The translations under genes were made by a program, and so were the position numbers. DNA of 64,000 nucleotides from positions 1-64,000 of the forward strand of contig JAGXQV010000104.1 in the NCBI GenBank assembly GCA_018336195.1, in the 5' to 3' direction. Below, in pieces: positions 1-64,000 of this stretch. Origin of the DNA: Sulfuricella sp. Its GTDB lineage: Bacteria > Pseudomonadota > Gammaproteobacteria > Burkholderiales > Sulfuricellaceae. The stretch's first letter is position 1, and each line of letters opens with the position of its first letter. A model generated the notes under the pieces. That model was given only the letters and a program-made list of their open reading frames with translations. It ran no database searches and was not told the origin of the DNA.

Positions 1-197
1 CGGCGCGTCTCAACGCGCGAACAGCCACGCCACGCCGGTCGTTCCCTGGCCGTCGCGTAATGAAATATGCATAGGAATTTCACTCGGACTATTAGTGCCA
101 CAGCGAGCGTTTGTCTTGGTCGAGAGGCTGATTTAATTTCTAAATCAAACGTGCACTTTCAGCGGTATTTATTAAGCAAATTTCGAAAGGAAATATC

Positions 198-2756
198 ATG
201 ACCATTACCAAAAAGATGTCGTTGCTGGTGCTCTCGGCCTTGCTAGGCATTGCGATGCTGGCTGGCGTGGCGATATTCCAGATGGGCAAGGTTTACGAAT
301 TCGCCAATTACGGCAACGTCAATACCGTGCCCAGTCTGGTGGTGATCAACAAGGCACTGGAAGAATTCGACCAGTTGAGGGTTCAGACCTACCGCCATAT
401 TCTCAAAGCCGATACAACAAAAATGGCTGACATCGAACTTAAGATCACTGAGTCTCGCGCTAGTGTCGAGAAGGCGTTTAAGGATTATGAACCATTGATC
501 TCCGACGACAAGGACAAGAAGATGTTGTCCGACGACAGGGCCGCTTATCTTGAGTATTTGGGCGGTCTGGATCAACTGCTGACGCTGTCGCGTGAAAACA
601 AAACCGAGCAGGTCCGTGAGTCGATGGCAAAGCAGGTGACAGTCTCCCAAAAACTGACCAATCTTCTCAATGATCACGTTCAATACAACATTGATCTTGG
701 CAAGAAAGGTACTGAAAGCGCCTTTGCGGAAAAATCCAATTCCACTTGGCTCTTCATTGTCGTGGCCGTACTCACGCTGCTGGTGGTTTCCGTGGTTGCG
801 TTTTTCGTCACCCGTAGCATTACCCGTCCGGTCAACGAAGTTGTCAATGCCGCACGGAAAATGGCTGCGGGCGATTACGCCTTCGAACTGAGGAGCGATG
901 CCAAGGATGAGGTCGGCGAAGTGGTTCGTTCGGTGGGGGCCATCCAGCAGGCGGTGAAGAGCTTGCAACAGGAACTCCTGAGCTTGGTAGAAGCGTCGCG
1001 CCAGGGCCAGCTTTCCGAGCGTGGCAAGATTGATAAATTCCAGGGTGCCTACGCCGAAATCATTCGCGGCACCAATGCCATGCTCGATGCCATCCTGCTG
1101 CCAATCGGCGAAGGCAATCGCATTCTTAGCCAAGTCTCCGCCGGCAAGATCGACGAGTTGATCGCCCAAACCTACCAGGGCGATCATGAGAAGATGAAGC
1201 AGGCGGTGAATAATGTCGCCACCACCATTCAGGGGCTGCAGAAGGAACTGATGCGCTTGACCGAGGCCTCCAGACAAGGCCAGCTTTCCGAACGCGGCAA
1301 AGCCGAACAATTCCAGGGTGCCTACGCCGAAATCATTCGCGGCACCAATGCCATGCTCGACGCCATCCTGCTGCCGATCGGCGAGGGCAACCGGGTATTG
1401 CGGCTGATCAGCGGCGGCGACCTGCGGGAAAGCGTGAAAATCGAATGCCATGGTGACCATCAGAAAATGAAAGATGCCGTGAATGGGGTTCATGCTTGGC
1501 TGAGCGAACTGATCAACTACGTCACCCGCATCGCCAACGGCGATATGACCGCGACAATGGACAGGGCCTCCGACGACGATCAGATTCATGAGTGGCTAGT
1601 AATGATGAAAAGCAACATCAATGCCCTGCTCAAGGATGCGGGAATGCTTTCCGCATCCGCCATTGAGGGCAAGCTGGACGTACGTGCCGTCGCCACCCAG
1701 CATCAGGGTGGTTATCGCGAAATCATCGAAGGCGTGAATGCCACGCTGGACGCGGTGGTCGGCCCGGTCAACGAAGTCATGCGGGTCATGACCGCCATGG
1801 AAGCCGGCGACCTGACCAAAACCATCGACAAGGAATATCGCGGCCAGCTCAAGCAACTGTGCGACACCGTGAATCAGACCGCGGCCAAGCTTGCCGAAAC
1901 CATGGAGGAAGTGAACAACACTTCCGATGCATTGGTCAGCGCCACCGGCCAGGTTTCCGCCACCGCTCAGTCGCTTTCCCAGGCGTCTTCCGAACAGGCC
2001 GCCAGCGTCGAGGAAACCTCCACGTCCATCGAGCAGATGTCGGCTTCGATCAATCAGAACACCGATAACGCCAAGGTGGCCGACACCATGTCCGCCGATG
2101 GCTCACGGAAGGCGGCCGATGGCGGTCAGGCTGTGACCGAAACGGTCGCGGCAATGAAACAGATCGCCAAGAAGATCGGCATCATCGACGACATTGCCTA
2201 CCAGACCAATCTGCTCGCCTTGAACGCCGCGATTGAAGCAGCCCGTGCCGGCGAACACGGCAAGGGGTTTGCGGTCGTCGCCGCGGAAGTCCGCAAGCTT
2301 GCCGAACGCAGCCAGGTAGCGGCCCAGGAAATCGGTCAATTGGCCGGCAACAGCGTGGGGCTGGCTGAACGAGCCGGCAAACTGTTGGATGAAATCGTCC
2401 CGGCCACCAAGAAGACCGCGGACCTGGTGCAGGAAATCACCGCAGCCTCGCAGGAACAAGCGTCCGGCGTTGCGCAAGTGAACACCGCGATGAGCCAACT
2501 CAACCAGATCACCCAGCAGAACGCTTCGTCTTCCGAAGAGCTTGCCGCCACCGCCGAGGAAATGAGCGGTCAGGCCAGCAGCCTCCAGCAACTGATGGCG
2601 TTCTTCACCATCGCGAGTGGCCAGGGCAAGGGCCAGCAGGTGTCGGCTCGCCCGTCGGCGGCGAAGCCCAAGTCCGGCGCCAAGGCGCAGATCGCCCTGG
2701 TTTCGCCTCCCCCGCTGATGAAGATGGTCAATGAAGATGAGTTCGTCCGTTTCTAG
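198..2756 (+). CDS. Methyl-accepting chemotaxis protein with repeated HAMP-like modules
   Basis: A transmembrane chemoreceptor of 852 residues that feeds a CheA/CheW signalling array. TM1 is at about residues 8-28, a periplasmic four-helix-type sensor follows, and TM2 is at about 183-205, followed by a HAMP domain (about 206-258). Three cytoplasmic modules come next, the first two nearly identical (around 270-310 and 360-402, sharing [20 protein letters not shown]) and the third diverged (around 482-531). The signalling hairpin tip ([20 protein letters not shown]) is intact. The protein ends in EFVRF, which fits the x-[FYWH]-x-x-[FYWH] tether that binds CheR. An AAAGGAAA ribosome site precedes the ATG. 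cheW starts 9 bases after its stop. The ligand cannot be told. Confidence 0.93.
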
Positions 2757-2765
2757 GAGACTGCC

Positions 2766-3332
2766 ATGCAAGCAACACAGACTCAATTGACGAAGCAACC
2801 GCCACGCGCTGTGGCAGCCATCCGGGACGCCATGCAGGACGCGGAGGAGCAGCAACAATACCTGACCTTCATGCTGGGCGAGGAGATGTTCGCCATCGGC
2901 ATTCTGGCGATTCGGGAAATTATTGAATACGGCTATCTGACCGAGGTGCCGCTGACCCCGCCTTTCATTCGCGGCGTCCTCAACCTGCGAGGCGCGGTGG
3001 TGCCGGTCATCGACCTGGTGGTGCGCTTCGGCCGCGAGCCGCGGGAAAGTACCAAGCGCACCTGTATCGTCATCGTCGAAATCGAGTCGGACGACCGCGG
3101 CCAGGAAATGGGCGTGGTCGTCGATGCCGTCAACGAGGTGCTGGAAATCCCCCTCGGCGACATCGAGCCGCCCCCGGAATTCGGCGCCCGGATACGTAGC
3201 GACTTCATCAAGGGGATGGGCAAGATCAACGGCAAATTCGTCATCCTCCTCGATGTAAACCGGGTGCTGCTGCTGGATGAGATCGCCGTCGTCGCCGGCA
3301 TGCGTAAGACGGAGGCTCCGGCGGCGGCTTGA
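2766..3332 (+). CDS. cheW: Chemotaxis coupling protein CheW
   Basis: A cytoplasmic adaptor of 188 residues that links the receptor to the histidine kinase CheA. After a polar N-terminal stretch of about 30 residues it has a CheW fold, with QQYLTFMLGEEMFAIGI opening the first beta barrel and the typical PPFIRGVLNLRGAVVPVIDL segment near residues 60-80. The length is slightly above the usual 150-170 because of the N-terminal extension. It starts 9 bases after the receptor gene with AGGAGACTGCC ahead of the ATG, so it is very probably co-transcribed with it. cheR follows after 51 bases. Confidence 0.95.
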   Translation: MQATQTQLTKQPPRAVAAIRDAMQDAEEQQQYLTFMLGEEMFAIGILAIREIIEYGYLTEVPLTPPFIRGVLNLRGAVVPVIDLVVRFGREPRESTKRTCIVIVEIESDDRGQEMGVVVDAVNEVLEIPLGDIEPPPEFGARIRSDFIKGMGKINGKFVILLDVNRVLLLDEIAVVAGMRKTEAPAAA

Positions 3333-3383
3333 GCCGCACGCGGTTGCCGGTGTCTGCCGAAGCTAAGAATAACGAGGTCTGTC

Positions 3384-4190
3384 ATGGATATCGCCGCGCT
3401 CAGCGACAAGGAATTCAACCTGTTCCAGGGGCTGATCTACAAAATCGCGGGTATCAGTCTTTCTCCGGTCAAGAAACCGCTGGTCAGCGGCCGGTTGATG
3501 AAGCGCTTGCAGGAACGCCAGGTAAACACGTATAGCGATTATTTCAAGCTATTGAACAGCGGCCATGAAGCAGGCGAAATTCAGATGGCGGTTGATCTTC
3601 TGACCACCAACGAGACCTACTTTTTCCGGGAATCCCAGCATTTCGATTTTCTGCGCCAGCAACTGCTGAGGCAACGCAGGAAAAATTCGACGTTCCGGGT
3701 ATGGAGCGCCGCCTGTTCCAGCGGACAGGAACCTTACACCATTGCCATGGTGCTTGCCGAGCATTTCGGCGACGGACCGTGGGAAGTGTTCGCTTCGGAC
3801 ATCAGTACGCGCGTACTGGAGCGGGCGAGGGGCGGACATTACCCACTGGAGCAGGCGGAGCATATTCCGAAATCTTACCTCGGCAAATACTGCCTCAAAG
3901 GAACCGGTTCGCAGGAGGGGACGTTCCTTGTGACTCGCAGTCTGCGCGCACGGGTGACCTTCATGCAGGTCAATCTCAACACCACCTTGCCCAAACTGGG
4001 GGATTTCGACGCGGTATTCCTGCGCAACGTGATGATCTACTTCAACGAGGATACCAAGCGCCAAGTGGTGCGCCGCATTATGTGGCAACTCAAGAGTGGC
4101 GGACATCTGCTCATCGGTCATTCGGAAAGCCTCAACGGTATCGTGGACGAGTTGAAGCCCCTGATGCCATCAGTTTATCTCAAGCCTTGA
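3384..4190 (+). CDS. cheR: Chemotaxis protein methyltransferase CheR
   Basis: Transfers methyl groups from S-adenosylmethionine to glutamates of chemoreceptors, the adaptation step of chemotaxis. The 268-residue protein has the helical N-terminal domain (about 1-75) with the MKRL segment, the TTNETYFFRES signature near residue 75, the SAM-binding WSAACSSGQEPYTIAM motif near residue 110 and FDAVFLRNVMIYF near residue 210. Length matches the family (about 270-280). A beta-subdomain that binds receptor tethers is expected, which fits the EFVRF terminus on the receptor two genes upstream. It lies between cheW and cheD on the same strand. Confidence 0.96.
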   Translation: MDIAALSDKEFNLFQGLIYKIAGISLSPVKKPLVSGRLMKRLQERQVNTYSDYFKLLNSGHEAGEIQMAVDLLTTNETYFFRESQHFDFLRQQLLRQRRKNSTFRVWSAACSSGQEPYTIAMVLAEHFGDGPWEVFASDISTRVLERARGGHYPLEQAEHIPKSYLGKYCLKGTGSQEGTFLVTRSLRARVTFMQVNLNTTLPKLGDFDAVFLRNVMIYFNEDTKRQVVRRIMWQLKSGGHLLIGHSESLNGIVDELKPLMPSVYLKP

Positions 4191-4323
4191 GCACACCATG
4201 CCAACATGCAACCTGACCAGCACCGTTCCACGCTTTACCGGGGGCAATTTAGCCGCATTATTTTATCGTGAGGCAAGATGGCGCGACAGGCGCCTTTCAC
4301 CCTCGCTCCTTTCCAGCGCCTCC

Positions 4324-4866
4324 ATGAAAAAACCTGCACAGATCATCGAGATTTTCCTGCAACCCGGGGACTTCTACTTTGGCGACCGCAATACCCATAT
4401 CCGCACTTTGCTGGGATCGTGCATTTCCATTACCTTGTGGCACCCGCAATTGCTGATCGGCGGAATGTGCCATTTCATGGTTCCCAGCCGCGGCAAACAA
4501 CCCGACACAGTCCCCTTGGACGGGCATTATGCCGACGAGGCGCTGGAACTGTTCCGCCGCGAAATTCGGGCGGCCGGAACCCTTTCCGCCGAATATGAAG
4601 TCAAGCTGTTCGGCGGGAGCAATATGTTCACCGACAGCGGAAGACACTTCTGCCCAAACAAGAATTGCTTGGACCCGTTCACCAATTCATGCCGGGATGT
4701 GTCGTGCCGCAACCAGCGCAGCGCTCGGCTATTGGTAGAGCGCCACGGTTTCACCGTCAAAGCGGAGCGGCTGGGAGGCACCAAGCCGCATAATGTGTTA
4801 TTCGACCTGTGGAGCGGAAATGTCTGGATCAAGCGTCCCCCCAAGATATTGAAATGCCAAGAGTAG
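4324..4866 (+). CDS. cheD: Chemoreceptor glutamine deamidase CheD
   Basis: Deamidates glutamine residues of chemoreceptors to make methylatable glutamates. The protein has the catalytic cysteine motif LLGSCISITLW and the histidine motif GGMCHFMVP, plus KLFGGSNMF, all usual for CheD. The start was placed at ATG 4324 (MKKPAQIIEIF), giving 180 residues. The frame is open back to an ATG at 4198, but the extra 42 residues are arginine-rich, unlike the family, and would leave only 7 bases to cheR. Neither start has a strong Shine-Dalgarno sequence, so this choice is by homology. No cheB follows; rpoH comes next after a CIRCE site. Confidence 0.9.
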   Translation: MKKPAQIIEIFLQPGDFYFGDRNTHIRTLLGSCISITLWHPQLLIGGMCHFMVPSRGKQPDTVPLDGHYADEALELFRREIRAAGTLSAEYEVKLFGGSNMFTDSGRHFCPNKNCLDPFTNSCRDVSCRNQRSARLLVERHGFTVKAERLGGTKPHNVLFDLWSGNVWIKRPPKILKCQE

Positions 4867-4966
4867 GGCTACTCACGATCGTTGGTTTTTTCCAATATGA
4901 AGGCGTGAAAAGCCCTGAGCTTAGCGGCACCAAGTAGATACGGCACACACTGAACTATTTCAGCCG

Positions 4967-4993
4967 CTAGCACTCATAAGCCGAGAGTGCTAA
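4967..4993 (+). promoter_or_regulatory. CIRCE element (HrcA operator) upstream of rpoH
   Basis: An inverted repeat CTAGCACTC, 9 spacer bases, GAGTGCTAA. The right half is identical to the CIRCE consensus TTAGCACTC-N9-GAGTGCTAA and the left half differs only in its first base; the spacer is exactly the canonical 9 bases. It ends 24 bases before the rpoH ATG, which is the usual place for an HrcA operator over a promoter or leader. This predicts that the repressor HrcA controls the heat-shock sigma factor. Confidence 0.92.
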
Positions 4994-5017
4994 AATTTGC
5001 CTTGGGAGGTGAGAAAT

Positions 5018-5878
<861 letters not shown>

Positions 5879-5889
5879 GGCTTTGCTAC

Positions 5890-5925
5890 AAAGACAAAGG
5901 CCGGCATATGCCGGCCTTTGTCTTT
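5890..5925. terminator. Bidirectional terminator between rpoH and the cco assembly genes
   Basis: A perfect 16-bp stem (AAAGACAAAGGCCGGC with its exact complement) and a 4-base ATAT loop. T-rich arms lie on both sides, so it can end rpoH on the + strand and the converging ccoG-H-I-S unit on the - strand. Confidence 0.9.
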
Positions 5926-5938
5926 CAGTTTTAAGGGG

Positions 5939-6019
5939 TTAGCCCAGCAAAACCGAAAAGAAACTCATGTAGGAAACCACAATCATCAAAATCACCATCG
6001 GCATTACGAACTTATCCAT
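5939..6019 (-). CDS. 26-residue single-pass membrane peptide after ccoS
   Basis: A very short open frame coding for 26 residues, starting MDKFVMPMVILMIVVSYMSF. After three polar residues nearly all of it is hydrophobic, so it should form one membrane helix. An AAGGAGTG Shine-Dalgarno sequence sits 5 bases before the ATG, which is better than most start signals in this window and is the main reason to call it real. It is the last gene before the shared terminator and follows ccoS by 67 bases, so it probably belongs to the cbb3 oxidase assembly unit. Small single-helix subunits are known in cbb3, bd and other oxidases; no specific family was recognised. Confidence 0.6.
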   Translation of the reverse strand: MDKFVMPMVILMIVVSYMSFFSVLLG

Positions 6020-6086
6020 GCTTCACTCCTTAGAAAAATAGCTGTTAAATGCTTTAAGCCCCCAAATTCAACAGGGGAATTCTAAT

Positions 6087-6275
6087 TCAATTCTTCTTTT
6101 CATTCAACCGATAACGAGGAATCATCGGGTCGTCATCGTCCATCAGGATACGTTGCGCCGGGCCTTCCATATCGTCGAACTGGCCGCTCTTGATAGCCCA
6201 GAAAATCCCCAGACCGGCGATCATCGCCATGACTACGGCACCGGACAACAAGTAAAACAGAATGGTGATCGACAT
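6087..6275 (-). CDS. ccoS: cbb3-type cytochrome oxidase maturation protein CcoS
   Basis: A small membrane protein of 62 residues needed for heme and copper insertion into cbb3 oxidase in studied bacteria. One N-terminal transmembrane helix (about residues 4-27, ending GIFWAIKSGQFDD) is followed by the conserved acidic segment DDMEGPAQRILMDDD, the hallmark of CcoS. The start at 6275 (MSITILFY) was chosen because GAGGAG lies 9-14 bases upstream; an upstream in-frame ATG at 6308 would add 11 polar residues. It lies 78 bases downstream of ccoI in the order G-H-I-S. Confidence 0.93.
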   Translation of the reverse strand: MSITILFYLLSGAVVMAMIAGLGIFWAIKSGQFDDMEGPAQRILMDDDDPMIPRYRLNEKKN

Positions 6276-6353
6276 TTGATTTTTCTCCTCACATCCGGAA
6301 CGTTGCACTGTTCCGTCGTTTTTAAAGTCCGCTTCCTACCCGTCTTGGGGCCA

Positions 6354-8771
6354 TTAACGCAGGCGTAGCGCGTTCAGCACCACCACCAGAGAACTCGCCG
6401 ACATGCCGATGGCGGCCAGCCACGGCGGCACCAAGCCAGCCGCTGCAAACGGCAGGGCGAGCAAATTATACACAATCGCCCAAGTGAAATTCTGGCGCAT
6501 GATAAGCATCGCCATACTGCCGGTTTCCAAGGCATGACGCACGTCCAGGAGGTTTTCCGAGAGCAGCACGATGTCACTGCTGGAGCGGGCCACCTGGGTA
6601 CCGCCACCCATCGCGATCGAGACATCGGAACCAGCCAGAACCGGGGCGTCATTCACGCCGTCACCGACCATGGCGACGATATCACCGCGCCCTTGAAATT
6701 CGCGCAAGGCCGCCAGTTTGTCTTCCGGCTTCATGGCAGAGCGCCACGCCTCAATGCCGGCCTGTTTCGCGACATGCGCTACGGCGTCTTCGGTATCTCC
6801 GCTCAGAATCGTCACGCGGGTTCCGCGCTGATGCAGGCGCGCCACCATTTCGTGGGATTGGGAACGCAGACCGTCGGAAAGGATAAACAAGGCCAGCGCT
6901 TGCTCGCCATCGCTCAGCCATACCGGTGTGGCGCCAAGGGGCATGTCCTCCGGGCACTTTACATTGTAGGTGGTCGGAGAAAGCTGGTTGCTGCCCAAGG
7001 AGTAGATTTTACCGTCGATTTCACCTTGCACCCCTTTGCCGGGAACATTCTGGGCGTTCCTGACCAGCAGTAGGTGCTGCTTCGCCACTTGACCAAGAAA
7101 ACTTTCCGCGAGGGGGTGCTCAGAGGCCAGTTCGAGGCTGGCTGCAATGTTCAGGCACTGCTCGGCGGAGACCTCGGAAAATGCCATGATTTTCTGAATG
7201 ACCGGTTTGCCGAACGTCAGCGTGCCGGTTTTATCCACTACCACATGATTGACCTTGGAAAGAGTTTCCAGTGCATGGCCCCGCGTTAGAAGTATGCCGC
7301 GTTTCAGCAGGTGCGTGCCGGCCGCGGCAAACGCCGCCGGCGCCGCCAAGGATAGCGCGCAAGGGCAGGTGACAACCAGAACGGCGAGAACGATCTCGAA
7401 GGCACGAGACGGGTCAATCCACCACCACACCCCCGCAACCACGACGGCGAGCAGCAGGATGGTAAAAGTAAATTGGCTGGCCACCTTGTCCGCCAACTGG
7501 GCCAGTCGCGGCTTTTCCGCTACGGCGCGATCCAGCATACGCACGATTCCCGCCAACACGGTTTCCTCTCCCACACAGGAGACCCGCAAGATGAGGGGGC
7601 TTTCCAGGTTGATGCTGCCGGCAATAACCCGGTCGCCCAAGACCTTGCTGATCGGGCGACTTTCGCCGGTCAGCAGGGATTCGTCCACGGCACTTTCACC
7701 CTCCATCACCTCAGCGTCGGCGGCAATCGCTTCCCCGGGCTTGGCGAGGATCATGTCGCCCACGCTCAATTCGAGAACCGGGACGCTCTCGTGCCGCCCG
7801 TCGGTGATACGGGTGGCCATCGCCGGAGCCAGCTTAAGCAGGTTTTCGGCGGCTTCGACGGATTTTTCCTGGGCATTGCGTTCCAGAAACCGACTGCCCA
7901 GCAGGAACAGGGTGAACATCGAGATGGCGTCAAAATACACCACGCCACTGCCTTGCCACGTCGTCCAGACGCTGCCCGTGAAGGCAACCACGATGGCCAG
8001 GGTGACCGGCACATCCATGTTTACCCGGCGGGCCGCCAGCGCGTACCAAGCACTCCGGTAAAAGGGAACAGCCGCATAGACCAGTACCGGCAGGGCAAGT
8101 CCCATGCTGAAATAGCGCAGCATATCGGCGGTATTCTTTTCCATGCCGAACGCCGCCCCGGCATATAACGCCACGGCGATCATCATGACCTGTGCGGCGC
8201 ACAGTCCGGCCACGGCGATTCGCCGCAAATCCTGGGCACGTTGCTTTTTGCGCAGGGTTTCCTGGCGTTCGGTATCGAAGGGATGGGCACTATAGCCCAG
8301 CAACTGGATTTCCTTGAGGATACGCGAAAGCTTGATTACCTGGTCGTCCCAGGTAATACGGGCGCGGTGGGAGGCATAGTTGACCTGGACTTTCAGCACG
8401 CCGTCCAGTTGGTGCAAATGGCGCTCGTTCAGCCAAATACAGGCAGCGCAGGTTATGCCTTCGAGTATCAGGGAGGCTTCCCGAATGTTTTCGCCTTGGG
8501 CGTGTACGAAACTTTTCTGGACGCTGGGATGGTCGTAGAGCGCCAGCTTCTGGAGCTCATCCGGCACCAGTTCCTGAGCTGCATCGGGTAGTGCGGTGCG
8601 GTGACGATAATAGTCCGTCAAGCCGTTTTCGACGATGGCCTGAGCAACCGCCTGACAACCGCGGCAACACATCTGGCGCGGGTGCCCTTCGATCTCAATC
8701 GGATAATGTGCAGTTACGGGTATGGGCAACCCGCAGTGAAAACAGCTTTTGTCGCTGACGTCCTCGCTCAT
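6354..8771 (-). CDS. ccoI: Copper-exporting P1B-type ATPase CcoI (FixI family)
   Basis: Moves copper across the inner membrane for assembly of the CuB site of cbb3 oxidase. The 805-residue protein has an N-terminal cysteine-rich segment (CFHCG at 10-14, CCRGC at 35-39), a heavy-metal-associated domain with CAAC at 108-111, eight expected membrane helices, the TGES actuator motif, the intramembrane CPC in TCPCALSLAAP, the phosphorylation site DKTGT and GDGVNDAPVLAGSDV. The double cysteine N-terminus is typical of FixI/CcoI rather than CopA. It follows ccoH by 6 bases. Confidence 0.96.
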   Translation of the reverse strand: MSEDVSDKSCFHCGLPIPVTAHYPIEIEGHPRQMCCRGCQAVAQAIVENGLTDYYRHRTALPDAAQELVPDELQKLALYDHPSVQKSFVHAQGENIREASLILEGITCAACIWLNERHLHQLDGVLKVQVNYASHRARITWDDQVIKLSRILKEIQLLGYSAHPFDTERQETLRKKQRAQDLRRIAVAGLCAAQVMMIAVALYAGAAFGMEKNTADMLRYFSMGLALPVLVYAAVPFYRSAWYALAARRVNMDVPVTLAIVVAFTGSVWTTWQGSGVVYFDAISMFTLFLLGSRFLERNAQEKSVEAAENLLKLAPAMATRITDGRHESVPVLELSVGDMILAKPGEAIAADAEVMEGESAVDESLLTGESRPISKVLGDRVIAGSINLESPLILRVSCVGEETVLAGIVRMLDRAVAEKPRLAQLADKVASQFTFTILLLAVVVAGVWWWIDPSRAFEIVLAVLVVTCPCALSLAAPAAFAAAGTHLLKRGILLTRGHALETLSKVNHVVVDKTGTLTFGKPVIQKIMAFSEVSAEQCLNIAASLELASEHPLAESFLGQVAKQHLLLVRNAQNVPGKGVQGEIDGKIYSLGSNQLSPTTYNVKCPEDMPLGATPVWLSDGEQALALFILSDGLRSQSHEMVARLHQRGTRVTILSGDTEDAVAHVAKQAGIEAWRSAMKPEDKLAALREFQGRGDIVAMVGDGVNDAPVLAGSDVSIAMGGGTQVARSSSDIVLLSENLLDVRHALETGSMAMLIMRQNFTWAIVYNLLALPFAAAGLVPPWLAAIGMSASSLVVVLNALRLR

Positions 8772-8777
8772 TGTCGG

Positions 8778-9554
8778 TTACATCAACTGAACCAGAATTT
8801 CCCTTGCCGTTTCAAACTTGTCCGGACCGCGCTCAATTTGCAATATGGCCACCCACTGTCCCGGCGCATCGAATTGCACCTTACCCTGGTACTTACCCGC
8901 ACCAAGTGGCGTTACCGGCAACTCCTGTTCGCTTTGGGTCGTGGCGGGGCGCTTGAGCGTCAACGACACGGTCGCGCCTTCGACGGGCTGCCCGGACTTG
9001 TCCAATATCTTTACGACCACGGCTTTCGACTCTCCTTGGCGCAGCCCGTCCAGCCCGTCAACTTCCACCTGCCAACCAAGTTGACGCATCCGCTCGGATT
9101 TCTTCATGTACTGGCTGATGGTCTTGGCCGCCTCCGCATCGTGCGGAACCTCACCGGAAAACGCGGTGTGAATGCGCGTCTGCTTTCCAGGCATCACCAT
9201 CTGGGCGATCTCGGGCGGCAAGCCACGTACGGCAACGCTGAGGAACAACGCCATCAATACCGCCAGCGTGACAAAAAAACCAATGATCAAGGCAGGAATC
9301 CAATGTACCGGCGAACCAGTGGACTTCTTGGTGCCCCCTCCCAAGGTCAATACGGTGGCTGTCGCAACATAGACAGCGACGTGGATGGTCATGACATCGC
9401 CTCCCGGCCAACGATTCAGGCCATAAGCGACCATCCCGACCGTCGGGATCACCCCGCTGATGACACCGCGCCAGTAATTCGACACTCCCATCCATTTCAG
9501 GATGAAGTAGATCAACGCAATAACAACGGCACCACCAAACAGGGTAATAATCAT
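8778..9554 (-). CDS. ccoH: FixH-type cbb3 oxidase assembly protein with extended N-terminus
   Basis: CcoH/FixH takes part in cbb3 oxidase assembly and stays with the complex in some species. The C-terminal half shows the FixH pattern: one membrane helix (IPALIIGFFVTLAVLMALFLSV, about 86-108) and a periplasmic beta domain (WQVEVDGLDGL ... GQPVEGATVSLTLKRPAT). At 258 residues it is longer than the usual 150-180, because about 80 residues with two or three further hydrophobic segments (starting MIITLFGGAVVIALIYF) precede the FixH part. It lies 1 base after ccoG and 6 before ccoI, so all three are one unit. Confidence 0.85.
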   Translation of the reverse strand: MIITLFGGAVVIALIYFILKWMGVSNYWRGVISGVIPTVGMVAYGLNRWPGGDVMTIHVAVYVATATVLTLGGGTKKSTGSPVHWIPALIIGFFVTLAVLMALFLSVAVRGLPPEIAQMVMPGKQTRIHTAFSGEVPHDAEAAKTISQYMKKSERMRQLGWQVEVDGLDGLRQGESKAVVVKILDKSGQPVEGATVSLTLKRPATTQSEQELPVTPLGAGKYQGKVQFDAPGQWVAILQIERGPDKFETAREILVQLM

Positions 9555-9555
9555 C

Positions 9556-11013
9556 TTAGTCGTGTTGTACGTAGAATTTAACCTTCTTGACCAGCGCGGT
9601 ATCGGGCTTGCTCACGGGCGTTACCGTGAATTCCACCTCTTCAGTCTTATGCGCCACCTCCGGCGTCAAACTAACGCTGGCCCAAACCATCATGCTTTTG
9701 CCCGGACGAATTTTAATCTCGCTGAATTCGCCAAAATCAACCGCATTTTCCGGCAAGCCGCGAGTCGAAATACGGAATGTCTGCTCTTCAATGGTTTTGT
9801 TGGTAATGTGAATTTGATAGCGATTGCGTATGCTGCCGTCGGACAACACGACGAACAATGGCTGCCGTACCGACTGTATCGACAACTGTACTTCGGTACG
9901 CGTCGCGAGGTTGTATATCAGGGCAAATATCATCACCAAAATTGCCAGCCCATACCCCACGGTGCGCACGCGCTTGAGGTCGATATGGACCTTGCCGGGT
10001 TTGGCACTCTCGATATTGATTTCCGAATCATAGCGCACCAAGCCCCGGGGGTAGCCGACGGAGTCCATGATCGTGTTGCACGCATCCACGCACAGGCCGC
10101 AGGATATGCACTGGTACTGCAATCCTTGGCGAATGTCGATTCCGGCGGGGCAAACCTGAACGCACATCCCGCAGTCGATACAATCACCGATACCCTGAGC
10201 GTGGCGTTCTTCATGAGTTTTTGAGCCAACCCGCGGAATCGCGCGCCCCTTGGCACCCTCGCCGCGCAGGAAATCGTAATACGGAGCCAGCGTTTCCGGC
10301 TCATACATAACCCCCTGAAAGCGGGAGTACGGGCACATGTAAATACAAACCTGCTCTCGCGCCAATGCGGCGGCGGCATAGGTCGTACCGGTAAGGATTA
10401 GGACGGTCAGGTATGCCACGGACGGCAGCGAACCGGCAAAAAAGCGCACGGTCAGTTCAGGTGCGTAGCCGTAGTACAAAATAAAGGTAAATGCAGTAAT
10501 AAAAGAGAGCAGCAGCCAAAGCGCATGGGTAAGGCTGTACTTGAAGATCTTCTCGGCATTCCAGTTTTGTTTGTGGAGGCGGATACGTGCCGGACGCTCG
10601 CCTTGGATCAGGCTTTCAATATAGATGAAGGCGTCGGTCCACAAAGTTTGAAAACAGAAGTAGCCGCAAAAAGCCCGGCCAACCAGGCCGGTCACAAAAA
10701 AGAGCAATGCCGCAGCAATAAACAACAATAGCGACAGAGAAATCAAATCCTGCGGATAAAGAACCAAATCAAAAATGAAAAAGCGCCGCCCGACCATATC
10801 GAACAGAACAGCTTGATTTGCCACTTCGAAACGCGCCCAAGGTAGCCAGGGCAGCCCGAAGTAAACGCCGAAGGCGAGCAACAGGATGGCCGTTTTAAAG
10901 CGCCGGAATGCTCCCGATACGGAGCGGGTATAAATTGGAATACGTTTTTGAAATAGCGGTTCGCTGTCGTCCGAACTACTCGATGCGCTCACACTCTTGC
11001 TTGTCTCTTGCAC
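9556..11013 (-). CDS. ccoG: cbb3 oxidase accessory Fe-S protein CcoG (FixG/RdxA family)
   Basis: A membrane-bound ferredoxin-like protein; in Rhodobacter it reduces copper for cbb3 oxidase. The 485 residues hold about five membrane helices, two [4Fe-4S] motifs (CIDCGMCVQVCPAG and CISCGLCVDACNT) and a C-terminal periplasmic immunoglobulin-like domain. The start is a GTG at 11013 with AGGAG 6-10 bases upstream. It opens the assembly unit ccoG-H-I-S and is separated from ccoP by a terminator, so it must have its own promoter in 11014-11142. Confidence 0.95.
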   Translation of the reverse strand: MQETSKSVSASSSSDDSEPLFQKRIPIYTRSVSGAFRRFKTAILLLAFGVYFGLPWLPWARFEVANQAVLFDMVGRRFFIFDLVLYPQDLISLSLLLFIAAALLFFVTGLVGRAFCGYFCFQTLWTDAFIYIESLIQGERPARIRLHKQNWNAEKIFKYSLTHALWLLLSFITAFTFILYYGYAPELTVRFFAGSLPSVAYLTVLILTGTTYAAAALAREQVCIYMCPYSRFQGVMYEPETLAPYYDFLRGEGAKGRAIPRVGSKTHEERHAQGIGDCIDCGMCVQVCPAGIDIRQGLQYQCISCGLCVDACNTIMDSVGYPRGLVRYDSEINIESAKPGKVHIDLKRVRTVGYGLAILVMIFALIYNLATRTEVQLSIQSVRQPLFVVLSDGSIRNRYQIHITNKTIEEQTFRISTRGLPENAVDFGEFSEIKIRPGKSMMVWASVSLTPEVAHKTEEVEFTVTPVSKPDTALVKKVKFYVQHD

Positions 11014-11142
11014 TATCTGCTCCTATTCGCTGAAACGATCCAAAGGCAGCTTTATCGCCTTACCAGCTCACGCTGTAAATGACATTTGTCAGCCAGAAAG
11101 CCCAACCATCTGAATTTTCGCGAATTTTGCAACTCTTGAAAG

Positions 11143-11172
11143 AAAAGACCTCGCATTTCGGCGAGGTCTTTT
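11143..11172 (-). terminator. Terminator after ccoP
   Basis: A perfect 12-bp stem (AAAAGACCTCGC and complement) with a 6-base loop and a following T run when read on the - strand. It lies 29 bases beyond the ccoP stop and separates ccoNOQP from ccoGHIS. Confidence 0.85.
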
Positions 11173-11201
11173 CAAAGGTACACCTAACTACTTGGGCCGA
11201 C

Positions 11202-12119
11202 TTATTTCTTGCCGCCGCCCAGAGTATCGTGAACGTAGGAAGTCAGCAACTTGATTTGCTGCGCGCTCAGACGATCCTTCATTGAAGGCATCACCCCCTT
11301 GTTCAGGCCGCTGGTGATTACCGCCTTGACTGCCGCAACCTTCTTGTCCGGCGTGCCTGCGGCCGGAACATTGGCCCACAGCCAGATCTTGTCGGTCAGG
11401 TTCGCCGCACCGATATCTGGATTGCCCTTGGCTTCCGCACCGTGGCAGCTAAAGCACACGCCCTTGCCATGGAACAACTCGTCGCCGGCCTTGGCCTTCT
11501 CGGCGTCGACCTGCTCACCCGAGAGACTCAGGACGTAATTTGCCAAGTTATCGATTTCACCGTCGTTCAGATCGGCACCGCCCTTGGGAGGCATTACGCC
11601 GTGACGACCGTTGGTGATGGTTTCCTGGATTTTTTCGTAGGTACCGCCATAAATCCAGTCGTCATCCGTCAGGTTGGGTGCGAAAGCCATCTTGCCAGCA
11701 CCGCCACTTTGATGGCAAGGCGCGCAGTTATCCTTGAACAACGCACCACCAGCAGAGGAAACGAACCCGGCAGCTTCAGCGTCGGTCTTGATTTGTTCGA
11801 AAGACATGGCACCGATTTTGTCGAAGTACTTCTTCTGGGATTCACGGGCTTCCTGCATATCCTTCATCAGGAGAGCGCGGGTGCTCCAGTGGGTGGTCTT
11901 CTCAACGCCCTTGTCGTTCTTGTAGGTAATGGTTCCATTCCCTTCCAGGAACCCCTTGCCAACAGGCCAGGAAGGATAGAAATACCAGTACACCAACGAA
12001 AAGATGATGGTTAGGTAAAACGCCCACAACCACCACGCCGGCAGGGGGTTGTTGAACTCCTGCAGGTCATCGTCCCATACGTGACCAGTGGTATTTTGAT
12101 TCATATTGTCATGACTCAT
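11202..12119 (-). CDS. ccoP: cbb3-type cytochrome c oxidase subunit III (diheme) CcoP
   Basis: Brings electrons from soluble cytochrome c into the cbb3 oxidase. The 305-residue protein has an N-terminal domain with a membrane helix (WWLWAFYLTIIFSLVYWYFYP, about residues 29-49) and two class I cytochrome c domains with heme motifs CAPCH and CFSCH. Conserved methionine-side loops (GMMPP-like GVMPPKGG and GVMPSMKD) follow each heme. A ccoQ gene lies 27 bases upstream and a terminator 29 bases downstream. Confidence 0.96.
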   Translation of the reverse strand: MSHDNMNQNTTGHVWDDDLQEFNNPLPAWWLWAFYLTIIFSLVYWYFYPSWPVGKGFLEGNGTITYKNDKGVEKTTHWSTRALLMKDMQEARESQKKYFDKIGAMSFEQIKTDAEAAGFVSSAGGALFKDNCAPCHQSGGAGKMAFAPNLTDDDWIYGGTYEKIQETITNGRHGVMPPKGGADLNDGEIDNLANYVLSLSGEQVDAEKAKAGDELFHGKGVCFSCHGAEAKGNPDIGAANLTDKIWLWANVPAAGTPDKKVAAVKAVITSGLNKGVMPSMKDRLSAQQIKLLTSYVHDTLGGGKK

Positions 12120-12146
12120 GGTTATATTCCTCTGTGTCCAGATATC

Positions 12147-12308
12147 TTAATCTTCACGGAATGGCATGTTCTTGTAGGATTCCAAGCGCTCGCTACGTTT
12201 TCTGCTACCGAATGCGTACCACATGATTCCGCAAAAACAGATGAAGAAAATCGCCAGCGACAAAGGCTTGGTGTTCTCAAACTTGGTAAACCACAACAGC
12301 CATTCCAT
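12147..12308 (-). CDS. ccoQ: cbb3-type oxidase small subunit CcoQ
   Basis: A 53-residue protein with a single central membrane helix (LSLAIFFICFCGIMWYAFG) and a charged C-terminal tail rich in arginine, lysine and glutamate, the usual CcoQ (FixQ) pattern. CcoQ stabilises the CcoP interaction in several species. It lies in the canonical place between ccoO (26 bases upstream) and ccoP. The start ATG at 12308 has a modest AAAGGG ribosome site. Confidence 0.9.
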   Translation of the reverse strand: MEWLLWFTKFENTKPLSLAIFFICFCGIMWYAFGSRKRSERLESYKNMPFRED

Positions 12309-12334
12309 GTTTTCCCTTTCGTCTCAGATTGCGC

Positions 12335-13069
12335 TTAGCGGTATTGTACGAACTTGTCGCTATCGTACTTGCTGAAGTCAACCATCGTACCCAGCACTTG
12401 GAGGTAAGCCACCAGTGCATCCATTTCGGTCACGTCGTTGGGGTTGCCGTCGTAGTTACCGGCCAAAGCCTGTTCCTTCAGATTCTTTTCAGCATCAGGA
12501 ATATGCAGCGACTTCGCGACTTCCGCGCCAAACACCTTGATGTTGGCATCCAGTTCGGCTTGGCTGGACGAATACGGCACACCGGTGATACGCAACGCAC
12601 CCATGCGGTCTGCGACATCCGAGACATCCAGAGGACTCATCAACCACGGGTAGTTGGGCATGACGGATTCCGGCACCATGGAACGCGGAGCGAGAAGATG
12701 CTGAACCTGCCATTCGTTGGAGTACTTCTTACCGACGCGGGCCAGATCCGGACCGGTACGCTTGGAACCCCACTGGAAGGGGTGATCGTACTGGGACTCG
12801 GCAGCCAGCGAGTAATGACCATAACGCATTTGTTCGTCACGGAAAGGACGAATCATTTGCGAGTGGCACAGGAAGCAGCCTTCACGGATATACATATCGC
12901 GACCGCGAAGCTCCAACGGGGAGTACGGACGCACACCTTCAACTTTTTCCACCGTATCCTTGATGAAGAACAGCGGCACAATTTCCACCAAACCGCCGAT
13001 ACTGATTGCGAGCAACGTCAACACCAGCATCAGGCCAAGGTTTGTTTCGATTTGTTCATGTTTAATCAT
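12335..13069 (-). CDS. ccoO: cbb3-type cytochrome c oxidase subunit II (monoheme) CcoO
   Basis: The monoheme c-type subunit that passes electrons from CcoP to the CcoN active site. 244 residues with an N-terminal membrane anchor ([26 protein letters not shown]), the heme motif [12 protein letters not shown] near residue 78 and the conserved [16 protein letters not shown] methionine-ligand region. Length and motifs match the family. It lies 72 bases downstream of ccoN in the standard N-O-Q-P order. Confidence 0.96.
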
Positions 13070-13141
13070 GATCTTTCCTCATTCTTTGGACGCTCCGCCC
13101 AGATTACGGGTGGAGCGTCGATCCTCAATCAATCCCCTGAA

Positions 13142-14581
13142 TTAAGCCGCGTTGGCTGCCAAGTTGCCGGAAGCCGGCGCATTCTTGGCCTGGCCGATGG
13201 TCATGAACACGTTGTAAACCATGATGACCATACCTGTCAGGAAGAACACACCACCCAGCGCACGCATTGCAAAGTAGGGATGCATTGCGGCAACGGTTTC
13301 GGCGAAGGAATATTGCAGGTTGCCGAAATCGTCATAAGCACGCCACATCAGACCTTGCATGATGCCGGAGATCCACATCGCGGTGATGTACAGCAGCGTA
13401 CCGATCGTGGCCAGCCAGAAATGCACGGTAATCAGCTTGGAGCTGTACATTGCCTTGACATCCCAGAGCTTGGGAACCAGATGGTAGAGCGAACCGAAGG
13501 TCAGCATAGCAACGAAGCCGAGGGCGCCGGAGTGCACGTGACCCACCGTCCAGTCGGTGTAGTGGGACAACGCGTTGACGTCCTTCAGGGACATCATCGG
13601 TCCTTCGAAGGTGGACATGCCATAAAACGACAGGGACACGATCAGGAAACGCAGGATCGGATCGGTGCGCAGCTTGTCCCAGGCACCGGACATGGTCATG
13701 ATGCCGTTAATCATACCGCCCCAGGAAGGCATCAACAGCATGATCGAGAAGGTTGCACCCATGGTGGAAACCCAGTCAGGCAGTGCAGTCCAGTGAAGGT
13801 GATGAGGACCCGCCCACATGTACATGAAAATAAGCGCCCAGAAGTGGACGATGGACAGGCGGTAAGAGTAGATCGGGCGACCGGCTTGCTTCGGCACGAA
13901 GTAGTACATCATGCCCAAGAACGCTGCGGTCAGGAAGAAACCCACCGCATTATGGCCATACCACCATTGAATCATGGCATCCTGCGCGCCGGAGAAGACC
14001 GGATAGGACTTGGTCAGACTAACCGGAACCGCCAGGTTATTGAAGATGTGGAGCAGTGCCACGGCCAGAATGAAGGCCATGTAAAACCAGTTGGCCACAT
14101 AGATGTGGGGTTCCTTGCGCTTGAACACCGTACCGATGAACACGATGGCATAGGTTACCCACACTACGGCGATCAGCAGATCAACCGGCCATTCCATCTC
14201 GGCGTATTCACGACCCTGAGAGTAGCCGAGTACGTCGCCGAGAGCCGCCAGCACGATAATCAGCTGCCAGCCCCAGAAAGTAAAGGCCGCCATGCCATCA
14301 GACAACAAACGAGCCTGACAGGTACGCTGAACAACGTAATAGGAGGTTGCAAACAACGCGCTACCGCCAAAGCCAAAAATCACCGCACCGGTATGCACCG
14401 GACGGATACGACCAAAGGTAATCCAAGGCAGATCCATATTGAGGGCCGGCCATGCCAGTTCGGATGCGATGAACACCCCTACCAGCATACCCACGGCACC
14501 CCAAATCAGGGCCATGATTGTAAATTTCCGAATAACATCGTAATTGTATTGTTCGGCACTCGCTACTCCAACCGACGCCAT
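13142..14581 (-). CDS. ccoN: cbb3-type cytochrome c oxidase subunit I CcoN
   Basis: The catalytic subunit that reduces oxygen with high affinity. It has 479 residues and about twelve membrane helices. Histidines expected to bind heme b, heme b3 and CuB are visible in [34 protein letters not shown] and [16 protein letters not shown]. The start was moved to ATG 14581 ([11 protein letters not shown]) because AAGGAG lies 7-12 bases upstream; an in-frame ATG at 14650 would add 23 residues with no ribosome site. It is the first gene of ccoNOQP, and an Fnr-type promoter lies upstream. Confidence 0.96.
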
Positions 14582-14791
14582 AATTTTCTCCTTGCTTTGT
14601 GAATATAAACTCGGTCTCCCAACAGGCTCATGCACCAGAACCACCGACACATCGCCACCTGCCTTCAGTCACCCCTTGCGAACCCAGGAAGCGGACCGTC
14701 TAGACTGCGACGACCTCACAACTGCCTACATTCGACTCGACGTAACTGCGCTAAAAGACACACCCGTGCCCCCAGCTTTTCACACCGGGCA

Positions 14792-14833
14792 AATATACCC
14801 CCAAACACCCAGCCGAACACTGATGCGCGTCAA
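14792..14833 (-). promoter_or_regulatory. Fnr-dependent class II promoter of ccoNOQP
   Basis: On the - strand TTGACGCGCATCAG (14833-14820) matches the Fnr consensus TTGAT-N4-ATCAA at 8 of 10 defined bases. Exactly 22 bases later comes TATATT (14797-14792), a good -10. With a start at about 14785 the box is centred at -41.5, the class II Fnr position. This leaves a leader of about 204 bases. The rest of the 341-base gap between fnr and ccoN (14582-14922) shows no convincing gene. Confidence 0.7.
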
Positions 14834-14922
14834 CTTTGATGCAAGTATTCGTACCTGATTGTCCGAATTAAGTTGACTAAGATACAAGGAAATAGCGACA
14901 TAACTTCACCTTGTTTCAAATT

Positions 14923-15666
14923 TCAACCGCGGGCGATGCTTCTCAAGCGGATTAGATCGTTGATATAAACTTGGCGACGCTGGGTGGTAATCAACCCTTC
15001 GTCCTGAAAACGAGCGAGGACACGACATACGGTTTCTTCGGCGAGCCCGAGATAATTACCGATGTCGCTACGTGACATACTGAGATTGAACTGTATTGGG
15101 GAATAATGGCGCTTTTCAAAGCGGCGCGAAAGCCCCAACAAGTAAGTTGCAAGACGTTCTTCGGCGCTCTTCTTGCCGAGGAGCAGCATAAGCTCCTGAT
15201 TCTGGCGGATTTCGCCGCTCATGATCTTGAGCATCTGGTACTGAATGGCCGGAATTCTTTCCACCAACTCTTGAAATTTCTCGATAGAGACTTCGCAAAC
15301 GGAAGTGGTTTCCAGGGCACGCGCCTCACAGCTATAGATTTTGGAATCGATATCGTTGAGGCCGATCAATTCGCCAGCGATATGAAAGCCGGTGATCTGC
15401 ACCCGCCCGTCGTCCGTAAAGATGTAGGATTTCACGGAACCGCTACGGATTGCATAGATGTATTCGAACGATTGGCCGATGCGGTACAGCACTTCGCCAC
15501 GCTTGTAGACCTGTTTGCGCTTGACGATGCTGTCCAGCAGGGAGGTATCCGCCTGGTTCAACCCCATCGGCAGACATAGTTGATATACGCCGCAATCCTT
15601 GCAGGCTACCGGCGTACATCCCAACCCAGGGTTATCGGATACCAGCCTGATACGTTGAGAAATCAT
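14923..15666 (-). CDS. fnr: Fnr/Crp-family oxygen-responsive regulator
   Basis: A 247-residue transcription factor with an N-terminal cysteine cluster (C22, C25, C31, plus C17) and an internal C113, matching the four ligands of the oxygen-labile [4Fe-4S] cluster of Fnr (C20, C23, C29, C122 in E. coli). A cyclic-nucleotide-type beta barrel (GEVLYRIGQ...GSVKSY) and the helix-turn-helix MSRSDIGNYLGLAEETVCRVLARF follow. The recognition helix reads E-T-V-C-R where E. coli Fnr has E-T-I-S-R. It sits beside ccoN, its likely target, and 36 bases after an Rrf2 regulator gene. Confidence 0.93.
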   Translation of the reverse strand: MISQRIRLVSDNPGLGCTPVACKDCGVYQLCLPMGLNQADTSLLDSIVKRKQVYKRGEVLYRIGQSFEYIYAIRSGSVKSYIFTDDGRVQITGFHIAGELIGLNDIDSKIYSCEARALETTSVCEVSIEKFQELVERIPAIQYQMLKIMSGEIRQNQELMLLLGKKSAEERLATYLLGLSRRFEKRHYSPIQFNLSMSRSDIGNYLGLAEETVCRVLARFQDEGLITTQRRQVYINDLIRLRSIARG

Positions 15667-15702
15667 GAAACCTCACTCCCACATCGATCTTCGTTATCCA
15701 AC

Positions 15703-16176
15703 TCAGGCATCGGGCATCTCCACCCCGGGCATGATTGCCGCGGGGAGATCGGTAATGCGGTATTTTCCGCTTTTTACCGCCTGAGCCAGCTTCTCCAAGG
15801 TCTGTTCATGCAGCAGGTGCACGATTTTCTCCTTGATGGGAAGCCACTTGGAATGCACGGGGCAAGCCGTCGCTTCGCTGCACACTTTCAAGCCCAACAC
15901 GCAATTCTCCGTAAACCCGACACCTTCGATCAAGACCAGAATTTGCATCAAATCGGTCTTTCCTCCCCCCTCGCGCAGGCAGAAACCACCCTGCCGCCCC
16001 CGGAAGGAATACAACAGACTACCTTTGCACAAAATCTGCATGATTTTGGCGAGGTAAGCCGTCGGCACGCTCAAATGCTCGGCGATCTTGCGATTCAATA
16101 TCGGCTCGCCGGCAGGCTGGGTAGCCACATAAATCAGCGCCTGGATGGCGTATTGGCTGGTTCTGGACAGGATCAT
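15703..16176 (-). CDS. Rrf2-family transcriptional regulator with three cysteines
   Basis: A 157-residue protein with the Rrf2 winged helix (MILSRTSQYAIQALIYVATQ ... LSVPTAYLAKIMQILCKGSLL ... SFRGRQGGFCL) and the cysteine cluster C-x6-C-x5-C (CVLGLKVCSEATACP), which in Rrf2 proteins such as IscR and NsrR holds an Fe-S cluster. The target is not shown by the sequence. Its position directly ahead of fnr, same strand, 36-base gap, suggests that the two redox regulators are co-transcribed and control the neighbouring oxidase or anaerobic respiration. It is not part of an isc operon. Confidence 0.88.
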   Translation of the reverse strand: MILSRTSQYAIQALIYVATQPAGEPILNRKIAEHLSVPTAYLAKIMQILCKGSLLYSFRGRQGGFCLREGGGKTDLMQILVLIEGVGFTENCVLGLKVCSEATACPVHSKWLPIKEKIVHLLHEQTLEKLAQAVKSGKYRITDLPAAIMPGVEMPDA

Positions 16177-16248
16177 GCGCTTTTACCTTGAAAAGTTGAC
16201 CTCGATGTCCGATTTTACCGGCAAATATTGTTTCCGGGCAAATCCATC

Positions 16249-16935
16249 TTATGTGTCCCAAATCAATTTGTCCAGCCGAAGATGTAGTTCGGCGATGGTT
16301 TTCTCATCGGACTGGATGTATGGCAGATCCCCCAGCAATGGACAACCCAGCCGTCGTTCCAGAGCTTCCCGGTTTTCCACACCGAGCGGCATGTCCGGGT
16401 CGACACGGTTGGCCACCCAGCCAGCCAAATTCAGACCACGGGCGCGAATCGCCTCGGCGGTCAGCAAGGCAAGGTTCAGACAACCCAAACGCATCCCCAC
16501 CACTAGGATCACCGGCAAGTTCAGCGCCACGGCCAGATCGGCGGTGTCCTGCCGCTCATTGAGCGGAACGCGGAATCCGCCCACTCCTTCAACGATTACC
16601 AAATCGGCCAGATTTTGCAACTTTCGGAAAGCGGACTCGATTTGCCCCAAGTCCATTTCCATACCGGCTTGCGCGGCAGCAATGTGCGGTGCGACCGGCG
16701 GCTCGAAGGCGTAGGGATTCACCCACTCACGGGGCGCGGCGACAGTCCCGGCCGCGACCAGGTTTTCCACATCCTCGCAGCACAGGCCATTTTCATGAGG
16801 CTCACAACCGGCAGCGACCGGCTTCATGCCGACCGCCGTCATGCCGCGAGCAGCAAAGGCACGCAGCAAGGCGCACGACACCAGGGTTTTGCCCACCCCA
16901 GTGTCGGTACCGGTGACGAAATAGGCGCGCTTCAT
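16249..16935 (-). CDS. bioD: Dethiobiotin synthetase BioD
   Basis: ATP-dependent closure of the ureido ring of dethiobiotin from diaminopelargonate and CO2. 228 residues with the P-loop FVTGTDTGVGKT at the N-terminus, the KPVAAG motif near residue 40, VEGVGGFRVPL near residue 115 and VVGMRLGCLNLALLTAEAI. Length matches the family. Its start overlaps the bioC stop by 4 bases (ATGA), so translation is coupled. It is the last gene of the bioB-F-H-C-D unit; bioA is not in this window. Confidence 0.96.
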   Translation of the reverse strand: MKRAYFVTGTDTGVGKTLVSCALLRAFAARGMTAVGMKPVAAGCEPHENGLCCEDVENLVAAGTVAAPREWVNPYAFEPPVAPHIAAAQAGMEMDLGQIESAFRKLQNLADLVIVEGVGGFRVPLNERQDTADLAVALNLPVILVVGMRLGCLNLALLTAEAIRARGLNLAGWVANRVDPDMPLGVENREALERRLGCPLLGDLPYIQSDEKTIAELHLRLDKLIWDT

Positions 16936-17804
16936 CGGCGCGGCATGAAATGCACGACCCGTTCATCCGCGCTTGTGGGCTTTTCTCCGCGCCAAGCGTG
17001 GCCGTAAACCACCTCGTAGGTCGCCGGCAGCTTGCCGTTGCGCCGTTGGGTTTCGTAGATCGCCTGCAAGCGCCGCCACTCGCCTTTGCCCATCATGCCC
17101 TTGCGCCGCCCGGCGGTGGCATTGTGCGCACCGATGGCTTTCAGGTCGCGCATCAATTGCGCCAGATCGTCATAAGTCAGGGTAATCCGGTCCATGTCCA
17201 TCACCGGCGCGGAAAATCCGGCATGCACCAAGGCATCGCCAATGTCGTGCATGTCGGTGAAACGGCTGACATGAGGATAGCCGTCCAGTTCGCCGAAAGC
17301 CTGGCGCAATTCCTTCAGCGTATCCGGACCGAAGGTGCTGAACATCAACAGGCCGTCCGGCGCGAGCACCCGGTGCATCCCGGCGAACAAGGCGGGCAGG
17401 TCGTTGCACCATTGCACGGCAAGGTTCGACCACAACATATCGATACAGCCCGCCCGCAAGGGCAAGGCTTCCAGGTCGCCACACAAGTAACTTTGACGGC
17501 CCCGCCCAGCCCACGGCAACCAGCGCCGCCAACCTTCCTTGCCGCGCGCGGTAGCCAACATGGCGGGGGCGAGGTCCAGCGCCACCACGTGCGCCTCGGG
17601 ATAATGGCGGCGCAAGCCCTGCAAACCGTAACCGGTGCCGCAACCCGCGTCGAGAATGGTGTGCGGAACGAACTTGAGCAACGCCAAACGCTCCACCATC
17701 CGGTCGCACACCTCGCGCTGCAAAGCGGCCGCCGCGTCGTAACTCCGTGCGGCGCGGTCAAAGGCGCGGCGCACCTGGCGCTTGTCGAGTATCAGATTAT
17801 CCAT
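16932..17804 (-). CDS. bioC: Malonyl-ACP O-methyltransferase BioC
   Basis: Methylates malonyl-ACP so that fatty acid synthesis can build the pimeloyl chain of biotin. The 290-residue SAM-dependent methyltransferase has motif I ILDAGCGTGYGLQGL near residue 52, VVALDLAPAML, and the family feature SNLAVQWCNDLPALF. The N-terminus DKRQVRRAFDRAARSYDAAAALQ is typical of BioC. It overlaps bioH by 8 bases and bioD by 4 bases. Confidence 0.95.
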   Translation of the reverse strand: MDNLILDKRQVRRAFDRAARSYDAAAALQREVCDRMVERLALLKFVPHTILDAGCGTGYGLQGLRRHYPEAHVVALDLAPAMLATARGKEGWRRWLPWAGRGRQSYLCGDLEALPLRAGCIDMLWSNLAVQWCNDLPALFAGMHRVLAPDGLLMFSTFGPDTLKELRQAFGELDGYPHVSRFTDMHDIGDALVHAGFSAPVMDMDRITLTYDDLAQLMRDLKAIGAHNATAGRRKGMMGKGEWRRLQAIYETQRRNGKLPATYEVVYGHAWRGEKPTSADERVVHFMPRR

Positions 17805-18558
17805 GCAAGGCTACCAGACTTTGGGTAAATTCTTCGGGGTGCGATAGGAAAGGCGCGTGCGCCGCGCCGTGAAATACCGTCAGACGCGCCGTCGGCAGCG
17901 TTTGCGCCAGCCATTCCCCGGCAGCGAGCGGCGTGAGCTGATCGCGGTCGCCATGCACGATCAAGGCCGGTTGCCGAATCTCAGCCACTCGGCTTCGTAA
18001 ATCGGCATCCCGCAAAATCGCCAAGCCACCGCGCAACGCCGCAGCGGCTGGACGTCCGCGCTGAAACAGGTTGTCGCGCAAGGCCCGCAACACCGCTTTG
18101 GCAGTCTCGTCGCCGCGCGCCTGCAGTGCCAGGAAACGCTTCAGAGTCCCCTCGTAATCATTTTCCAGTTCCGCCGCGAAATTTTCCAGAACACCGCAAT
18201 CCATCGCGCAAGCCCAGTCCTCGCGTTGCGCGAAGCACGGGGTGGTCGCCATCAACACCAGCCGGGCAATTTTTTGCGGATAGCGACGCGCCATTTCCAG
18301 CGCCACCATCCCGCCCAGCGACCAGCCGCACAGGATGGCGGATTCCGGCAAAACCGCCGCAATGGCTTCCGCCACGGCTTCCGAGGTGTACGGATCACAA
18401 GCCGGAGAACCGCCATGGCCGGGCAGGTCCACGGCATGTACGCGAAAATGCCCGTCCAGCGCGGGTTTCACGCCATCCCATATGCCGCCGTGCATTCCCC
18501 AGCCATGCAGCAGCACCAAGTTTTCGCCACTGCCGGAAACCGCCACGTGCAAGCTCAT
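17797..18558 (-). CDS. bioH: Pimeloyl-ACP methyl ester carboxylesterase BioH
   Basis: An alpha/beta hydrolase that removes the methyl group once the pimeloyl chain is complete. 253 residues with the oxyanion HGWGMHGGIWD segment near residue 18, nucleophile elbow GWSLGGMVALE near residue 80, HGDRDQLTP (acid) and GAAHAPFLSHPEEF (base histidine). Its place between bioF and bioC with overlaps of 4 and 8 bases supports the BioH role rather than a general esterase. Confidence 0.95.
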   Translation of the reverse strand: MSLHVAVSGSGENLVLLHGWGMHGGIWDGVKPALDGHFRVHAVDLPGHGGSPACDPYTSEAVAEAIAAVLPESAILCGWSLGGMVALEMARRYPQKIARLVLMATTPCFAQREDWACAMDCGVLENFAAELENDYEGTLKRFLALQARGDETAKAVLRALRDNLFQRGRPAAAALRGGLAILRDADLRSRVAEIRQPALIVHGDRDQLTPLAAGEWLAQTLPTARLTVFHGAAHAPFLSHPEEFTQSLVALHG

Positions 18559-19715
18559 GCGCAGCCCTCCAGAACATTCAACGCTGCCGCCAGCGCCTCG
18601 ACATCCGCGATTTCATGGGAAGCCGACAGCGAAATACGCAGGCGCGCCTCCCCCTTGGGCACGGTAGGCGGACGAATCGCCGGCACCCAGATGCCCTGGG
18701 CACGCAACGCATCGCTGACCGCCACGGTTTCCTGGTTGCCGCCGATTACCAGCGGCTGAATCGCCGTCGGAGAGTCCAGCAAGCGCCAGCTCTGCGGGTG
18801 CAGCCTCGCGCGCAACGTCGCGATCAACCCCCCGAGTCGGTCGCGCCGCCAACCTTCGTTGCCAATCAGGCGTAGGCTCGCCGACAGGGCGCAGGCCAGC
18901 GGCGGCGGCATGGCGGTAGTGAAGATATAAGTACGGGCGCGTTGCAGCAGGTATTCGACCAACGTCGCATCGCCCGCCACGAAGGCGCCGGCCACGCCGG
19001 CCGCCTTGCCCAGGGTTGCCATGTAAATGATGCGCGGCGAAGCGACGCCGAAATGCTCCAGCACCCCGCGCCCGCCCTGGCCCAACACCCCGAAGCCATG
19101 AGCATCGTCGAGCAGCAGCCAGGCATCGTAGCGTTCGCATAGCTCAAGCAATTGCGACACCGGCGCAACATCGCCATCCATGCTGAACACCGCATCGACC
19201 AGCACCAGCTTGCGCCGTGCCCGCGATGCGGCCAGGCGCTTTTCCAGCATCTCCAGGTCGAGATGGGGAAAACGGGTCAGTCTGGCGCGCGACAGCAACG
19301 CGGCATCGTTGAGCGAGGCGTGGTTGAGCTTGTCGGCAAAAATTTCGTCGTCGCGCCCGAGCAGGGCCGTGACGATGCCGAGATTGGCCATGTAGCCGGT
19401 GGAAAACAGCAGGGCACGCGGCAGGCCGACGAATTCCGCCAATTCCTCTTCGAGACGGTGGTGGGCGGCGCTATGGCCGCTTACCAGGTGCGACGCGCCG
19501 CCGCCCGCACCGTAGTGTGCGGCACCGTGCTGCATTGCCTCGACCAGCTCAGGGTGGTTGGCCAGTCCCAGATAATCGTTGCTGCAAAACGACAGGTATT
19601 CGCGACCATCGGCAACCACCCGCGCGCCCTGCGGGCCGTCGAGCACGCGGCGGCGGCGCTGCAGGCCATCCGCAGCAAGGCGCTCCAGTTCGTCGTTGAG
19701 GGAAGAAAACGTCAT
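18555..19715 (-). CDS. bioF: 8-amino-7-oxononanoate synthase BioF
   Basis: A PLP enzyme joining pimeloyl thioester and alanine. 386 residues; SNDYLGLANHPE near residue 45, GSGASHL-like GGGASHLVSGHS, the DDAHGFGVLG aspartate motif and the PLP lysine in YMATLGKAAGVAGAFVAG. Length and motifs match the family. It follows bioB by 31 bases and overlaps bioH by 4 bases. Confidence 0.96.
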   Translation of the reverse strand: MTFSSLNDELERLAADGLQRRRRVLDGPQGARVVADGREYLSFCSNDYLGLANHPELVEAMQHGAAHYGAGGGASHLVSGHSAAHHRLEEELAEFVGLPRALLFSTGYMANLGIVTALLGRDDEIFADKLNHASLNDAALLSRARLTRFPHLDLEMLEKRLAASRARRKLVLVDAVFSMDGDVAPVSQLLELCERYDAWLLLDDAHGFGVLGQGGRGVLEHFGVASPRIIYMATLGKAAGVAGAFVAGDATLVEYLLQRARTYIFTTAMPPPLACALSASLRLIGNEGWRRDRLGGLIATLRARLHPQSWRLLDSPTAIQPLVIGGNQETVAVSDALRAQGIWVPAIRPPTVPKGEARLRISLSASHEIADVEALAAALNVLEGCA

Positions 19716-19746
19716 GGCTTAGGGTGCGCCCCGCGCACCCCGTGGA

Positions 19747-20718
19747 TCAAGCCGCCATCGCCTGGATGCCGAGGCGCTGGAACAGCGCCTGGTCGTGGCT
19801 GGTCGAGGCATTGCCGGTGGTGAGGAGTTTTTCGCCGTAGAAAATCGAGTTGGCGCCAGCCAGGAAACACAGCGCCTGCAATTCGTCGCTCATTTCCTGG
19901 CGTCCGGCGGAGAGGCGCACCAAGCTGCCGGGCATGGCGATGCGCGCGCAGGCAATGGTGCGCACGAATTCCAGCGGGTCGAGTTCCGGCGTGCCTTCCA
20001 GCGGGGTGCCCTCGACCTGCACCAGCATGTTGATCGGCACCGATTCGGGAGGCGGCTCCAGGTTAGCCAACTGGACGATCAGCGCGGCACGGTGGGCGCG
20101 GGTTTCGCCCATCCCGACGATACCGCCGCTGCATATCTTCATGCCCACCTTGCGCACCCGCTCCAGGGTTTCGACGCGATCCTGGTAGGAATGGGTGGTG
20201 ACGATTTCTTCGTAGAATTCCTCGGCGGTATCAAGGTTGTGGTTGTAGTAATCCAGCCCGGCTTCGCGCAACTGGTCGGCCTGGCCTTCCTTGAGCATCC
20301 CCAGGGTGACGCAGGTTTCCAGCCCCAACGCCTTGACCGCGCGGATCATGTCGAGCACCGGCAACAAGTCCTTCTGGTTCGGCCCGCGCCAGGCGGCGCC
20401 CATGCAGAAACGGGTGGCGCCCTGTTCCTTGGCGGCGGCGGCCTGGGCGACGACGCTATCCAGGTCGAGCAGTTTTTCCTTGGGGACTTCGGCGTGGTGA
20501 TGCGCCGATTGCGAGCAATAGCCACAGTTCTCCGAACAGCCGCCGGTTTTGATCGACAACAGCGTGCTCACTTGCACGGCATTCGGATCGAAGCGTTCGC
20601 GGTGCACCTGTTGGGCGCGGAACAACAAATCGTTGAACGGCAGCGCAAAGAGCGCCTCGATTTCTTCGGTCGTCCAGCGCTTCAAAACCGGCTTGCCCGC
20701 ATTCGCCAAATCATTCAT
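19747..20718 (-). CDS. bioB: Biotin synthase BioB
   Basis: A radical-SAM enzyme that inserts sulfur into dethiobiotin. 323 residues with the SAM cluster motif C-x3-C-x2-C in [16 protein letters not shown] near residue 60, and [32 protein letters not shown] and the conserved arginine region RLSAGRQEM. Its start overlaps the preceding membrane-protein gene by 8 bases, so it is translated from the same message. Confidence 0.97.
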
Positions 20719-21118
20719 ACACTTCCACCTCGACTGTCATGTCCTGCCACTCTTTTTTGCTGGCGCGGTAAATATCGCGCAGCCCCAACGGCACCACCAC
20801 CAGGCAGTTGACGATATACACCGTCAGCCACATGTTGAACGTTCCGCCCAGCATCGCCTTCATTTCGCCGGTGAAGTTGAGGATCACCACCAGCGAGCCG
20901 ACCAGACCGTAGAAGCGGTAACCCGCCCAGCGGTTGAATTCGCGCACGTCGTGGTTGGGATGATGGGCGATACCGGCATAAGTAAAGATCGACCCGGCGA
21001 TCCAGATCGGGATCAGCACCACCGACATCACCGCGATGATGCTGCCGATATTGAAAATCCGCGCGGCAAACTTGCATTGCCCGGCGGTAATCAGCTTTTC
21101 GACTTTTTTCATATTCAT
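20711..21118 (-). CDS. Unidentified membrane protein heading the biotin operon
   Basis: A 135-residue protein with a charged N-terminus ([17 protein letters not shown]), three or four hydrophobic segments ([52 protein letters not shown]) and an acidic tail. No family was recognised. It overlaps bioB by 8 bases and is the first gene of the unit, so a link to biotin (transport of a precursor or of biotin) is possible but is only an inference from position. Its ribosome site AAGGGGG is inside a predicted stem-loop. Confidence 0.7.
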
Positions 21119-21123
21119 GCGAC

Positions 21124-21148
21124 ACCCCCTTATTGTTTGAAAGGGGGT
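21124..21148 (-). promoter_or_regulatory. Stem-loop covering the ribosome site of the bio operon
   Basis: On the - strand ACCCCCTT and AAGGGGGT form an 8-bp stem with a 9-base loop. The right arm is the Shine-Dalgarno sequence of the gene starting at 21118, so folding would hide it. A possible -10 GATAAT lies directly upstream. Confidence 0.55.
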
Positions 21149-21171
21149 AATTATCCCAGCAAATCAGTAGA

Positions 21172-21915
21172 ATGGTGGCATCATCGAAGAATCGCCCGCA
21201 CTTGTCAAATTCTCGCCACTCAATTATCGACGGTTGCGTAAAATTTGTGCAATCGTTGTTTTCCGAGGCCTGCCTGCTGTGCGGCGACCGGGCCACGCGC
21301 GGGCAACTGTGCGCTTCCTGCCACACCGCCCTGCCCTACCACGACCAGCCCGCCTGCCCGATCTGCGCACTGCCCACGGCAGGCGGCGAAACTTGCGGAA
21401 GCTGCCTGACCCACCCGCCGCGCTTCGACGAAACCCTGGCTGCTTTCACTTTCACCTTCCCCATAGACGCGGTCCTCCACGCCTACAAATACGCCGGCAA
21501 CCTAGCGCTCATCGAATTTCTCGCCACCCCGTTGGTCGAACGCGCGCTATCCCGCCCGTTTCCCGATCTGCTCATCCCCATGCCGCTGCATCCCGCACGC
21601 CTCAAGCAACGCGGCTTCAACCAGGCCCTGGAAATCGCCCGCCTGTTCGCCCGGCGGCTCGACGTCCCGGTGCATCCGCACGCCTGCCGGCGCATTCGCG
21701 ACACCCCGCCGCAAGCCACCCTGAAACACGATCAACGCAGCGCCAACCTGCGCGGCGCTTTCGCCTGCGACATCCCGCTCCACGGCAAGCACGTCGCGCT
21801 GATCGACGACGTGATGACCAGTGGCGCATCGCTGGGTGAACTCGCCAAAGCCGTGCGCAAACAAGGCGCGGCGCGGATCAGCGTATGGGTGGTGGCGCGC
21901 ACCTTGCCGCATTAG
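21172..21915 (+). CDS. ComF-family phosphoribosyltransferase-like protein
   Basis: ComF proteins are linked to DNA uptake and natural transformation in several bacteria. This one has a four-cysteine double zinc ribbon at the N-terminus (CLLCGDRATRGQLCASC, CPICALPTAGGETCGSC, about residues 36-86), a phosphoribosyltransferase-type domain with the PRPP loop VALIDDVMTSGASLGEL near residue 205 and the conserved KQRGFNQA motif. The ATG at 21172 gives 247 residues; no clear ribosome site supports it, and starts at about 21241 (GTG) or later would also keep the zinc ribbon. It is divergent from the bio operon. Confidence 0.88.
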   Translation: MVASSKNRPHLSNSRHSIIDGCVKFVQSLFSEACLLCGDRATRGQLCASCHTALPYHDQPACPICALPTAGGETCGSCLTHPPRFDETLAAFTFTFPIDAVLHAYKYAGNLALIEFLATPLVERALSRPFPDLLIPMPLHPARLKQRGFNQALEIARLFARRLDVPVHPHACRRIRDTPPQATLKHDQRSANLRGAFACDIPLHGKHVALIDDVMTSGASLGELAKAVRKQGAARISVWVVARTLPH

Positions 21916-21925
21916 AATGGTTCCC

Positions 21926-24900
21926 ATGAAAATTCCCCATTTCTCCCGCCTCCCCAAACCGGCCCGCCTCGCTCTGTGGAGCGCCGCCGCCCTGCTCGCC
22001 CTCGCCCTCCTGGTGTCGTTCGGCGCGCCGCCGCTGGCGCGTAACCTGATCGAGCGGGGGGTGAGCGCCAAGCTCCAGCGCATCGCCACGGTTCGCGAAG
22101 TAGTGATCCATCCCCTGCAACTTTCCGTCAGCGTGCGCGGCCTCGAACTCCGGGAAGCCGACGGCAAAACTCCGGCGGCCGGCTTCGCGGAACTGTTCAT
22201 CGACCTGGAAGCCGCGTCGCTGCTGCGCGGCAGCTTGATGGTGCAAGCCCTGCGCGTGGATCAACCCTATCTAAAGGTGATTCGTAGCGCCCCGCACCGC
22301 TACAACTTCAGCGACGTGATCGAAACCCTCCTCGCCAAGCAGGACGACTCCCCGCCACCGCATTTTTCGCTGAGCAATCTGCAACTGGAAAACGGGCGCA
22401 TCGACTTCGACGACCAAGCCCTGCGCCAGCACCACGAAGTCAGCGACATCCGTCTCGCCTTGCCGTTTCTTTCCAATCTTCCCTCGGATAGCGCCATCCT
22501 GGTACACCCGGCTTTTTCGGCCAGGGTGAACGGTCATCCCGTGGCGCTGGGCGGCGAAACCCGGCCTTTCGCCGAAAAAGTCGAAGCGCACCTCAACCTC
22601 GAAGTAGCGGACCTCGACCTGCCCAAATTGCTGGCCTATTTGCCAACCAAGCCGCCGCTCAGCCTGACTCACGGCCAACTCGACAGCAAGCTGGCGCTCA
22701 CCTTCACCCGCCCCCACGGCAAAGCGGCCAGCCTCGACCTCAAGGGTGATGTGGTCTTGAAAAACGCCGCCCTGGTGGACGCCTGGAGCACCCCGCTGGC
22801 TACCGCGGACAAGCTGAAACTCCGCGTCGATACGGCTTCTCCGCTGAGCGTGTCGCGCCGTGCCGCGGGGCGCCTCGAACTTGCCGGCCTCACCGTCAAG
22901 GATCGTCCCGCCGGCCCGCTGGAAATCGCCACCGCCAAGCTCGCCGGCAGCACCCGTTTCAGCTTCGAGATGGCCGGCGACACCCCTCAACTCAAGCTCG
23001 ACGAACTCAGCCTCGCCCTCGATCAACTCGGCCTGCGCCTGCCCGGCGAAAGCAAGGCGTTTTTCACGGCGGAAACATTGACCCTTCGCGATGCCCGCCT
23101 CGATCTGGCCCAGCGCCAGGTGGAAATCGGCAGTCTCACCGGCAGCGCCGGCAAACTCGCGCTGCGCCGCCTCGCCGACGGCACCCTCGACCTCGCCAAG
23201 CTCGCCGCGCAGCGCCCCTCCGAAAACGACAAAGCCGCCCCACCGGGTGCGCCGTGGCGCGTTTCCCTCAAAAAGCTTGACCTCGACGGCTACGCCCTGC
23301 GTTTCGAGGAACGTCTTAAAGATCAGACGCTGGTTTTCAGCGGTGAACCGCTGTCGCTCAGCCTGGAAAACCTCTCCACCGATCCCGCCGCCAAGACGCA
23401 ACTGGCCCTGCGCACCACCCTCAACGGCAAAGGCACCCTCGCCGCCACCGGCGAAATGGTTCCCGCCGCACGCCAAGCCAACCTCAAGCTGGGTCTTGCC
23501 AACCTCGACATTACCGCCTTCCAGCCCTATTTCGCCGAACGCCTCAACCTCACCTTGCGCCAAGGCACGCTGGCCGCCAAGGGCAGCCTCGCCGTCGCGC
23601 TGCCGCCCGACGGCGCCGCCCCGAAAATCGCCTTCAACGGCGAAGCCAATCTCAGCGGCCTGCACACCCTGGATGCCGGCGGAAGCAACGACCTGCTCAA
23701 ATGGAAATCCCTGTATTTCGGCGGCATCCAGGCCGCTACTGCGCCGCCCGCCTTCGCCGTCGAGGAAATCGCCCTGAGCGATTTCTATAGCCGCCTCACC
23801 CTCAACCCGGACGGCACCTTCAACCTTCAGCAGCTCCTCCGCCCCGCCCCTGCCGCAACGCCAGCCGCCGCACCGGCACCGGCGACCGGCGCGCCGACCC
23901 CGATCAAAATCGGCAAGGTTACCCTGCAAGGCGGCACCATCCAGTTCAGCGACCGCTATATCAAGCCCAACTACTCCGCCCGCCTCACCGACATCGGCGG
24001 GCGCATCGCCGGACTCGCCAGCAATGCCCCCGCCCCCACCGAACTCGACCTGCGCGGCAAGCTCGACGGCGCTGCCCCCCTGCAAATCAACGGGCGCATC
24101 GACCCGCTCGGCAAGGAGTTGTTCGCCGACATCAAGGCCGCCGTGAAAGGCATCGACCTCACCCCCTTCAACCCCTACGCCGCTAAATACGCCGGCTACG
24201 CCATCGAAAAAGGCAAGCTCTCGCTCGACGTCTCCTACCACATCGAAAACCGCAAACTGGACGCCCAAAACAGCCTGTTCCTCGACCAACTCACCTTCGG
24301 CGAGCGCGTCGCCAGCCCCACCGCGACCCAATTGCCGGTGTTGCTGGCGGTAGCCCTCCTGAAAAACAGCAAGGGCGAAATCGACCTCCATCTGCCCATC
24401 GGCGGCTCTCTCGACGACCCGCAATTCAGCGTCGGCGAGGTGATCGGCAAGGTCATCGGCAACCTGATCTGGAAAACCGTCAGCGCCCCCTTCACCTTCC
24501 TCGCCTCGCTGTTCGGCGGCGACAGCGAAGCGCTGGGCTGGCTGGAATTCGAGGCAGGCCGCGCCACCATCCCCGCCGCCGGCGCGGACAAACTCCAGAC
24601 CCTCGCCAAGGCGCTCGCGGCAAAGCCCGGCATCAACCTCGAAATCACCGGCCGCGCGGATCCCGCCACCGACCGGGAAGGCTTGAAACACGCGCGTCTC
24701 GAACGCAAGCTCAAAACCCTGAAAAACGCCGACCTCGCCCAACAAGGCAGCGCCGCCGCCAGCCTCGACGCCGTAGACATCACCGCAGAGGAGTACCCGG
24801 CGCTCCTCAAGCGCGTCTATTTGCAGGAAGACTTCCCCAAACCCCGCAACTTCGTGGGCATGACCAAAGACCTCCCTGCCCCGGAAATGGAAAAGCTTCT

Positions 24901-25108
24901 TTTCGCCAATAGCCCTACCAGCGACGACGACCTGCGCAACCTCGCCAACCGCCGCACCCGCGCCGCCCGCGACTGGCTCATCGAAAAAGGCGGAATTCCG
25001 GCGGAAAGGATCTTTCAACTGGCGCCGAAGCTGGCGACGGGAGACGAAAAAACGCGCGAAAAAGAGAAAAATCGCGGTAGTCGCGTAGATTTTTCCCTGA
25101 CTAATTAG
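21926..25108 (+). CDS. Large DUF748-family envelope protein
   Basis: A 1060-residue protein with one N-terminal membrane anchor (LALWSAAALLALALLVSFGA, about residues 12-31) and a long periplasmic beta-rich region of AsmA/DUF748 type with repeated blocks such as LQLENGRIDFDDQAL and LQGGTIQFSDRYI. A proline-alanine linker lies near residue 640. The C-terminal 200 residues (LEFEAGRATIPAAGADKLQTL ... RIFQLAPKL) resemble a degenerate OmpA-like domain. Family members are thought to act in envelope lipid transport or stability, but this is not proven. ATG 21926 was chosen, 10 bases after comF; a longer frame from 21821 would overlap comF by 95 bases. Confidence 0.85.
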   Translation: MKIPHFSRLPKPARLALWSAAALLALALLVSFGAPPLARNLIERGVSAKLQRIATVREVVIHPLQLSVSVRGLELREADGKTPAAGFAELFIDLEAASLLRGSLMVQALRVDQPYLKVIRSAPHRYNFSDVIETLLAKQDDSPPPHFSLSNLQLENGRIDFDDQALRQHHEVSDIRLALPFLSNLPSDSAILVHPAFSARVNGHPVALGGETRPFAEKVEAHLNLEVADLDLPKLLAYLPTKPPLSLTHGQLDSKLALTFTRPHGKAASLDLKGDVVLKNAALVDAWSTPLATADKLKLRVDTASPLSVSRRAAGRLELAGLTVKDRPAGPLEIATAKLAGSTRFSFEMAGDTPQLKLDELSLALDQLGLRLPGESKAFFTAETLTLRDARLDLAQRQVEIGSLTGSAGKLALRRLADGTLDLAKLAAQRPSENDKAAPPGAPWRVSLKKLDLDGYALRFEERLKDQTLVFSGEPLSLSLENLSTDPAAKTQLALRTTLNGKGTLAATGEMVPAARQANLKLGLANLDITAFQPYFAERLNLTLRQGTLAAKGSLAVALPPDGAAPKIAFNGEANLSGLHTLDAGGSNDLLKWKSLYFGGIQAATAPPAFAVEEIALSDFYSRLTLNPDGTFNLQQLLRPAPAATPAAAPAPATGAPTPIKIGKVTLQGGTIQFSDRYIKPNYSARLTDIGGRIAGLASNAPAPTELDLRGKLDGAAPLQINGRIDPLGKELFADIKAAVKGIDLTPFNPYAAKYAGYAIEKGKLSLDVSYHIENRKLDAQNSLFLDQLTFGERVASPTATQLPVLLAVALLKNSKGEIDLHLPIGGSLDDPQFSVGEVIGKVIGNLIWKTVSAPFTFLASLFGGDSEALGWLEFEAGRATIPAAGADKLQTLAKALAAKPGINLEITGRADPATDREGLKHARLERKLKTLKNADLAQQGSAAASLDAVDITAEEYPALLKRVYLQEDFPKPRNFVGMTKDLPAPEMEKLLFANSPTSDDDLRNLANRRTRAARDWLIEKGGIPAERIFQLAPKLATGDEKTREKEKNRGSRVDFSLTN

Positions 25109-25293
25109 TCTGTTATGAACTACCTGTAATAAGCAACAGGAGCAATAGCGCATTGCACCATGCGGCAAAGAGAAGACGAGCTTGAATTGCGTCGCAACAA
25201 CCAACATCGACGGACTGCCCCATAGGTACTCGTGAGCATCATGAGCGGCACCGTTTCGATTTTGACCTATGAATCACCCTCATAAGGATATAT

Positions 25294-25965
25294 ATGAAAC
25301 TACATTCGCTCATCGTATCGTGCTTATTCGTCGCGGTGCTAACGCATGGGGCGGCATATGGACAAGAATCAAAACCACCAACCAACCTCAATCCTGTTCT
25401 GGAAGAACGTCTACGCAATGCACAAATAACGGAAAAACGGCTGAGCAATGGAGCAGTCATCACCGAAGTCAAATTCGCAGGAAGCCTACAGCCGAATTTT
25501 GATCTGGGGTGCATCTCAATCAGTGAAGTGACAAGTGACTTCAACCCGCCAGCCTTGATCTACGCAACGAAGAAATGCCTCCAACAAGGCGAATATTCAA
25601 AGGCTTGGGCATTGCTGGCGACAGGCACTGGCTTTGCCTACTATGACATTAAACGATTGGCAGATCGCTCTACCCAAGGAGCAAGAACAGTGCTTTTGAT
25701 GAACGCATTTGCCGAACTTAAAGATGAGCAGCGAGAAAAGTCTCAGAAGATCAGCAAAGAGATTCAGAGAGACCCTGAGCAAGTAAAAGCGTATTGCGAC
25801 GAACTAATAAGAATTGGACCACCGACATACGAGCCACAATGGGCAATTCTCCACGGCATCGGCGCCTATCAAGAGCCGCGGAACGGACACTATCTTACAA
25901 ACGTCGATACCAAGGCACTTGGGGACGAAATTCTAAGAACTCGTTGTACGCCCCAGAAATCTTAG
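25294..25965 (+). CDS. Secreted protein of unknown function
   Basis: A 223-residue protein with a clear signal peptide (MKLHSLIVSCLFVAVLTHGAAYG, cut expected before QES). The mature part is mostly helical and has four cysteines spread along it (CISISEV, KKCLQQG, AYCDEL, TRCTPQKS), probably forming disulfides. No family was recognised. The gene is visibly richer in A and T than its neighbours and codon use differs (many AAA, GAA, ATA), which suggests later arrival. An AAGGATATAT leader precedes the ATG. Confidence 0.7.
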   Translation: MKLHSLIVSCLFVAVLTHGAAYGQESKPPTNLNPVLEERLRNAQITEKRLSNGAVITEVKFAGSLQPNFDLGCISISEVTSDFNPPALIYATKKCLQQGEYSKAWALLATGTGFAYYDIKRLADRSTQGARTVLLMNAFAELKDEQREKSQKISKEIQRDPEQVKAYCDELIRIGPPTYEPQWAILHGIGAYQEPRNGHYLTNVDTKALGDEILRTRCTPQKS

Positions 25966-26281
25966 TCAAGCCGGGTGGGTTGGGGTATAGGGACGAACCC
26001 CAGCCTGCCTGGTAGCCGCAATAGGTTATCAGCACGATCTTTTCGTCCCAACACCAAACAAAGCAGCCCCTTCCCCTTTTTCCCGCCTTGAATCAAAGCT
26101 GCCTCCTCCAAAACCCAAAAGTATTTAACTCGAAACATTAAGTAAACACAATTACCCCATGAAAAATAAGGATAAAAAAATTACAAAAATTTTTCTAAAG
26201 ATATACAAAATTTTGCCGTAAACAAGGATAAGGTGGCGGTTTGCCATTCAAAATGCATGTCCGGATCAATTGGGAGGCATC
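25966..26281 (+). other. AT-rich intergenic region ahead of the flaG unit
   Basis: No gene was seen in these 316 bases. The second half is strongly A/T-rich and carries the sigma-28 promoter described separately. The first part contains no repeat or clear terminator. Confidence 0.6.
26196..26222 (+). promoter_or_regulatory. Sigma-28 (FliA) promoter
   Basis: TAAAGATA, 11 bases, GCCGTAAA. The FliA consensus is TAAAGTTT-N11-GCCGATAA; the spacing is exact and 12 of 16 positions agree, including the key TAAAG and GCCG. It ends 59 bases ahead of the ATG at 26282. Confidence 0.75.
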
Positions 26282-26932
26282 ATGAATACCAACGCAATTT
26301 CAAGCAGTTACACCGGCGTTTTGGCTCAATCCAGCGTGACTGGCGTACAGCGCGTCAATTCGCGGGATAGCGACGGCGACAAGGATGGCGACAAGGGGCG
26401 CACCGGTCGTAGCGGTGGCGGGCAGGGGGTTCTGAATGCGGTCACGCAGACCTTGGGGCAATTGGGAATCAATGTCCCCGCGCAACCGGCCGGCAAGCCG
26501 GCAGCAACCCCGGCATCGGGCGCGAGCAGCACGCTGGGTCAGGCCTCCAGCACCAGCGACGCCAAGCAGGCGCTGCACACTTTCATGAACGATCTGTTCC
26601 AGGCCACCAAGCAATCGACTTCGTCGTCCACTGCCGAGCAGAACCCGAATAGTTCCGTCGCCACCACGCCGAGCAAGTCTTACGGCGGATTGGCGCCGAA
26701 ACTGCAGGGATTGATGCAGCAACTGAACTCCGGCTCCAGCAGCGACGTCTTGAACAAATTGCAAGCGTCCTTCGACAACCTGGTCAAGACGCAGGGAAAT
26801 GCTTCGAGTTCGAGTAGCACGACGGCTTCCAGCGCGACGCCGAAGTTGCAGGATTTCCTGCAGAAATTGAGCCAGAACTTGGCGGGCGGCGGGATCAGCC
26901 CGGTAGGTTCCCTGGTCAGCACGGTGGCATAA
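26282..26932 (+). CDS. Ser/Gly/Ala-rich protein of the flaG unit, unknown function
   Basis: A 216-residue protein without a signal peptide. It is low in complexity: serine-, glycine- and alanine-rich with a DGDKDGDKG stretch near residue 33 and two helical blocks (AKQALHTFMNDLFQATKQS and KLQDFLQKLSQNLAGGG). No family was recognised. The start at 26282 follows GGGAGG by 4 bases. It is the first gene behind a sigma-28 promoter and is followed by flaG, so it is probably a late-class flagellar or surface-associated protein, perhaps exported by the flagellar system. That role is inferred from context only. Confidence 0.7.
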   Translation: MNTNAISSSYTGVLAQSSVTGVQRVNSRDSDGDKDGDKGRTGRSGGGQGVLNAVTQTLGQLGINVPAQPAGKPAATPASGASSTLGQASSTSDAKQALHTFMNDLFQATKQSTSSSTAEQNPNSSVATTPSKSYGGLAPKLQGLMQQLNSGSSSDVLNKLQASFDNLVKTQGNASSSSSTTASSATPKLQDFLQKLSQNLAGGGISPVGSLVSTVA

Positions 26933-26991
26933 GGATAATAAATTCACTCTTGGGCTGCTTGGGATAGCCCGCACGGAAGGTGAGGAAAAAA

Positions 26992-27363
26992 ATGGACATT
27001 TCGTTGAAAGGGGCTGGAATGCAGCCCAACCCTCCCGCCGCGAGCGGGGTAAAGACGCAACCCCAGCGGGGTAGCGCGGCGGATTCGGCTACGGCTTCGA
27101 TTACGGCGCAGGCCAAATCGCAGAAGGAACAGCTAACCGAAGCGCAGCGGGATGATGCGGTCAAGCAGTTCAAGAAGACCGTGGAATCGCTGGCTTCGGC
27201 CAATTTGAACTTCTCCATCGACAAGGATACCGAGCGGATGGTCATCAAGGTGGTGGACAAGGCCACCGGCGATACGATCCGCCAAATTCCTTCCGAGGAA
27301 GTTCTCGCGCTGGACAAGGCGATCAGCCGCAACCAGGGCATGTTGCTTCACGACAAGGCCTGA
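26992..27363 (+). CDS. flaG: FlaG-family protein
   Basis: FlaG proteins influence flagellar filament length in polar flagellates. The 123-residue protein has a disordered N-terminal half and the FlaG core at the C-terminus: LNFSIDKDTERMVIKVVDKATGDTIRQIPSEEVLALDKAI. The ATG at 26992 follows GGTGAGG; a GTG four codons upstream is also in frame. It lies 59 bases after the Ser/Gly-rich gene and behind the same sigma-28 promoter. No flagellin gene is in the window. Confidence 0.9.
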   Translation: MDISLKGAGMQPNPPAASGVKTQPQRGSAADSATASITAQAKSQKEQLTEAQRDDAVKQFKKTVESLASANLNFSIDKDTERMVIKVVDKATGDTIRQIPSEEVLALDKAISRNQGMLLHDKA

Positions 27364-27367
27364 CAAA

Positions 27368-27484
27368 ATGCGCGCGATCGTGTTTCTTCTCCTGCTGGTC
27401 GGACTTTTTGCCATGATGAAATTGCACAAGCCCGAGACGTCGACCCATCAAGCGCCGCTGAGCATTTCTAAGCTGGCCCGCTAG
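27368..27484 (+). CDS. 38-residue single-pass membrane peptide
   Basis: A short frame beginning 4 bases after the flaG stop, coding for 38 residues: a hydrophobic helix (RAIVFLLLLVGLFAMMKL) and a short polar tail. Tight spacing to flaG and the clean membrane helix support it; AAGG 12 bases upstream is a weak ribosome site. A GGCCCGC-TA-GCGGGCC palindrome overlaps its stop and may end the unit. No family was recognised. Confidence 0.45.
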   Translation: MRAIVFLLLLVGLFAMMKLHKPETSTHQAPLSISKLAR

Positions 27485-27514
27485 CGGGCCGGCGGCGCAA
27501 TTGCCGGCTTCCCC

Positions 27515-27542
27515 AGCCCCCGCTTTGTTATAATCGGGGGCT
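27515..27542 (+). promoter_or_regulatory. uvrD promoter inside an inverted repeat
   Basis: AGCCCCCG and CGGGGGCT (8 bp each) enclose a 12-base loop that contains a perfect -10 TATAAT (27529-27534). The ATG of uvrD begins at 27543, directly after the repeat, so the message would have almost no leader. No good -35 was seen. Confidence 0.5.
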
Positions 27543-29687
27543 ATGCCTTATCCCTTTCTCCACGGCCTTAATCCCGAGCAGCGCGCCGCCGTCACGCTTC
27601 CCCACGAATCCGCACTGATCCTGGCCGGCGCCGGCAGCGGCAAGACGCGGGTGCTGACCACCCGTATCGCCTACCTGATCCAGAGCGGACAGGCGACACC
27701 CGGCGGCGTACTCGCCGTGACCTTCACCAACAAGGCCGCCAAGGAAATGCTGACGCGCCTCTCGGCGATGCTACCGATCAACACCCGCGGCATGTGGGTG
27801 GGCACTTTCCACGGCCTGTGCAACCGCCTGCTGCGCGCCCATCATCGCGAAGCCGCCTTGCCGGCGCTGTTCCAGATTTTGGATAGCGCCGACCAGCTTT
27901 CGGCGATCAAGCGCCTGCTGAAATCGCTCAACGTGGATGAGGAAAAATACGCGCCCAAGCAGGTGCAGCATTTCATCAACGCCTCCAAGGAAGAAGGGCT
28001 GCGGGCCGAACAGGTCGATGCCTACGACACCTACACGACCACGCTGCGCGAGGTGTTCGCGGAATACGACCGCCAGTGCCAGCGCGAGGGCGTGGTGGAT
28101 TTCGCCGAATTGCTGCTGCGCAGCTACGAGTTGCTGAGCCGCGACACCAATCTGCGCGAGCATTACCAGAGCCGCTTCCGCCATATTCTCGTGGACGAAT
28201 TCCAGGACACCAACCGTCTCCAGTACCGCTGGCTGAAACTCCTGGCCGGGCCGGCAACGGCGGTGTTCGCGGTGGGCGACGACGACCAGTCGATCTATGC
28301 CTTTCGCGGCGCGCACGTCGGCAACATGCACGAATTCGAGCGCGATTTTTCAGTGCAAAAAATCATCAAGCTGGAGCAGAACTACCGCTCCCACGGCAAC
28401 ATCCTCGACGCCGCCAACGCCCTGATCCACCACAACGCCGGGCGGCTCGGCAAGAACCTGTGGACTTCGGAAGGTGCCGGCGAGCAAATTCGCCTGTTCG
28501 AGGCGGCGACCGACCAGGAAGAAGCCGCTTTCATCGTCGACGAGGCCAAGGCGCTGCAACGCGAAGGCGTGTCGCTCGCCGACATCGCCATTCTCTACCG
28601 CTCCAACGCCCAGTCGCGGGTGCTGGAACATGCCCTGTTCAACGCCGCCATGCCTTATCGCGTCTACGGCGGATTACGCTTTTTCGAACGCCAGGAAATT
28701 AAACATGCGCTGGCTTACCTGCGCCTGATGGCGAGTTCCGACGACGATGGCGCCTTGCTGCGCGTCATCAATTTCCCGGCACGCGGCATCGGGGCGCGCA
28801 GTCTGGAACAGTTGCAGGACGCCGCCAAGACGCGCGGCGTGAATCTTTTCGAAGCCGCCTGCATGCGGGTGGTGGGCGGCAAGGCCGGCACGTCCATCGG
28901 CAATTTCGCGGCGCTGATCGAGATGCTGCGCGGCGAATGCGCGGATTTGCCGCTACCCGAACAAATCGAGCACATGCTCGACAAGAGCGGTCTGCTCCTC
29001 CATTACCAAGGCGAAAAAGAAGGCGCGGAACGGGTCGAGAACCTCAACGAACTGGTCAACGCCGCCGCCGGGTTCATCGCGGAAAACCAGGACGCCAGCC
29101 TCGCCGGCTTTCTGACCCACGCCGCCCTGGAGGCCGGCGAACATCAGGCCGAAGCGGGCATCCAGGCGATCCAGTTGATGACCGTGCACGCCGCCAAGGG
29201 GCTGGAATTCCACGCGGTATTTCTAAGCGGGCTGGAAGAAGGGCTGTTTCCCCACGAGAACAGCCGCAACGAGCGCGACGGTCTGGAGGAAGAACGCCGC
29301 CTGATGTACGTGGCGATCACTCGCGCGCGGCGGCGCCTGTACATTTCCTACGCGCAAAGCCGCATGTTGCACGGCCAGTTCCGCTACGGCCTGGTGTCGC
29401 GCTTTCTCGGCGAGATTCCCGGCGAATTGCTGAAAGCCATCAACACCAGCCGCAGCCATTCCCACGCCGCCTGGGGCGCACCTTCCCCAGCGCCGCAAGT
29501 CCGCGCCAGCGCCGTCACGGCCGGCGCAACGTGGCGCATCGGGCAGAACGTGGTGCATCCCAAATTCGGTGCGGGGGTGATCGTCAATTGCGAAGGCGGC
29601 GGTGACGACGCGCGCGTCGAGGTGAAATTCCGCGACCACGGCGCGAAGTGGCTGGCGCTGGAATACGCCCGTATGACCGCCGTGTGA
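27543..29687 (+). CDS. uvrD: DNA helicase II UvrD
   Basis: A 3'-5' superfamily 1 helicase for nucleotide-excision and mismatch repair. 714 residues: Q-motif LNPEQRAAV, Walker A AGAGSGKT near residue 30, motif II VDEFQDTN, motif III VGDDDQSIYAFRGA, motif IV LEQNYRSHGNILDAAN, motif V TVHAAKGLEFHAVFL and motif VI YVAITRARRRLYI. The C-terminal 55 residues (GQNVVHPKFGAGVIVNCEG) form the Tudor-like tail that in UvrD binds RNA polymerase, which supports UvrD over Rep or PcrA. Confidence 0.96.
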   Translation: MPYPFLHGLNPEQRAAVTLPHESALILAGAGSGKTRVLTTRIAYLIQSGQATPGGVLAVTFTNKAAKEMLTRLSAMLPINTRGMWVGTFHGLCNRLLRAHHREAALPALFQILDSADQLSAIKRLLKSLNVDEEKYAPKQVQHFINASKEEGLRAEQVDAYDTYTTTLREVFAEYDRQCQREGVVDFAELLLRSYELLSRDTNLREHYQSRFRHILVDEFQDTNRLQYRWLKLLAGPATAVFAVGDDDQSIYAFRGAHVGNMHEFERDFSVQKIIKLEQNYRSHGNILDAANALIHHNAGRLGKNLWTSEGAGEQIRLFEAATDQEEAAFIVDEAKALQREGVSLADIAILYRSNAQSRVLEHALFNAAMPYRVYGGLRFFERQEIKHALAYLRLMASSDDDGALLRVINFPARGIGARSLEQLQDAAKTRGVNLFEAACMRVVGGKAGTSIGNFAALIEMLRGECADLPLPEQIEHMLDKSGLLLHYQGEKEGAERVENLNELVNAAAGFIAENQDASLAGFLTHAALEAGEHQAEAGIQAIQLMTVHAAKGLEFHAVFLSGLEEGLFPHENSRNERDGLEEERRLMYVAITRARRRLYISYAQSRMLHGQFRYGLVSRFLGEIPGELLKAINTSRSHSHAAWGAPSPAPQVRASAVTAGATWRIGQNVVHPKFGAGVIVNCEGGGDDARVEVKFRDHGAKWLALEYARMTAV

Positions 29688-29700
29688 CGGCCAGCCTGCC

Positions 29701-30459
29701 TCAGGCAAACGGCGACGGCTCTTCGGTAGGCACCGCCGGCAGCGGCTGAATGAATATATCCTGGTAGCCGGTATAGATCGTAATCAGGATCACCGGCATC
29801 ACCACCAGCATTCCCAGTCCAAAGGGAATCATGCCGATGAACATGAGGACAAAGGCGACCGCGCCGAACACCGTCATCGGCCACAGGTTGGCCAGGCACG
29901 CCTTGAAGGAGAGCAGCATCGCCTGCGGGGCGGGCATGTCGTGGAAAAACACCAGCACCGGGGCGAACCAGTAAGCCATCAGCAAAGGCGTCAGCAACAT
30001 CAGCGCCACCAGCAGGGCCACAGTTATGCTGCCCATCGCGCCGACCGGCACGTCGGGCGGTTGCCCCCCCATCATCCCATTGAGCGCCACCGCGCCGAGC
30101 ATGGTGCCGCCGCCCGCCAGCATGGTCAAGCCGGCGACGAGGACGCCACCAACCAGCATCAGCGCGCCGATGGTCAGAAGCTGACCAGTGTTGTGCATGA
30201 AGCCGGCGAACAGGTGGCGCACTTCCAGCTCCTGGCCTTTTTCCAGGTCGCGGCAGCCCATCATCAGACCGGCGATGAATATCGGCTGGAGCAGGTTGGG
30301 CACCACCAGGCCGAGCAGCGGGATCATGGTAATCCCCAGCAAAATCACGAAATACAGGACGAACAACACCATCCAGATCGGCGGATTTTTCTTGAAGATG
30401 GTGAAGGCATCGGCTATCCAGCGCCATCCCTGGCCGGCTTTGACACTGCGATATTCCAT
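29701..30459 (-). CDS. BPSS1780-family membrane protein
   Basis: A 252-residue inner-membrane protein of unknown function found widely in betaproteobacteria. It starts with the family segment VKAGQGWRWIADAFTIFKKNP and has about six membrane helices, including MVLFVLYFVILLGITMIPLLG and a glycine-rich pair around residues 95-120. The C-terminus is proline-rich. It lies 16 bases after thrB on the same strand and converges with uvrD with a gap of 13 bases. Confidence 0.85.
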   Translation of the reverse strand: MEYRSVKAGQGWRWIADAFTIFKKNPPIWMVLFVLYFVILLGITMIPLLGLVVPNLLQPIFIAGLMMGCRDLEKGQELEVRHLFAGFMHNTGQLLTIGALMLVGGVLVAGLTMLAGGGTMLGAVALNGMMGGQPPDVPVGAMGSITVALLVALMLLTPLLMAYWFAPVLVFFHDMPAPQAMLLSFKACLANLWPMTVFGAVAFVLMFIGMIPFGLGMLVVMPVILITIYTGYQDIFIQPLPAVPTEEPSPFA

Positions 30460-30475
30460 GATGATTCCTGTCCTT

Positions 30476-31414
30476 TTACGTGGTTAGTTGCGAGGGGTGG
30501 GCGACATGTTCCGCAAGAATGCGGCGGAAATGCCCAGGGTCTTTAGCATAGGTCATTTCACCCGGCCGCGGAAAGTAAAAATCGTGCAGGCGCGACAGCC
30601 AGAAGCGCAAGGCGGCAGCGCGCAGCACTCCCGGCCAGGCCTCGCGCTCGCCATCGGTGAAAGGCCGCTCGGCGGCGTAAGCGTCGAGAAATGCCGCCAA
30701 GCGTGGCGGGTCGAGCCGCCACTCGGGAGTAACACACCAGTCGTTGACGGCAACGGCCACATCGAACAACCAAGCGTCGTTGCACGCCGAATAGAAATCC
30801 ACGATGCCACTCAAGCGGTCGTTTTCGAAAAGGGTGTTGTCGCGAAACAGGTCGGCGTGGATGACGCCCTGCGGTAGGCTTTCGTAACTTTGCGCCGCCT
30901 GCCAGGCCAGTTCCGCTTCCAGCAGCCGCGCTTCCGCAGCCGGCAGATGAGCCAGCAACCCGGCTCCGGTCGCTGCACGCCACGCCGCCCCGCGCGGGTT
31001 GTCGTGGCGCGCCGGATAAGCCGCGCCGGCGAGGTGCATCCGGGCCATCGTCGTGCCGACTTGGGCGCAGTGGTGCGGTGCCGGTTCCTCCAGCGAGGCA
31101 CCGGGCAAACAGGTCGCCAGGCTGGCCGGTTTGCCGTTGAGTTGCCTGAGGTAACAGCCGTCGGCAACCAGCGGACGGGGACAGGGAATGCCGTGGGCAG
31201 CGAGGAAATCCAGCAGATCGAGGTAATACGGCAACTGCGCGGCGTCCAGCGTCTCGAAAAGCGTCAGGACATAGCGCCCGGAGCTACTGACCACGTAAAA
31301 ATTGGTGTTTTCGATGCCGGTGGCGATCCCGGCGAAATCGCGCAGTGCGCCGACCCGGAAAGGCTCCAGCCAGGCGACGAGTTCAGCCTGGCTGACCGGG
31401 GTAAAAACCGACAT
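30476..31414 (-). CDS. thrB: Homoserine kinase ThrB (APH-like type II)
   Basis: Phosphorylates homoserine in threonine synthesis. The 312-residue protein belongs to the aminoglycoside-phosphotransferase fold of homoserine kinases used by many betaproteobacteria instead of the GHMP type: SVFTPVSQAELVAWLEPF at the N-terminus, GIENTNFYV, the Brenner-type catalytic loop VIHADLFRDNTLFEN near residue 190 and the DFYSACND metal motif. A DUF2782 gene lies 38 bases upstream, as is common near polA in this group. Confidence 0.93.
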   Translation of the reverse strand: MSVFTPVSQAELVAWLEPFRVGALRDFAGIATGIENTNFYVVSSSGRYVLTLFETLDAAQLPYYLDLLDFLAAHGIPCPRPLVADGCYLRQLNGKPASLATCLPGASLEEPAPHHCAQVGTTMARMHLAGAAYPARHDNPRGAAWRAATGAGLLAHLPAAEARLLEAELAWQAAQSYESLPQGVIHADLFRDNTLFENDRLSGIVDFYSACNDAWLFDVAVAVNDWCVTPEWRLDPPRLAAFLDAYAAERPFTDGEREAWPGVLRAAALRFWLSRLHDFYFPRPGEMTYAKDPGHFRRILAEHVAHPSQLTT

Positions 31415-31452
31415 GGGGAATTACGGGATGGAGAAGAGAAAAACCGTCACGC

Positions 31453-31785
31453 CTAGAAGTTGCCGATCACCCACAGCGGCACTCGCACACCGGAGTCCAG
31501 GCTTTCCTGGCGGGCGAACTGGCCGTCACCGCGATTGTCGATCAGGTAATAGGATTTACCGTGGGGCGGCGTGACCTTGAGCATGTAGAGTTTGCCGCCG
31601 ATGCGGTATTCCTGCACGGTATCTTCGCCACGCTTGGTGATGGTAACTTGCGGCTCCAGCGGTTGGTCGAGGTCGACGCCGGCGGGCGGTGGCGGCACTT
31701 CCGGCAACGGCTGCAAATCCTTGGGCTTGTCGGCAAACGCCGGCAGGGCCAGGCAGAACAGGAAAACGGCAATTAGGCGGCGCAT
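31453..31785 (-). CDS. DUF2782 secreted protein
   Basis: A 110-residue protein with a signal peptide (MRRLIAVFLFCLALPAFA) and a short proline-rich stretch followed by the DUF2782 core (VTITKRGEDTVQEYRIGGKLYMLKVTPPHG). Function unknown. The start at 31785 was chosen for the signal peptide; the frame stays open far upstream inside thrH, which is a shadow. It sits between thrH and thrB, an arrangement usual in betaproteobacteria. Confidence 0.88.
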   Translation of the reverse strand: MRRLIAVFLFCLALPAFADKPKDLQPLPEVPPPPAGVDLDQPLEPQVTITKRGEDTVQEYRIGGKLYMLKVTPPHGKSYYLIDNRGDGQFARQESLDSGVRVPLWVIGNF

Positions 31786-31829
31786 GATCGATCCTTGATT
31801 TTTTTGTGATGTTAAGGAAATTTTAGCAC

Positions 31830-32444
31830 CTATTCGCCGATGCGGGCGCTGGCGTCGAGAATCGCCTGGCGGAAGGCGTCGTAGTCGCGCACCACGGGGA
31901 ATTGCGGGAATTCGCGCACCACGTTTTCCGGAGGATGGAAGAGGATGCCGGCATGGGCTTCGCCGAGCATGGCGGTGTCGTTGTAGGAATCGCCGGCGGC
32001 GATCACCCGGAAATTGAGTTCCTTGAAAGCCTTCACCGCGGCACGCTTCTGGTCGGGCATACGCAGGTGGTAATTGACCAGCATCCCGTCGGCGTCGGCT
32101 TCCAGGCGGTGGCACAACAGCGTCGGCCAGCCCAGTTGGCGCATCAGCGGTTCGGCGAATTCGTAGAAGGTGTCGGAGAGGATCACCACCTGAAAACGTT
32201 CGCGCAGCCAGTCGATGAATTCGCGCGCGCCTTCCATCGGACCGAGGGAGGCGATGACTTCCTGGATGTCCGGCAAACCGAGCTTGTGCTCGGCCAGAAT
32301 GTTCAGGCGGTACTTCATCAACTTGTCGTAATCCGGCTCGTCGCGGGTGGTACGGCGCAACTCGGGGATGCCGGTACGCTCCGCGAAAGCGATCCAAATC
32401 TCGGGGACCAACACGCCTTCTAGGTCAAGACAAACGATCTGCAT
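31830..32444 (-). CDS. thrH: Phosphoserine phosphatase / homoserine phosphotransferase ThrH
   Basis: A HAD-superfamily enzyme of 204 residues. In Pseudomonas aeruginosa ThrH removes phosphate from phosphoserine and can pass it to homoserine. Motif I is [11 protein letters not shown] (with E replacing the second catalytic D, as in ThrH), motif II ILSDTF, motif III lysine in QKRAAVKAF and motif [14 protein letters not shown]. The D-x-E form and the length match ThrH rather than SerB. It lies 44 bases upstream of DUF2782 and close to thrB. Confidence 0.93.
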
Positions 32445-32535
32445 GATTTCTATCCTCGCCTATCGCGAAGGATGGGCGCATCAAAGTATTAAAAGGCGGC
32501 ATTTTACCATCATCCTGCCGCCCATTTCCGAAGAG

Positions 32536-33264
32536 TTACAAGCTGAGTTGAATCTCGCGCTCGGCAGCCGAGGGCTCGAAGGTGCGCCCTTCGTAGTAAC
32601 GGAAAATCGCCTCGACCACCGCTTCCGGTTCGTTGATGACCTGAATCAGGTCGAGATCTTCGTAGGCGATCATGCCTTCCTTGGCCAGGGTATGCTTGAA
32701 CCAGCCCAACAGGTCGCGCCAGAACGGCTCGTGCACCAGGATAATGGGAATCTTGCGGCTCTTGCCGGTCTGCACCAGGGTGAGCGCTTCCATCAACTCG
32801 TCGAGAGTGCCGAAACCACCGGGCATCACCACGTAGGCGGTGGCGAACTTGACGAACATCACCTTGCGCGCGAAGAAATGGCGGAAGGTCTGGCTGATGT
32901 CCTGATAGGGATTGGTGTGCTGCTCGTGGGGCAATTGGATGTTCAGGCCGACGCTCGGCGAAGAGCCGAAATACGCGCCCTTGTTGGCCGCTTCCATGAT
33001 GCCCGGCCCACCGCCGGAAATCACCGAAAATCCCGCGTCGGAGAGACGCCGCGCGATTTCCTCGGTAAGCATGTAATAGGCGTGATCGTGCGGCGTGCGG
33101 GCGCTGCCGAAGATGCTCACCGCCGGACGGATGGCCGAGAGGCGCTCTGTCGATTCGACGAATTCTGCCATAATCTCGAACACCCGCCACGATTCGCGGG
33201 CGGAATAGGATTGGGCGAGGACGTCCTGGTCGACGATCTTGGGAAGTTTTTCGGAAGTGCTCAT
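32536..33264 (-). CDS. LOG-family protein (nucleotide 5'-monophosphate nucleosidase type)
   Basis: A Rossmann-fold protein of the TIGR00730/LOG family; members release ribose phosphate from nucleotides, including cytokinin precursors. 242 residues with SGGGPGIMEAANKGAYFG near residue 80 and the catalytic PGGFGTLDELMEALT near residue 140. It is of the longer bacterial type II form. It diverges from polA with only 11 bases between the two starts, so each promoter must lie in the other gene's coding region. Confidence 0.9.
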   Translation of the reverse strand: MSTSEKLPKIVDQDVLAQSYSARESWRVFEIMAEFVESTERLSAIRPAVSIFGSARTPHDHAYYMLTEEIARRLSDAGFSVISGGGPGIMEAANKGAYFGSSPSVGLNIQLPHEQHTNPYQDISQTFRHFFARKVMFVKFATAYVVMPGGFGTLDELMEALTLVQTGKSRKIPIILVHEPFWRDLLGWFKHTLAKEGMIAYEDLDLIQVINEPEAVVEAIFRYYEGRTFEPSAAEREIQLSL

Positions 33265-33275
33265 TGGAAACCCAT

Positions 33276-35987
33276 ATGAAAACGTTGTTGTTGGTGGACG
33301 GTTCTTCTTACTTGTATCGCGCCTTTCATGCGCTCCCCGATTTGCGCAGCCGCGACAACGAACCGACCGGCGCTATTTACGGCGTGCTCAACATGCTGAA
33401 GCGCCTGCGCAAGGATTATAGCGCCGATTATCTGGCCTGTGTCTTCGATGCCAAGGGCAAGACCTTCCGCGACGACTGGTATCCCGAATACAAGGCCAAC
33501 CGCCCGCCCATGCCCGACGACCTGGTGCGCCAGATCGCGCCCCTTCATGAGGCGGTCCGCGCCATGGGCTGGCCGCTCATCATGGAAGAAGGCGTGGAGG
33601 CCGACGACGTGATCGGCGCATTGGCGAAACTGGCCGAGGCGCAGGGCGTCCGCACCGTGATTTCGACCGGCGACAAGGACATCGCGCAACTGGTCAACCC
33701 GCACGTCACCCTGATCAACACCATGAGCAACGAAACCCTCGACGAGCCGGGGGTGCTGGCGAAATTCGGGGTGCCCGCCGCGCGTATCGTCGATTACCTG
33801 ACGCTGATCGGCGACAGCGTGGATAACGTGCCGGGCGTGACCAAGGTCGGCCCCAAGACGGCGGTGAAATGGCTGACGCAGTATGAAACCCTCGACAACC
33901 TGGTGGAACACGCCGGAGAAATCGGCGGCGTAGTCGGCGACAACCTGCGCGCCGCCCTGGATTGGCTGCCCCAGGCGCGGCGCCTGCTCACCATCAAATG
34001 CGATGTCGAACTGAAGGAAAAGCTCACCGAACTCACCCCGCAAGCACTGGATACCCCCAAGCTTATCGAGTTGTTCGAGCGTTTCGATTTCAAGACTTGG
34101 CTGCGCGAAATGCGCGACACCGCCATCAAGGCCGATACGCCCGCCCCGGCGGCGCAACAGTCGGGCCTGTTCGAAGAAGCGGAACGGGAATACGAAACCA
34201 TCCTCACCACCGAACAACTGGATGGCTGGCTGGGCACCATCACCCAAGCCGAACTCACCAGCATCGACACCGAAACCACCGGCCTCGACCCGCTCACCTC
34301 GCGCCTGGTCGGGATTTCGCTGGCGGTCGCCCCGCACCGCGCCGCCTACCTGCCGCTCAACCACCGCTATGCTGGCGCACCCGACCAACTCGACGAAGAA
34401 TCCGTGTTGGCGCGTCTCAAGCCCTGGCTGGAAAGCCCGACGCAGCGCAAGCTCGGGCAAAACCTCAAATATGACCGCCACATCTTCGCCAACCACGGCA
34501 TCCGCATGGCCGGCGTGGAACACGACACCCTCCTGCAATCCTACGTGCTGGAAAGCCACAAGCCGCACGACATGGACAACCTGGCGGAACGCCACCTCGG
34601 GGTGAAGACCATTGCCTATGCCGAGGTATGCGGCAAGGGCGCCAAACAGATCGGCTTCGACCAGGTCGATCTCGACACCGCCACCCGCTACGCCGCCGAA
34701 GACGCCGACATCACCCTGCAACTCCACCAGACCCTGTATCCGCAGGTGCAAAAAGACGCGCAACTTGACGACGTGTATCGCCGCATCGAAATGCCGCTGG
34801 TCGAGGTGTTGTTCGACATGGAGCGCCACGGCGTGCTGCTCGACTGCACCCTGCTCGGCAAGCAAAGCCAGGAACTCGGTGAAAAAATGCTGCACCTCGA
34901 ACAAAAGGCCTTCGAGTTGGCCGAGCAGCCTTTCAACCTCAATTCACCCAAGCAAATCCAGGAAATCCTCTTCGACAAACTGGGTCTGCCGGTGAAAAAG
35001 AAAACCCCGAGCGGTGTGCCATCCACCGACGAAGAGGTGTTGCAGGAACTGGCTCTGGATTATCCATTACCCAAGCTGCTGCTGGAATATCGCGGCCTGA
35101 CCAAGCTCAAATCGACCTACACCGACAAGCTACCCAAAATGGTCAACCCCGCCACCGGGCGGGTGCATACCAGCTACAACCAAGCCGTCGCGGTGACCGG
35201 ACGATTGGCGAGTTCCGAGCCGAATTTACAGAACATCCCGGTGCGCACCCAGGAAGGGCGGCGTATCCGCGAAGCCTTCATCGCCCCGCCCGGCTGTTCG
35301 ATCATCGCCGCCGACTATTCGCAGATCGAACTGCGCATCATGGCCCATTTGTCGCGCGACGCCAGCCTGCTCAACGCCTTCGCCGCCGGGCAGGACATCC
35401 ACCGCGCCACCGCCGCCGAAGTCTTCGCCATCCCCCCGCAAGAGGTGGACAGCGAGCAGCGCCGCTACGCCAAGGTCATCAATTTCGGCCTGATCTACGG
35501 CATGTCGGCGTTCGGCCTGGCCGGGCAACTGGGCATCGAGCGCGGCGCGGCGCAAGCCTACATGGACCGCTACTTCGCCCGTTATCCGGGCGTCGCCGAT
35601 TACATGAAACGCACCCGCGACCTCGCCAAGCGCCAGGGCTTTGTCGAAACCGTCTTCGGCCGGCGCCTGTGGCTGCCTGAAATCAACGCCGCCAACCCGA
35701 TGCGCCGCCAGGGTGCCGAGCGCGCCGCCATCAACGCCCCGATGCAAGGCACCGCCGCCGACCTCATCAAGCTCGCCATGATCGCCGTACAAGGCTGGTT
35801 AAACGCAAAGAACCTGAAAACCCGCCTCATCATGCAAGTCCACGACGAACTGGTGCTGGAAGTCCCGGACGATGAACTGCTGATGGTCAAAACCGAACTG
35901 CCAGGCCTGATGTGCAACGTCGCCGAACTCGCGGTGCCGCTGGTGGTGGACGTGGGAGTGGGGCCGAACTGGGAACGGGCGCATTGA
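33276..35987 (+). CDS. polA: DNA polymerase I PolA
   Basis: Repair and Okazaki-fragment polymerase, 903 residues. Domains in order: 5'-3' exonuclease (1-about 290; LLVDGSSYLYRAFHAL, GVEADDVIGALA, ISTGDKDIAQLV), 3'-5' proofreading (about 310-490; active DTETTGLDP) and polymerase (about 500-903; motif A DYSQIELRIMAHLS, motif B RRYAKVINFGLIYGMSAFGL, motif C MQVHDELVLEV). The ATG at 33276 was chosen over an in-frame TTG at 33264. An extra copy of its last 86 bases is found at 41170. Confidence 0.97.
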   Translation: MKTLLLVDGSSYLYRAFHALPDLRSRDNEPTGAIYGVLNMLKRLRKDYSADYLACVFDAKGKTFRDDWYPEYKANRPPMPDDLVRQIAPLHEAVRAMGWPLIMEEGVEADDVIGALAKLAEAQGVRTVISTGDKDIAQLVNPHVTLINTMSNETLDEPGVLAKFGVPAARIVDYLTLIGDSVDNVPGVTKVGPKTAVKWLTQYETLDNLVEHAGEIGGVVGDNLRAALDWLPQARRLLTIKCDVELKEKLTELTPQALDTPKLIELFERFDFKTWLREMRDTAIKADTPAPAAQQSGLFEEAEREYETILTTEQLDGWLGTITQAELTSIDTETTGLDPLTSRLVGISLAVAPHRAAYLPLNHRYAGAPDQLDEESVLARLKPWLESPTQRKLGQNLKYDRHIFANHGIRMAGVEHDTLLQSYVLESHKPHDMDNLAERHLGVKTIAYAEVCGKGAKQIGFDQVDLDTATRYAAEDADITLQLHQTLYPQVQKDAQLDDVYRRIEMPLVEVLFDMERHGVLLDCTLLGKQSQELGEKMLHLEQKAFELAEQPFNLNSPKQIQEILFDKLGLPVKKKTPSGVPSTDEEVLQELALDYPLPKLLLEYRGLTKLKSTYTDKLPKMVNPATGRVHTSYNQAVAVTGRLASSEPNLQNIPVRTQEGRRIREAFIAPPGCSIIAADYSQIELRIMAHLSRDASLLNAFAAGQDIHRATAAEVFAIPPQEVDSEQRRYAKVINFGLIYGMSAFGLAGQLGIERGAAQAYMDRYFARYPGVADYMKRTRDLAKRQGFVETVFGRRLWLPEINAANPMRRQGAERAAINAPMQGTAADLIKLAMIAVQGWLNAKNLKTRLIMQVHDELVLEVPDDELLMVKTELPGLMCNVAELAVPLVVDVGVGPNWERAH

Positions 35988-36025
35988 AATTGGAAATGTT
36001 GGGCAGCTCGATGAAGCCGCGCAGC

Positions 36026-37843
36026 CTATACGACCAGCCGCCCGACCAGTTCTGACATGTTCGAGTAGGTGATGAAGGCCTCATGCGTGGCGCGAGTGAT
36101 GGCAACGTAGGTCAGGCGCACATCGTCCTCTATGTCTTCCGCCTTCTTCAATTCGCCCAGCCCGCCTATCGCGACGCAAGGGAACTCCAGCCCCTTGGCG
36201 TTGTGCATGGAGAGGAAACGCACCGCGTCCCGTTCCGTCTGGACGCGGTTACCATGCGCCTTCGCAACGTCCACCGGTACGCCTTGCTTCGCCAGGATTT
36301 TCTCGAAGCGTTCGCCGATGTAATGCCGGGGATACAGCACCGCCATCTGCCCCCACAGGTAACCGGCGGCTTTGCGCCCAAGCAGCCATTCCGCGATGGC
36401 ATGTCCTTCGCCGTCGTAACTCACGCACTGGCGCACCACGGGCTCCACGCCCTGCCGCCCCGCGTCTTCCGGCATCAGGATGGCATCCTCGTCGCCCGCA
36501 CATACGCCCGGCGCGCCGATCACGTCGGCGACGAACTTGCGGGCGAAACGCAATATTTGCGCGGTGTTGCGGTAATTCATCTTGAGCACGGTGGTGCGAC
36601 CGGCAGCCTCGATGCCCAACTGTTTCCACACCGGGCGCTTGCGTCCTTTATAGATTGCCTGCGCATCGTCGTAAACGATCATCAGCGCTTTGGTGTCTGG
36701 GTTGACCATTTTTGCCGCCAGTGCCAGCCATTGCGGCTCGAAGTCGTGCGCCTCGTCGATCAGCACCGCATCGTATTGCCCGCCCGGAATCAGCCCGCGC
36801 TCCGAAGCGTCGAGCACGGCTTGCACACTGGCGGCATATCGGTCGCTGCTGTCAGGAAAGTCCTTTTGATTTGGAATCGGGAGGCCATAATCGCGCAGCA
36901 TTCTGAAGCACCAGGAATGAAAGGTGGAGACGATCACCTTGTCCTCCACGCCACGATCCTGCATCGCATTTTCCAAGCGACCGGAGATGCCGTTCGCGTA
37001 GCTCAATAGCAGCACGGGACGAGCCGCCGCACGCGCAATCTGCTCGGCACGGAATGCCAGGATCAGCGTCTTGCCCGAACCCGCCACGCCGCGCACGATG
37101 CGGTGTCCCTCGCCCATGCTGCGCGCCAGCAGTTCCTGTTGCATGTCCATCACCGTCAACATCCGGTCATCCGCGGGCGAAGTTTCATCCGTCGGCTCGT
37201 CAAAGGGCAGGGCAATCTGGGTGACGCGAATCTCCGGGAACAGCCGTGCGCGCACCCGGTCGATCTGCGGCAACGACAAAGCAGGCCCAATGCGCGGAGA
37301 AACCATGCGCCAGACTCGTTCGCGGAAGGCATCTGGATCGACGTTCTCCGACATTTCGTCGCGGAAGATGCAGCGCTCGGGCGGAAACACCTCATGCAAA
37401 TCGGTCTGTTCGAATTGCTTGCGCGTGATGTTGGTGAAGGCCACGCCGTGGCCAAAGGAAAATACCGGTTTGCCCTTGAAGCTTCCGCTTTCATTGACCA
37501 GCAGCGGTTCGCGCTTCAGTGTATCCATCACGTGGAACATATAATTGCGCACCTGCTCGAATGGACTCTCCACCGATACCGTGCCTTGCGGGGTCAGCAA
37601 TTCGACATGCTTACTGGTCGCGCCGACTATCGTATCTCGATGCCAGTCCTTAACCTCCAGCACCACGATACCCTGATGCGGATGCAGTACCACGAAATCA
37701 GGATGCCTGCCGAACGGCCCGACCGGAATGTTGTGCCACACCCAGGCATTGTCTTCGAGAAAATCCTTCAGTCGTTCGGCAAGTCGCAATTCCCCGCGCG
37801 CATCGAAGCGCGCGGAACCGAGGGAGGGGATGAGGGTGGCCAT
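36026..37843 (-). CDS. NERD-domain UvrD-like helicase
   Basis: A 605-residue fusion. The N-terminal NERD nuclease-related domain (about 20-130) shows GRHPDFVVLHPHQGIVVLEVKDWH with the D...E-x-K active-site pattern. A superfamily 1 helicase follows: Walker A VAGSGKTLIL near residue 260, motif II LIDEAHDFEP, motif IV LKMNYRNTAQIL and motifs V-VI SMHNAKGLEFPCVAIGG and TYVAITRATHEAFI. Such proteins are often found in defence and mobile regions; the target here is unknown. It lies 24 bases downstream of the HEPN gene on the same strand, which suggests a two-gene unit. Confidence 0.88.
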   Translation of the reverse strand: MATLIPSLGSARFDARGELRLAERLKDFLEDNAWVWHNIPVGPFGRHPDFVVLHPHQGIVVLEVKDWHRDTIVGATSKHVELLTPQGTVSVESPFEQVRNYMFHVMDTLKREPLLVNESGSFKGKPVFSFGHGVAFTNITRKQFEQTDLHEVFPPERCIFRDEMSENVDPDAFRERVWRMVSPRIGPALSLPQIDRVRARLFPEIRVTQIALPFDEPTDETSPADDRMLTVMDMQQELLARSMGEGHRIVRGVAGSGKTLILAFRAEQIARAAARPVLLLSYANGISGRLENAMQDRGVEDKVIVSTFHSWCFRMLRDYGLPIPNQKDFPDSSDRYAASVQAVLDASERGLIPGGQYDAVLIDEAHDFEPQWLALAAKMVNPDTKALMIVYDDAQAIYKGRKRPVWKQLGIEAAGRTTVLKMNYRNTAQILRFARKFVADVIGAPGVCAGDEDAILMPEDAGRQGVEPVVRQCVSYDGEGHAIAEWLLGRKAAGYLWGQMAVLYPRHYIGERFEKILAKQGVPVDVAKAHGNRVQTERDAVRFLSMHNAKGLEFPCVAIGGLGELKKAEDIEDDVRLTYVAITRATHEAFITYSNMSELVGRLVV

Positions 37844-37867
37844 GTGGGCGAATCTGATCTGGTTTGA

Positions 37868-39373
37868 CTAGAGGCGATACCGATCATCTACCGACCAGAT
37901 TGGCATTGTCCCAATAAACTCGGAACTTAAGCCAGAAGTTTTTTGTGCTTCTTCATGCGCTATGGCAGCAGAAGTGTATATCAGCGCACTTCTAACTAAC
38001 TTTAACAATTTGATTGTTTGCTCGATAAGCTCGGCTTCACTCACTGGAAAGCTTAAGTCTTGGCCATTTCGATCACGATCGCCTGCTGCGTTGTACAGTA
38101 GATCATCATGTACTCGCAAGTATTTGTGGGCTATATGATTCCGAATGTCGTGCAGCACTTTCGCATCGGGGTCAACAGCACGATCAGATTTTGACTGATA
38201 GTAAAAATCACGACTTAATGAAAATAAACCTCTTAGAGGCCAGTTATTTGACGTTGCAAATTGTGATCTTATCTTTAGATTTGGCCTCATTTCTGAAAAC
38301 CAGATTGAGTTAAAATTTATTGAGCGAACTGGCATAGCAAGCTTCCAATATTCGTTAACAAGGTAGGCAACTTTATCCAAAATTGCATGTGCTGAAAGAA
38401 ATGCCATTTTTAGCCGCTCAATCCAAAGTCGATAGCACCTGTAATCAAGGGCGTCATAAAGGATTACCCCCTTGTCCGCAAAATGTAGCGGAGAGTGTTG
38501 CTCATTGATTGCCTCGAAAATCATGTATCGAACCGAAACATATTCTTGTTTCAATTGGTTGAAGATTGCATAAGGTGTAGGAAGCAACTCCTTTTCTTGA
38601 GTAGATAGAGTGATTGGTGGCAAAGTTAACTCGTCGTTAAGGCTAACGTAGTCCTGCGACAGATCATTCGCGAAATTTAATACCAAGCGCTGACGAACAC
38701 ACCATTTACGATAATTTTTCTCGGCTTTCGATCTGCCTGCTCTGTAGGCAGGAGATGGGGGGGATATTTCGAGCCAATTAGCCAAGCTATCTAGATGCTT
38801 GAGCCATCCTTCCATATGCTGTTTTGCGTGATCTTCTACGCCAACAGAAACTGCCTGAAAAAACAGCTCTCTACTTTTCTTGAGAAATAATATTTGAGTT
38901 GTTTTATTCTCAATGTATTTCGCATACCAGAATATTGCTAACGCCTTATTACCAATAGCCATAGAGAACTGTGGCAGTTCTGAGGCTGCTTGATCCCAAA
39001 GCTCTATTGCCTCGACAAATCGTCCAACATGGTTGAATGCATTGGCCAGATTAGTTGTTATGCGAGGCTTCAGGTCAGTACGTATTTCAGAGAGTGATAG
39101 GCTAGCTATCGGCTTTAACGCCGATCTAAGGTGGTACATTTCACTTTCTAATGTTGGTTGGAACCATGCCCAGTCGTTATGTTCTTTCTTTGCTTGCCGA
39201 ATTCCTGCGTTTGCATTAGCCGCATAAAAATCAAGTGAGGCCTGAGCTATGGGAGATAATTCAGATCGGTTAATTCTGTCAATTTCTTCAAGTGCTAATG
39301 TCAGAGCAGCAACATCGTTTCTATTGCTGGCGTTGTCAATTTGAAGTGCAAGCTTGCTTAAAAGATCATCCAT
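37868..39373 (-). CDS. LA2681-type HEPN-domain protein
   Basis: A 501-residue protein. The first 200 residues are helical and repeat-like (TNLANAFNHVGRFVEAIELWDQAA looks like a TPR unit). The C-terminal part carries the HEPN motif R-x4-H in RNHIAHKY (R411, H416), the catalytic signature of HEPN ribonucleases, and resembles the LA2681 HEPN family. The gene is clearly A/T-rich next to its GC-rich neighbours, a sign of horizontal transfer. HEPN proteins commonly act as toxins or abortive-infection RNases. It heads a likely operon with the NERD helicase. Confidence 0.8.
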   Translation of the reverse strand: MDDLLSKLALQIDNASNRNDVAALTLALEEIDRINRSELSPIAQASLDFYAANANAGIRQAKKEHNDWAWFQPTLESEMYHLRSALKPIASLSLSEIRTDLKPRITTNLANAFNHVGRFVEAIELWDQAASELPQFSMAIGNKALAIFWYAKYIENKTTQILFLKKSRELFFQAVSVGVEDHAKQHMEGWLKHLDSLANWLEISPPSPAYRAGRSKAEKNYRKWCVRQRLVLNFANDLSQDYVSLNDELTLPPITLSTQEKELLPTPYAIFNQLKQEYVSVRYMIFEAINEQHSPLHFADKGVILYDALDYRCYRLWIERLKMAFLSAHAILDKVAYLVNEYWKLAMPVRSINFNSIWFSEMRPNLKIRSQFATSNNWPLRGLFSLSRDFYYQSKSDRAVDPDAKVLHDIRNHIAHKYLRVHDDLLYNAAGDRDRNGQDLSFPVSEAELIEQTIKLLKLVRSALIYTSAAIAHEEAQKTSGLSSEFIGTMPIWSVDDRYRL

Positions 39374-39445
39374 GGTTTACGCGAATAGAATTAAACGAAA
39401 CAGGTGCGCGGGGTCAAGCTTGCATTAACGCATCAAGGTTGACGT

Positions 39446-39874
39446 TCATCCCTCTGTCTTGATGAATTCCAGCGCCTCGACGGCGCTGACGATGCGAATG
39501 TTTTTGTATTGTCCGCCGAGGCTATGCAAATGCTTATCGCCGGATACGATCAAGTCTGCTTGTGCTGCCACGGCGCAGGCGATGACATGGTCATCATCGG
39601 GATCGTCTGCGATCACTCGCGGAATATTGTCCGGTGCAACCATGTGCGCCATGCGGCGCAATTCGCTGACGATGCTCAATGGTGTCAACCCGGCTTGAGC
39701 CAGGCGCGCGGCGAATTTTTCGCGCGTAAGCACATCGAGCAATTCCGCCAGAAGTACGGTACTACTGCATATCTCGAATGTTTGTGTTCTTGCGCCATCA
39801 AGCAGGCAGCGCGGCGGGCCGTTTGCCGAGATTACGCCGGAGACCAGCGTGTTGGTGTCGAGCACAATCCGCAC
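39446..39874 (-). CDS. PIN-domain toxin of a toxin-antitoxin pair
   Basis: A 142-residue PIN-family ribonuclease. The acidic active site is visible as D6 (VLDTNTLVSG), E45 (LLAELLDVL) and the aspartate cluster DDPDDDHVIACA followed by LIVSGDKHL. PIN toxins cut tRNA, rRNA or mRNA when the antitoxin is lost. It begins 2 bases after the antitoxin gene on the same strand, the standard antitoxin-first order. Confidence 0.88.
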   Translation of the reverse strand: MRIVLDTNTLVSGVISANGPPRCLLDGARTQTFEICSSTVLLAELLDVLTREKFAARLAQAGLTPLSIVSELRRMAHMVAPDNIPRVIADDPDDDHVIACAVAAQADLIVSGDKHLHSLGGQYKNIRIVSAVEALEFIKTEG

Positions 39875-39876
39875 GA

Positions 39877-40116
39877 TCAGGTGCGCTGTGTTGCGCGTTC
39901 CCGGCGTACCGCCTGAATCTCGGCGTTGATTTCATCATCGGAAAGCGCAGGCAGGTTCAATGCGTCAAGTTTGGCGAGTGATGCGCCCAGCCTTGCTCCG
40001 GCGGCGCTGCGCATTTCCCGCGCTGCCAGAAACTCCACGAAATCCTCCACTTCTGCCAGCCGTTGCGGCGGCAGTTCTTGCAGCTTTTGAATCAGTGTTG
40101 GGGCTATTGCGTTCAT
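39877..40116 (-). CDS. Antitoxin partner of the PIN toxin
   Basis: A 79-residue protein with an N-terminal amphipathic helix segment (LIQKLQELPPQRLAEVEDFVEFLAARE) like the DUF2281-type antitoxins, and a polar C-terminal tail (LSDDEINAEIQAVRRERATQ) that should wrap the toxin. GAGGAGACC lies upstream of the ATG. Its pairing with the PIN gene 2 bases downstream is the main evidence. Confidence 0.8.
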   Translation of the reverse strand: MNAIAPTLIQKLQELPPQRLAEVEDFVEFLAAREMRSAAGARLGASLAKLDALNLPALSDDEINAEIQAVRRERATQRT

Positions 40117-40196
40117 CCTGGTCTCCTCAAGCTTTCTGGCGCGTTCATCATAGCAATATTCATGGTCGAGTTAGTAATCTGGGGCAGATCACGGTT

Positions 40197-40490
40197 TCAC
40201 GCCGCCAGCTTCAACTCAACCTTCTTTCCCGCCCGCGTAGCCAGTGTGATGAGCATGTCCAGGCTAAACTTTTCGAACTTGCCGCGTATCAGGTCGGAGA
40301 CGCGGGATTGTGAGACGCCGAGTATTTTCGCGGCTTCTGCCTGTGTCCATCCCATGTCGCCGATTTTGAGGCGCAGTTCACCCATGAGTTGGGAGCGCAT
40401 GGCGAGGATGGTCGCTTCTTCCGCTGAGAAACCTAGATCGAGAAATACGTTTCCGCAGGATTCGGTGATTTTGAATTTCTCTTTTTTCAT
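40197..40490 (-). CDS. XRE-family antitoxin (HigA-like)
   Basis: A 97-residue protein with an XRE helix-turn-helix (MGWTQAEAAKILGVSQSRVSDLIRGK, about 48-73) and an upstream helical part (FSAEEATILAMRSQLMGELRLKI) as in HigA-type antitoxins of RelE-like toxins. The ATG at 40490 follows AAGGAG by 9 bases. It overlaps by 4 bases (ATGA) the end of a toxin reading frame that carries two stop codons, so the antitoxin is intact while its partner is dead. Confidence 0.86.
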   Translation of the reverse strand: MKKEKFKITESCGNVFLDLGFSAEEATILAMRSQLMGELRLKIGDMGWTQAEAAKILGVSQSRVSDLIRGKFEKFSLDMLITLATRAGKKVELKLAA

Positions 40491-40810
40491 TTCGCACTCT
40501 CCTTGAGTTGCCGGTAGCGCATGGCTGCCAGTTCGATGCCATCCTTGCGTGTTTGCCGCGTTTTCTTCTGGAAGGCATGCAGCACATAAACTGCATCGGC
40601 AAATTTCGCCACGTAAATCACGCGTCACTCGCCTAATACATGGACGCGTATTTCATACGCACCAGCGCCCACAATCCGCATGAGCTTCCAGTCCGACGGC
40701 ATTAAACCCAGCTGGACTTGCCAGAGCTAGTTTCCCGCCAGCCCTTTGGCTTCCTTTGGAAAGGCGGCCAGGTCGTCTTCGCTGGAATCGATGAACTTGA
40801 GCGGTTTCAT
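40487..40810 (-). pseudogene. RelE/HigB-like toxin broken by two stop codons
   Basis: Read straight through, the frame codes for a RelE-type phage-derived Gp49-like toxin of 107 codons: MKPLKFIDSSEDDLAAFP, then LWQVQLGLMPSDWK, GAYEIRVHVLGE, RVIYVAKFADAVYVLHAF and a lysine-rich end. Two stops interrupt it: TAG at 40727-40729 (codon 28, where relatives have Q in GHQLWQ) and TGA at 40625-40627 (codon 62, where relatives have W in GEWRVIY). There is no frameshift, so the decay is recent. The stop of the frame overlaps the antitoxin ATG. Confidence 0.82.
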
Positions 40811-41271
40811 ATTGGAAATATATAAGTATTTATATTAAGCGGCAAGCGGTCAATTCCCGGAAAATCAACGGGTCGGACTCGATGGATTCCCCATCAAAAT
40901 CCCACATAAAACACCGTAACCTACGCACAAAGCGCCACCATCACCCCAATCGCTCTTGGATTATGCCGACTATTCCGCCGCTTGCCATCCTGATACTTTT
41001 AACAGCTATCGGGAATTCAAAAGGTGTGATAAGCACGCAAGGCCGGAGTCGCTTTACTCTGACGAATCTTCCCTCGTGCCGTCGGCATTACGCCGCTTCC
41101 GGCACCTGCGTTTCCATGCGCAGGGCGGCGGCTGTCGCCATGTTTGGTGACGCTAAGGTGAAGCTGTCCGGCCTGATGTGCAACGGCGCCGAACTCGCGG
41201 TGCCGCTGGTGGTGGACGTGGAAGTGGGGCAGAATTGGGAACGGGCGCATGAAATATGCACCTGAGAAAAC
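40811..41271. other. Gene-poor stretch ending in a copy of the polA 3' end
   Basis: No convincing gene was seen in these 461 bases. The first 350 bases show no recognised element. A frame open on the + strand from 40882 is low in complexity at its start but ends in residues like the PolA C-terminus (GLMCN-AELAVPLVVDV), because of the repeat at 41170. Confidence 0.6.
41170..41255 (+). repeat. Direct-repeat copy of the last 86 bases of polA
   Basis: From GGCCTGATGTGCAAC to GGGCGCAT-GAAAT this segment matches polA 35904-35990 with about four substitutions and one deletion (about 95% identity). The deleted base removes the polA stop. Upstream of it the codons still resemble polA (A-K-V-K-L-S against V-K-T-E-L-P). 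Together with polA it brackets the accessory genes at 36.0-41.2 kb. Confidence 0.9.
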
Positions 41272-41613
41272 TCAGGTTGGAAGGCCCAAATGTAAGCTCA
41301 GTGCAGCCTCGACAAGGCGCATTTTATCGGCATCCAAATTACCCGTCGGCAGCCCGGAAAAACGCTCCTTGGATAGGGTTCGGACTTGCTGAGCCTGGAT
41401 TTTTGAGTCTTTCTCCAAGCCGCTTTCACCTGCGCCAAGAAACACCTCGAAAGGGTAAATCCGGCTGACGTTCGAGGTGATCGGCAATATCGTGACCGTG
41501 CTTGCCGCGCGGTTGTTGGCGTCGTTGCTGATTATCAGCGCCGGACGACGTTTGGCGATTTCAGAACCAACTACGGGGTTGAGATTAGCATAACGGATTT
41601 CACCACGCTTCAT
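41272..41613 (-). CDS. MazF/PemK-family endoribonuclease toxin
   Basis: A 113-residue toxin. The family opening KRGEIRYANLNPVVGSEIAKRRPALIISND contains the conserved G-x-E/K-RP-hydrophobic pattern, followed by TVTILPITSN, GLEKDSKIQAQQVRTLSKER. MazF enzymes cut mRNA at short sequence motifs. Its start overlaps the antitoxin end by 14 bases, the usual tight coupling. It lies just after the polA-like repeat. Confidence 0.9.
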   Translation of the reverse strand: MKRGEIRYANLNPVVGSEIAKRRPALIISNDANNRAASTVTILPITSNVSRIYPFEVFLGAGESGLEKDSKIQAQQVRTLSKERFSGLPTGNLDADKMRLVEAALSLHLGLPT

Positions 41614-41824
41614 CGCTCAACCCATCCGCCAAGGCCACGTGGAACCCCTCATCCCTTTCACGGCTGGCTTCCCGGTAAGCCGCTTCCAGTTCGCGCTGGC
41701 GCAATAATTCGAGCGCTTCACCGATCACTTGCGAGCGGCTTTTCGAGCCGTATTCGGCACGGTATTGCTCGACGAAAAGGAGCAACCCGGCCGGTAGCGA
41801 AACCGAAACTTTTTCGGCGTTCAT
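41600..41824 (-). CDS. Ribbon-helix-helix antitoxin of the MazF-type toxin
   Basis: A 74-residue protein with a ribbon-helix-helix DNA-binding N-terminus (KVSVSLPAGLLLFVEQYRAEYG, SRSQVIGEALELLRQRELE) and an acidic tail ending GLSDEAW that should bind the toxin. The ATG at 41824 follows GGAG by 7 bases; an upstream ATG at 41875 lies inside the promoter. It is autoregulation-ready: a small palindrome overlaps its promoter. Confidence 0.85.
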   Translation of the reverse strand: MNAEKVSVSLPAGLLLFVEQYRAEYGSKSRSQVIGEALELLRQRELEAAYREASRERDEGFHVALADGLSDEAW

Positions 41825-41849
41825 GATTTTCTCCACCCCGGTAGGAAAG

Positions 41850-41867
41850 ATTATACTACCAAGGTAG
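41850..41867 (-). promoter_or_regulatory. Promoter and operator of the MazEF-type pair
   Basis: On the - strand TATAAT (41855-41850) is a perfect -10. Directly upstream lies CTACC-TT-GGTAG (41867-41856), a perfect inverted repeat inside the promoter spacer, well placed for repression by the antitoxin-toxin complex. Confidence 0.6.
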
Positions 41868-41900
41868 CACACCACCCGTCACACCACAAGGAAGCGGCGG

Positions 41901-42068
41901 CTAGGAGCCTGTCGGACTTAATGAATCGAAGCGAAAAATGAGTGGGTCGAGGACAGATTTGCACGGGTTTCAAGCGAATAGTCGTTCTATTCGCGCAGAA
42001 AGCTGGGGAAATATGGACCGATCCCACTCATTTTGCAGCCGATTTGGTTAAGTCCGACAGGCTCCTAG
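41901..42068. mobile_element. 168-bp palindromic MITE
   Basis: Perfect terminal inverted repeats TAGGAGCCTGTCGGACTTAA (41902-41921 and complement at 42048-42067), extended to CTAG at both ends. The similarity goes further inward (AAAATGAGTGGG against CCCACTCATTTT) and the centre is another hairpin (GCGAATAG, 5 bases, CTATTCGC), so the whole element can fold into one long hairpin. It has no gene of its own, so it needs a transposase in trans. Its right end provides the stop codon of the TonB gene. Confidence 0.88.
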
Positions 42069-42973
42069 AATTCCGTCGCCAGTTGATCGCCCTTGGTGAA
42101 CATCCACACGCGGGTGATGCTGACGATATCGGTGTCGCGCCGGATATCGTCGGGGAAGGCCGCGTAGGGCGCGGCGAGGCGAACGACCCGAATCGCCGCC
42201 TCGTCGAGCACTTTGTGGCCGGAGGAGCGGTCGACCTCGACTTTTTCCACCTCGCCGTTGGCCTTGATCGAGACGGTCAGCGCTAGGCTCCCGTAAATCT
42301 TGTTGCGCCGCGCTTCATCGGGATAATTCAGGTTGCCGACCCGTTCCACCTTGATGCGCCAGTCTTCCACGTAGCGGGCGAAACGGTATTCCTGGGTGCG
42401 CGCGCCGATGTACTTGCGCTTGGGGCGCTCCTGGTAACGATCCCAGTCGCGGTCGATCCGCGCTTCCAGGCGGGCGGCATCCAGGCTGCGCTGGCGGAGT
42501 TCGGCGGCATTGAGATTTTCGGGACGCCCTTCCGGGGTGACGGTATTGGGATCGGGCTGATCGACCAGCGCCTTGCTTTTCAACTGGGTCATCAAGGCCT
42601 GGGCTTCGCGCTCCAGTTGCTTGACCGCCCCGGTTTTTTCGCTGAGTTCGCTACGCGACTGCTCCTGCTCCAGGGTAGGCAGGGGGCTGGCGGCACGACG
42701 TTTTTCGTCGGTATTGCCGCCGCCGTCGAGGTTGGCTTGCGCCAGGGAATCGGCTTTGTTGGGGCGCTTGGCGGATTTGCTGTTGACCAGCACCACGTCG
42801 AGACGGCTGGCGCTCTTGGTCTTATCCCAATCGGGCGCCTTGAAATGAAGGCCGAACAAGGCCATGGAGTGCAAGGCCATGGAGAGGAGCAGCGTCACCA
42901 GGAACCGGGTGGAAACCCCCAGAGCCAAGGCCCATGAGTCGAGGAGGGAGGAAAAGCGCGGCAAAGCGGTCAT
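42065..42973 (-). CDS. TonB-family energy transducer
   Basis: Links inner-membrane proton force to outer-membrane transport. The 302 residues hold one N-terminal membrane helix (FLVTLLLSMALHSMALFGLHF, about 24-44), a long charged periplasmic linker with coiled-coil character (LEQEQSRSELSEKTGAVKQLEREAQ split over two heptad runs) and the TonB C-terminal domain from about residue 205 (VGNLNYPDEARRNKIYGSLALTVSI). Its TAG stop falls in the CTAG end of the MITE, so the last residues may be changed from the ancestral end. It lies 31 bases after the RNB gene. Confidence 0.88.
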   Translation of the reverse strand: MTALPRFSSLLDSWALALGVSTRFLVTLLLSMALHSMALFGLHFKAPDWDKTKSASRLDVVLVNSKSAKRPNKADSLAQANLDGGGNTDEKRRAASPLPTLEQEQSRSELSEKTGAVKQLEREAQALMTQLKSKALVDQPDPNTVTPEGRPENLNAAELRQRSLDAARLEARIDRDWDRYQERPKRKYIGARTQEYRFARYVEDWRIKVERVGNLNYPDEARRNKIYGSLALTVSIKANGEVEKVEVDRSSGHKVLDEAAIRVVRLAAPYAAFPDDIRRDTDIVSITRVWMFTKGDQLATEF

Positions 42974-43004
42974 AGCCCCACCATTCTATCAGAAAGCGGC
43001 GCTT

Positions 43005-44849
43005 TTACTCTTCGACCAATGACTTGAATTTGCAAGAGAATTCCATGTCCAGCAAGTCAATCGCGGAAGCCTCGACGACGATGCGCGTGCCTGCCGGAAA
43101 TTCCTGGGGCAACGAGGGGACGCGGGTAAACAGCGGCGCGCCGTCGAGTTTGACGGTGCTCTCCTTGGCGATGGTGGCGCCGCATTCGGCGATGCCTTCC
43201 TGGATCAGCCAGCGCAGGCACCAGTAGCGCTCCATGTGGCGCTGGATGTTGCTGTAGGCATCGTAGGCCAGCTCGAAATCGCGCACCGTGGCAAAGAGCT
43301 TGTCGGAGCGGGGCGGATAAGCCGGTTCCTCGCCAAGCAAGGCGGCCAACAACTGGCGCTGGTTGAGCAGGTCGATGTAACGGCGCAACGGCGAACTCGA
43401 CCACATGTAATGCGCCACGCCTAGCCCCTGGTGGGGCGCGGGAGTGGTGCTCATGCGCACCTTGCCGCCTTCCTGGCTGCGGTAGATGGCGGAAATGCCG
43501 GCATCGGCGAGGCGTTTGCCCCATTGCGAATTGACGTGAATCATCAGCTCCGACACCACCCGGTCGATAGGCGTGTCGCGCTCGCGCTCGCTGATGCTGA
43601 TGCGGTCGTTTTCCACGCTGAAATTGTAGTCGGGGAACATCCGCTGGCCATCGGCCTTGCCGCGCCCTTCCTTGAGCTTGGTGGCGAAGCGCCACAGCAG
43701 CAGGAGTTCATCCTTGAAGGGATAGTCACCCGCTTCGCTGACCACCGTTTCCTCGTTGAACACCGGCTCCAGCGTGTCGTGACGCAGGTTGGCGGCGATT
43801 TCGACGTGATCCACGCGGCTCTCCTCATTGAGGATTTCCAGTTCCGGGCTGACTTCGAGATACATCGACAGCGCCGGGCAGCGGCTGTTTTCGCCGAGGG
43901 TGAACAGCGCCACCACTTCGTCGGGGAGCATGGTGATCTTGTGGCCCGGCATGTACACCGTGGAGAGGCGCTGCGCGGCAATCAGGTCGAGCGGCGATTC
44001 GGGCGGGATCGCCAACGCCGGTGCGGCGATGTGCACGCCGATACGCCAGTTGCCGTTGGCGAGGCGCTTCACCGAAAAGGCGTCGTCGATTTCGGTGGTG
44101 GCGGCATCGTCGATGCTGAACGCCAGCGCATCGCTCAACGGCACGGCGGGCAGTTCCGGCAGTGGGCCGTAAGCGGCGAAACCGGGGCCGCGCGGGAACC
44201 ACTCGAACTGGAAGCGGTTGAGGTGGTAGTCGTGGCTGGAGGGAATCGCCCCACACTGGTCGAGGAGCTTCACCGGGGTCTGCTTGGCGGTTTCACAGGC
44301 TTCAAGCAGCGCCTTGCATTCCAGGGTGTTCTTGTCGGGCTGGTAGAGCAGCTTGTCGACCACTTCCGCGGTGAATTCCGCCGGCAGTTTGCCTGCCGTG
44401 AGTTGCGCCACGTAGCTCGCCACCTGTTCGGCCTGGCGGCGCTTTTTCTCTTCGCCGGCCAGCGCCGCCTTGAGGTTTTCTTCGGGGGCGGCCTTGAAGC
44501 GGCCCTTGCCCTTGCGGTAGAAATACATCGGCGCGCTGTGCAGCTTGAGCAGCAGCCCGGCGGATTCCGCCGGGCTGGGCGCGTGACCGCAATAGTCGCG
44601 GGCCATGTCGGCAAAGCCGATTTCCTCGGTACCGCAGCATTCCCACAGGAAATCCAGCTCAATGTCGTCGGCAATCGCCTGGGCGGCTTCCATGAAGCCG
44701 GACAGCGGCACTTCGAACTTGAGCAGCACCTTATCTGCCTTGATCTTGGAGCGCTTGCCGTGCAGCGCCTCGACTTGCAGCGAGGTCACGTTGTCGGTCA
44801 TCACGCTGCCGATTTTGAAAGCGCCGTCTTCTTCGTAGAGGATGTTCAT
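43005..44849 (-). CDS. RNB-domain exoribonuclease (RNase II/R family)
   Basis: A 614-residue 3'-5' exoribonuclease. The catalytic RNB domain (about 240-560) contains the magnesium-binding cluster FSIDDAATTEIDDAF, the HIAAPALAIPP segment, and the RMSTTPAPHQGLGVAHYMWSSSPLRRYIDLLNQRQL region in two parts typical of this superfamily. The N-terminal part is not the usual double cold-shock domain, and only a short C-terminal S1-like region remains, so it is a betaproteobacterial variant and not clearly RNase R. It follows the YqiA gene by 38 bases. Confidence 0.88.
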   Translation of the reverse strand: MNILYEEDGAFKIGSVMTDNVTSLQVEALHGKRSKIKADKVLLKFEVPLSGFMEAAQAIADDIELDFLWECCGTEEIGFADMARDYCGHAPSPAESAGLLLKLHSAPMYFYRKGKGRFKAAPEENLKAALAGEEKKRRQAEQVASYVAQLTAGKLPAEFTAEVVDKLLYQPDKNTLECKALLEACETAKQTPVKLLDQCGAIPSSHDYHLNRFQFEWFPRGPGFAAYGPLPELPAVPLSDALAFSIDDAATTEIDDAFSVKRLANGNWRIGVHIAAPALAIPPESPLDLIAAQRLSTVYMPGHKITMLPDEVVALFTLGENSRCPALSMYLEVSPELEILNEESRVDHVEIAANLRHDTLEPVFNEETVVSEAGDYPFKDELLLLWRFATKLKEGRGKADGQRMFPDYNFSVENDRISISERERDTPIDRVVSELMIHVNSQWGKRLADAGISAIYRSQEGGKVRMSTTPAPHQGLGVAHYMWSSSPLRRYIDLLNQRQLLAALLGEEPAYPPRSDKLFATVRDFELAYDAYSNIQRHMERYWCLRWLIQEGIAECGATIAKESTVKLDGAPLFTRVPSLPQEFPAGTRIVVEASAIDLLDMEFSCKFKSLVEE

Positions 44850-44887
44850 GGGGTGGGGCCGGGAGGTACGGAGGCGCGAATTCTACC

Positions 44888-45457
44888 CTAATCGGTCAAC
44901 CCGGCGAAGCGCAGGATGGTATCGACCTGCGTCGCGAAACTGGCGAAACCGTGGTCGCCGCCTTCCACCACGATCTGCCGGGCATCCCGGAATTTTTCCA
45001 CGGCACGGCGCCAGTCGAGGACTTCGTCGCCGCTTTCGAGCAGCAGCAGGTAACGCTCGGGGCGGGTAATCGCGCCCACCTCCAGCGAATCCAACGCGGC
45101 GGCGTGGGTCTCGGTGAGCAACCATTCCGCGCCACTGTAATAGTTCTTCTGTGGCCCCAGCAGGTTGCGCGCCAGTTGTGGCGCTTCCACCGCGGGATTG
45201 ACCAGCACCGCCTTCAGGCCATGCTTTTCCGCCAGCCAGGTGGCGTAAAAGCCGCCCAGTGAACTGCCGAGCAGGGTAACGGGTTGCGCCGCGTCGGCAA
45301 GCAGGCGCTCCACATCGGCCATCGCCTGGGCCGGATCGTGATGCAGGGCGGGAATGCGCAGTTGGTCGGCAAGCCCCAAATCCGCCATGCGCGCGGCGAG
45401 CAGGCGCGCCTTGTGCGAAACGGGAGAGCTGTTGAGGCCGTGGAGGTAGAGGATCAC
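44888..45457 (-). CDS. YqiA/YcfP-type alpha/beta hydrolase
   Basis: A small esterase-like protein of 189 residues: VILYLHGLNSSPVSHKA at the N-terminus, nucleophile elbow LLGSSLGGFYATWLA near residue 70, an acidic LLLLESGDEVLDW and the histidine VEGGDHGFASF. The start is taken as GTG 45457, which overlaps the MerR stop as GTGA; this removes an arginine- and proline-rich stretch that would otherwise come from the MerR coding region. The natural substrate of this family is not known. Confidence 0.86.
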   Translation of the reverse strand: MILYLHGLNSSPVSHKARLLAARMADLGLADQLRIPALHHDPAQAMADVERLLADAAQPVTLLGSSLGGFYATWLAEKHGLKAVLVNPAVEAPQLARNLLGPQKNYYSGAEWLLTETHAAALDSLEVGAITRPERYLLLLESGDEVLDWRRAVEKFRDARQIVVEGGDHGFASFATQVDTILRFAGLTD

Positions 45458-45936
45458 GGGGAAGGATGGGCCTGTTCCCAAACCAGATTGAGGATGTCCG
45501 ATTCGCCAAGCAGCGCGTTGATCGGGCATTCCGGGCAGCCCTGACGGGTAGGCGGATTGCCGCACGCTCGGCAATGCTCGATAGCATGGGCGGCAGCACT
45601 GAGTTCCGCCTCCATGCGGGCGAGACTTTCTTGGCGGCTGCGCACGCTGTTCAGCAGGTCGCCGATGATCCGCCGCACTTCCCGGCTGCTTTGCGCCCCG
45701 GTAGGATGTTTTTCCCGCTCACCAGCCAGACGGCGAATGTCGTCGAGCGTCAAACCGGTCTCGGCGAGGCGCAATACCGCACGAAAGCGCGCAATGTCCT
45801 CGTCGCAATAATAGCGGGTTCCACCCGCCGAACGGCGCGCTGCTATCAAGCCTTCTTCCTCGTAGTAGCGTAACGTCCGGGGCGTGGTTCCCAGAAGTTC
45901 GGCGATTTCACCGATTTTTCTTGAATGGCTGGACAC
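45454..45936 (-). CDS. MerR-family regulator with a C-terminal four-cysteine cluster
   Basis: A 160-residue regulator. The MerR DNA-binding domain (IGEIAELLGTTPRTLRYYEEEGLI ... TRYYCDEDIARFRAVLRLAETGLTLDDI) is followed by a dimer helix and a tail with HCRACG-x8-CPEC (about residues 131-148), a likely zinc or Fe-S site that would be the sensor. It does not match the cysteine spacing known for SoxR, CueR or MerR. It is 9 bases downstream of the small ferredoxin-fold gene, and a 20-bp palindrome in the promoter of that gene is its likely operator. Confidence 0.88.
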   Translation of the reverse strand: MSSHSRKIGEIAELLGTTPRTLRYYEEEGLIAARRSAGGTRYYCDEDIARFRAVLRLAETGLTLDDIRRLAGEREKHPTGAQSSREVRRIIGDLLNSVRSRQESLARMEAELSAAAHAIEHCRACGNPPTRQGCPECPINALLGESDILNLVWEQAHPSP

Positions 45937-45945
45937 AGTGATTCT

Positions 45946-46173
45946 TTACCCTCCGACAAGCTGCGCAGTGTAGCCCGCACCCCGAGCTTCCGCCAGCAAT
46001 GCCGCCGCCCGGACCTGCACCGGGTCGAACGCCACCACCAGCAAGTGCTCCCTGCCGGGGTTGAATCGAGCTGCAATCACGCCGTTTTGCCCCCTGATGG
46101 TTTCCTCCAGTCCGGCCCTCCGGGATTCGGACAGAGATGCATCAAAATGTATCATGACGTCGCAGATATCCAT
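45946..46173 (-). CDS. Small ferredoxin-fold (HMA-like) protein
   Basis: A 75-residue protein with a predicted beta-alpha-beta-beta-alpha-beta pattern: MDICDVMIHFD, ESRRAGLEETIRGQNGV, AARFNPGREHLLVVAFD, AAALLAEARGAGYTAQLV. This is the layout of heavy-metal-associated domains, but the C-x-x-C metal site is missing. GAGGGG stands 7 bases before the ATG at 46173. It heads the unit with merR, the YqiA gene, the RNB gene and tonB, and its promoter carries a MerR-type palindrome. Function unknown. Confidence 0.75.
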   Translation of the reverse strand: MDICDVMIHFDASLSESRRAGLEETIRGQNGVIAARFNPGREHLLVVAFDPVQVRAAALLAEARGAGYTAQLVGG

Positions 46174-46207
46174 GGCAATTCCCCTCAATCAAGTTTGTCG
46201 AGTTATC

Positions 46208-46236
46208 TTTATATAACGTTAACGTTATATTTTCAA
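46208..46236 (-). promoter_or_regulatory. MerR-type promoter with 20-bp palindromic operator
   Basis: On the - strand TTGAAA (46236-46231) is the -35. The next 20 bases, ATATAACGTTAACGTTATAT, are a perfect palindrome, and -10 candidates TATAAA (spacer 17) or TAAAGA (spacer 19) overlap its end. An operator filling a long spacer is the hallmark of MerR-family promoters. Confidence 0.75.
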
Positions 46237-46356
46237 GAAAAATCCCCAAGCACGGGGAAGGTCCGCGTGGCTTTGTGGCTTTTTCGCCAGCCGCGCCGGG
46301 ATAGGTTCCCAGTCAGCTATAAGATAGAATAACGTTTTTGCCCGATACGCCTTCCC

Positions 46357-49300
46357 ATGACCGCCCGCCTTCGCGAAATCCCCTACAACTACACCTCCTT
46401 CTCCGACCGCGAGATCGTCATCCGCCTGCTCGGCGCGGACATGTGGGAGATCGTCAACCACCTGCGCGCGGAACGCCGCACCGGGCGTTCGGCGCGGATG
46501 TTGTTCGAGGTGCTGGGCGATTTGTGGGTGGTGAACCGCAACCCCTATTTGCAGGACGACCTGCTCGACAACTCGAAGCGCCGCGAAGCGCTGATCGAAG
46601 CCTTGCGCCATCGCCTGCGCGCTATCGAGGCGCGTCGCCAGGACAATCCCCAGGTCAAGAAGCTGCTCGAAGGCGCCCATCGCGCGGTGAATGAGTTCGC
46701 TGCCGAATTCGAGCGTACCGCGCAATTGCGCCGCGAGGTGTTGAAGAAACTCACCCGCCACACCCGTCGCGACAACATCCAGTTCGACGGGCTGGCGCGG
46801 GTGTCGCACGTGACCGACGCCACCGACTGGCGCGTCGAATATCCCTTCGTGGTGCTCAATCCCGATAGCGAGCAAGAAATCGCCGCGCTGGTAAAAGCCT
46901 GCATCGAACTGGGCCTGACCCTTATCCCGCGCGGCGGCGGCACCGGCTATACCGGCGGCGCGGTGCCGCTGACCAAGCTCTCCGCCGTCATCAACACCGA
47001 AAAACTCGACCGCCACAACGGCATCGAAATGCTCAATCTGCCCGGCGTGGCCGAAGCACAGCCGACCATCCATTGCGGCGCGGGCGTGGTGACGCGGCGC
47101 GTGATGGAGGCGGCGGAAGCCGCTGCTTGCGTGTTCGCAGTCGATCCCACTTCGGCGGATGCCTCCTGCATCGGCGGCAACGTGGCGATGAATGCGGGCG
47201 GCAAGAAGGCCGTGCTGTGGGGTACCGCGCTCGACAATCTGGCCTCATGGAAAATGGTGACTCCGGACGCCGATTGGCTGATCGTCACCCGCCTCGACCA
47301 CAATCTCGGCAAGATTCACGACATCGACACCGCACGTTTCCGCATCGAGCGTTTCGCCGCCGACGGCAAGACCCAAAAGAGCGAGGAAATCCTCGAAATC
47401 CCCGGCGCGAACTTCCGCAAGACCGGGCTGGGCAAGGATGTCACCGACAAATTCCTCTCCGGCCTGCCGGGCGTGCAAAAGGAAGGCTGCGACGGCATCA
47501 TCACCTCGGCGCGCTTCATCCTCCACAAGATGCCGCAGCACATGCGCACCGTATGCCTGGAGTTCTTCGGCCAAGTCCACAAGGCGGTGCCGGCCATCGT
47601 CGAAATCAAGGATTACCTCGACGGTCACGCGCTGACTTCCCTGGCCGGGCTGGAACACCTCGACGAACGCTACGTGCGGGCGGTCGGCTACGCCACCAAG
47701 GCCAAGCGCGCCGAACTGCCCAAGATGGTGCTGCTCGCCGACATCGCCAGCGACAATGAAGCGGCCGTGGACGAAGCCGCTGCACAGATGGTGGAACTCG
47801 CCAAGGCCCGCGACGGCGAAGCCTTCATCGCGGTATCCGCCGAAGCGCGCAAGAAATTCTGGCTGGATCGTTCACGCACCGCCGCCATCGCCGCTCATAC
47901 CAACGCCTTCAAGGTCAACGAGGACGTGGTGATTCCGCTGCCGCGCATGGGCGACTATTGCGACGGTATCGAGCGCATCAACATCGAACTATCCATCAAG
48001 AACAAGCTCAAGCTGCTGGATGCCCTGGAAACCTTTCTGAAAGGCGATCTGCCCCTGCTGCGCGACGAAGACAGCGTGGTCGATCAGGATTTGCTCGCCG
48101 AACGGCGCAGCCGCGCCGTGGATTTGCTGGCGCTGAAACGCATGCAATGGCGCTGGGTGCTGGAGCACCTCGACGCCCCGGCGAATGCCCCGGAACTCAA
48201 GGTGATGAGCATCGAGGTCGCAACGCACGTAGCCCGGATGGAGGCCACAGGCCGTAATCCGGGAAATGTGACGGAAAATATCCCGGATTCCGCTACGCCA
48301 CATCCGGGCTACGCTTCTCAATCCTCGATTTTCCACCTCGTCCAGGATCACTCCCTGCGCATCTCCTGGAAAAACGAAGTGCGCGGCCCGCTCCACGCCA
48401 TCTTCAGCGGGCGCGAATACCAGCCGGTGCTGGAGCGCTGCGACGCGGTGCACAAGCAGGTGCTGAAAAGCCGGGTGTTCGTCGCGCTGCACATGCACGC
48501 CGGCGACGGCAACGTGCATACCAACATCCCGGTCAATTCCGACGATTACGAAATGCTCCAGTCGGCCAACCAGTCGGTGGCGCGCATCATGCGCCTCGCC
48601 ACCGACCTGGGCGGGGTGATTTCCGGCGAACACGGCATCGGCATCACCAAGCTCGAATACCTCGACCCCGCCGCCATCGCCACCTTCGCCGCCTACAAGG
48701 CCAAGGTCGATCCGCACGGCCATTTCAACAAGGGCAAACTGCTCGCCGGGGCCGACCTCTCCAACGCCTACACCCCCAGCTTCAACCTGCTGGAAGTGGA
48801 AAGCCTGATCATGGAGCAAAGCGAGATCGGCGAAATCGCCGACTCGATCAAGGACTGCCTGCGCTGCGGCAAATGCAAGCCGGTATGCAGCACCCACGTG
48901 CCGCGCGCCAACCTCTTGTACAGCCCGCGCAACAAGATTCTCGCCACCTCGCTGCTGATCGAAGCCTTCCTTTACGAAGAGCAGACCCGGCGCGGCATCT
49001 CCTTCAAGCATTTCGACGAATTCAACGATGTCGCCGACCATTGCACGGTATGCCACAAGTGCGTGAAACCCTGCCCGGTGAAGATCGACTTCGGCGACGT
49101 ATCGGTCGCCATGCGCAACTTCCTGCGCCAACTCAACAAGCGCAAATTCAACGCAGGCTCCGCCGCCAGCCAGTTGTTCCTCGGCGTCTCCGATGCCAAG
49201 GCCATCAAGGGCATACGCAAGGTCATGATTGATTGGGGCTTCAAAGCGCAAAATCTCGGCTACCAGTTCGCCCGCCGCTTCGGCCTCACCGGCGGTCAGA

Positions 49301-50247
49301 TCAAGCATCCGCCCGCCACCGTGGGCCTTGCCCCGATTGGCGAACAAATCATCCATTTCCTCAACAAACCCATGCCCGGCAAGGTGCCCAGCCAGACCTC
49401 GCGCGCCCTGCTGGGGCTGGAAGACCCGACCATCGTCCCGGTGATCCGCGACCCCGCCAAGGCAGGCGAGGATAGCGACGCCGTGTTCTATTTCCCCGGC
49501 TGCGGTTCGGAACGTCTGTTCAGCCAGGTCGGCATCGCCACCCAGGCCATGCTCTACCACACCGGCGCGCAAACCGTGTTGCCGCCCGGCTACCTGTGCT
49601 GCGGCTATCCGCAAACCGCCGCCGGCTACGCCGCCAAGGGCCAGAGCATCATCACCGCCAACCGCGTGCTGTTCCACCGCGTCGCCAACACCCTCAACTA
49701 CCTCGACATCAAAACCGTCATCGTGTCGTGCGGCACCTGCATGGACCAGTTGCTGAAATATGAATTCGAGAAAATATTCCCCGGCTGCCGTCTGCTCGAC
49801 ATCCACGAATACCTGATGGAAAAGGGCCTGAAAATCCCCACCGGGAACCGGTATTTGTACCACGACCCTTGCCACACCCCAATGAAACACTACGCCCCCC
49901 TCAAGGTGGCAAACGACCTGCTGGGCGGCGCAGTCACGCTCTCCGACCGCTGCTGCGGCGAATCCGGCACCCTCGCCTTCACCCGCCCCGACGTTTCCAC
50001 CCAGATACGTTTCCGCAAGCAGGAGGAAATCGTCAAGAACGCAGCGCAAACCGGCGTACCCGGCAAGATCAAGCTGCTCACCTCCTGCCCCTCCTGCCTG
50101 GCAGGTCTGCACCGCTATCGCGACGACGCGCCCATCGAAGCAGACTTCATCGTCGTCGAAATGGCCCGCCACCTCCTCGGCGAAAGCTGGATGGAAGACT
50201 ATATCGCCAAGGCCAATGGCGGTGGGATAGAAAGAGTCCTGCTGTAA
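46357..50247 (+). CDS. DUF3683 FAD-linked oxidase / Fe-S oxidoreductase fusion
   Basis: A 1296-residue respiratory-type dehydrogenase that probably oxidises a 2-hydroxy acid such as D-lactate. In order: DUF3683 (about 1-130), FAD-binding PCMH domain (about 150-360; [18 protein letters not shown] and [16 protein letters not shown]), FAD-linked oxidase C-terminal domain (about 500-800; [28 protein letters not shown]), two [4Fe-4S] motifs ([31 protein letters not shown]) and two CCG domains ([21 protein letters not shown]). It equals GlcD plus GlcF in one chain. Residues about 624-653 are coded by an inserted repeat. No strong ribosome site precedes the ATG. Confidence 0.9.
48228..48313. repeat. 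Palindromic repeat inserted in frame in the FAD oxidoreductase gene
   Basis: CGTAGCCCGGATG at 48228-48240 and its exact complement CATCCGGGCTACG at 48301-48313 are the ends. Inside are AATCCGGGA and TCCCGGATT arms, the layout of the common GTAGCCCGGATG intergenic repeat of proteobacteria. It keeps the reading frame and codes for a poor-complexity loop ([20 protein letters not shown]). Confidence 0.85.
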
Positions 50248-50659
50248 TCACCCGCCGCCGGAAAGCCGCAGTGATGCGGCTCTCCGACGGCGCGGTTCCC
50301 TGCCGAAATCTCCCTCGATTTACCCCGTTTGCGCGATAGTTCGGCGCAAAAGGCATTCCTTTGGCGGCGAAAACGGCTCAAATCTAAAATTTCTGGAATA
50401 TTTTCGACGTAGAAACAATCCGTTGCAACCTACCTGTTAAAAGTATCAGGTACTGTTCCTTTTGGAATTGGGTAGGATGAGAAGTAGGGCGGAAAAGCGC
50501 TAGCGTCTTCCGCCGTATGGCAATCTCAACATCCGTTGCCAACGGCGAATTGTCCGGGGCAATCGCGCTGTGCCGGTGGCTGCCTTGGCGGCAGCCCGAC
50601 CCTTCCATGCGGCGGAAGACGCTGCGCTTTTCCGCCCTACTTGAACTGGAGAAACCACC
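50248..50659. other. Intergenic region with hairpin and REP pair
   Basis: No gene was seen in these 412 bases. Just after the oxidoreductase stop, GCCGCCGGAAAGCCGC and GCGGCTCTCCGACGGC form an imperfect 16-bp hairpin (about 50262-50300), probably a terminator or REP. The REP pair described separately fills the end. Confidence 0.6.
50484..50640. repeat. Inverted pair of REP elements beside the REP transposase
   Basis: GTAGGGCGGAAAAGCG-type sequence at 50484-50520 (GTAGGGCGGAAAAGCGC, AGCGTCTTCCGCCGTATGG) and its inverted copy at 50606-50640 (CATGCGGCGGAAGACGC, GCTTTTCCGCCCTAC). Each copy is itself an imperfect palindrome. Between them lies a GGCTGCC-TT-GGCGGCAGCC hairpin. The pair ends 19 bases before the transposase ATG. 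Confidence 0.85.
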
Positions 50660-51190
50660 ATGCCGGACTACCGCCGCAACCGCGTTCCGGGCGGCACTTA
50701 CTTTTTCACGGTGAATTTGCTGGAGCGTTCCAGCCGCTTGTTGACCGAGCATATCGACGAATTGCGGGCGGCGGTGGTGAAGGTGCGTCGTGTCCGGCCT
50801 TTTCATGTTGACGCCTGGGTGGTTCTGCCTGAGCACATGCATTGTGTGTGGACGCTCCCCGAGGGCGATGCGGACTACCCGGCGCGCTGGCGGGCGATCA
50901 AGATTGCATTCGTCAAAGCCTTGCCGTTTGTGGAACCCCGTTCCGCCGTGCGGGTGGCAAAGGGCGAGCGGGGTATCTGGCAACGCCGCTATTGGGAACA
51001 CACGATCCGCGACGAACGGGATTATGCCGCCCACTTGGACTATGTTCATTTCAATCCGGTGAAACACGGCCATGCTGCGCAAGTGGCCGATTGGCCGTAT
51101 TCTTCGTTTCACGGCCTGGTTGAAAAGGGTGTGTATCCACGCGACTGGGGCGGCGGTAGCGTGGACATCGCCGATACGGGGGAACCATGA
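50660..51190 (+). CDS. REP-associated tyrosine transposase (RAYT)
   Basis: A 176-residue Y1 transposase of the IS200/IS605-like RAYT group, single-copy enzymes that handle REP palindromes. The HUH-type motif is LPEHMHCVWTLP (about residues 54-65), and the catalytic tyrosine lies in HLDYVHFNPVKHGHA near residue 127. The N-terminus PDYRRNRVPGGTYFFTVNLLER is typical. The REP pair directly upstream is the expected partner. The downstream gene overlaps its stop by 4 bases. Confidence 0.93.
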   Translation: MPDYRRNRVPGGTYFFTVNLLERSSRLLTEHIDELRAAVVKVRRVRPFHVDAWVVLPEHMHCVWTLPEGDADYPARWRAIKIAFVKALPFVEPRSAVRVAKGERGIWQRRYWEHTIRDERDYAAHLDYVHFNPVKHGHAAQVADWPYSSFHGLVEKGVYPRDWGGGSVDIADTGEP

Positions 51191-51939
51191 CCTTGCCCAA
51201 AAAATCAATCGCAGACAAATCCATTTCCGGCGCGCTCGCGCATCGGGCCGCCAAAGCACTATTCACTGCGCTTGCGCTGCTTGCGGCGGGGGCCGGCCAA
51301 GCCGGGGAAATCTACAAGTGGAGGGATGCGGAGGGGCGGATTCATTTCGGCGATAAGCCTCCGGCGGAGGTGGCGGAATCGAAGCTGCTCAAGGCGCAAA
51401 ATTCGTCGGCCTATCCGGGCATGGATATCCAAATCCTGACTCCCATCATCAAGCGTTATGAGGTGTTTGGAAAAACCCACGATGAGTTGAACGACTTGAT
51501 GCAAAAAAATGCGCCGCTGAATGATGTCACCCAGCAGAAGCATTGGGGGCTGTGTCATCGCTTCGTGGACTGGGATGTCACCTTCGCGACGGAAGAAAAA
51601 CTTTGCCGGATTCATACGCTCAGTCTCTGGCTGCATACCAGCATCGACCTGCCGCATTGGGTGGACCGGAATTCGGCGCCTTATGATCTGCGCAGGAAGT
51701 GGGAGCGTTTCGAAAGGGATTTGCGCTCTCACGAGGAGGGCCATCGCGATCACGGACAGGCGGCCATCTACGATTTGGACAACCAGCTGCGAGCCGTCGC
51801 GGCCAAAGCCGATTGGGCCGCCCTGTCACGGGAGATTTCCGCCCTCGACGCCAAGGTGCGCGAGAAATACCTTCAAATCGACGCGGCCTACGACCAAGCG
51901 GTCGTCAAGGGAACCAACCGCCGCTCGGCATTCTGGTAA
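51187..51939 (+). CDS. DUF4124-DUF922 secreted putative metalloprotease
   Basis: A 250-residue exported protein. A signal peptide-like segment (ALFTALALLAAGAGQA, about 24-39) comes first, then a short DUF4124 module (IYKWRDAEGRIHFGDKPP, about 42-59). The C-terminal part resembles DUF922 secreted zinc proteases: the helix RDLRSHEEGHRDHGQAAI has the H-E-x-x-H motif (HEEGH) and an additional H three residues on. The start at 51187 overlaps the RAYT stop (ATGA), so it may be read from the same message. Substrate unknown. Confidence 0.78.
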   Translation: MTLPKKSIADKSISGALAHRAAKALFTALALLAAGAGQAGEIYKWRDAEGRIHFGDKPPAEVAESKLLKAQNSSAYPGMDIQILTPIIKRYEVFGKTHDELNDLMQKNAPLNDVTQQKHWGLCHRFVDWDVTFATEEKLCRIHTLSLWLHTSIDLPHWVDRNSAPYDLRRKWERFERDLRSHEEGHRDHGQAAIYDLDNQLRAVAAKADWAALSREISALDAKVREKYLQIDAAYDQAVVKGTNRRSAFW

Positions 51940-51975
51940 GCGCCGCTGCGCCTGCCTCGCGGACGTATTCGCGCC

Positions 51976-52950
51976 CTACTTCCCCCCGCACATCGCCGCC
52001 GCATTCTCTCCTTTTTTCCAGCACGGACTCGGCGTTTTCAGGTCGGGATGGGGAATTCCCTCACCGTCAAGGCGGGCAATCACGGTATGCCAACTGGTCA
52101 CGCCGTCCTGGTCCAACTCCAGGCGCAACAACCAGCCGGTGGTAGTGGCGGGTTCCTCGAAGCCGTCGATGAGGAAATTCCCCAGGCTGTAGATGATCGG
52201 TTTGCCGCGGTAGACTTCGGTATCCTGGGTGACGTGGGGATGGCCGCCGATCACCGCGTCGGCGCCGGCGTCGATCAGCAGGCGCGCCAGTTGGCGCTGG
52301 CGGGCGCCGGCGCGGGGTTCGTACTCCCAGCCGCCATGCAGGTAGGGAATGACGATATCGGCATGATGGATGGCGCGGGCTTGGCGCAGGTCTTCGCGCA
52401 CCTGTTCGTCTTCGCTCCAGGCGATGCCGGGGGCGTCGTAATCGGCTTCGAAGCTGCGCGGCAGGAATTCGTTGTAGCCGAGCAGGGCGATGCGCAGGCC
52501 GTGGCGTTCGACGATCAGGGGGGCATGGGCTTGGCGTAGGTCGCGCCCGCCGCCGAAGTAGCCGATCCCTTGCCGGTCGAGGTGGCCGAGCATTTCCGAG
52601 AAAGCGGCGCGTCCGAAATCGCCGGAATGGTTGTTGGCCAGCGAAACGGCGTCGAAATGCCGCTTGAGCACAACCAGAGTGCGCGGGTGGGCGCGGAAGG
52701 TGTAGATTTTCTCCGTGACTTCGCCACCGTTGGCCACTACGCATTCGAGGTTGCCGATGCGCAGGTCGGCGGCAGCGAACTGCGCGGCGAAGGGCGCGAA
52801 GGGGTCGCGCCCTTGTGCGATGGCCTTGCCGGGCAGGGTATCGAGCATGATGTCGCCGACGAACACCAGGCTGACGCGCTGTTGCGCGACGACCGGCGCC
52901 GCCAGAACCGCGAGGAGCAGCAAGCGCCCGAGGAATCGCACCGCGCTCAT
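51976..52950 (-). CDS. CapA-family metallophosphatase-like protein
   Basis: A 324-residue protein of the PGA_cap/CapA family, calcineurin-like enzymes first linked to poly-gamma-glutamate capsule. Signal peptide MSAVRFLGRLLLLAVLAAPVVA; motifs SLVFVGDIMLD, IGNLECVV, VSLANNHSGDFG and VIGGHPHVTQ follow in the standard order. The start at 52950 was chosen because it gives the signal peptide and overlaps the upstream stop as ATGA. No other capsule genes are nearby, so the real substrate is open. Confidence 0.88.
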   Translation of the reverse strand: MSAVRFLGRLLLLAVLAAPVVAQQRVSLVFVGDIMLDTLPGKAIAQGRDPFAPFAAQFAAADLRIGNLECVVANGGEVTEKIYTFRAHPRTLVVLKRHFDAVSLANNHSGDFGRAAFSEMLGHLDRQGIGYFGGGRDLRQAHAPLIVERHGLRIALLGYNEFLPRSFEADYDAPGIAWSEDEQVREDLRQARAIHHADIVIPYLHGGWEYEPRAGARQRQLARLLIDAGADAVIGGHPHVTQDTEVYRGKPIIYSLGNFLIDGFEEPATTTGWLLRLELDQDGVTSWHTVIARLDGEGIPHPDLKTPSPCWKKGENAAAMCGGK

Positions 52951-53351
52951 GAGGTCGCTCCTTGCAGTGCGCAGCCGAATTGCAGTTCGCGGCCCAGGTC
53001 GGGCGAATACAGGGAATGCTGGCCGGTCAGGGAATTCGCCGCACTGCCGGTCGGCCAAGGCGGCAGGTATTTGGCGGCGTGGAGCAGCACCGGCTGGCTG
53101 GGGGTTTGATAGTAGGCGTACAGCTTGATGTACTCGACCCGCGCGGCGTCACCAATCACCACCGCCTTGAAGCGGAAACGTCCGCCGATGTCGATGGACG
53201 GCACCGCGTAAGGATCAGTCGCCGGCGCCGCCTCGATTTGATGGATCGTCCCGGCGTAAGCGACCTGGCAGCGCAGCAACGGCGCGGCTTGCAAGGTGGC
53301 GGGGATCATACAGAGCGCCAACAACAGCGCAAACAATTGGGCTAGGTGCAT
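52947..53351 (-). CDS. Secreted protein of unknown function upstream of capA-like gene
   Basis: A 134-residue protein with a signal peptide (MHLAQLFALLLALCMIPATLQA). The mature part has two cysteines (LLRCQVAYAG and QFGCALQG) that could form a disulfide, and beta-type segments such as GGRFRFKAVVIGD and VEYIKLYAYY. No family was recognised. Its stop overlaps the start of the CapA-like gene (ATGA), so the two are translationally coupled and may work together. Confidence 0.72.
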   Translation of the reverse strand: MHLAQLFALLLALCMIPATLQAAPLLRCQVAYAGTIHQIEAAPATDPYAVPSIDIGGRFRFKAVVIGDAARVEYIKLYAYYQTPSQPVLLHAAKYLPPWPTGSAANSLTGQHSLYSPDLGRELQFGCALQGATS

Positions 53352-53465
53352 GAAGGTTCTTTATCGACGGGGCTTTCCGGGGAAACTACCGGTTCGGCGA
53401 AACGATACACGTCCGGCAGCGATTTTGCCAGCAGGGGATAAGCGCGCTTTCCGGAATCCCGCCAA

Positions 53466-53492
53466 ATAAAAACCCCGCTCTGGGCGGGGTTT
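53466..53492 (-). terminator. Terminator after the secreted protein gene at 53.5 kb
   Basis: On the - strand AAACCCCGC and GCGGGGTTT form a 9-bp stem with a 5-base loop, followed by TTTAT. It lies 37 bases past the stop at 53530. Confidence 0.82.
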
Positions 53493-53529
53493 GCAGCAAC
53501 TATCGCCCTGAAACAGGGCGCCTCCGTGC

Positions 53530-54093
53530 TTAGTACAGATAACCCAGCAATTGGGTTTGCGACCAGGTAATGGTGGGCTGCGCCTTGCCGTCAATGGTCA
53601 TGTTGGCGGTCACACCGCCGTTGGCGAAGGTGGCGTTGATGCCGATAGTCATGTTCTGGTTCATGGCTGGGATAGTATAGCCGCTTACCACCATCGCCGG
53701 AGTGACGATGTTGTAGGCCAGGTTACCGGTCAAAGTGCCGTTGAGAATATTGCCTTGCGAGACGCTGCCGGTGTAGGTGAACGAACCGTTGAGGGTCATG
53801 GTGATGCCGGATACGGAAATCGTGAAGTTGTTGTAGGACCAGGTCGTCGTGCCGCTGCTGCCGTTCCACTGGGCGTAATTCTGCGTCACCGTACCGCCGG
53901 AGGGACTGGTGCAGGTGCTTGTGGAGCCTGCCGTGGAGCAGGTCGGGCCTGCGACGAAACCGTTACCCGTTTTGCCTTGGGTCATGGCGCGCTGGAACAG
54001 CGTGGCGAAAGAACCCTGGTCATCCGCTTGGGCAATCTGGGAACCCAGCAGAACAAAGGCAGCGACAAATGCTCCGAACACTTTTTTAAACAT
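53530..54093 (-). CDS. Secreted Thr/Ser/Gly-rich protein of unknown function
   Basis: A 187-residue protein with a signal peptide (MFKKVFGAFVAAFVLLGSQIAQA). The mature chain is rich in T, S, G and N, with a likely disulfide pair (CSTAGSTSTC) and alternating hydrophobic residues (FTISVSGITMTLNGSFTYTG, LNGTLTGNLAYNIVT), which suggests a beta-sheet or beta-solenoid surface protein. No family was recognised. It is a single-gene unit with its own terminator; AGGAG stands upstream of the ATG. Confidence 0.72.
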   Translation of the reverse strand: MFKKVFGAFVAAFVLLGSQIAQADDQGSFATLFQRAMTQGKTGNGFVAGPTCSTAGSTSTCTSPSGGTVTQNYAQWNGSSGTTTWSYNNFTISVSGITMTLNGSFTYTGSVSQGNILNGTLTGNLAYNIVTPAMVVSGYTIPAMNQNMTIGINATFANGGVTANMTIDGKAQPTITWSQTQLLGYLY

Positions 54094-54180
54094 GACAACT
54101 CCTGAAAAAATTGGTGGAAAATCAGTGAAATTCCCATGCCGGGAACGGCAGCATTATGGAGGTGTTCATCCTTTTATTGA

Positions 54181-54197
54181 ATAGGGTTATACCCTAT
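54181..54197. promoter_or_regulatory. Inverted repeat upstream of the 54.1-kb secreted protein gene
   Basis: ATAGGGT-TAT-ACCCTAT is a perfect 7-bp inverted repeat about 90 bases upstream of the start at 54093. It may be an operator; no known regulator was matched. Confidence 0.35.
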
Positions 54198-54210
54198 AAA
54201 ATTCGGACGC

Positions 54211-54241
54211 AAAAAAAAACCGGCCACTCTTTGGTGGCCGG
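54211..54241 (-). terminator. Terminator of prk
   Basis: On the - strand GCCGGCCAC and GTGGCCGG form a GC-rich stem with a 6-base loop, followed by nine T. It lies about 45 bases past the prk stop. Confidence 0.9.
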
Positions 54242-54284
54242 CTTCCCCTCCCCCTTCTATGTTCAGTCGGGTGGTTGTTTTTGT

Positions 54285-55175
54285 TTACTTCTTCTTTTTC
54301 TTAGCGATCATGTCGTGGATGATCGGGGTCAAAATGACTTCCATGGCAAACCCCATCTTGCCGCCCGGCACCACGATGGTGTTGGGGCGCGACATGAAGG
54401 AATCATGGATCATTTGCAGGTAATAGGGGAAGTCCACACCGTGCGGGTCGCGGAAGCGGATCACCACGAAGCTTTCGTCGGCCGTGGGAATGTCGCGGGC
54501 GATGAATGGGTTGGAGGTATCCACGGTCGGAACGCGCTGGAAGTTGATGTGGGTGCGCGAGAACTGCGGCGTGATGTAGTGCACGTAGTCGTTCATGCGG
54601 CGCAAGATAGTGTCGACGATGGCCGCTTCCGAATAGCCGCGCTCGGCGCTGTCGCGATGGATCTTCTGGATCCACTCCAGGTTGACGATGGGCACCACGC
54701 CGATCAGCAGGTCGGCGTATTTGGCAACATCGATTTCGCCGTCGACCGCCGCACCATGCAGGCCTTCGTAAAATAACAGATCGGAACCATCGGGGATGTC
54801 TTCCCACGGAGTGAATTCGCCGCTGCCCAGCTTGGTGCCGAGGCGCTGGTTGTGTTCGCCGGCTTCACTGTCGTTGTGCAGGTAGTAACGCTTCTTGCCG
54901 CTACCGGTCTTGCCGTAATCCCTGAACAAGGTTTCGATCTTGTCGAACAGGTTGGCTTCCGCGCCGAAATGGCTGGGCGCATGGCGGCCGTCCTTCTCGG
55001 CGGCCGCGATGGCGGCCTTCATTTCCTGGCGGTTGTAGCGATGGAAGCTGTCGCCCTCGACCACAGTCGGGGTCAGGCTTTCGCGGCGGAAAATATGGGT
55101 AAAGGCGTTTTTGACGGTGGTGGTGCCCGCCCCGGAAGACCCGGTGACGGCGATAACTGGATGCTTGTGGGACAT
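54285..55175 (-). CDS. prk: Phosphoribulokinase
   Basis: Makes ribulose 1,5-bisphosphate from ribulose 5-phosphate and ATP, the CO2-acceptor step of the Calvin cycle. The 296-residue protein is the bacterial class I form: P-loop GSSGAGTTTV near residue 12, VEGDSFHRYNR near residue 40, LLFYEGLHG near residue 133 and the IVNLEWIQKIHRD segment. A lysine tail ends it. No RuBisCO genes are in this window, so prk stands alone here with its own terminator, as in several Nitrosomonadales. Confidence 0.96.
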   Translation of the reverse strand: MSHKHPVIAVTGSSGAGTTTVKNAFTHIFRRESLTPTVVEGDSFHRYNRQEMKAAIAAAEKDGRHAPSHFGAEANLFDKIETLFRDYGKTGSGKKRYYLHNDSEAGEHNQRLGTKLGSGEFTPWEDIPDGSDLLFYEGLHGAAVDGEIDVAKYADLLIGVVPIVNLEWIQKIHRDSAERGYSEAAIVDTILRRMNDYVHYITPQFSRTHINFQRVPTVDTSNPFIARDIPTADESFVVIRFRDPHGVDFPYYLQMIHDSFMSRPNTIVVPGGKMGFAMEVILTPIIHDMIAKKKKK

Positions 55176-55337
55176 GGATTTACCCCCTGGAATTAATAAC
55201 TGTTGAGCGAGTATAGCTATTTTGCCTGGCAGCGGCTATTTGATTATTGAATGCCATAATAAATTGCACTTTTTGTATAAGACATAAGAGGCAAGAGCCG
55301 CAGAACCGGGGCAAAGCCGTTATCCGGTGCGGCGATG

Positions 55338-58078
<2,741 letters not shown>

Positions 58079-58104
58079 AACCGCTGGGACATGAGGAGGT
58101 AGGC

Positions 58105-58632
58105 GTGAGAGACATTCCTGTGACTGATTTGTTGAAGGCCGTAGTGATCGGCATGCTTGCCCTGACTCTGTCCGCCTGCGGCTTCCAGTTGCGCGGCAAG
58201 GCTGAGTTGCCGTTCGAGACGCTCTACATCGAAGGCGGCAACCCGGCGCTCAACGCCGAGCTCCAGCGCGCCGTCAGCATTGGCAGCCGCACCCGCATCG
58301 TCGCCACGCCCTCCGAAGCCCAGGCGGTCCTGCAAATCTTCAACGAAAGCCGGGAAAAACGCATTCTGTCGCTGAGCGGTGTGGGCCGCGTCAACGAATT
58401 CCTGCTGGTGCAGCGCGTCGCTTTCCGCCTGCGCGACCGCAACAGCCGGATCATGTTGCCCGACCAGTTGATCGAACTACGCCGCGACATGTCCTACGAC
58501 GACACCCTGGTGCTCGCCAAGGAATCCGAAGAAGCCATGCTCTACCGCGACATGCAGGGCGACGTGGTGAACCAGATCCTGCGTCGCCTCAGCGGGGCAA
58601 AGCCGGCTCCGCCCGAGGAACCGGATAATTAG
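58105..58632 (+). CDS. lptE: LPS-assembly lipoprotein LptE
   Basis: An outer-membrane lipoprotein that plugs the LptD pore for lipopolysaccharide export. 175 residues from GTG 58105 (GAGGAGG 5-11 bases upstream). The lipobox LTLSAC ends near residue 25, followed by the family opening GFQLRGKAELPFETLYIEG, and FLLVQRVAFRLRD and ELRRDMSYDDTLVLAKESEE. Its position between leuS and holA is the classic order in beta- and gammaproteobacteria. Confidence 0.94.
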   Translation: MRDIPVTDLLKAVVIGMLALTLSACGFQLRGKAELPFETLYIEGGNPALNAELQRAVSIGSRTRIVATPSEAQAVLQIFNESREKRILSLSGVGRVNEFLLVQRVAFRLRDRNSRIMLPDQLIELRRDMSYDDTLVLAKESEEAMLYRDMQGDVVNQILRRLSGAKPAPPEEPDN

Positions 58633-58693
58633 TCTCATATCCGCCAAATGATGTCAAAAGTTGACAACAATGTGTTTCGAATTGAACTCCGCA

Positions 58694-58760
58694 GTAATGG
58701 GTGATGGGGAATGGGTGATGAGAACCACCCTCCCATTACCCATCACTCATCACCCATTAC
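58694..58760. repeat. Imperfect inverted repeat between lptE and holA
   Basis: GTAATGGGTGATG at 58694 and CATCACCCATTAC-type sequence ending at 58760; a second internal copy (AATGGGTGATG, CATTACCCATCA) makes a four-part palindromic repeat of 67 bases. It lies 62 bases after lptE and 40 before holA, and may act as a terminator or REP-like element. Confidence 0.75.
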
Positions 58761-58800
58761 CTTGTTTGACCCCGGCTCGTCCGGCTTAGGTTTTCCGACT

Positions 58801-59802
58801 ATGCGCATCAAACCCGAGCAACTCGCGACGCACCTGAAGCAGGAGCCGGCCCCGCTCTACCTGGTATTCGGCGACGAGCCGCTGCTGGCACTCGAAGCGA
58901 CGGATGCCATCCGCGCCGCCGCGCGTGGCCGGGGCTACGACGAACGGGAGGTGTTCACCGTTGAATCCGGCTTCAATTGGCAAACCCTGCTGGCCAGCGG
59001 CAGCAACCTGTCGCTGTTCGCCCAGCGGCGTATCGTCGAATTGCGCATCCCCACCGGCAAGCCCGGCACGGAAGGCAGCAAGATCATCGACCAGTATTGC
59101 GCCAACCTGCCTCCCGACACCCTGACGCTGGTCACCTGCCCCAAGCTCGACAAGACCCAGCAAGGCAGCAAATGGTTCAAGGCATTGGAAGGCGCGGGCG
59201 TCGTGGTGCAGGTATTCCCGGTAGAGCGCGGGCGCCTGCCCGACTGGATCGCCGGGCGCCTGGCCGCCCAAGATCAACGCGCCGGACGCGACACCTTGCA
59301 ATTCCTCGCCGACCGCGTGGAAGGCAACCTGCTCGCGGCATTCCAGGAAATCCGCAAGCTCGGCCTGCTCCATCCCCCCGGCGAGTTGACATTCGAGCAG
59401 GTCAAGGAAGCGGTGCTTGACGTTTCCCGCTATGACGTGTTCAATTTGGCGGAAGCCATGCTGAACGGCGAATCCGCCCGCTACGCCCGGATCCTCGAAG
59501 GACTGCGCGGCGAAGGCGTTTCGCCGGTGCTGGTACTATGGGCGCTGGCCCAGGATATCCGCCTGCTGACCAAGCTGGCGCTGGGACAAAACCGCGGCGT
59601 ACCGCTGGCCCAGGGAATGCGCGAAGCGCGTGTCTGGGATTCGCGCCAGCCCTTGCTGGAACGGGCGCTCAAGCGCCTCAGCGGCGGACGCCTGGTGGCC
59701 GCACTGAAGCGTGCCGCCTTTCTCGACCGCATGATAAAAGGCCTGGAGCGCGGCGATGTGTGGGACGAATGCCTCCAACTGGGATTGAAGTTGACGCGTT
59801 GA
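58801..59802 (+). CDS. holA: DNA polymerase III delta subunit HolA
   Basis: The clamp-loader subunit that opens the beta sliding clamp. 333 residues: MRIKPEQLATHLKQEPAPLYLVFGDEPLLALEA at the N-terminus split over the first strand and helix, TLVTCPKLDKTQQGSKWFKALE near residue 110, LLAAFQEIRKLGLL near residue 178 and VLWALAQDIRLLTKL near residue 245. ATG 58801 was chosen; the longer in-frame start at 58711 would translate the inverted repeat. Order leuS-lptE-holA is conserved. Confidence 0.93.
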   Translation: MRIKPEQLATHLKQEPAPLYLVFGDEPLLALEATDAIRAAARGRGYDEREVFTVESGFNWQTLLASGSNLSLFAQRRIVELRIPTGKPGTEGSKIIDQYCANLPPDTLTLVTCPKLDKTQQGSKWFKALEGAGVVVQVFPVERGRLPDWIAGRLAAQDQRAGRDTLQFLADRVEGNLLAAFQEIRKLGLLHPPGELTFEQVKEAVLDVSRYDVFNLAEAMLNGESARYARILEGLRGEGVSPVLVLWALAQDIRLLTKLALGQNRGVPLAQGMREARVWDSRQPLLERALKRLSGGRLVAALKRAAFLDRMIKGLERGDVWDECLQLGLKLTR

Positions 59803-59806
59803 ATTC

Positions 59807-60238
59807 ATGGAAAGAGCTTTGAAGATTATGGAAAACTCGCAACAAGAAATAGATTTGGCGTTACTTGCCACGCTCCGTCTGCTCTACGTCGAGGATGCGG
59901 ACTTTGCCCGGGAATCCCTGGCTTATTACCTGAAGCGCTATTTCGGGAAGGTGGATGTCGCCGGCGACGGAAAGAAAGGGCTGGCCTTGTTCCAAGCCCA
60001 TCCTTACGACTTGGTGCTGACCGACATCAGCATGCCGGTCATGGACGGCCTGGAAATGACTCGCCAAATTAAGGCAATTAAGCCAGACATGCCGGTGATC
60101 GTAATTTCCGCCCACTCCGAGGAAGCCATGAGACAAGACGCCGCAGCCGCAGGCGTGGCGGATTTTCTGATAAAACCACTGTTCCCCGAACAAGTGAAGG
60201 CCGCTATTTATCATTGCATCATGAAGCATCGCCAGTAA
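59807..60238 (+). CDS. Single-domain response regulator receiver protein
   Basis: A 143-residue protein with only a receiver domain: acidic pair ED in [13 protein letters not shown], phospho-acceptor aspartate in [12 protein letters not shown] (about residue 73), the switch S in [10 protein letters not shown] and the lysine in [10 protein letters not shown]. The N-terminal 20 residues precede the fold. ATG 59807 and ATG 59828 are both possible; neither has a good ribosome site. There is no output domain and no kinase nearby, so the partner is unknown. It lies 4 bases after holA. Confidence 0.87.
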
Positions 60239-60248
60239 AGGAATCCCC

Positions 60249-61505
60249 ATGGACGTCAAACAGTACATGCAAACCCTCGGCCGGCAGGCGCGCGCCGCTT
60301 CCCGCCTGATTGCCGCCGCCGATACCAATGCCAAGAACAAGGCCTTGCTGGCGATGGCCGCTGCGCTTCGCCGCGATTGCGCCAAGCTGGTCGCCGCCAA
60401 CGGCCAGGATCTCGCACAAGCCCGCGAAGCCGGCCTGGAAGCCGCCCTGTTGGATCGCCTGACGCTCAATGAAAAAGGCGTGGCGGGCATGGCCGAAGGG
60501 CTGGAGCAGATCGCCGCGCTACCCGATCCGGTCGGCGAAATCACCGGCCTCAGCTACCGTCCCTCCGGCATCCAGGTCGGCAAGATGCGCGTGCCGCTGG
60601 GCGTGGTGGGGATCATTTACGAAGCGCGTCCCAACGTCACCGCCGACGCCGCCGGGCTGTGCCTGAAATCCGGCAACGCGGCGATCCTGCGCGGCGGCTC
60701 GGAAGCCCTGCATTCCAACCAGGCCATCGCCGCCTGCGTGAGCGAGGGCCTGAAAGCTGCGGGACTCCCCGAAACCGCGGTGCAGGTGATCTCCACCACC
60801 GACCGCGCCGCGGTGGGCGAGCTCATCACCATGAAGGATTACGTGGACGTGATCGTGCCGCGCGGCGGCAAGGGGCTAATCGAACGCCTCATCGCCGAGG
60901 CGCGTATCCCCGTCATCAAGCATCTGCACGGGGTGTGCCACGTGTATATCGACGACGAGGCCGACCAGGCCAAGGCCATCCGCATCGCCGACAACGCCAA
61001 GACCAGCCGCTATGGCACCTGCAACACCATGGAAACCCTGCTGGTAGCGGAGTCCGTAGCGAAGAGCGTACTGCCCCCGCTGTGCAAGATCTATTTCGAC
61101 AAGGGCGTGGAACTGCGCGGCTGCCCCGCCGCGCGCGCCATCGTCGCGGGGATGAAAGAGGCCACCGAGGAAGATTGGCACACCGAATACCTCGCGCCGA
61201 TATTGAGCATCCGCGTGGTGAAGGATATGGATGCCGCCATCGAGCATATCGCCACCTACAGCTCGCAGCACACCGAGTCCATCGTCACCGAAAACTACAC
61301 CAAGGCGCGCCGCTTCCTGCGCGAAGTGGATTCCAGTTCGGTGATGGTGAACGCCTCGACGCGCTTCGCCGACGGTTTCGAATACGGCCTCGGCGCGGAA
61401 ATCGGCATCTCCACCGACAAAATCCACGCGCGCGGCCCGGTCGGCCTGGAAGGACTGACCAGCCAGAAATTCATCGTGCTGGGCGACGGGCACGTGCGGG
61501 GCTGA
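60249..61505 (+). CDS. proA: Gamma-glutamyl phosphate reductase ProA
   Basis: NADPH-dependent reduction of gamma-glutamyl phosphate, the second step of proline synthesis. 418 residues: the family opening [36 protein letters not shown] near residue 115, [12 protein letters not shown], and the catalytic cysteine in [17 protein letters not shown] near residue 258. [28 protein letters not shown] ends the active region across two strands. AAGGAATCCCC precedes the ATG. The matrixin gene starts 2 bases after its stop. Confidence 0.97.
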
Positions 61506-61507
61506 CG

Positions 61508-62431
61508 ATGTTCCGTAGCCGCCTGCTGCTCGCGCTGGCCCTCGGTTACACCAGCGCAGCGGCGGCCAACGGCTTCGATTACGTGTTGTGGCAAAACAGT
61601 CCGAAATGGGCGAATTCGCTGATGAAGTGGTACTACAACCCTTCCGGCCAGCCGAGTACCGTCAGCACCGATTCGATGCTGGCCTTGATTCAGGCCGACA
61701 TGGCGAAATGGAGCAACGCCTGCGGCATCCGTTTCGAATACCAGGGCATCACCACGGCGGCGCCGACGTTCAACGATGGGCTTAACGTCATCGGCTGGAG
61801 CAACGCCCAGGGTTACGACGGTTATACCCAGTATTGGTATCGTGGCGCCTATTTCAGCGACGTGGATGTGCGCCTCGACCCGGCACGCCTCACCGCAACC
61901 AGCCAGATCGACGCCATCGTCACCCATGAACTGGGCCACGCCGTGGGACTGGATCATTCCAACGTGGGGACGGCGATCATGTACGCCAACCCCTATCACA
62001 GCTACGATTACCAGCGCACCCTGCGCGCCGACGACATCGCCGGCTGCCAAGCCCTGTACGGCGCGGCTACAGTCTCAACCAGCACGCCATACGCCTTCGA
62101 CAGCACCGCCAGCGGGCCGGTCAACGCCCTGACCTTAAGCGCCCGCCTGGTGATCGCCTCCGCGGATCGCAATGCCGATGGCGCCATTTACGTCGCCGCG
62201 CGCCTCGGGGACAACTGGTTTTTCCATAACGGTTCCCAATGGATGCAATGGGCTGGCGGCAGCATCCCGACCTACTTCAGCGGAGCACTGACGGATCGCA
62301 CCATCCCCCTCGGCGACGGGATCGACGCAACCCCGCTGACCGGCGGACAAATCATCGTCGGTTACGGGCGCAACGAAGCGGAAATGCTGGCAAATCAACG
62401 CTACCAGACGATCTACACTTTTTCTCGCTAA
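61508..62431 (+). CDS. Matrixin-like secreted zinc metalloprotease
   Basis: A 307-residue exported metzincin. Signal peptide MFRSRLLLALALGYTSAAAA; the zinc site H-E-x-x-H-x-x-G-x-x-H is complete in THELGHAVGLDHS (about residues 139-151), with the methionine turn at AIMYANPY. The N-terminal catalytic part is about 185 residues, and a C-terminal beta domain of about 120 residues (GAIYVAARLGDNWFFHNGSQW) of unknown role follows. No propeptide cysteine switch was seen. It is 2 bases downstream of proA and may share its message. Confidence 0.87.
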   Translation: MFRSRLLLALALGYTSAAAANGFDYVLWQNSPKWANSLMKWYYNPSGQPSTVSTDSMLALIQADMAKWSNACGIRFEYQGITTAAPTFNDGLNVIGWSNAQGYDGYTQYWYRGAYFSDVDVRLDPARLTATSQIDAIVTHELGHAVGLDHSNVGTAIMYANPYHSYDYQRTLRADDIAGCQALYGAATVSTSTPYAFDSTASGPVNALTLSARLVIASADRNADGAIYVAARLGDNWFFHNGSQWMQWAGGSIPTYFSGALTDRTIPLGDGIDATPLTGGQIIVGYGRNEAEMLANQRYQTIYTFSR

Positions 62432-62521
62432 AACAGTGCAATCCGCACTTGCGTCTCGCTAAAGATTCCTTTAGATTAGCCCTCCCACCCCCGCTCGTCC
62501 CCTTCAAAAAGGAGAACCTAA

Positions 62522-63193
62522 ATGAAAAAGAAACGTTTTGCCTCATACCTGCTGGCCGGCAAGGCCGCGACCCTGCCTTTCGCCATCAACAACGCTCAAG
62601 CGGATGCCATTCCGACCTACGCCGATGTCGTCACCTCCAAGGTCAGCCTGATCGAACAACCGGCTACCGGCGTCAAACTGCTGACGGTCGCCGGCAGTTC
62701 TTCTTCCTCAACTTACGGTGGTTCCTACAGTGGCGGCGATGCAGCAGTTTGCAGCACTTCGATGCCTTCCGTCATGAACGTGGTGCTGACCGGAGTGAAA
62801 CAAAGCGACGTCATTTATCTGGCCGCCAGCGCGGACAAGGATGCTTCTGTGCACCTCGCCGTTGACAACCGCATCCGCGTCGGCTCCACCAATCTGACTG
62901 TGATCACCGCATTTCGCATGGGCGGCACGGCCTTGCCGGGCGACGACGGCTCCCTCGCTCAAGCGACCTCCAGCGTATCCATTCCGGTCAATCTGACCAA
63001 GCTGAAGAACAGCGGCATGTTCAGCGGCGGCAAGTTCTATCTCCAGGCATTCCTGTTCCCCACCCTGGACGGCGCCAACATCTGGGCGCAAGCACGCGTT
63101 TCCGAGCTGGATGAAATTGCCGTCAGCACCGTGGGTTGTTCCTCGACGTATGGCAGTTCGACATACGGCTCGACTTACGGCAGCACCTACTAA
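62522..63193 (+). CDS. Secreted protein with C-terminal STYG repeats
   Basis: A 223-residue protein with a signal peptide (MKKKRFASYLLAGKAATLPFAINNAQA). The middle is beta-rich (VMNVVLTGVKQSDVIYLAAS, GGKFYLQAFLFP). Two low-complexity blocks stand out: SSSSSTYGGSYSGGD near residue 60 and the C-terminal run of STYG units ending STYGSTYGSTY. A strong AAAAAGGAGA ribosome site lies upstream. No family was recognised; surface location or self-assembly is only a guess from the repeats. The preceding gene is a secreted protease. Confidence 0.75.
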   Translation: MKKKRFASYLLAGKAATLPFAINNAQADAIPTYADVVTSKVSLIEQPATGVKLLTVAGSSSSSTYGGSYSGGDAAVCSTSMPSVMNVVLTGVKQSDVIYLAASADKDASVHLAVDNRIRVGSTNLTVITAFRMGGTALPGDDGSLAQATSSVSIPVNLTKLKNSGMFSGGKFYLQAFLFPTLDGANIWAQARVSELDEIAVSTVGCSSTYGSSTYGSTYGSTY

Positions 63194-63212
63194 GCGGTCA
63201 TTCCGGGTTTCT

Positions 63213-63809
63213 TTGCCGCCCGACCTCTATCGCGGTAACAGCATCGTCGTTCGGCTTATTCTGCCGGACGACATGCCGCTGCTGCATGAATGGCTGAAAT
63301 CAGCGTCGTTCTCTTTCTACCGCCCTAGCCTGGGCGCCCTGTGCCCCACCGTCTTTGACTTGCAGGAACGCCTCGCCACGCTGGCCCAAATCGAACCTCC
63401 CGTGGAAATCGAAGCACTGGTGCTGCACCGTGCCACGACTGCGCCGCTCGGCGTGATGTCCCTGTCGGGCATCGACCCTCTCAATCGCAAGGCGGAATTT
63501 TCGATGGGTTTCGTGCGCGGACAAGGCACCCGCTGCACCATGGAAGCCCTGCATTTCGCCCTCGACCACGCCTTTGCCGCGATGGACCTGCGCAAGCTGA
63601 TATTCTATGCCGCCGCCGATAATCGCCGCGCCCTGGGGCTGATGCACCACTGGGGCATTCCCGAGGAAGGATTACTGCGCCGAGAATTGCTGCTGGCCGA
63701 CGGCAGTACCGCCGATTTGCGGCGTTTCGCCCTGTTCAAGGAAGAATGGGAAAGCGGGCCGTTGCGCCGGCAATTGCGCCGACTTGTTCCTTTGGTATCC
63801 GAATCATGA
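63213..63809 (+). CDS. GNAT-family N-acetyltransferase
   Basis: An acetyltransferase of about 198 residues related to the RimJ/RimL and SpeG-like group: IVVRLILPDDMPLLHEWL at the N-terminus, LGVMSLSGIDPLNRKAEFSMGF, the CoA-loop region VRGQGTRCTMEALHFALDHAF and DLRKLIFYAAADNRRALGLMHHWG. The start is uncertain: TTG 63213 is the first usable codon after the preceding stop, while an ATG at 63111 would overlap that gene by 82 bases. The stop overlaps the next ATG (ATGA). Acceptor substrate unknown. Confidence 0.8.
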   Translation: MPPDLYRGNSIVVRLILPDDMPLLHEWLKSASFSFYRPSLGALCPTVFDLQERLATLAQIEPPVEIEALVLHRATTAPLGVMSLSGIDPLNRKAEFSMGFVRGQGTRCTMEALHFALDHAFAAMDLRKLIFYAAADNRRALGLMHHWGIPEEGLLRRELLLADGSTADLRRFALFKEEWESGPLRRQLRRLVPLVSES

Positions 63810-64000
63810 AAAGAATTCTGGTTTTCGCCCCTCACCCCGACGACGAAATCATCGGCTGCGGCGGCTATCTCGCCGCAAACAGCGCTGCCAAAGCGACGAT
63901 CCGGGTGGTGGTGGTAAGCGACGGCGCGCAGGGGTTGCCGTTCGGCGGCGACGCGGCACTGCGCCAGACGGAAAGCCGCGCCGGACTGGCGGAACTGGAT
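63806..64000 (+). CDS. PIG-L-family deacetylase, cut by the window end
   Basis: The first 65 residues of a LmbE/PIG-L-type N-acetylglucosaminyl deacetylase. The zinc motif is complete: VFAPHPDDEIIGCGG near residue 7, followed by VRVVVVSDGAQGLPFGG-like sequence. The ATG overlaps the GNAT stop by 4 bases, so an acetyltransferase and a deacetylase are translated together, which suggests work on an amino sugar. The rest of the gene is outside the window. Confidence 0.88.
   Translation, partial: MKRILVFAPHPDDEIIGCGGYLAANSAAKATIRVVVVSDGAQGLPFGGDAALRQTESRAGLAELD

Follow-up and report, generated by a model that had tools for sequence, protein, structure and literature searches.

A CIRCE operator within the putative promoter of the heat-shock sigma factor gene rpoH in Sulfuricella sp. 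and other Gammaproteobacteria

Accounts of heat-shock control usually follow either E. coli, with sigma-32 alone, or Bacillus, with HrcA alone. In a 64,000-nucleotide stretch of DNA from Sulfuricella sp. (contig JAGXQV010000104.1), referred to below as the window, an inverted repeat resembling CIRCE, the operator of the HrcA repressor, lies in front of a sigma-32 gene. This locus raises the question of whether the repeat is a working operator, and whether one heat-shock system is placed under the other by it.

The operator of the window and the hrcA gene of the genome

The site and its neighbours in the window are as follows.

4198..4866, + strand: cheD, the upstream neighbour (NF010020, 1.3e-55; start of the longest frame, the true start perhaps further in)
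4967..4993, + strand: CIRCE operator (left arm 4967-4975, spacer 4976-4984, right arm 4985-4993)
5004..5009, + strand: Shine-Dalgarno sequence GGGAGG of rpoH, by direct reading
5018..5878, + strand: rpoH, RNA polymerase heat-shock sigma factor (sigma-32; TIGR02392, 413.7 bits against a cut-off of 323.1)

By direct reading, the operator consists of CTAGCACTC ATAAGCCGA GAGTGCTAA, with a spacer of 9 bases. Its sole departure from the CIRCE consensus TTAGCACTC-N9-GAGTGCTAA is the first base, C for T. The canonical spacer and the one mismatch in 18 arm positions that an earlier note on this DNA had described were both confirmed at 4967-4993, with the letters CTAGCACTC-N9-GAGTGCTAA. The operator ends 24 bases before the start codon ATG of rpoH (5018-5020), and its position is conserved in relatives. 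The same note had placed it directly before rpoH, and this assignment holds, since the downstream gene exceeds the RpoH equivalog cut-off of TIGR02392.

No second CIRCE match with at most 3 mismatches was found in the window, where the expectation from shuffled sequence is 0.00. At the same threshold, the 4.77-Mb assembly (211 contigs, 99.5% complete, 7% contaminated) contained 3 CIRCE sites against 1 site for the reversed control pattern. The chance expectation, by arithmetic, is about 0.004 sites with at most 1 mismatch per 4.77 Mb.

Among the checks proposed in the earlier note were a genome search for hrcA, whose absence was to count against control by HrcA, and a search for further CIRCE sites. 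A single intact hrcA was found on contig C211, with a reading frame of 362 codons and a match to the HrcA profile at C211:23439-24098 (TIGR00331, 328.7 bits). Sequence search identified 1stz as its homologue among solved structures. Besides the window, CIRCE sites were found on contig C110, 51 bases upstream of groES, and on contig C80, where the site is also at a rpoH gene. No CIRCE with at most 3 mismatches was found in the whole assembly beyond those at groES and rpoH, and by the same search hrcA itself has none. Neither grpE nor dnaK was found next to hrcA in the 3.7-kb stretch examined; the gene that follows hrcA (L001 2252-3607) encodes an AAA-type ATPase.

The C80 sequence (C80:1-3260, L099; 3.3 kb) has its own ftsY-ftsE-ftsX-rpoH set with a perfect CIRCE, and its RpoH is only about 65% identical to the RpoH proteins of the family. 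Contig C56 holds ftsYEX without rpoH, and its FtsX is 63% identical to that of the same-genus genome G001, against 42% for the FtsX of C80. A second chromosomal copy of rpoH on C80 was rejected because of the separate ftsY-ftsE-ftsX there and the native ftsYEX on C56. C80 is probably from a contaminating betaproteobacterium.

A chance palindrome, or a site that belongs to a contaminating organism in the assembly, would also place such a repeat in the window, and the other CIRCE-bearing rpoH of the same assembly, on the 3.3-kb contig C80, lends some colour to contamination. However, the closest protein to the window RpoH in the tree was the RpoH of G001 (sister at 100/100 support, 80% identity), and the nearest relative of HrcA was the HrcA of G001 (85% identity), a genome which also has rpoH with CIRCE. 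Because both proteins are closest to G001, sequence comparison indicates that the window rpoH and hrcA come from one organism. With an expected number by chance close to zero and a site conserved throughout the class, as described below, chance or contamination is extremely unlikely as the origin of the window site.

Distribution of the site and promoter elements across Gammaproteobacteria

We analyzed the 500 bases upstream of rpoH in about one genome per family of Gammaproteobacteria, betaproteobacteria included. CIRCE was called present at 3 mismatches or fewer, and its presence was compared with that of hrcA. CIRCE was found before rpoH in 87 of the 94 genomes with hrcA but in only 5 of the 26 without it (Fisher p = 3.9e-13), so that the presence of the operator depends on that of hrcA. 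Nearly all of the 87 sites had 0–2 mismatches, while the best matches to the reversed consensus usually had 7–9. This indicates that the predicted link between HrcA and rpoH is class-wide across Gammaproteobacteria. CIRCE precedes rpoH in, among other named genera, Pandoraea, Herbaspirillum, Trinickia, Janthinobacterium, Nitrosomonas, Pseudacidovorax, Sulfuritalea, Polynucleobacter, Dyella, Halothiobacillus, Methylocaldum, and Pseudoalteromonas. No CIRCE was found at rpoH in the sampled Vibrio, Shewanella, Haemophilus, or enterobacteria. The earlier note had regarded such a link as predicted for some betaproteobacteria. The operator was found in betaproteobacteria, but the restriction to some of them did not hold, given its occurrence in 87 of the 94 hrcA-bearing genomes class-wide.

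The site is missing at rpoH in seven hrcA-bearing genomes of the class sample. The five genomes with CIRCE at rpoH but no detected hrcA are L241 (G145), G112, G139, G053, and G098, of which G145 and G112 also hold a second close CIRCE match; in these five, hrcA was possibly lost recently or falls into a gap of the assembly. In the other classes of the phylum, 1 of 40 genomes had the site, at 3 mismatches, when one rpoH copy was taken per genome; 28 of these 40 have hrcA.

Almost all of 41 relatives from the same family and order have exactly two CIRCE sites. In essentially all same-order relatives with hrcA and rpoH, a single CIRCE lies at rpoH and, typically, another lies elsewhere, and all of the 18 non-rpoH sites that were checked in the relatives sit at groES. 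The complete genome G039, in which rpoH is present, has neither hrcA nor any CIRCE.

Alignment of 106 sites on CIRCE, with positions counted from its first base, revealed conserved arms, a variable spacer, and mostly variable flanks. Outside the arms, base conservation was found in three places only. The first is GGAACTT at −16 to −10, the consensus of the sigma-E −35 element. The second is T-(A/C)-A at 9–11, which together with the final TC of the left arm gives TCTAA or TCTCA, a sigma-E type −10 element, at a constant spacing of 16 bases from GGAACTT. The third is AAT at 27–29 (66, 75, and 89% at the rpoH sites), which joins the right arm to form TGCTAAAAT, a putative extended −10 element for the main sigma factor. 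The AAT has no mirror image on the left side of CIRCE in this alignment, and it is therefore not simply a longer operator.

These elements distinguish the rpoH sites from the groES sites. GAAC starts at exactly −15 in 53 of the 92 class sites against none of the 18 groES sites, and TGCTARNAT was found in 62 of the 92 rpoH sites against 1 of the 18 groES sites. With a sigma-E type matrix, 62% of the class sites, training sites included, scored above the 99th percentile of random positions; scores were mostly high as well for the near relatives, which were excluded from the training. The groES sites instead have CTTGAAA-N13-CCCTATTA, a sigma-32 type promoter. The phase of the promoter elements relative to CIRCE is fixed at the rpoH sites but not at groES.

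The earlier note had claimed that HrcA controls rpoH, a claim supported by the conservation of the operator wherever hrcA is kept. We estimate a probability of about 0.8 that the site of the window functions as an operator for HrcA and forms part of the rpoH promoter; the binding of HrcA, the use of the promoters, and the direction of regulation are predictions from sequence.

Promoter elements and relocation of rpoH in this genome

The candidate promoter elements of the window copy are as follows.

4950..4957, + strand: sigma-E type −35 element CTGAACTA (class consensus (G/T)GGAACTT)
4974..4978, + strand: sigma-E −10 position, TCATA here against TCTAA/TCTCA in the class
4988..4996, + strand: putative extended −10 element TGCTAAAAT, right CIRCE arm plus AAT

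When the near relatives were kept out of the matrix training, 0.18% of random positions scored higher than CTGAACTA. The −10 element is degraded, TCATA departing from the class consensus; in the sister genome G001, the −35 element is CTGAACTT and the −10 element is TCTCA. The element TGCTAAAAT is intact and fits the extended −10 pattern of the main sigma factor, TG-N-TAnnnT. Because the sigma-E −10 is degraded, the chief rpoH promoter in this genome is probably the extended −10 promoter of the main sigma factor. A generic sigma-70 scan, which is blind to sigma-E and extended −10 types, found no promoter near the site on this strand.

In G001, as in E. coli, rpoH follows ftsX. In this genome, rpoH was relocated with its promoter and operator behind cheD (window 4860–5020), and the native ftsX (C56:52672-53568) has lost the adjacent rpoH and has an altered C-terminal end. 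The bases CACACTGAACT immediately 5′ of the site are common to the window and G001, and in G001 the TGA of TGAACTT doubles as the stop codon of ftsX. This suggests that the break of the rearrangement lies within the last ftsX codons. Read-through from upstream may differ after the relocation of rpoH behind cheD.

The relocation bears on another explanation, in which the operator is real but a nearly silent relic, rpoH being transcribed mainly by other promoters or by read-through after its move. Both the displacement of rpoH from ftsX and the degraded sigma-E −10 would fit it. However, the arms in the window have only 1 mismatch against 2 in G001, although the G001 RpoH is only 80% identical and the spacer has changed, and the extended −10 element TGCTAAAAT has stayed intact. 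We consider a relic unlikely.

A perfect 18-base inverted repeat, AAAGACAAAGGCCGGCAT/ATGCCGGCCTTTGTCTTT, was found right after rpoH at window 5890–5925. It is probably a terminator for both strands.

Proposed regulation and comparison with known systems

In other bacteria, GroE maintains the activity of HrcA, and heat or unfolded proteins relieve HrcA (PMC6032397). If the same applies here, an HrcA dimer maintained by GroE would occupy CIRCE at normal temperature and cover both the ancestral sigma-E −10 (left arm plus spacer) and the extended −10 (right arm plus AAT). Both rpoH promoters would then be blocked and rpoH kept low. Heat or unfolded protein would inactivate HrcA and release rpoH together with groESL, the only other predicted HrcA target in this genome, and the sigma-32 so released would drive groESL and the remaining heat-shock genes. 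Since groESL and rpoH are the sole predicted HrcA targets and groES has a sigma-32 type promoter, this arrangement would form a coherent feed-forward loop, in which HrcA represses rpoH and groESL while sigma-32 activates groESL. The loop would be closed by the feedback of GroE on HrcA. A joint rise of the GroEL and RpoH transcripts from 30 to 36 degrees in a Caballeronia symbiont (PMC12617022) gives weak outside support to the HrcA-rpoH circuit.

In other bacteria, some heat-shock genes have CIRCE elements in their leaders. The repeat might accordingly form a stem-loop in the leader RNA of rpoH and act there, for stability or as a thermosensor, rather than as a DNA operator, and that general leader location is what speaks for it. 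However, the presence of the operator tracks hrcA, and the transcript from either predicted promoter would begin past the left arm, so that the stem could not form. An RNA element is therefore very unlikely, and a DNA operator for HrcA remains our preferred reading.

The HrcA/CIRCE regulon of Bacillus and many other bacteria, which controls groESL and hrcA-grpE-dnaKJ, shares with this genome the operator TTAGCACTC-N9-GAGTGCTAA, an intact HrcA, and groESL as a target. It differs in that the target here is the gene of the heat-shock sigma factor and hrcA has no site. A survey by Permina and Gelfand reportedly covers beta-, gamma-, and epsilonproteobacteria. In Geobacter sulfurreducens, CIRCE was predicted at position −51 upstream of rpoH (PMC545781, Table 8), which resembles our case in having a predicted HrcA operator immediately before rpoH. 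It differs in that hrcA-grpE-dnaKJ is targeted too, and an overlap with promoter elements is not given in the consulted part of that source (PMC545781). The window site is a new instance of this already predicted arrangement. A direct HrcA-rpoH link in betaproteobacteria was not found in the literature searchable here; nor was the composite promoter or the spread of the link across the class, an absence which is not proof of novelty.

The rpoH gene of E. coli has TGAACTT-N16-TCTGA, the same sigma-E elements at the same spacing, without CIRCE. This sequence matches the known sigma-E promoter P3 of rpoH. No HrcA was found in the E. coli control genomes. P3 thus shares its sigma-E geometry with the class, but CIRCE and HrcA are missing in E. 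coli. The sequences compared make it very probable that, in most species with both heat-shock systems, one is under the control of the other, with E. coli as an exception.

On balance we favour, if only slightly, an ancestor of the class with a composite rpoH promoter, in which a single CIRCE lay over the sigma-E −10 and the extended −10 and the release of HrcA was a prerequisite for either, E. coli being derived. If so, neither envelope stress nor basal transcription would raise sigma-32 before HrcA is released, and E. coli-like lineages would have lost HrcA and CIRCE while retaining the sigma-E promoter with its spacing unchanged. The E. coli circuit would then be a reduced version of one in which HrcA acts on exactly those bases that sigma-E and the main sigma factor use. 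If this is true in most gamma- and betaproteobacterial families, three stress inputs converge on one 50-base site.

Variation of the operator itself was observed in some genomes. In L340 (Xanthomonas pisi) and L362 (Lysobacteraceae), the two arms of the rpoH operator have changed in step, GCAGTC-N9-GACTGC replacing GCACTC-N9-GAGTGC, and a similar but less symmetric change was found in L347 (Luteimonas). The pattern in these three suggests a shift in the specificity of HrcA.
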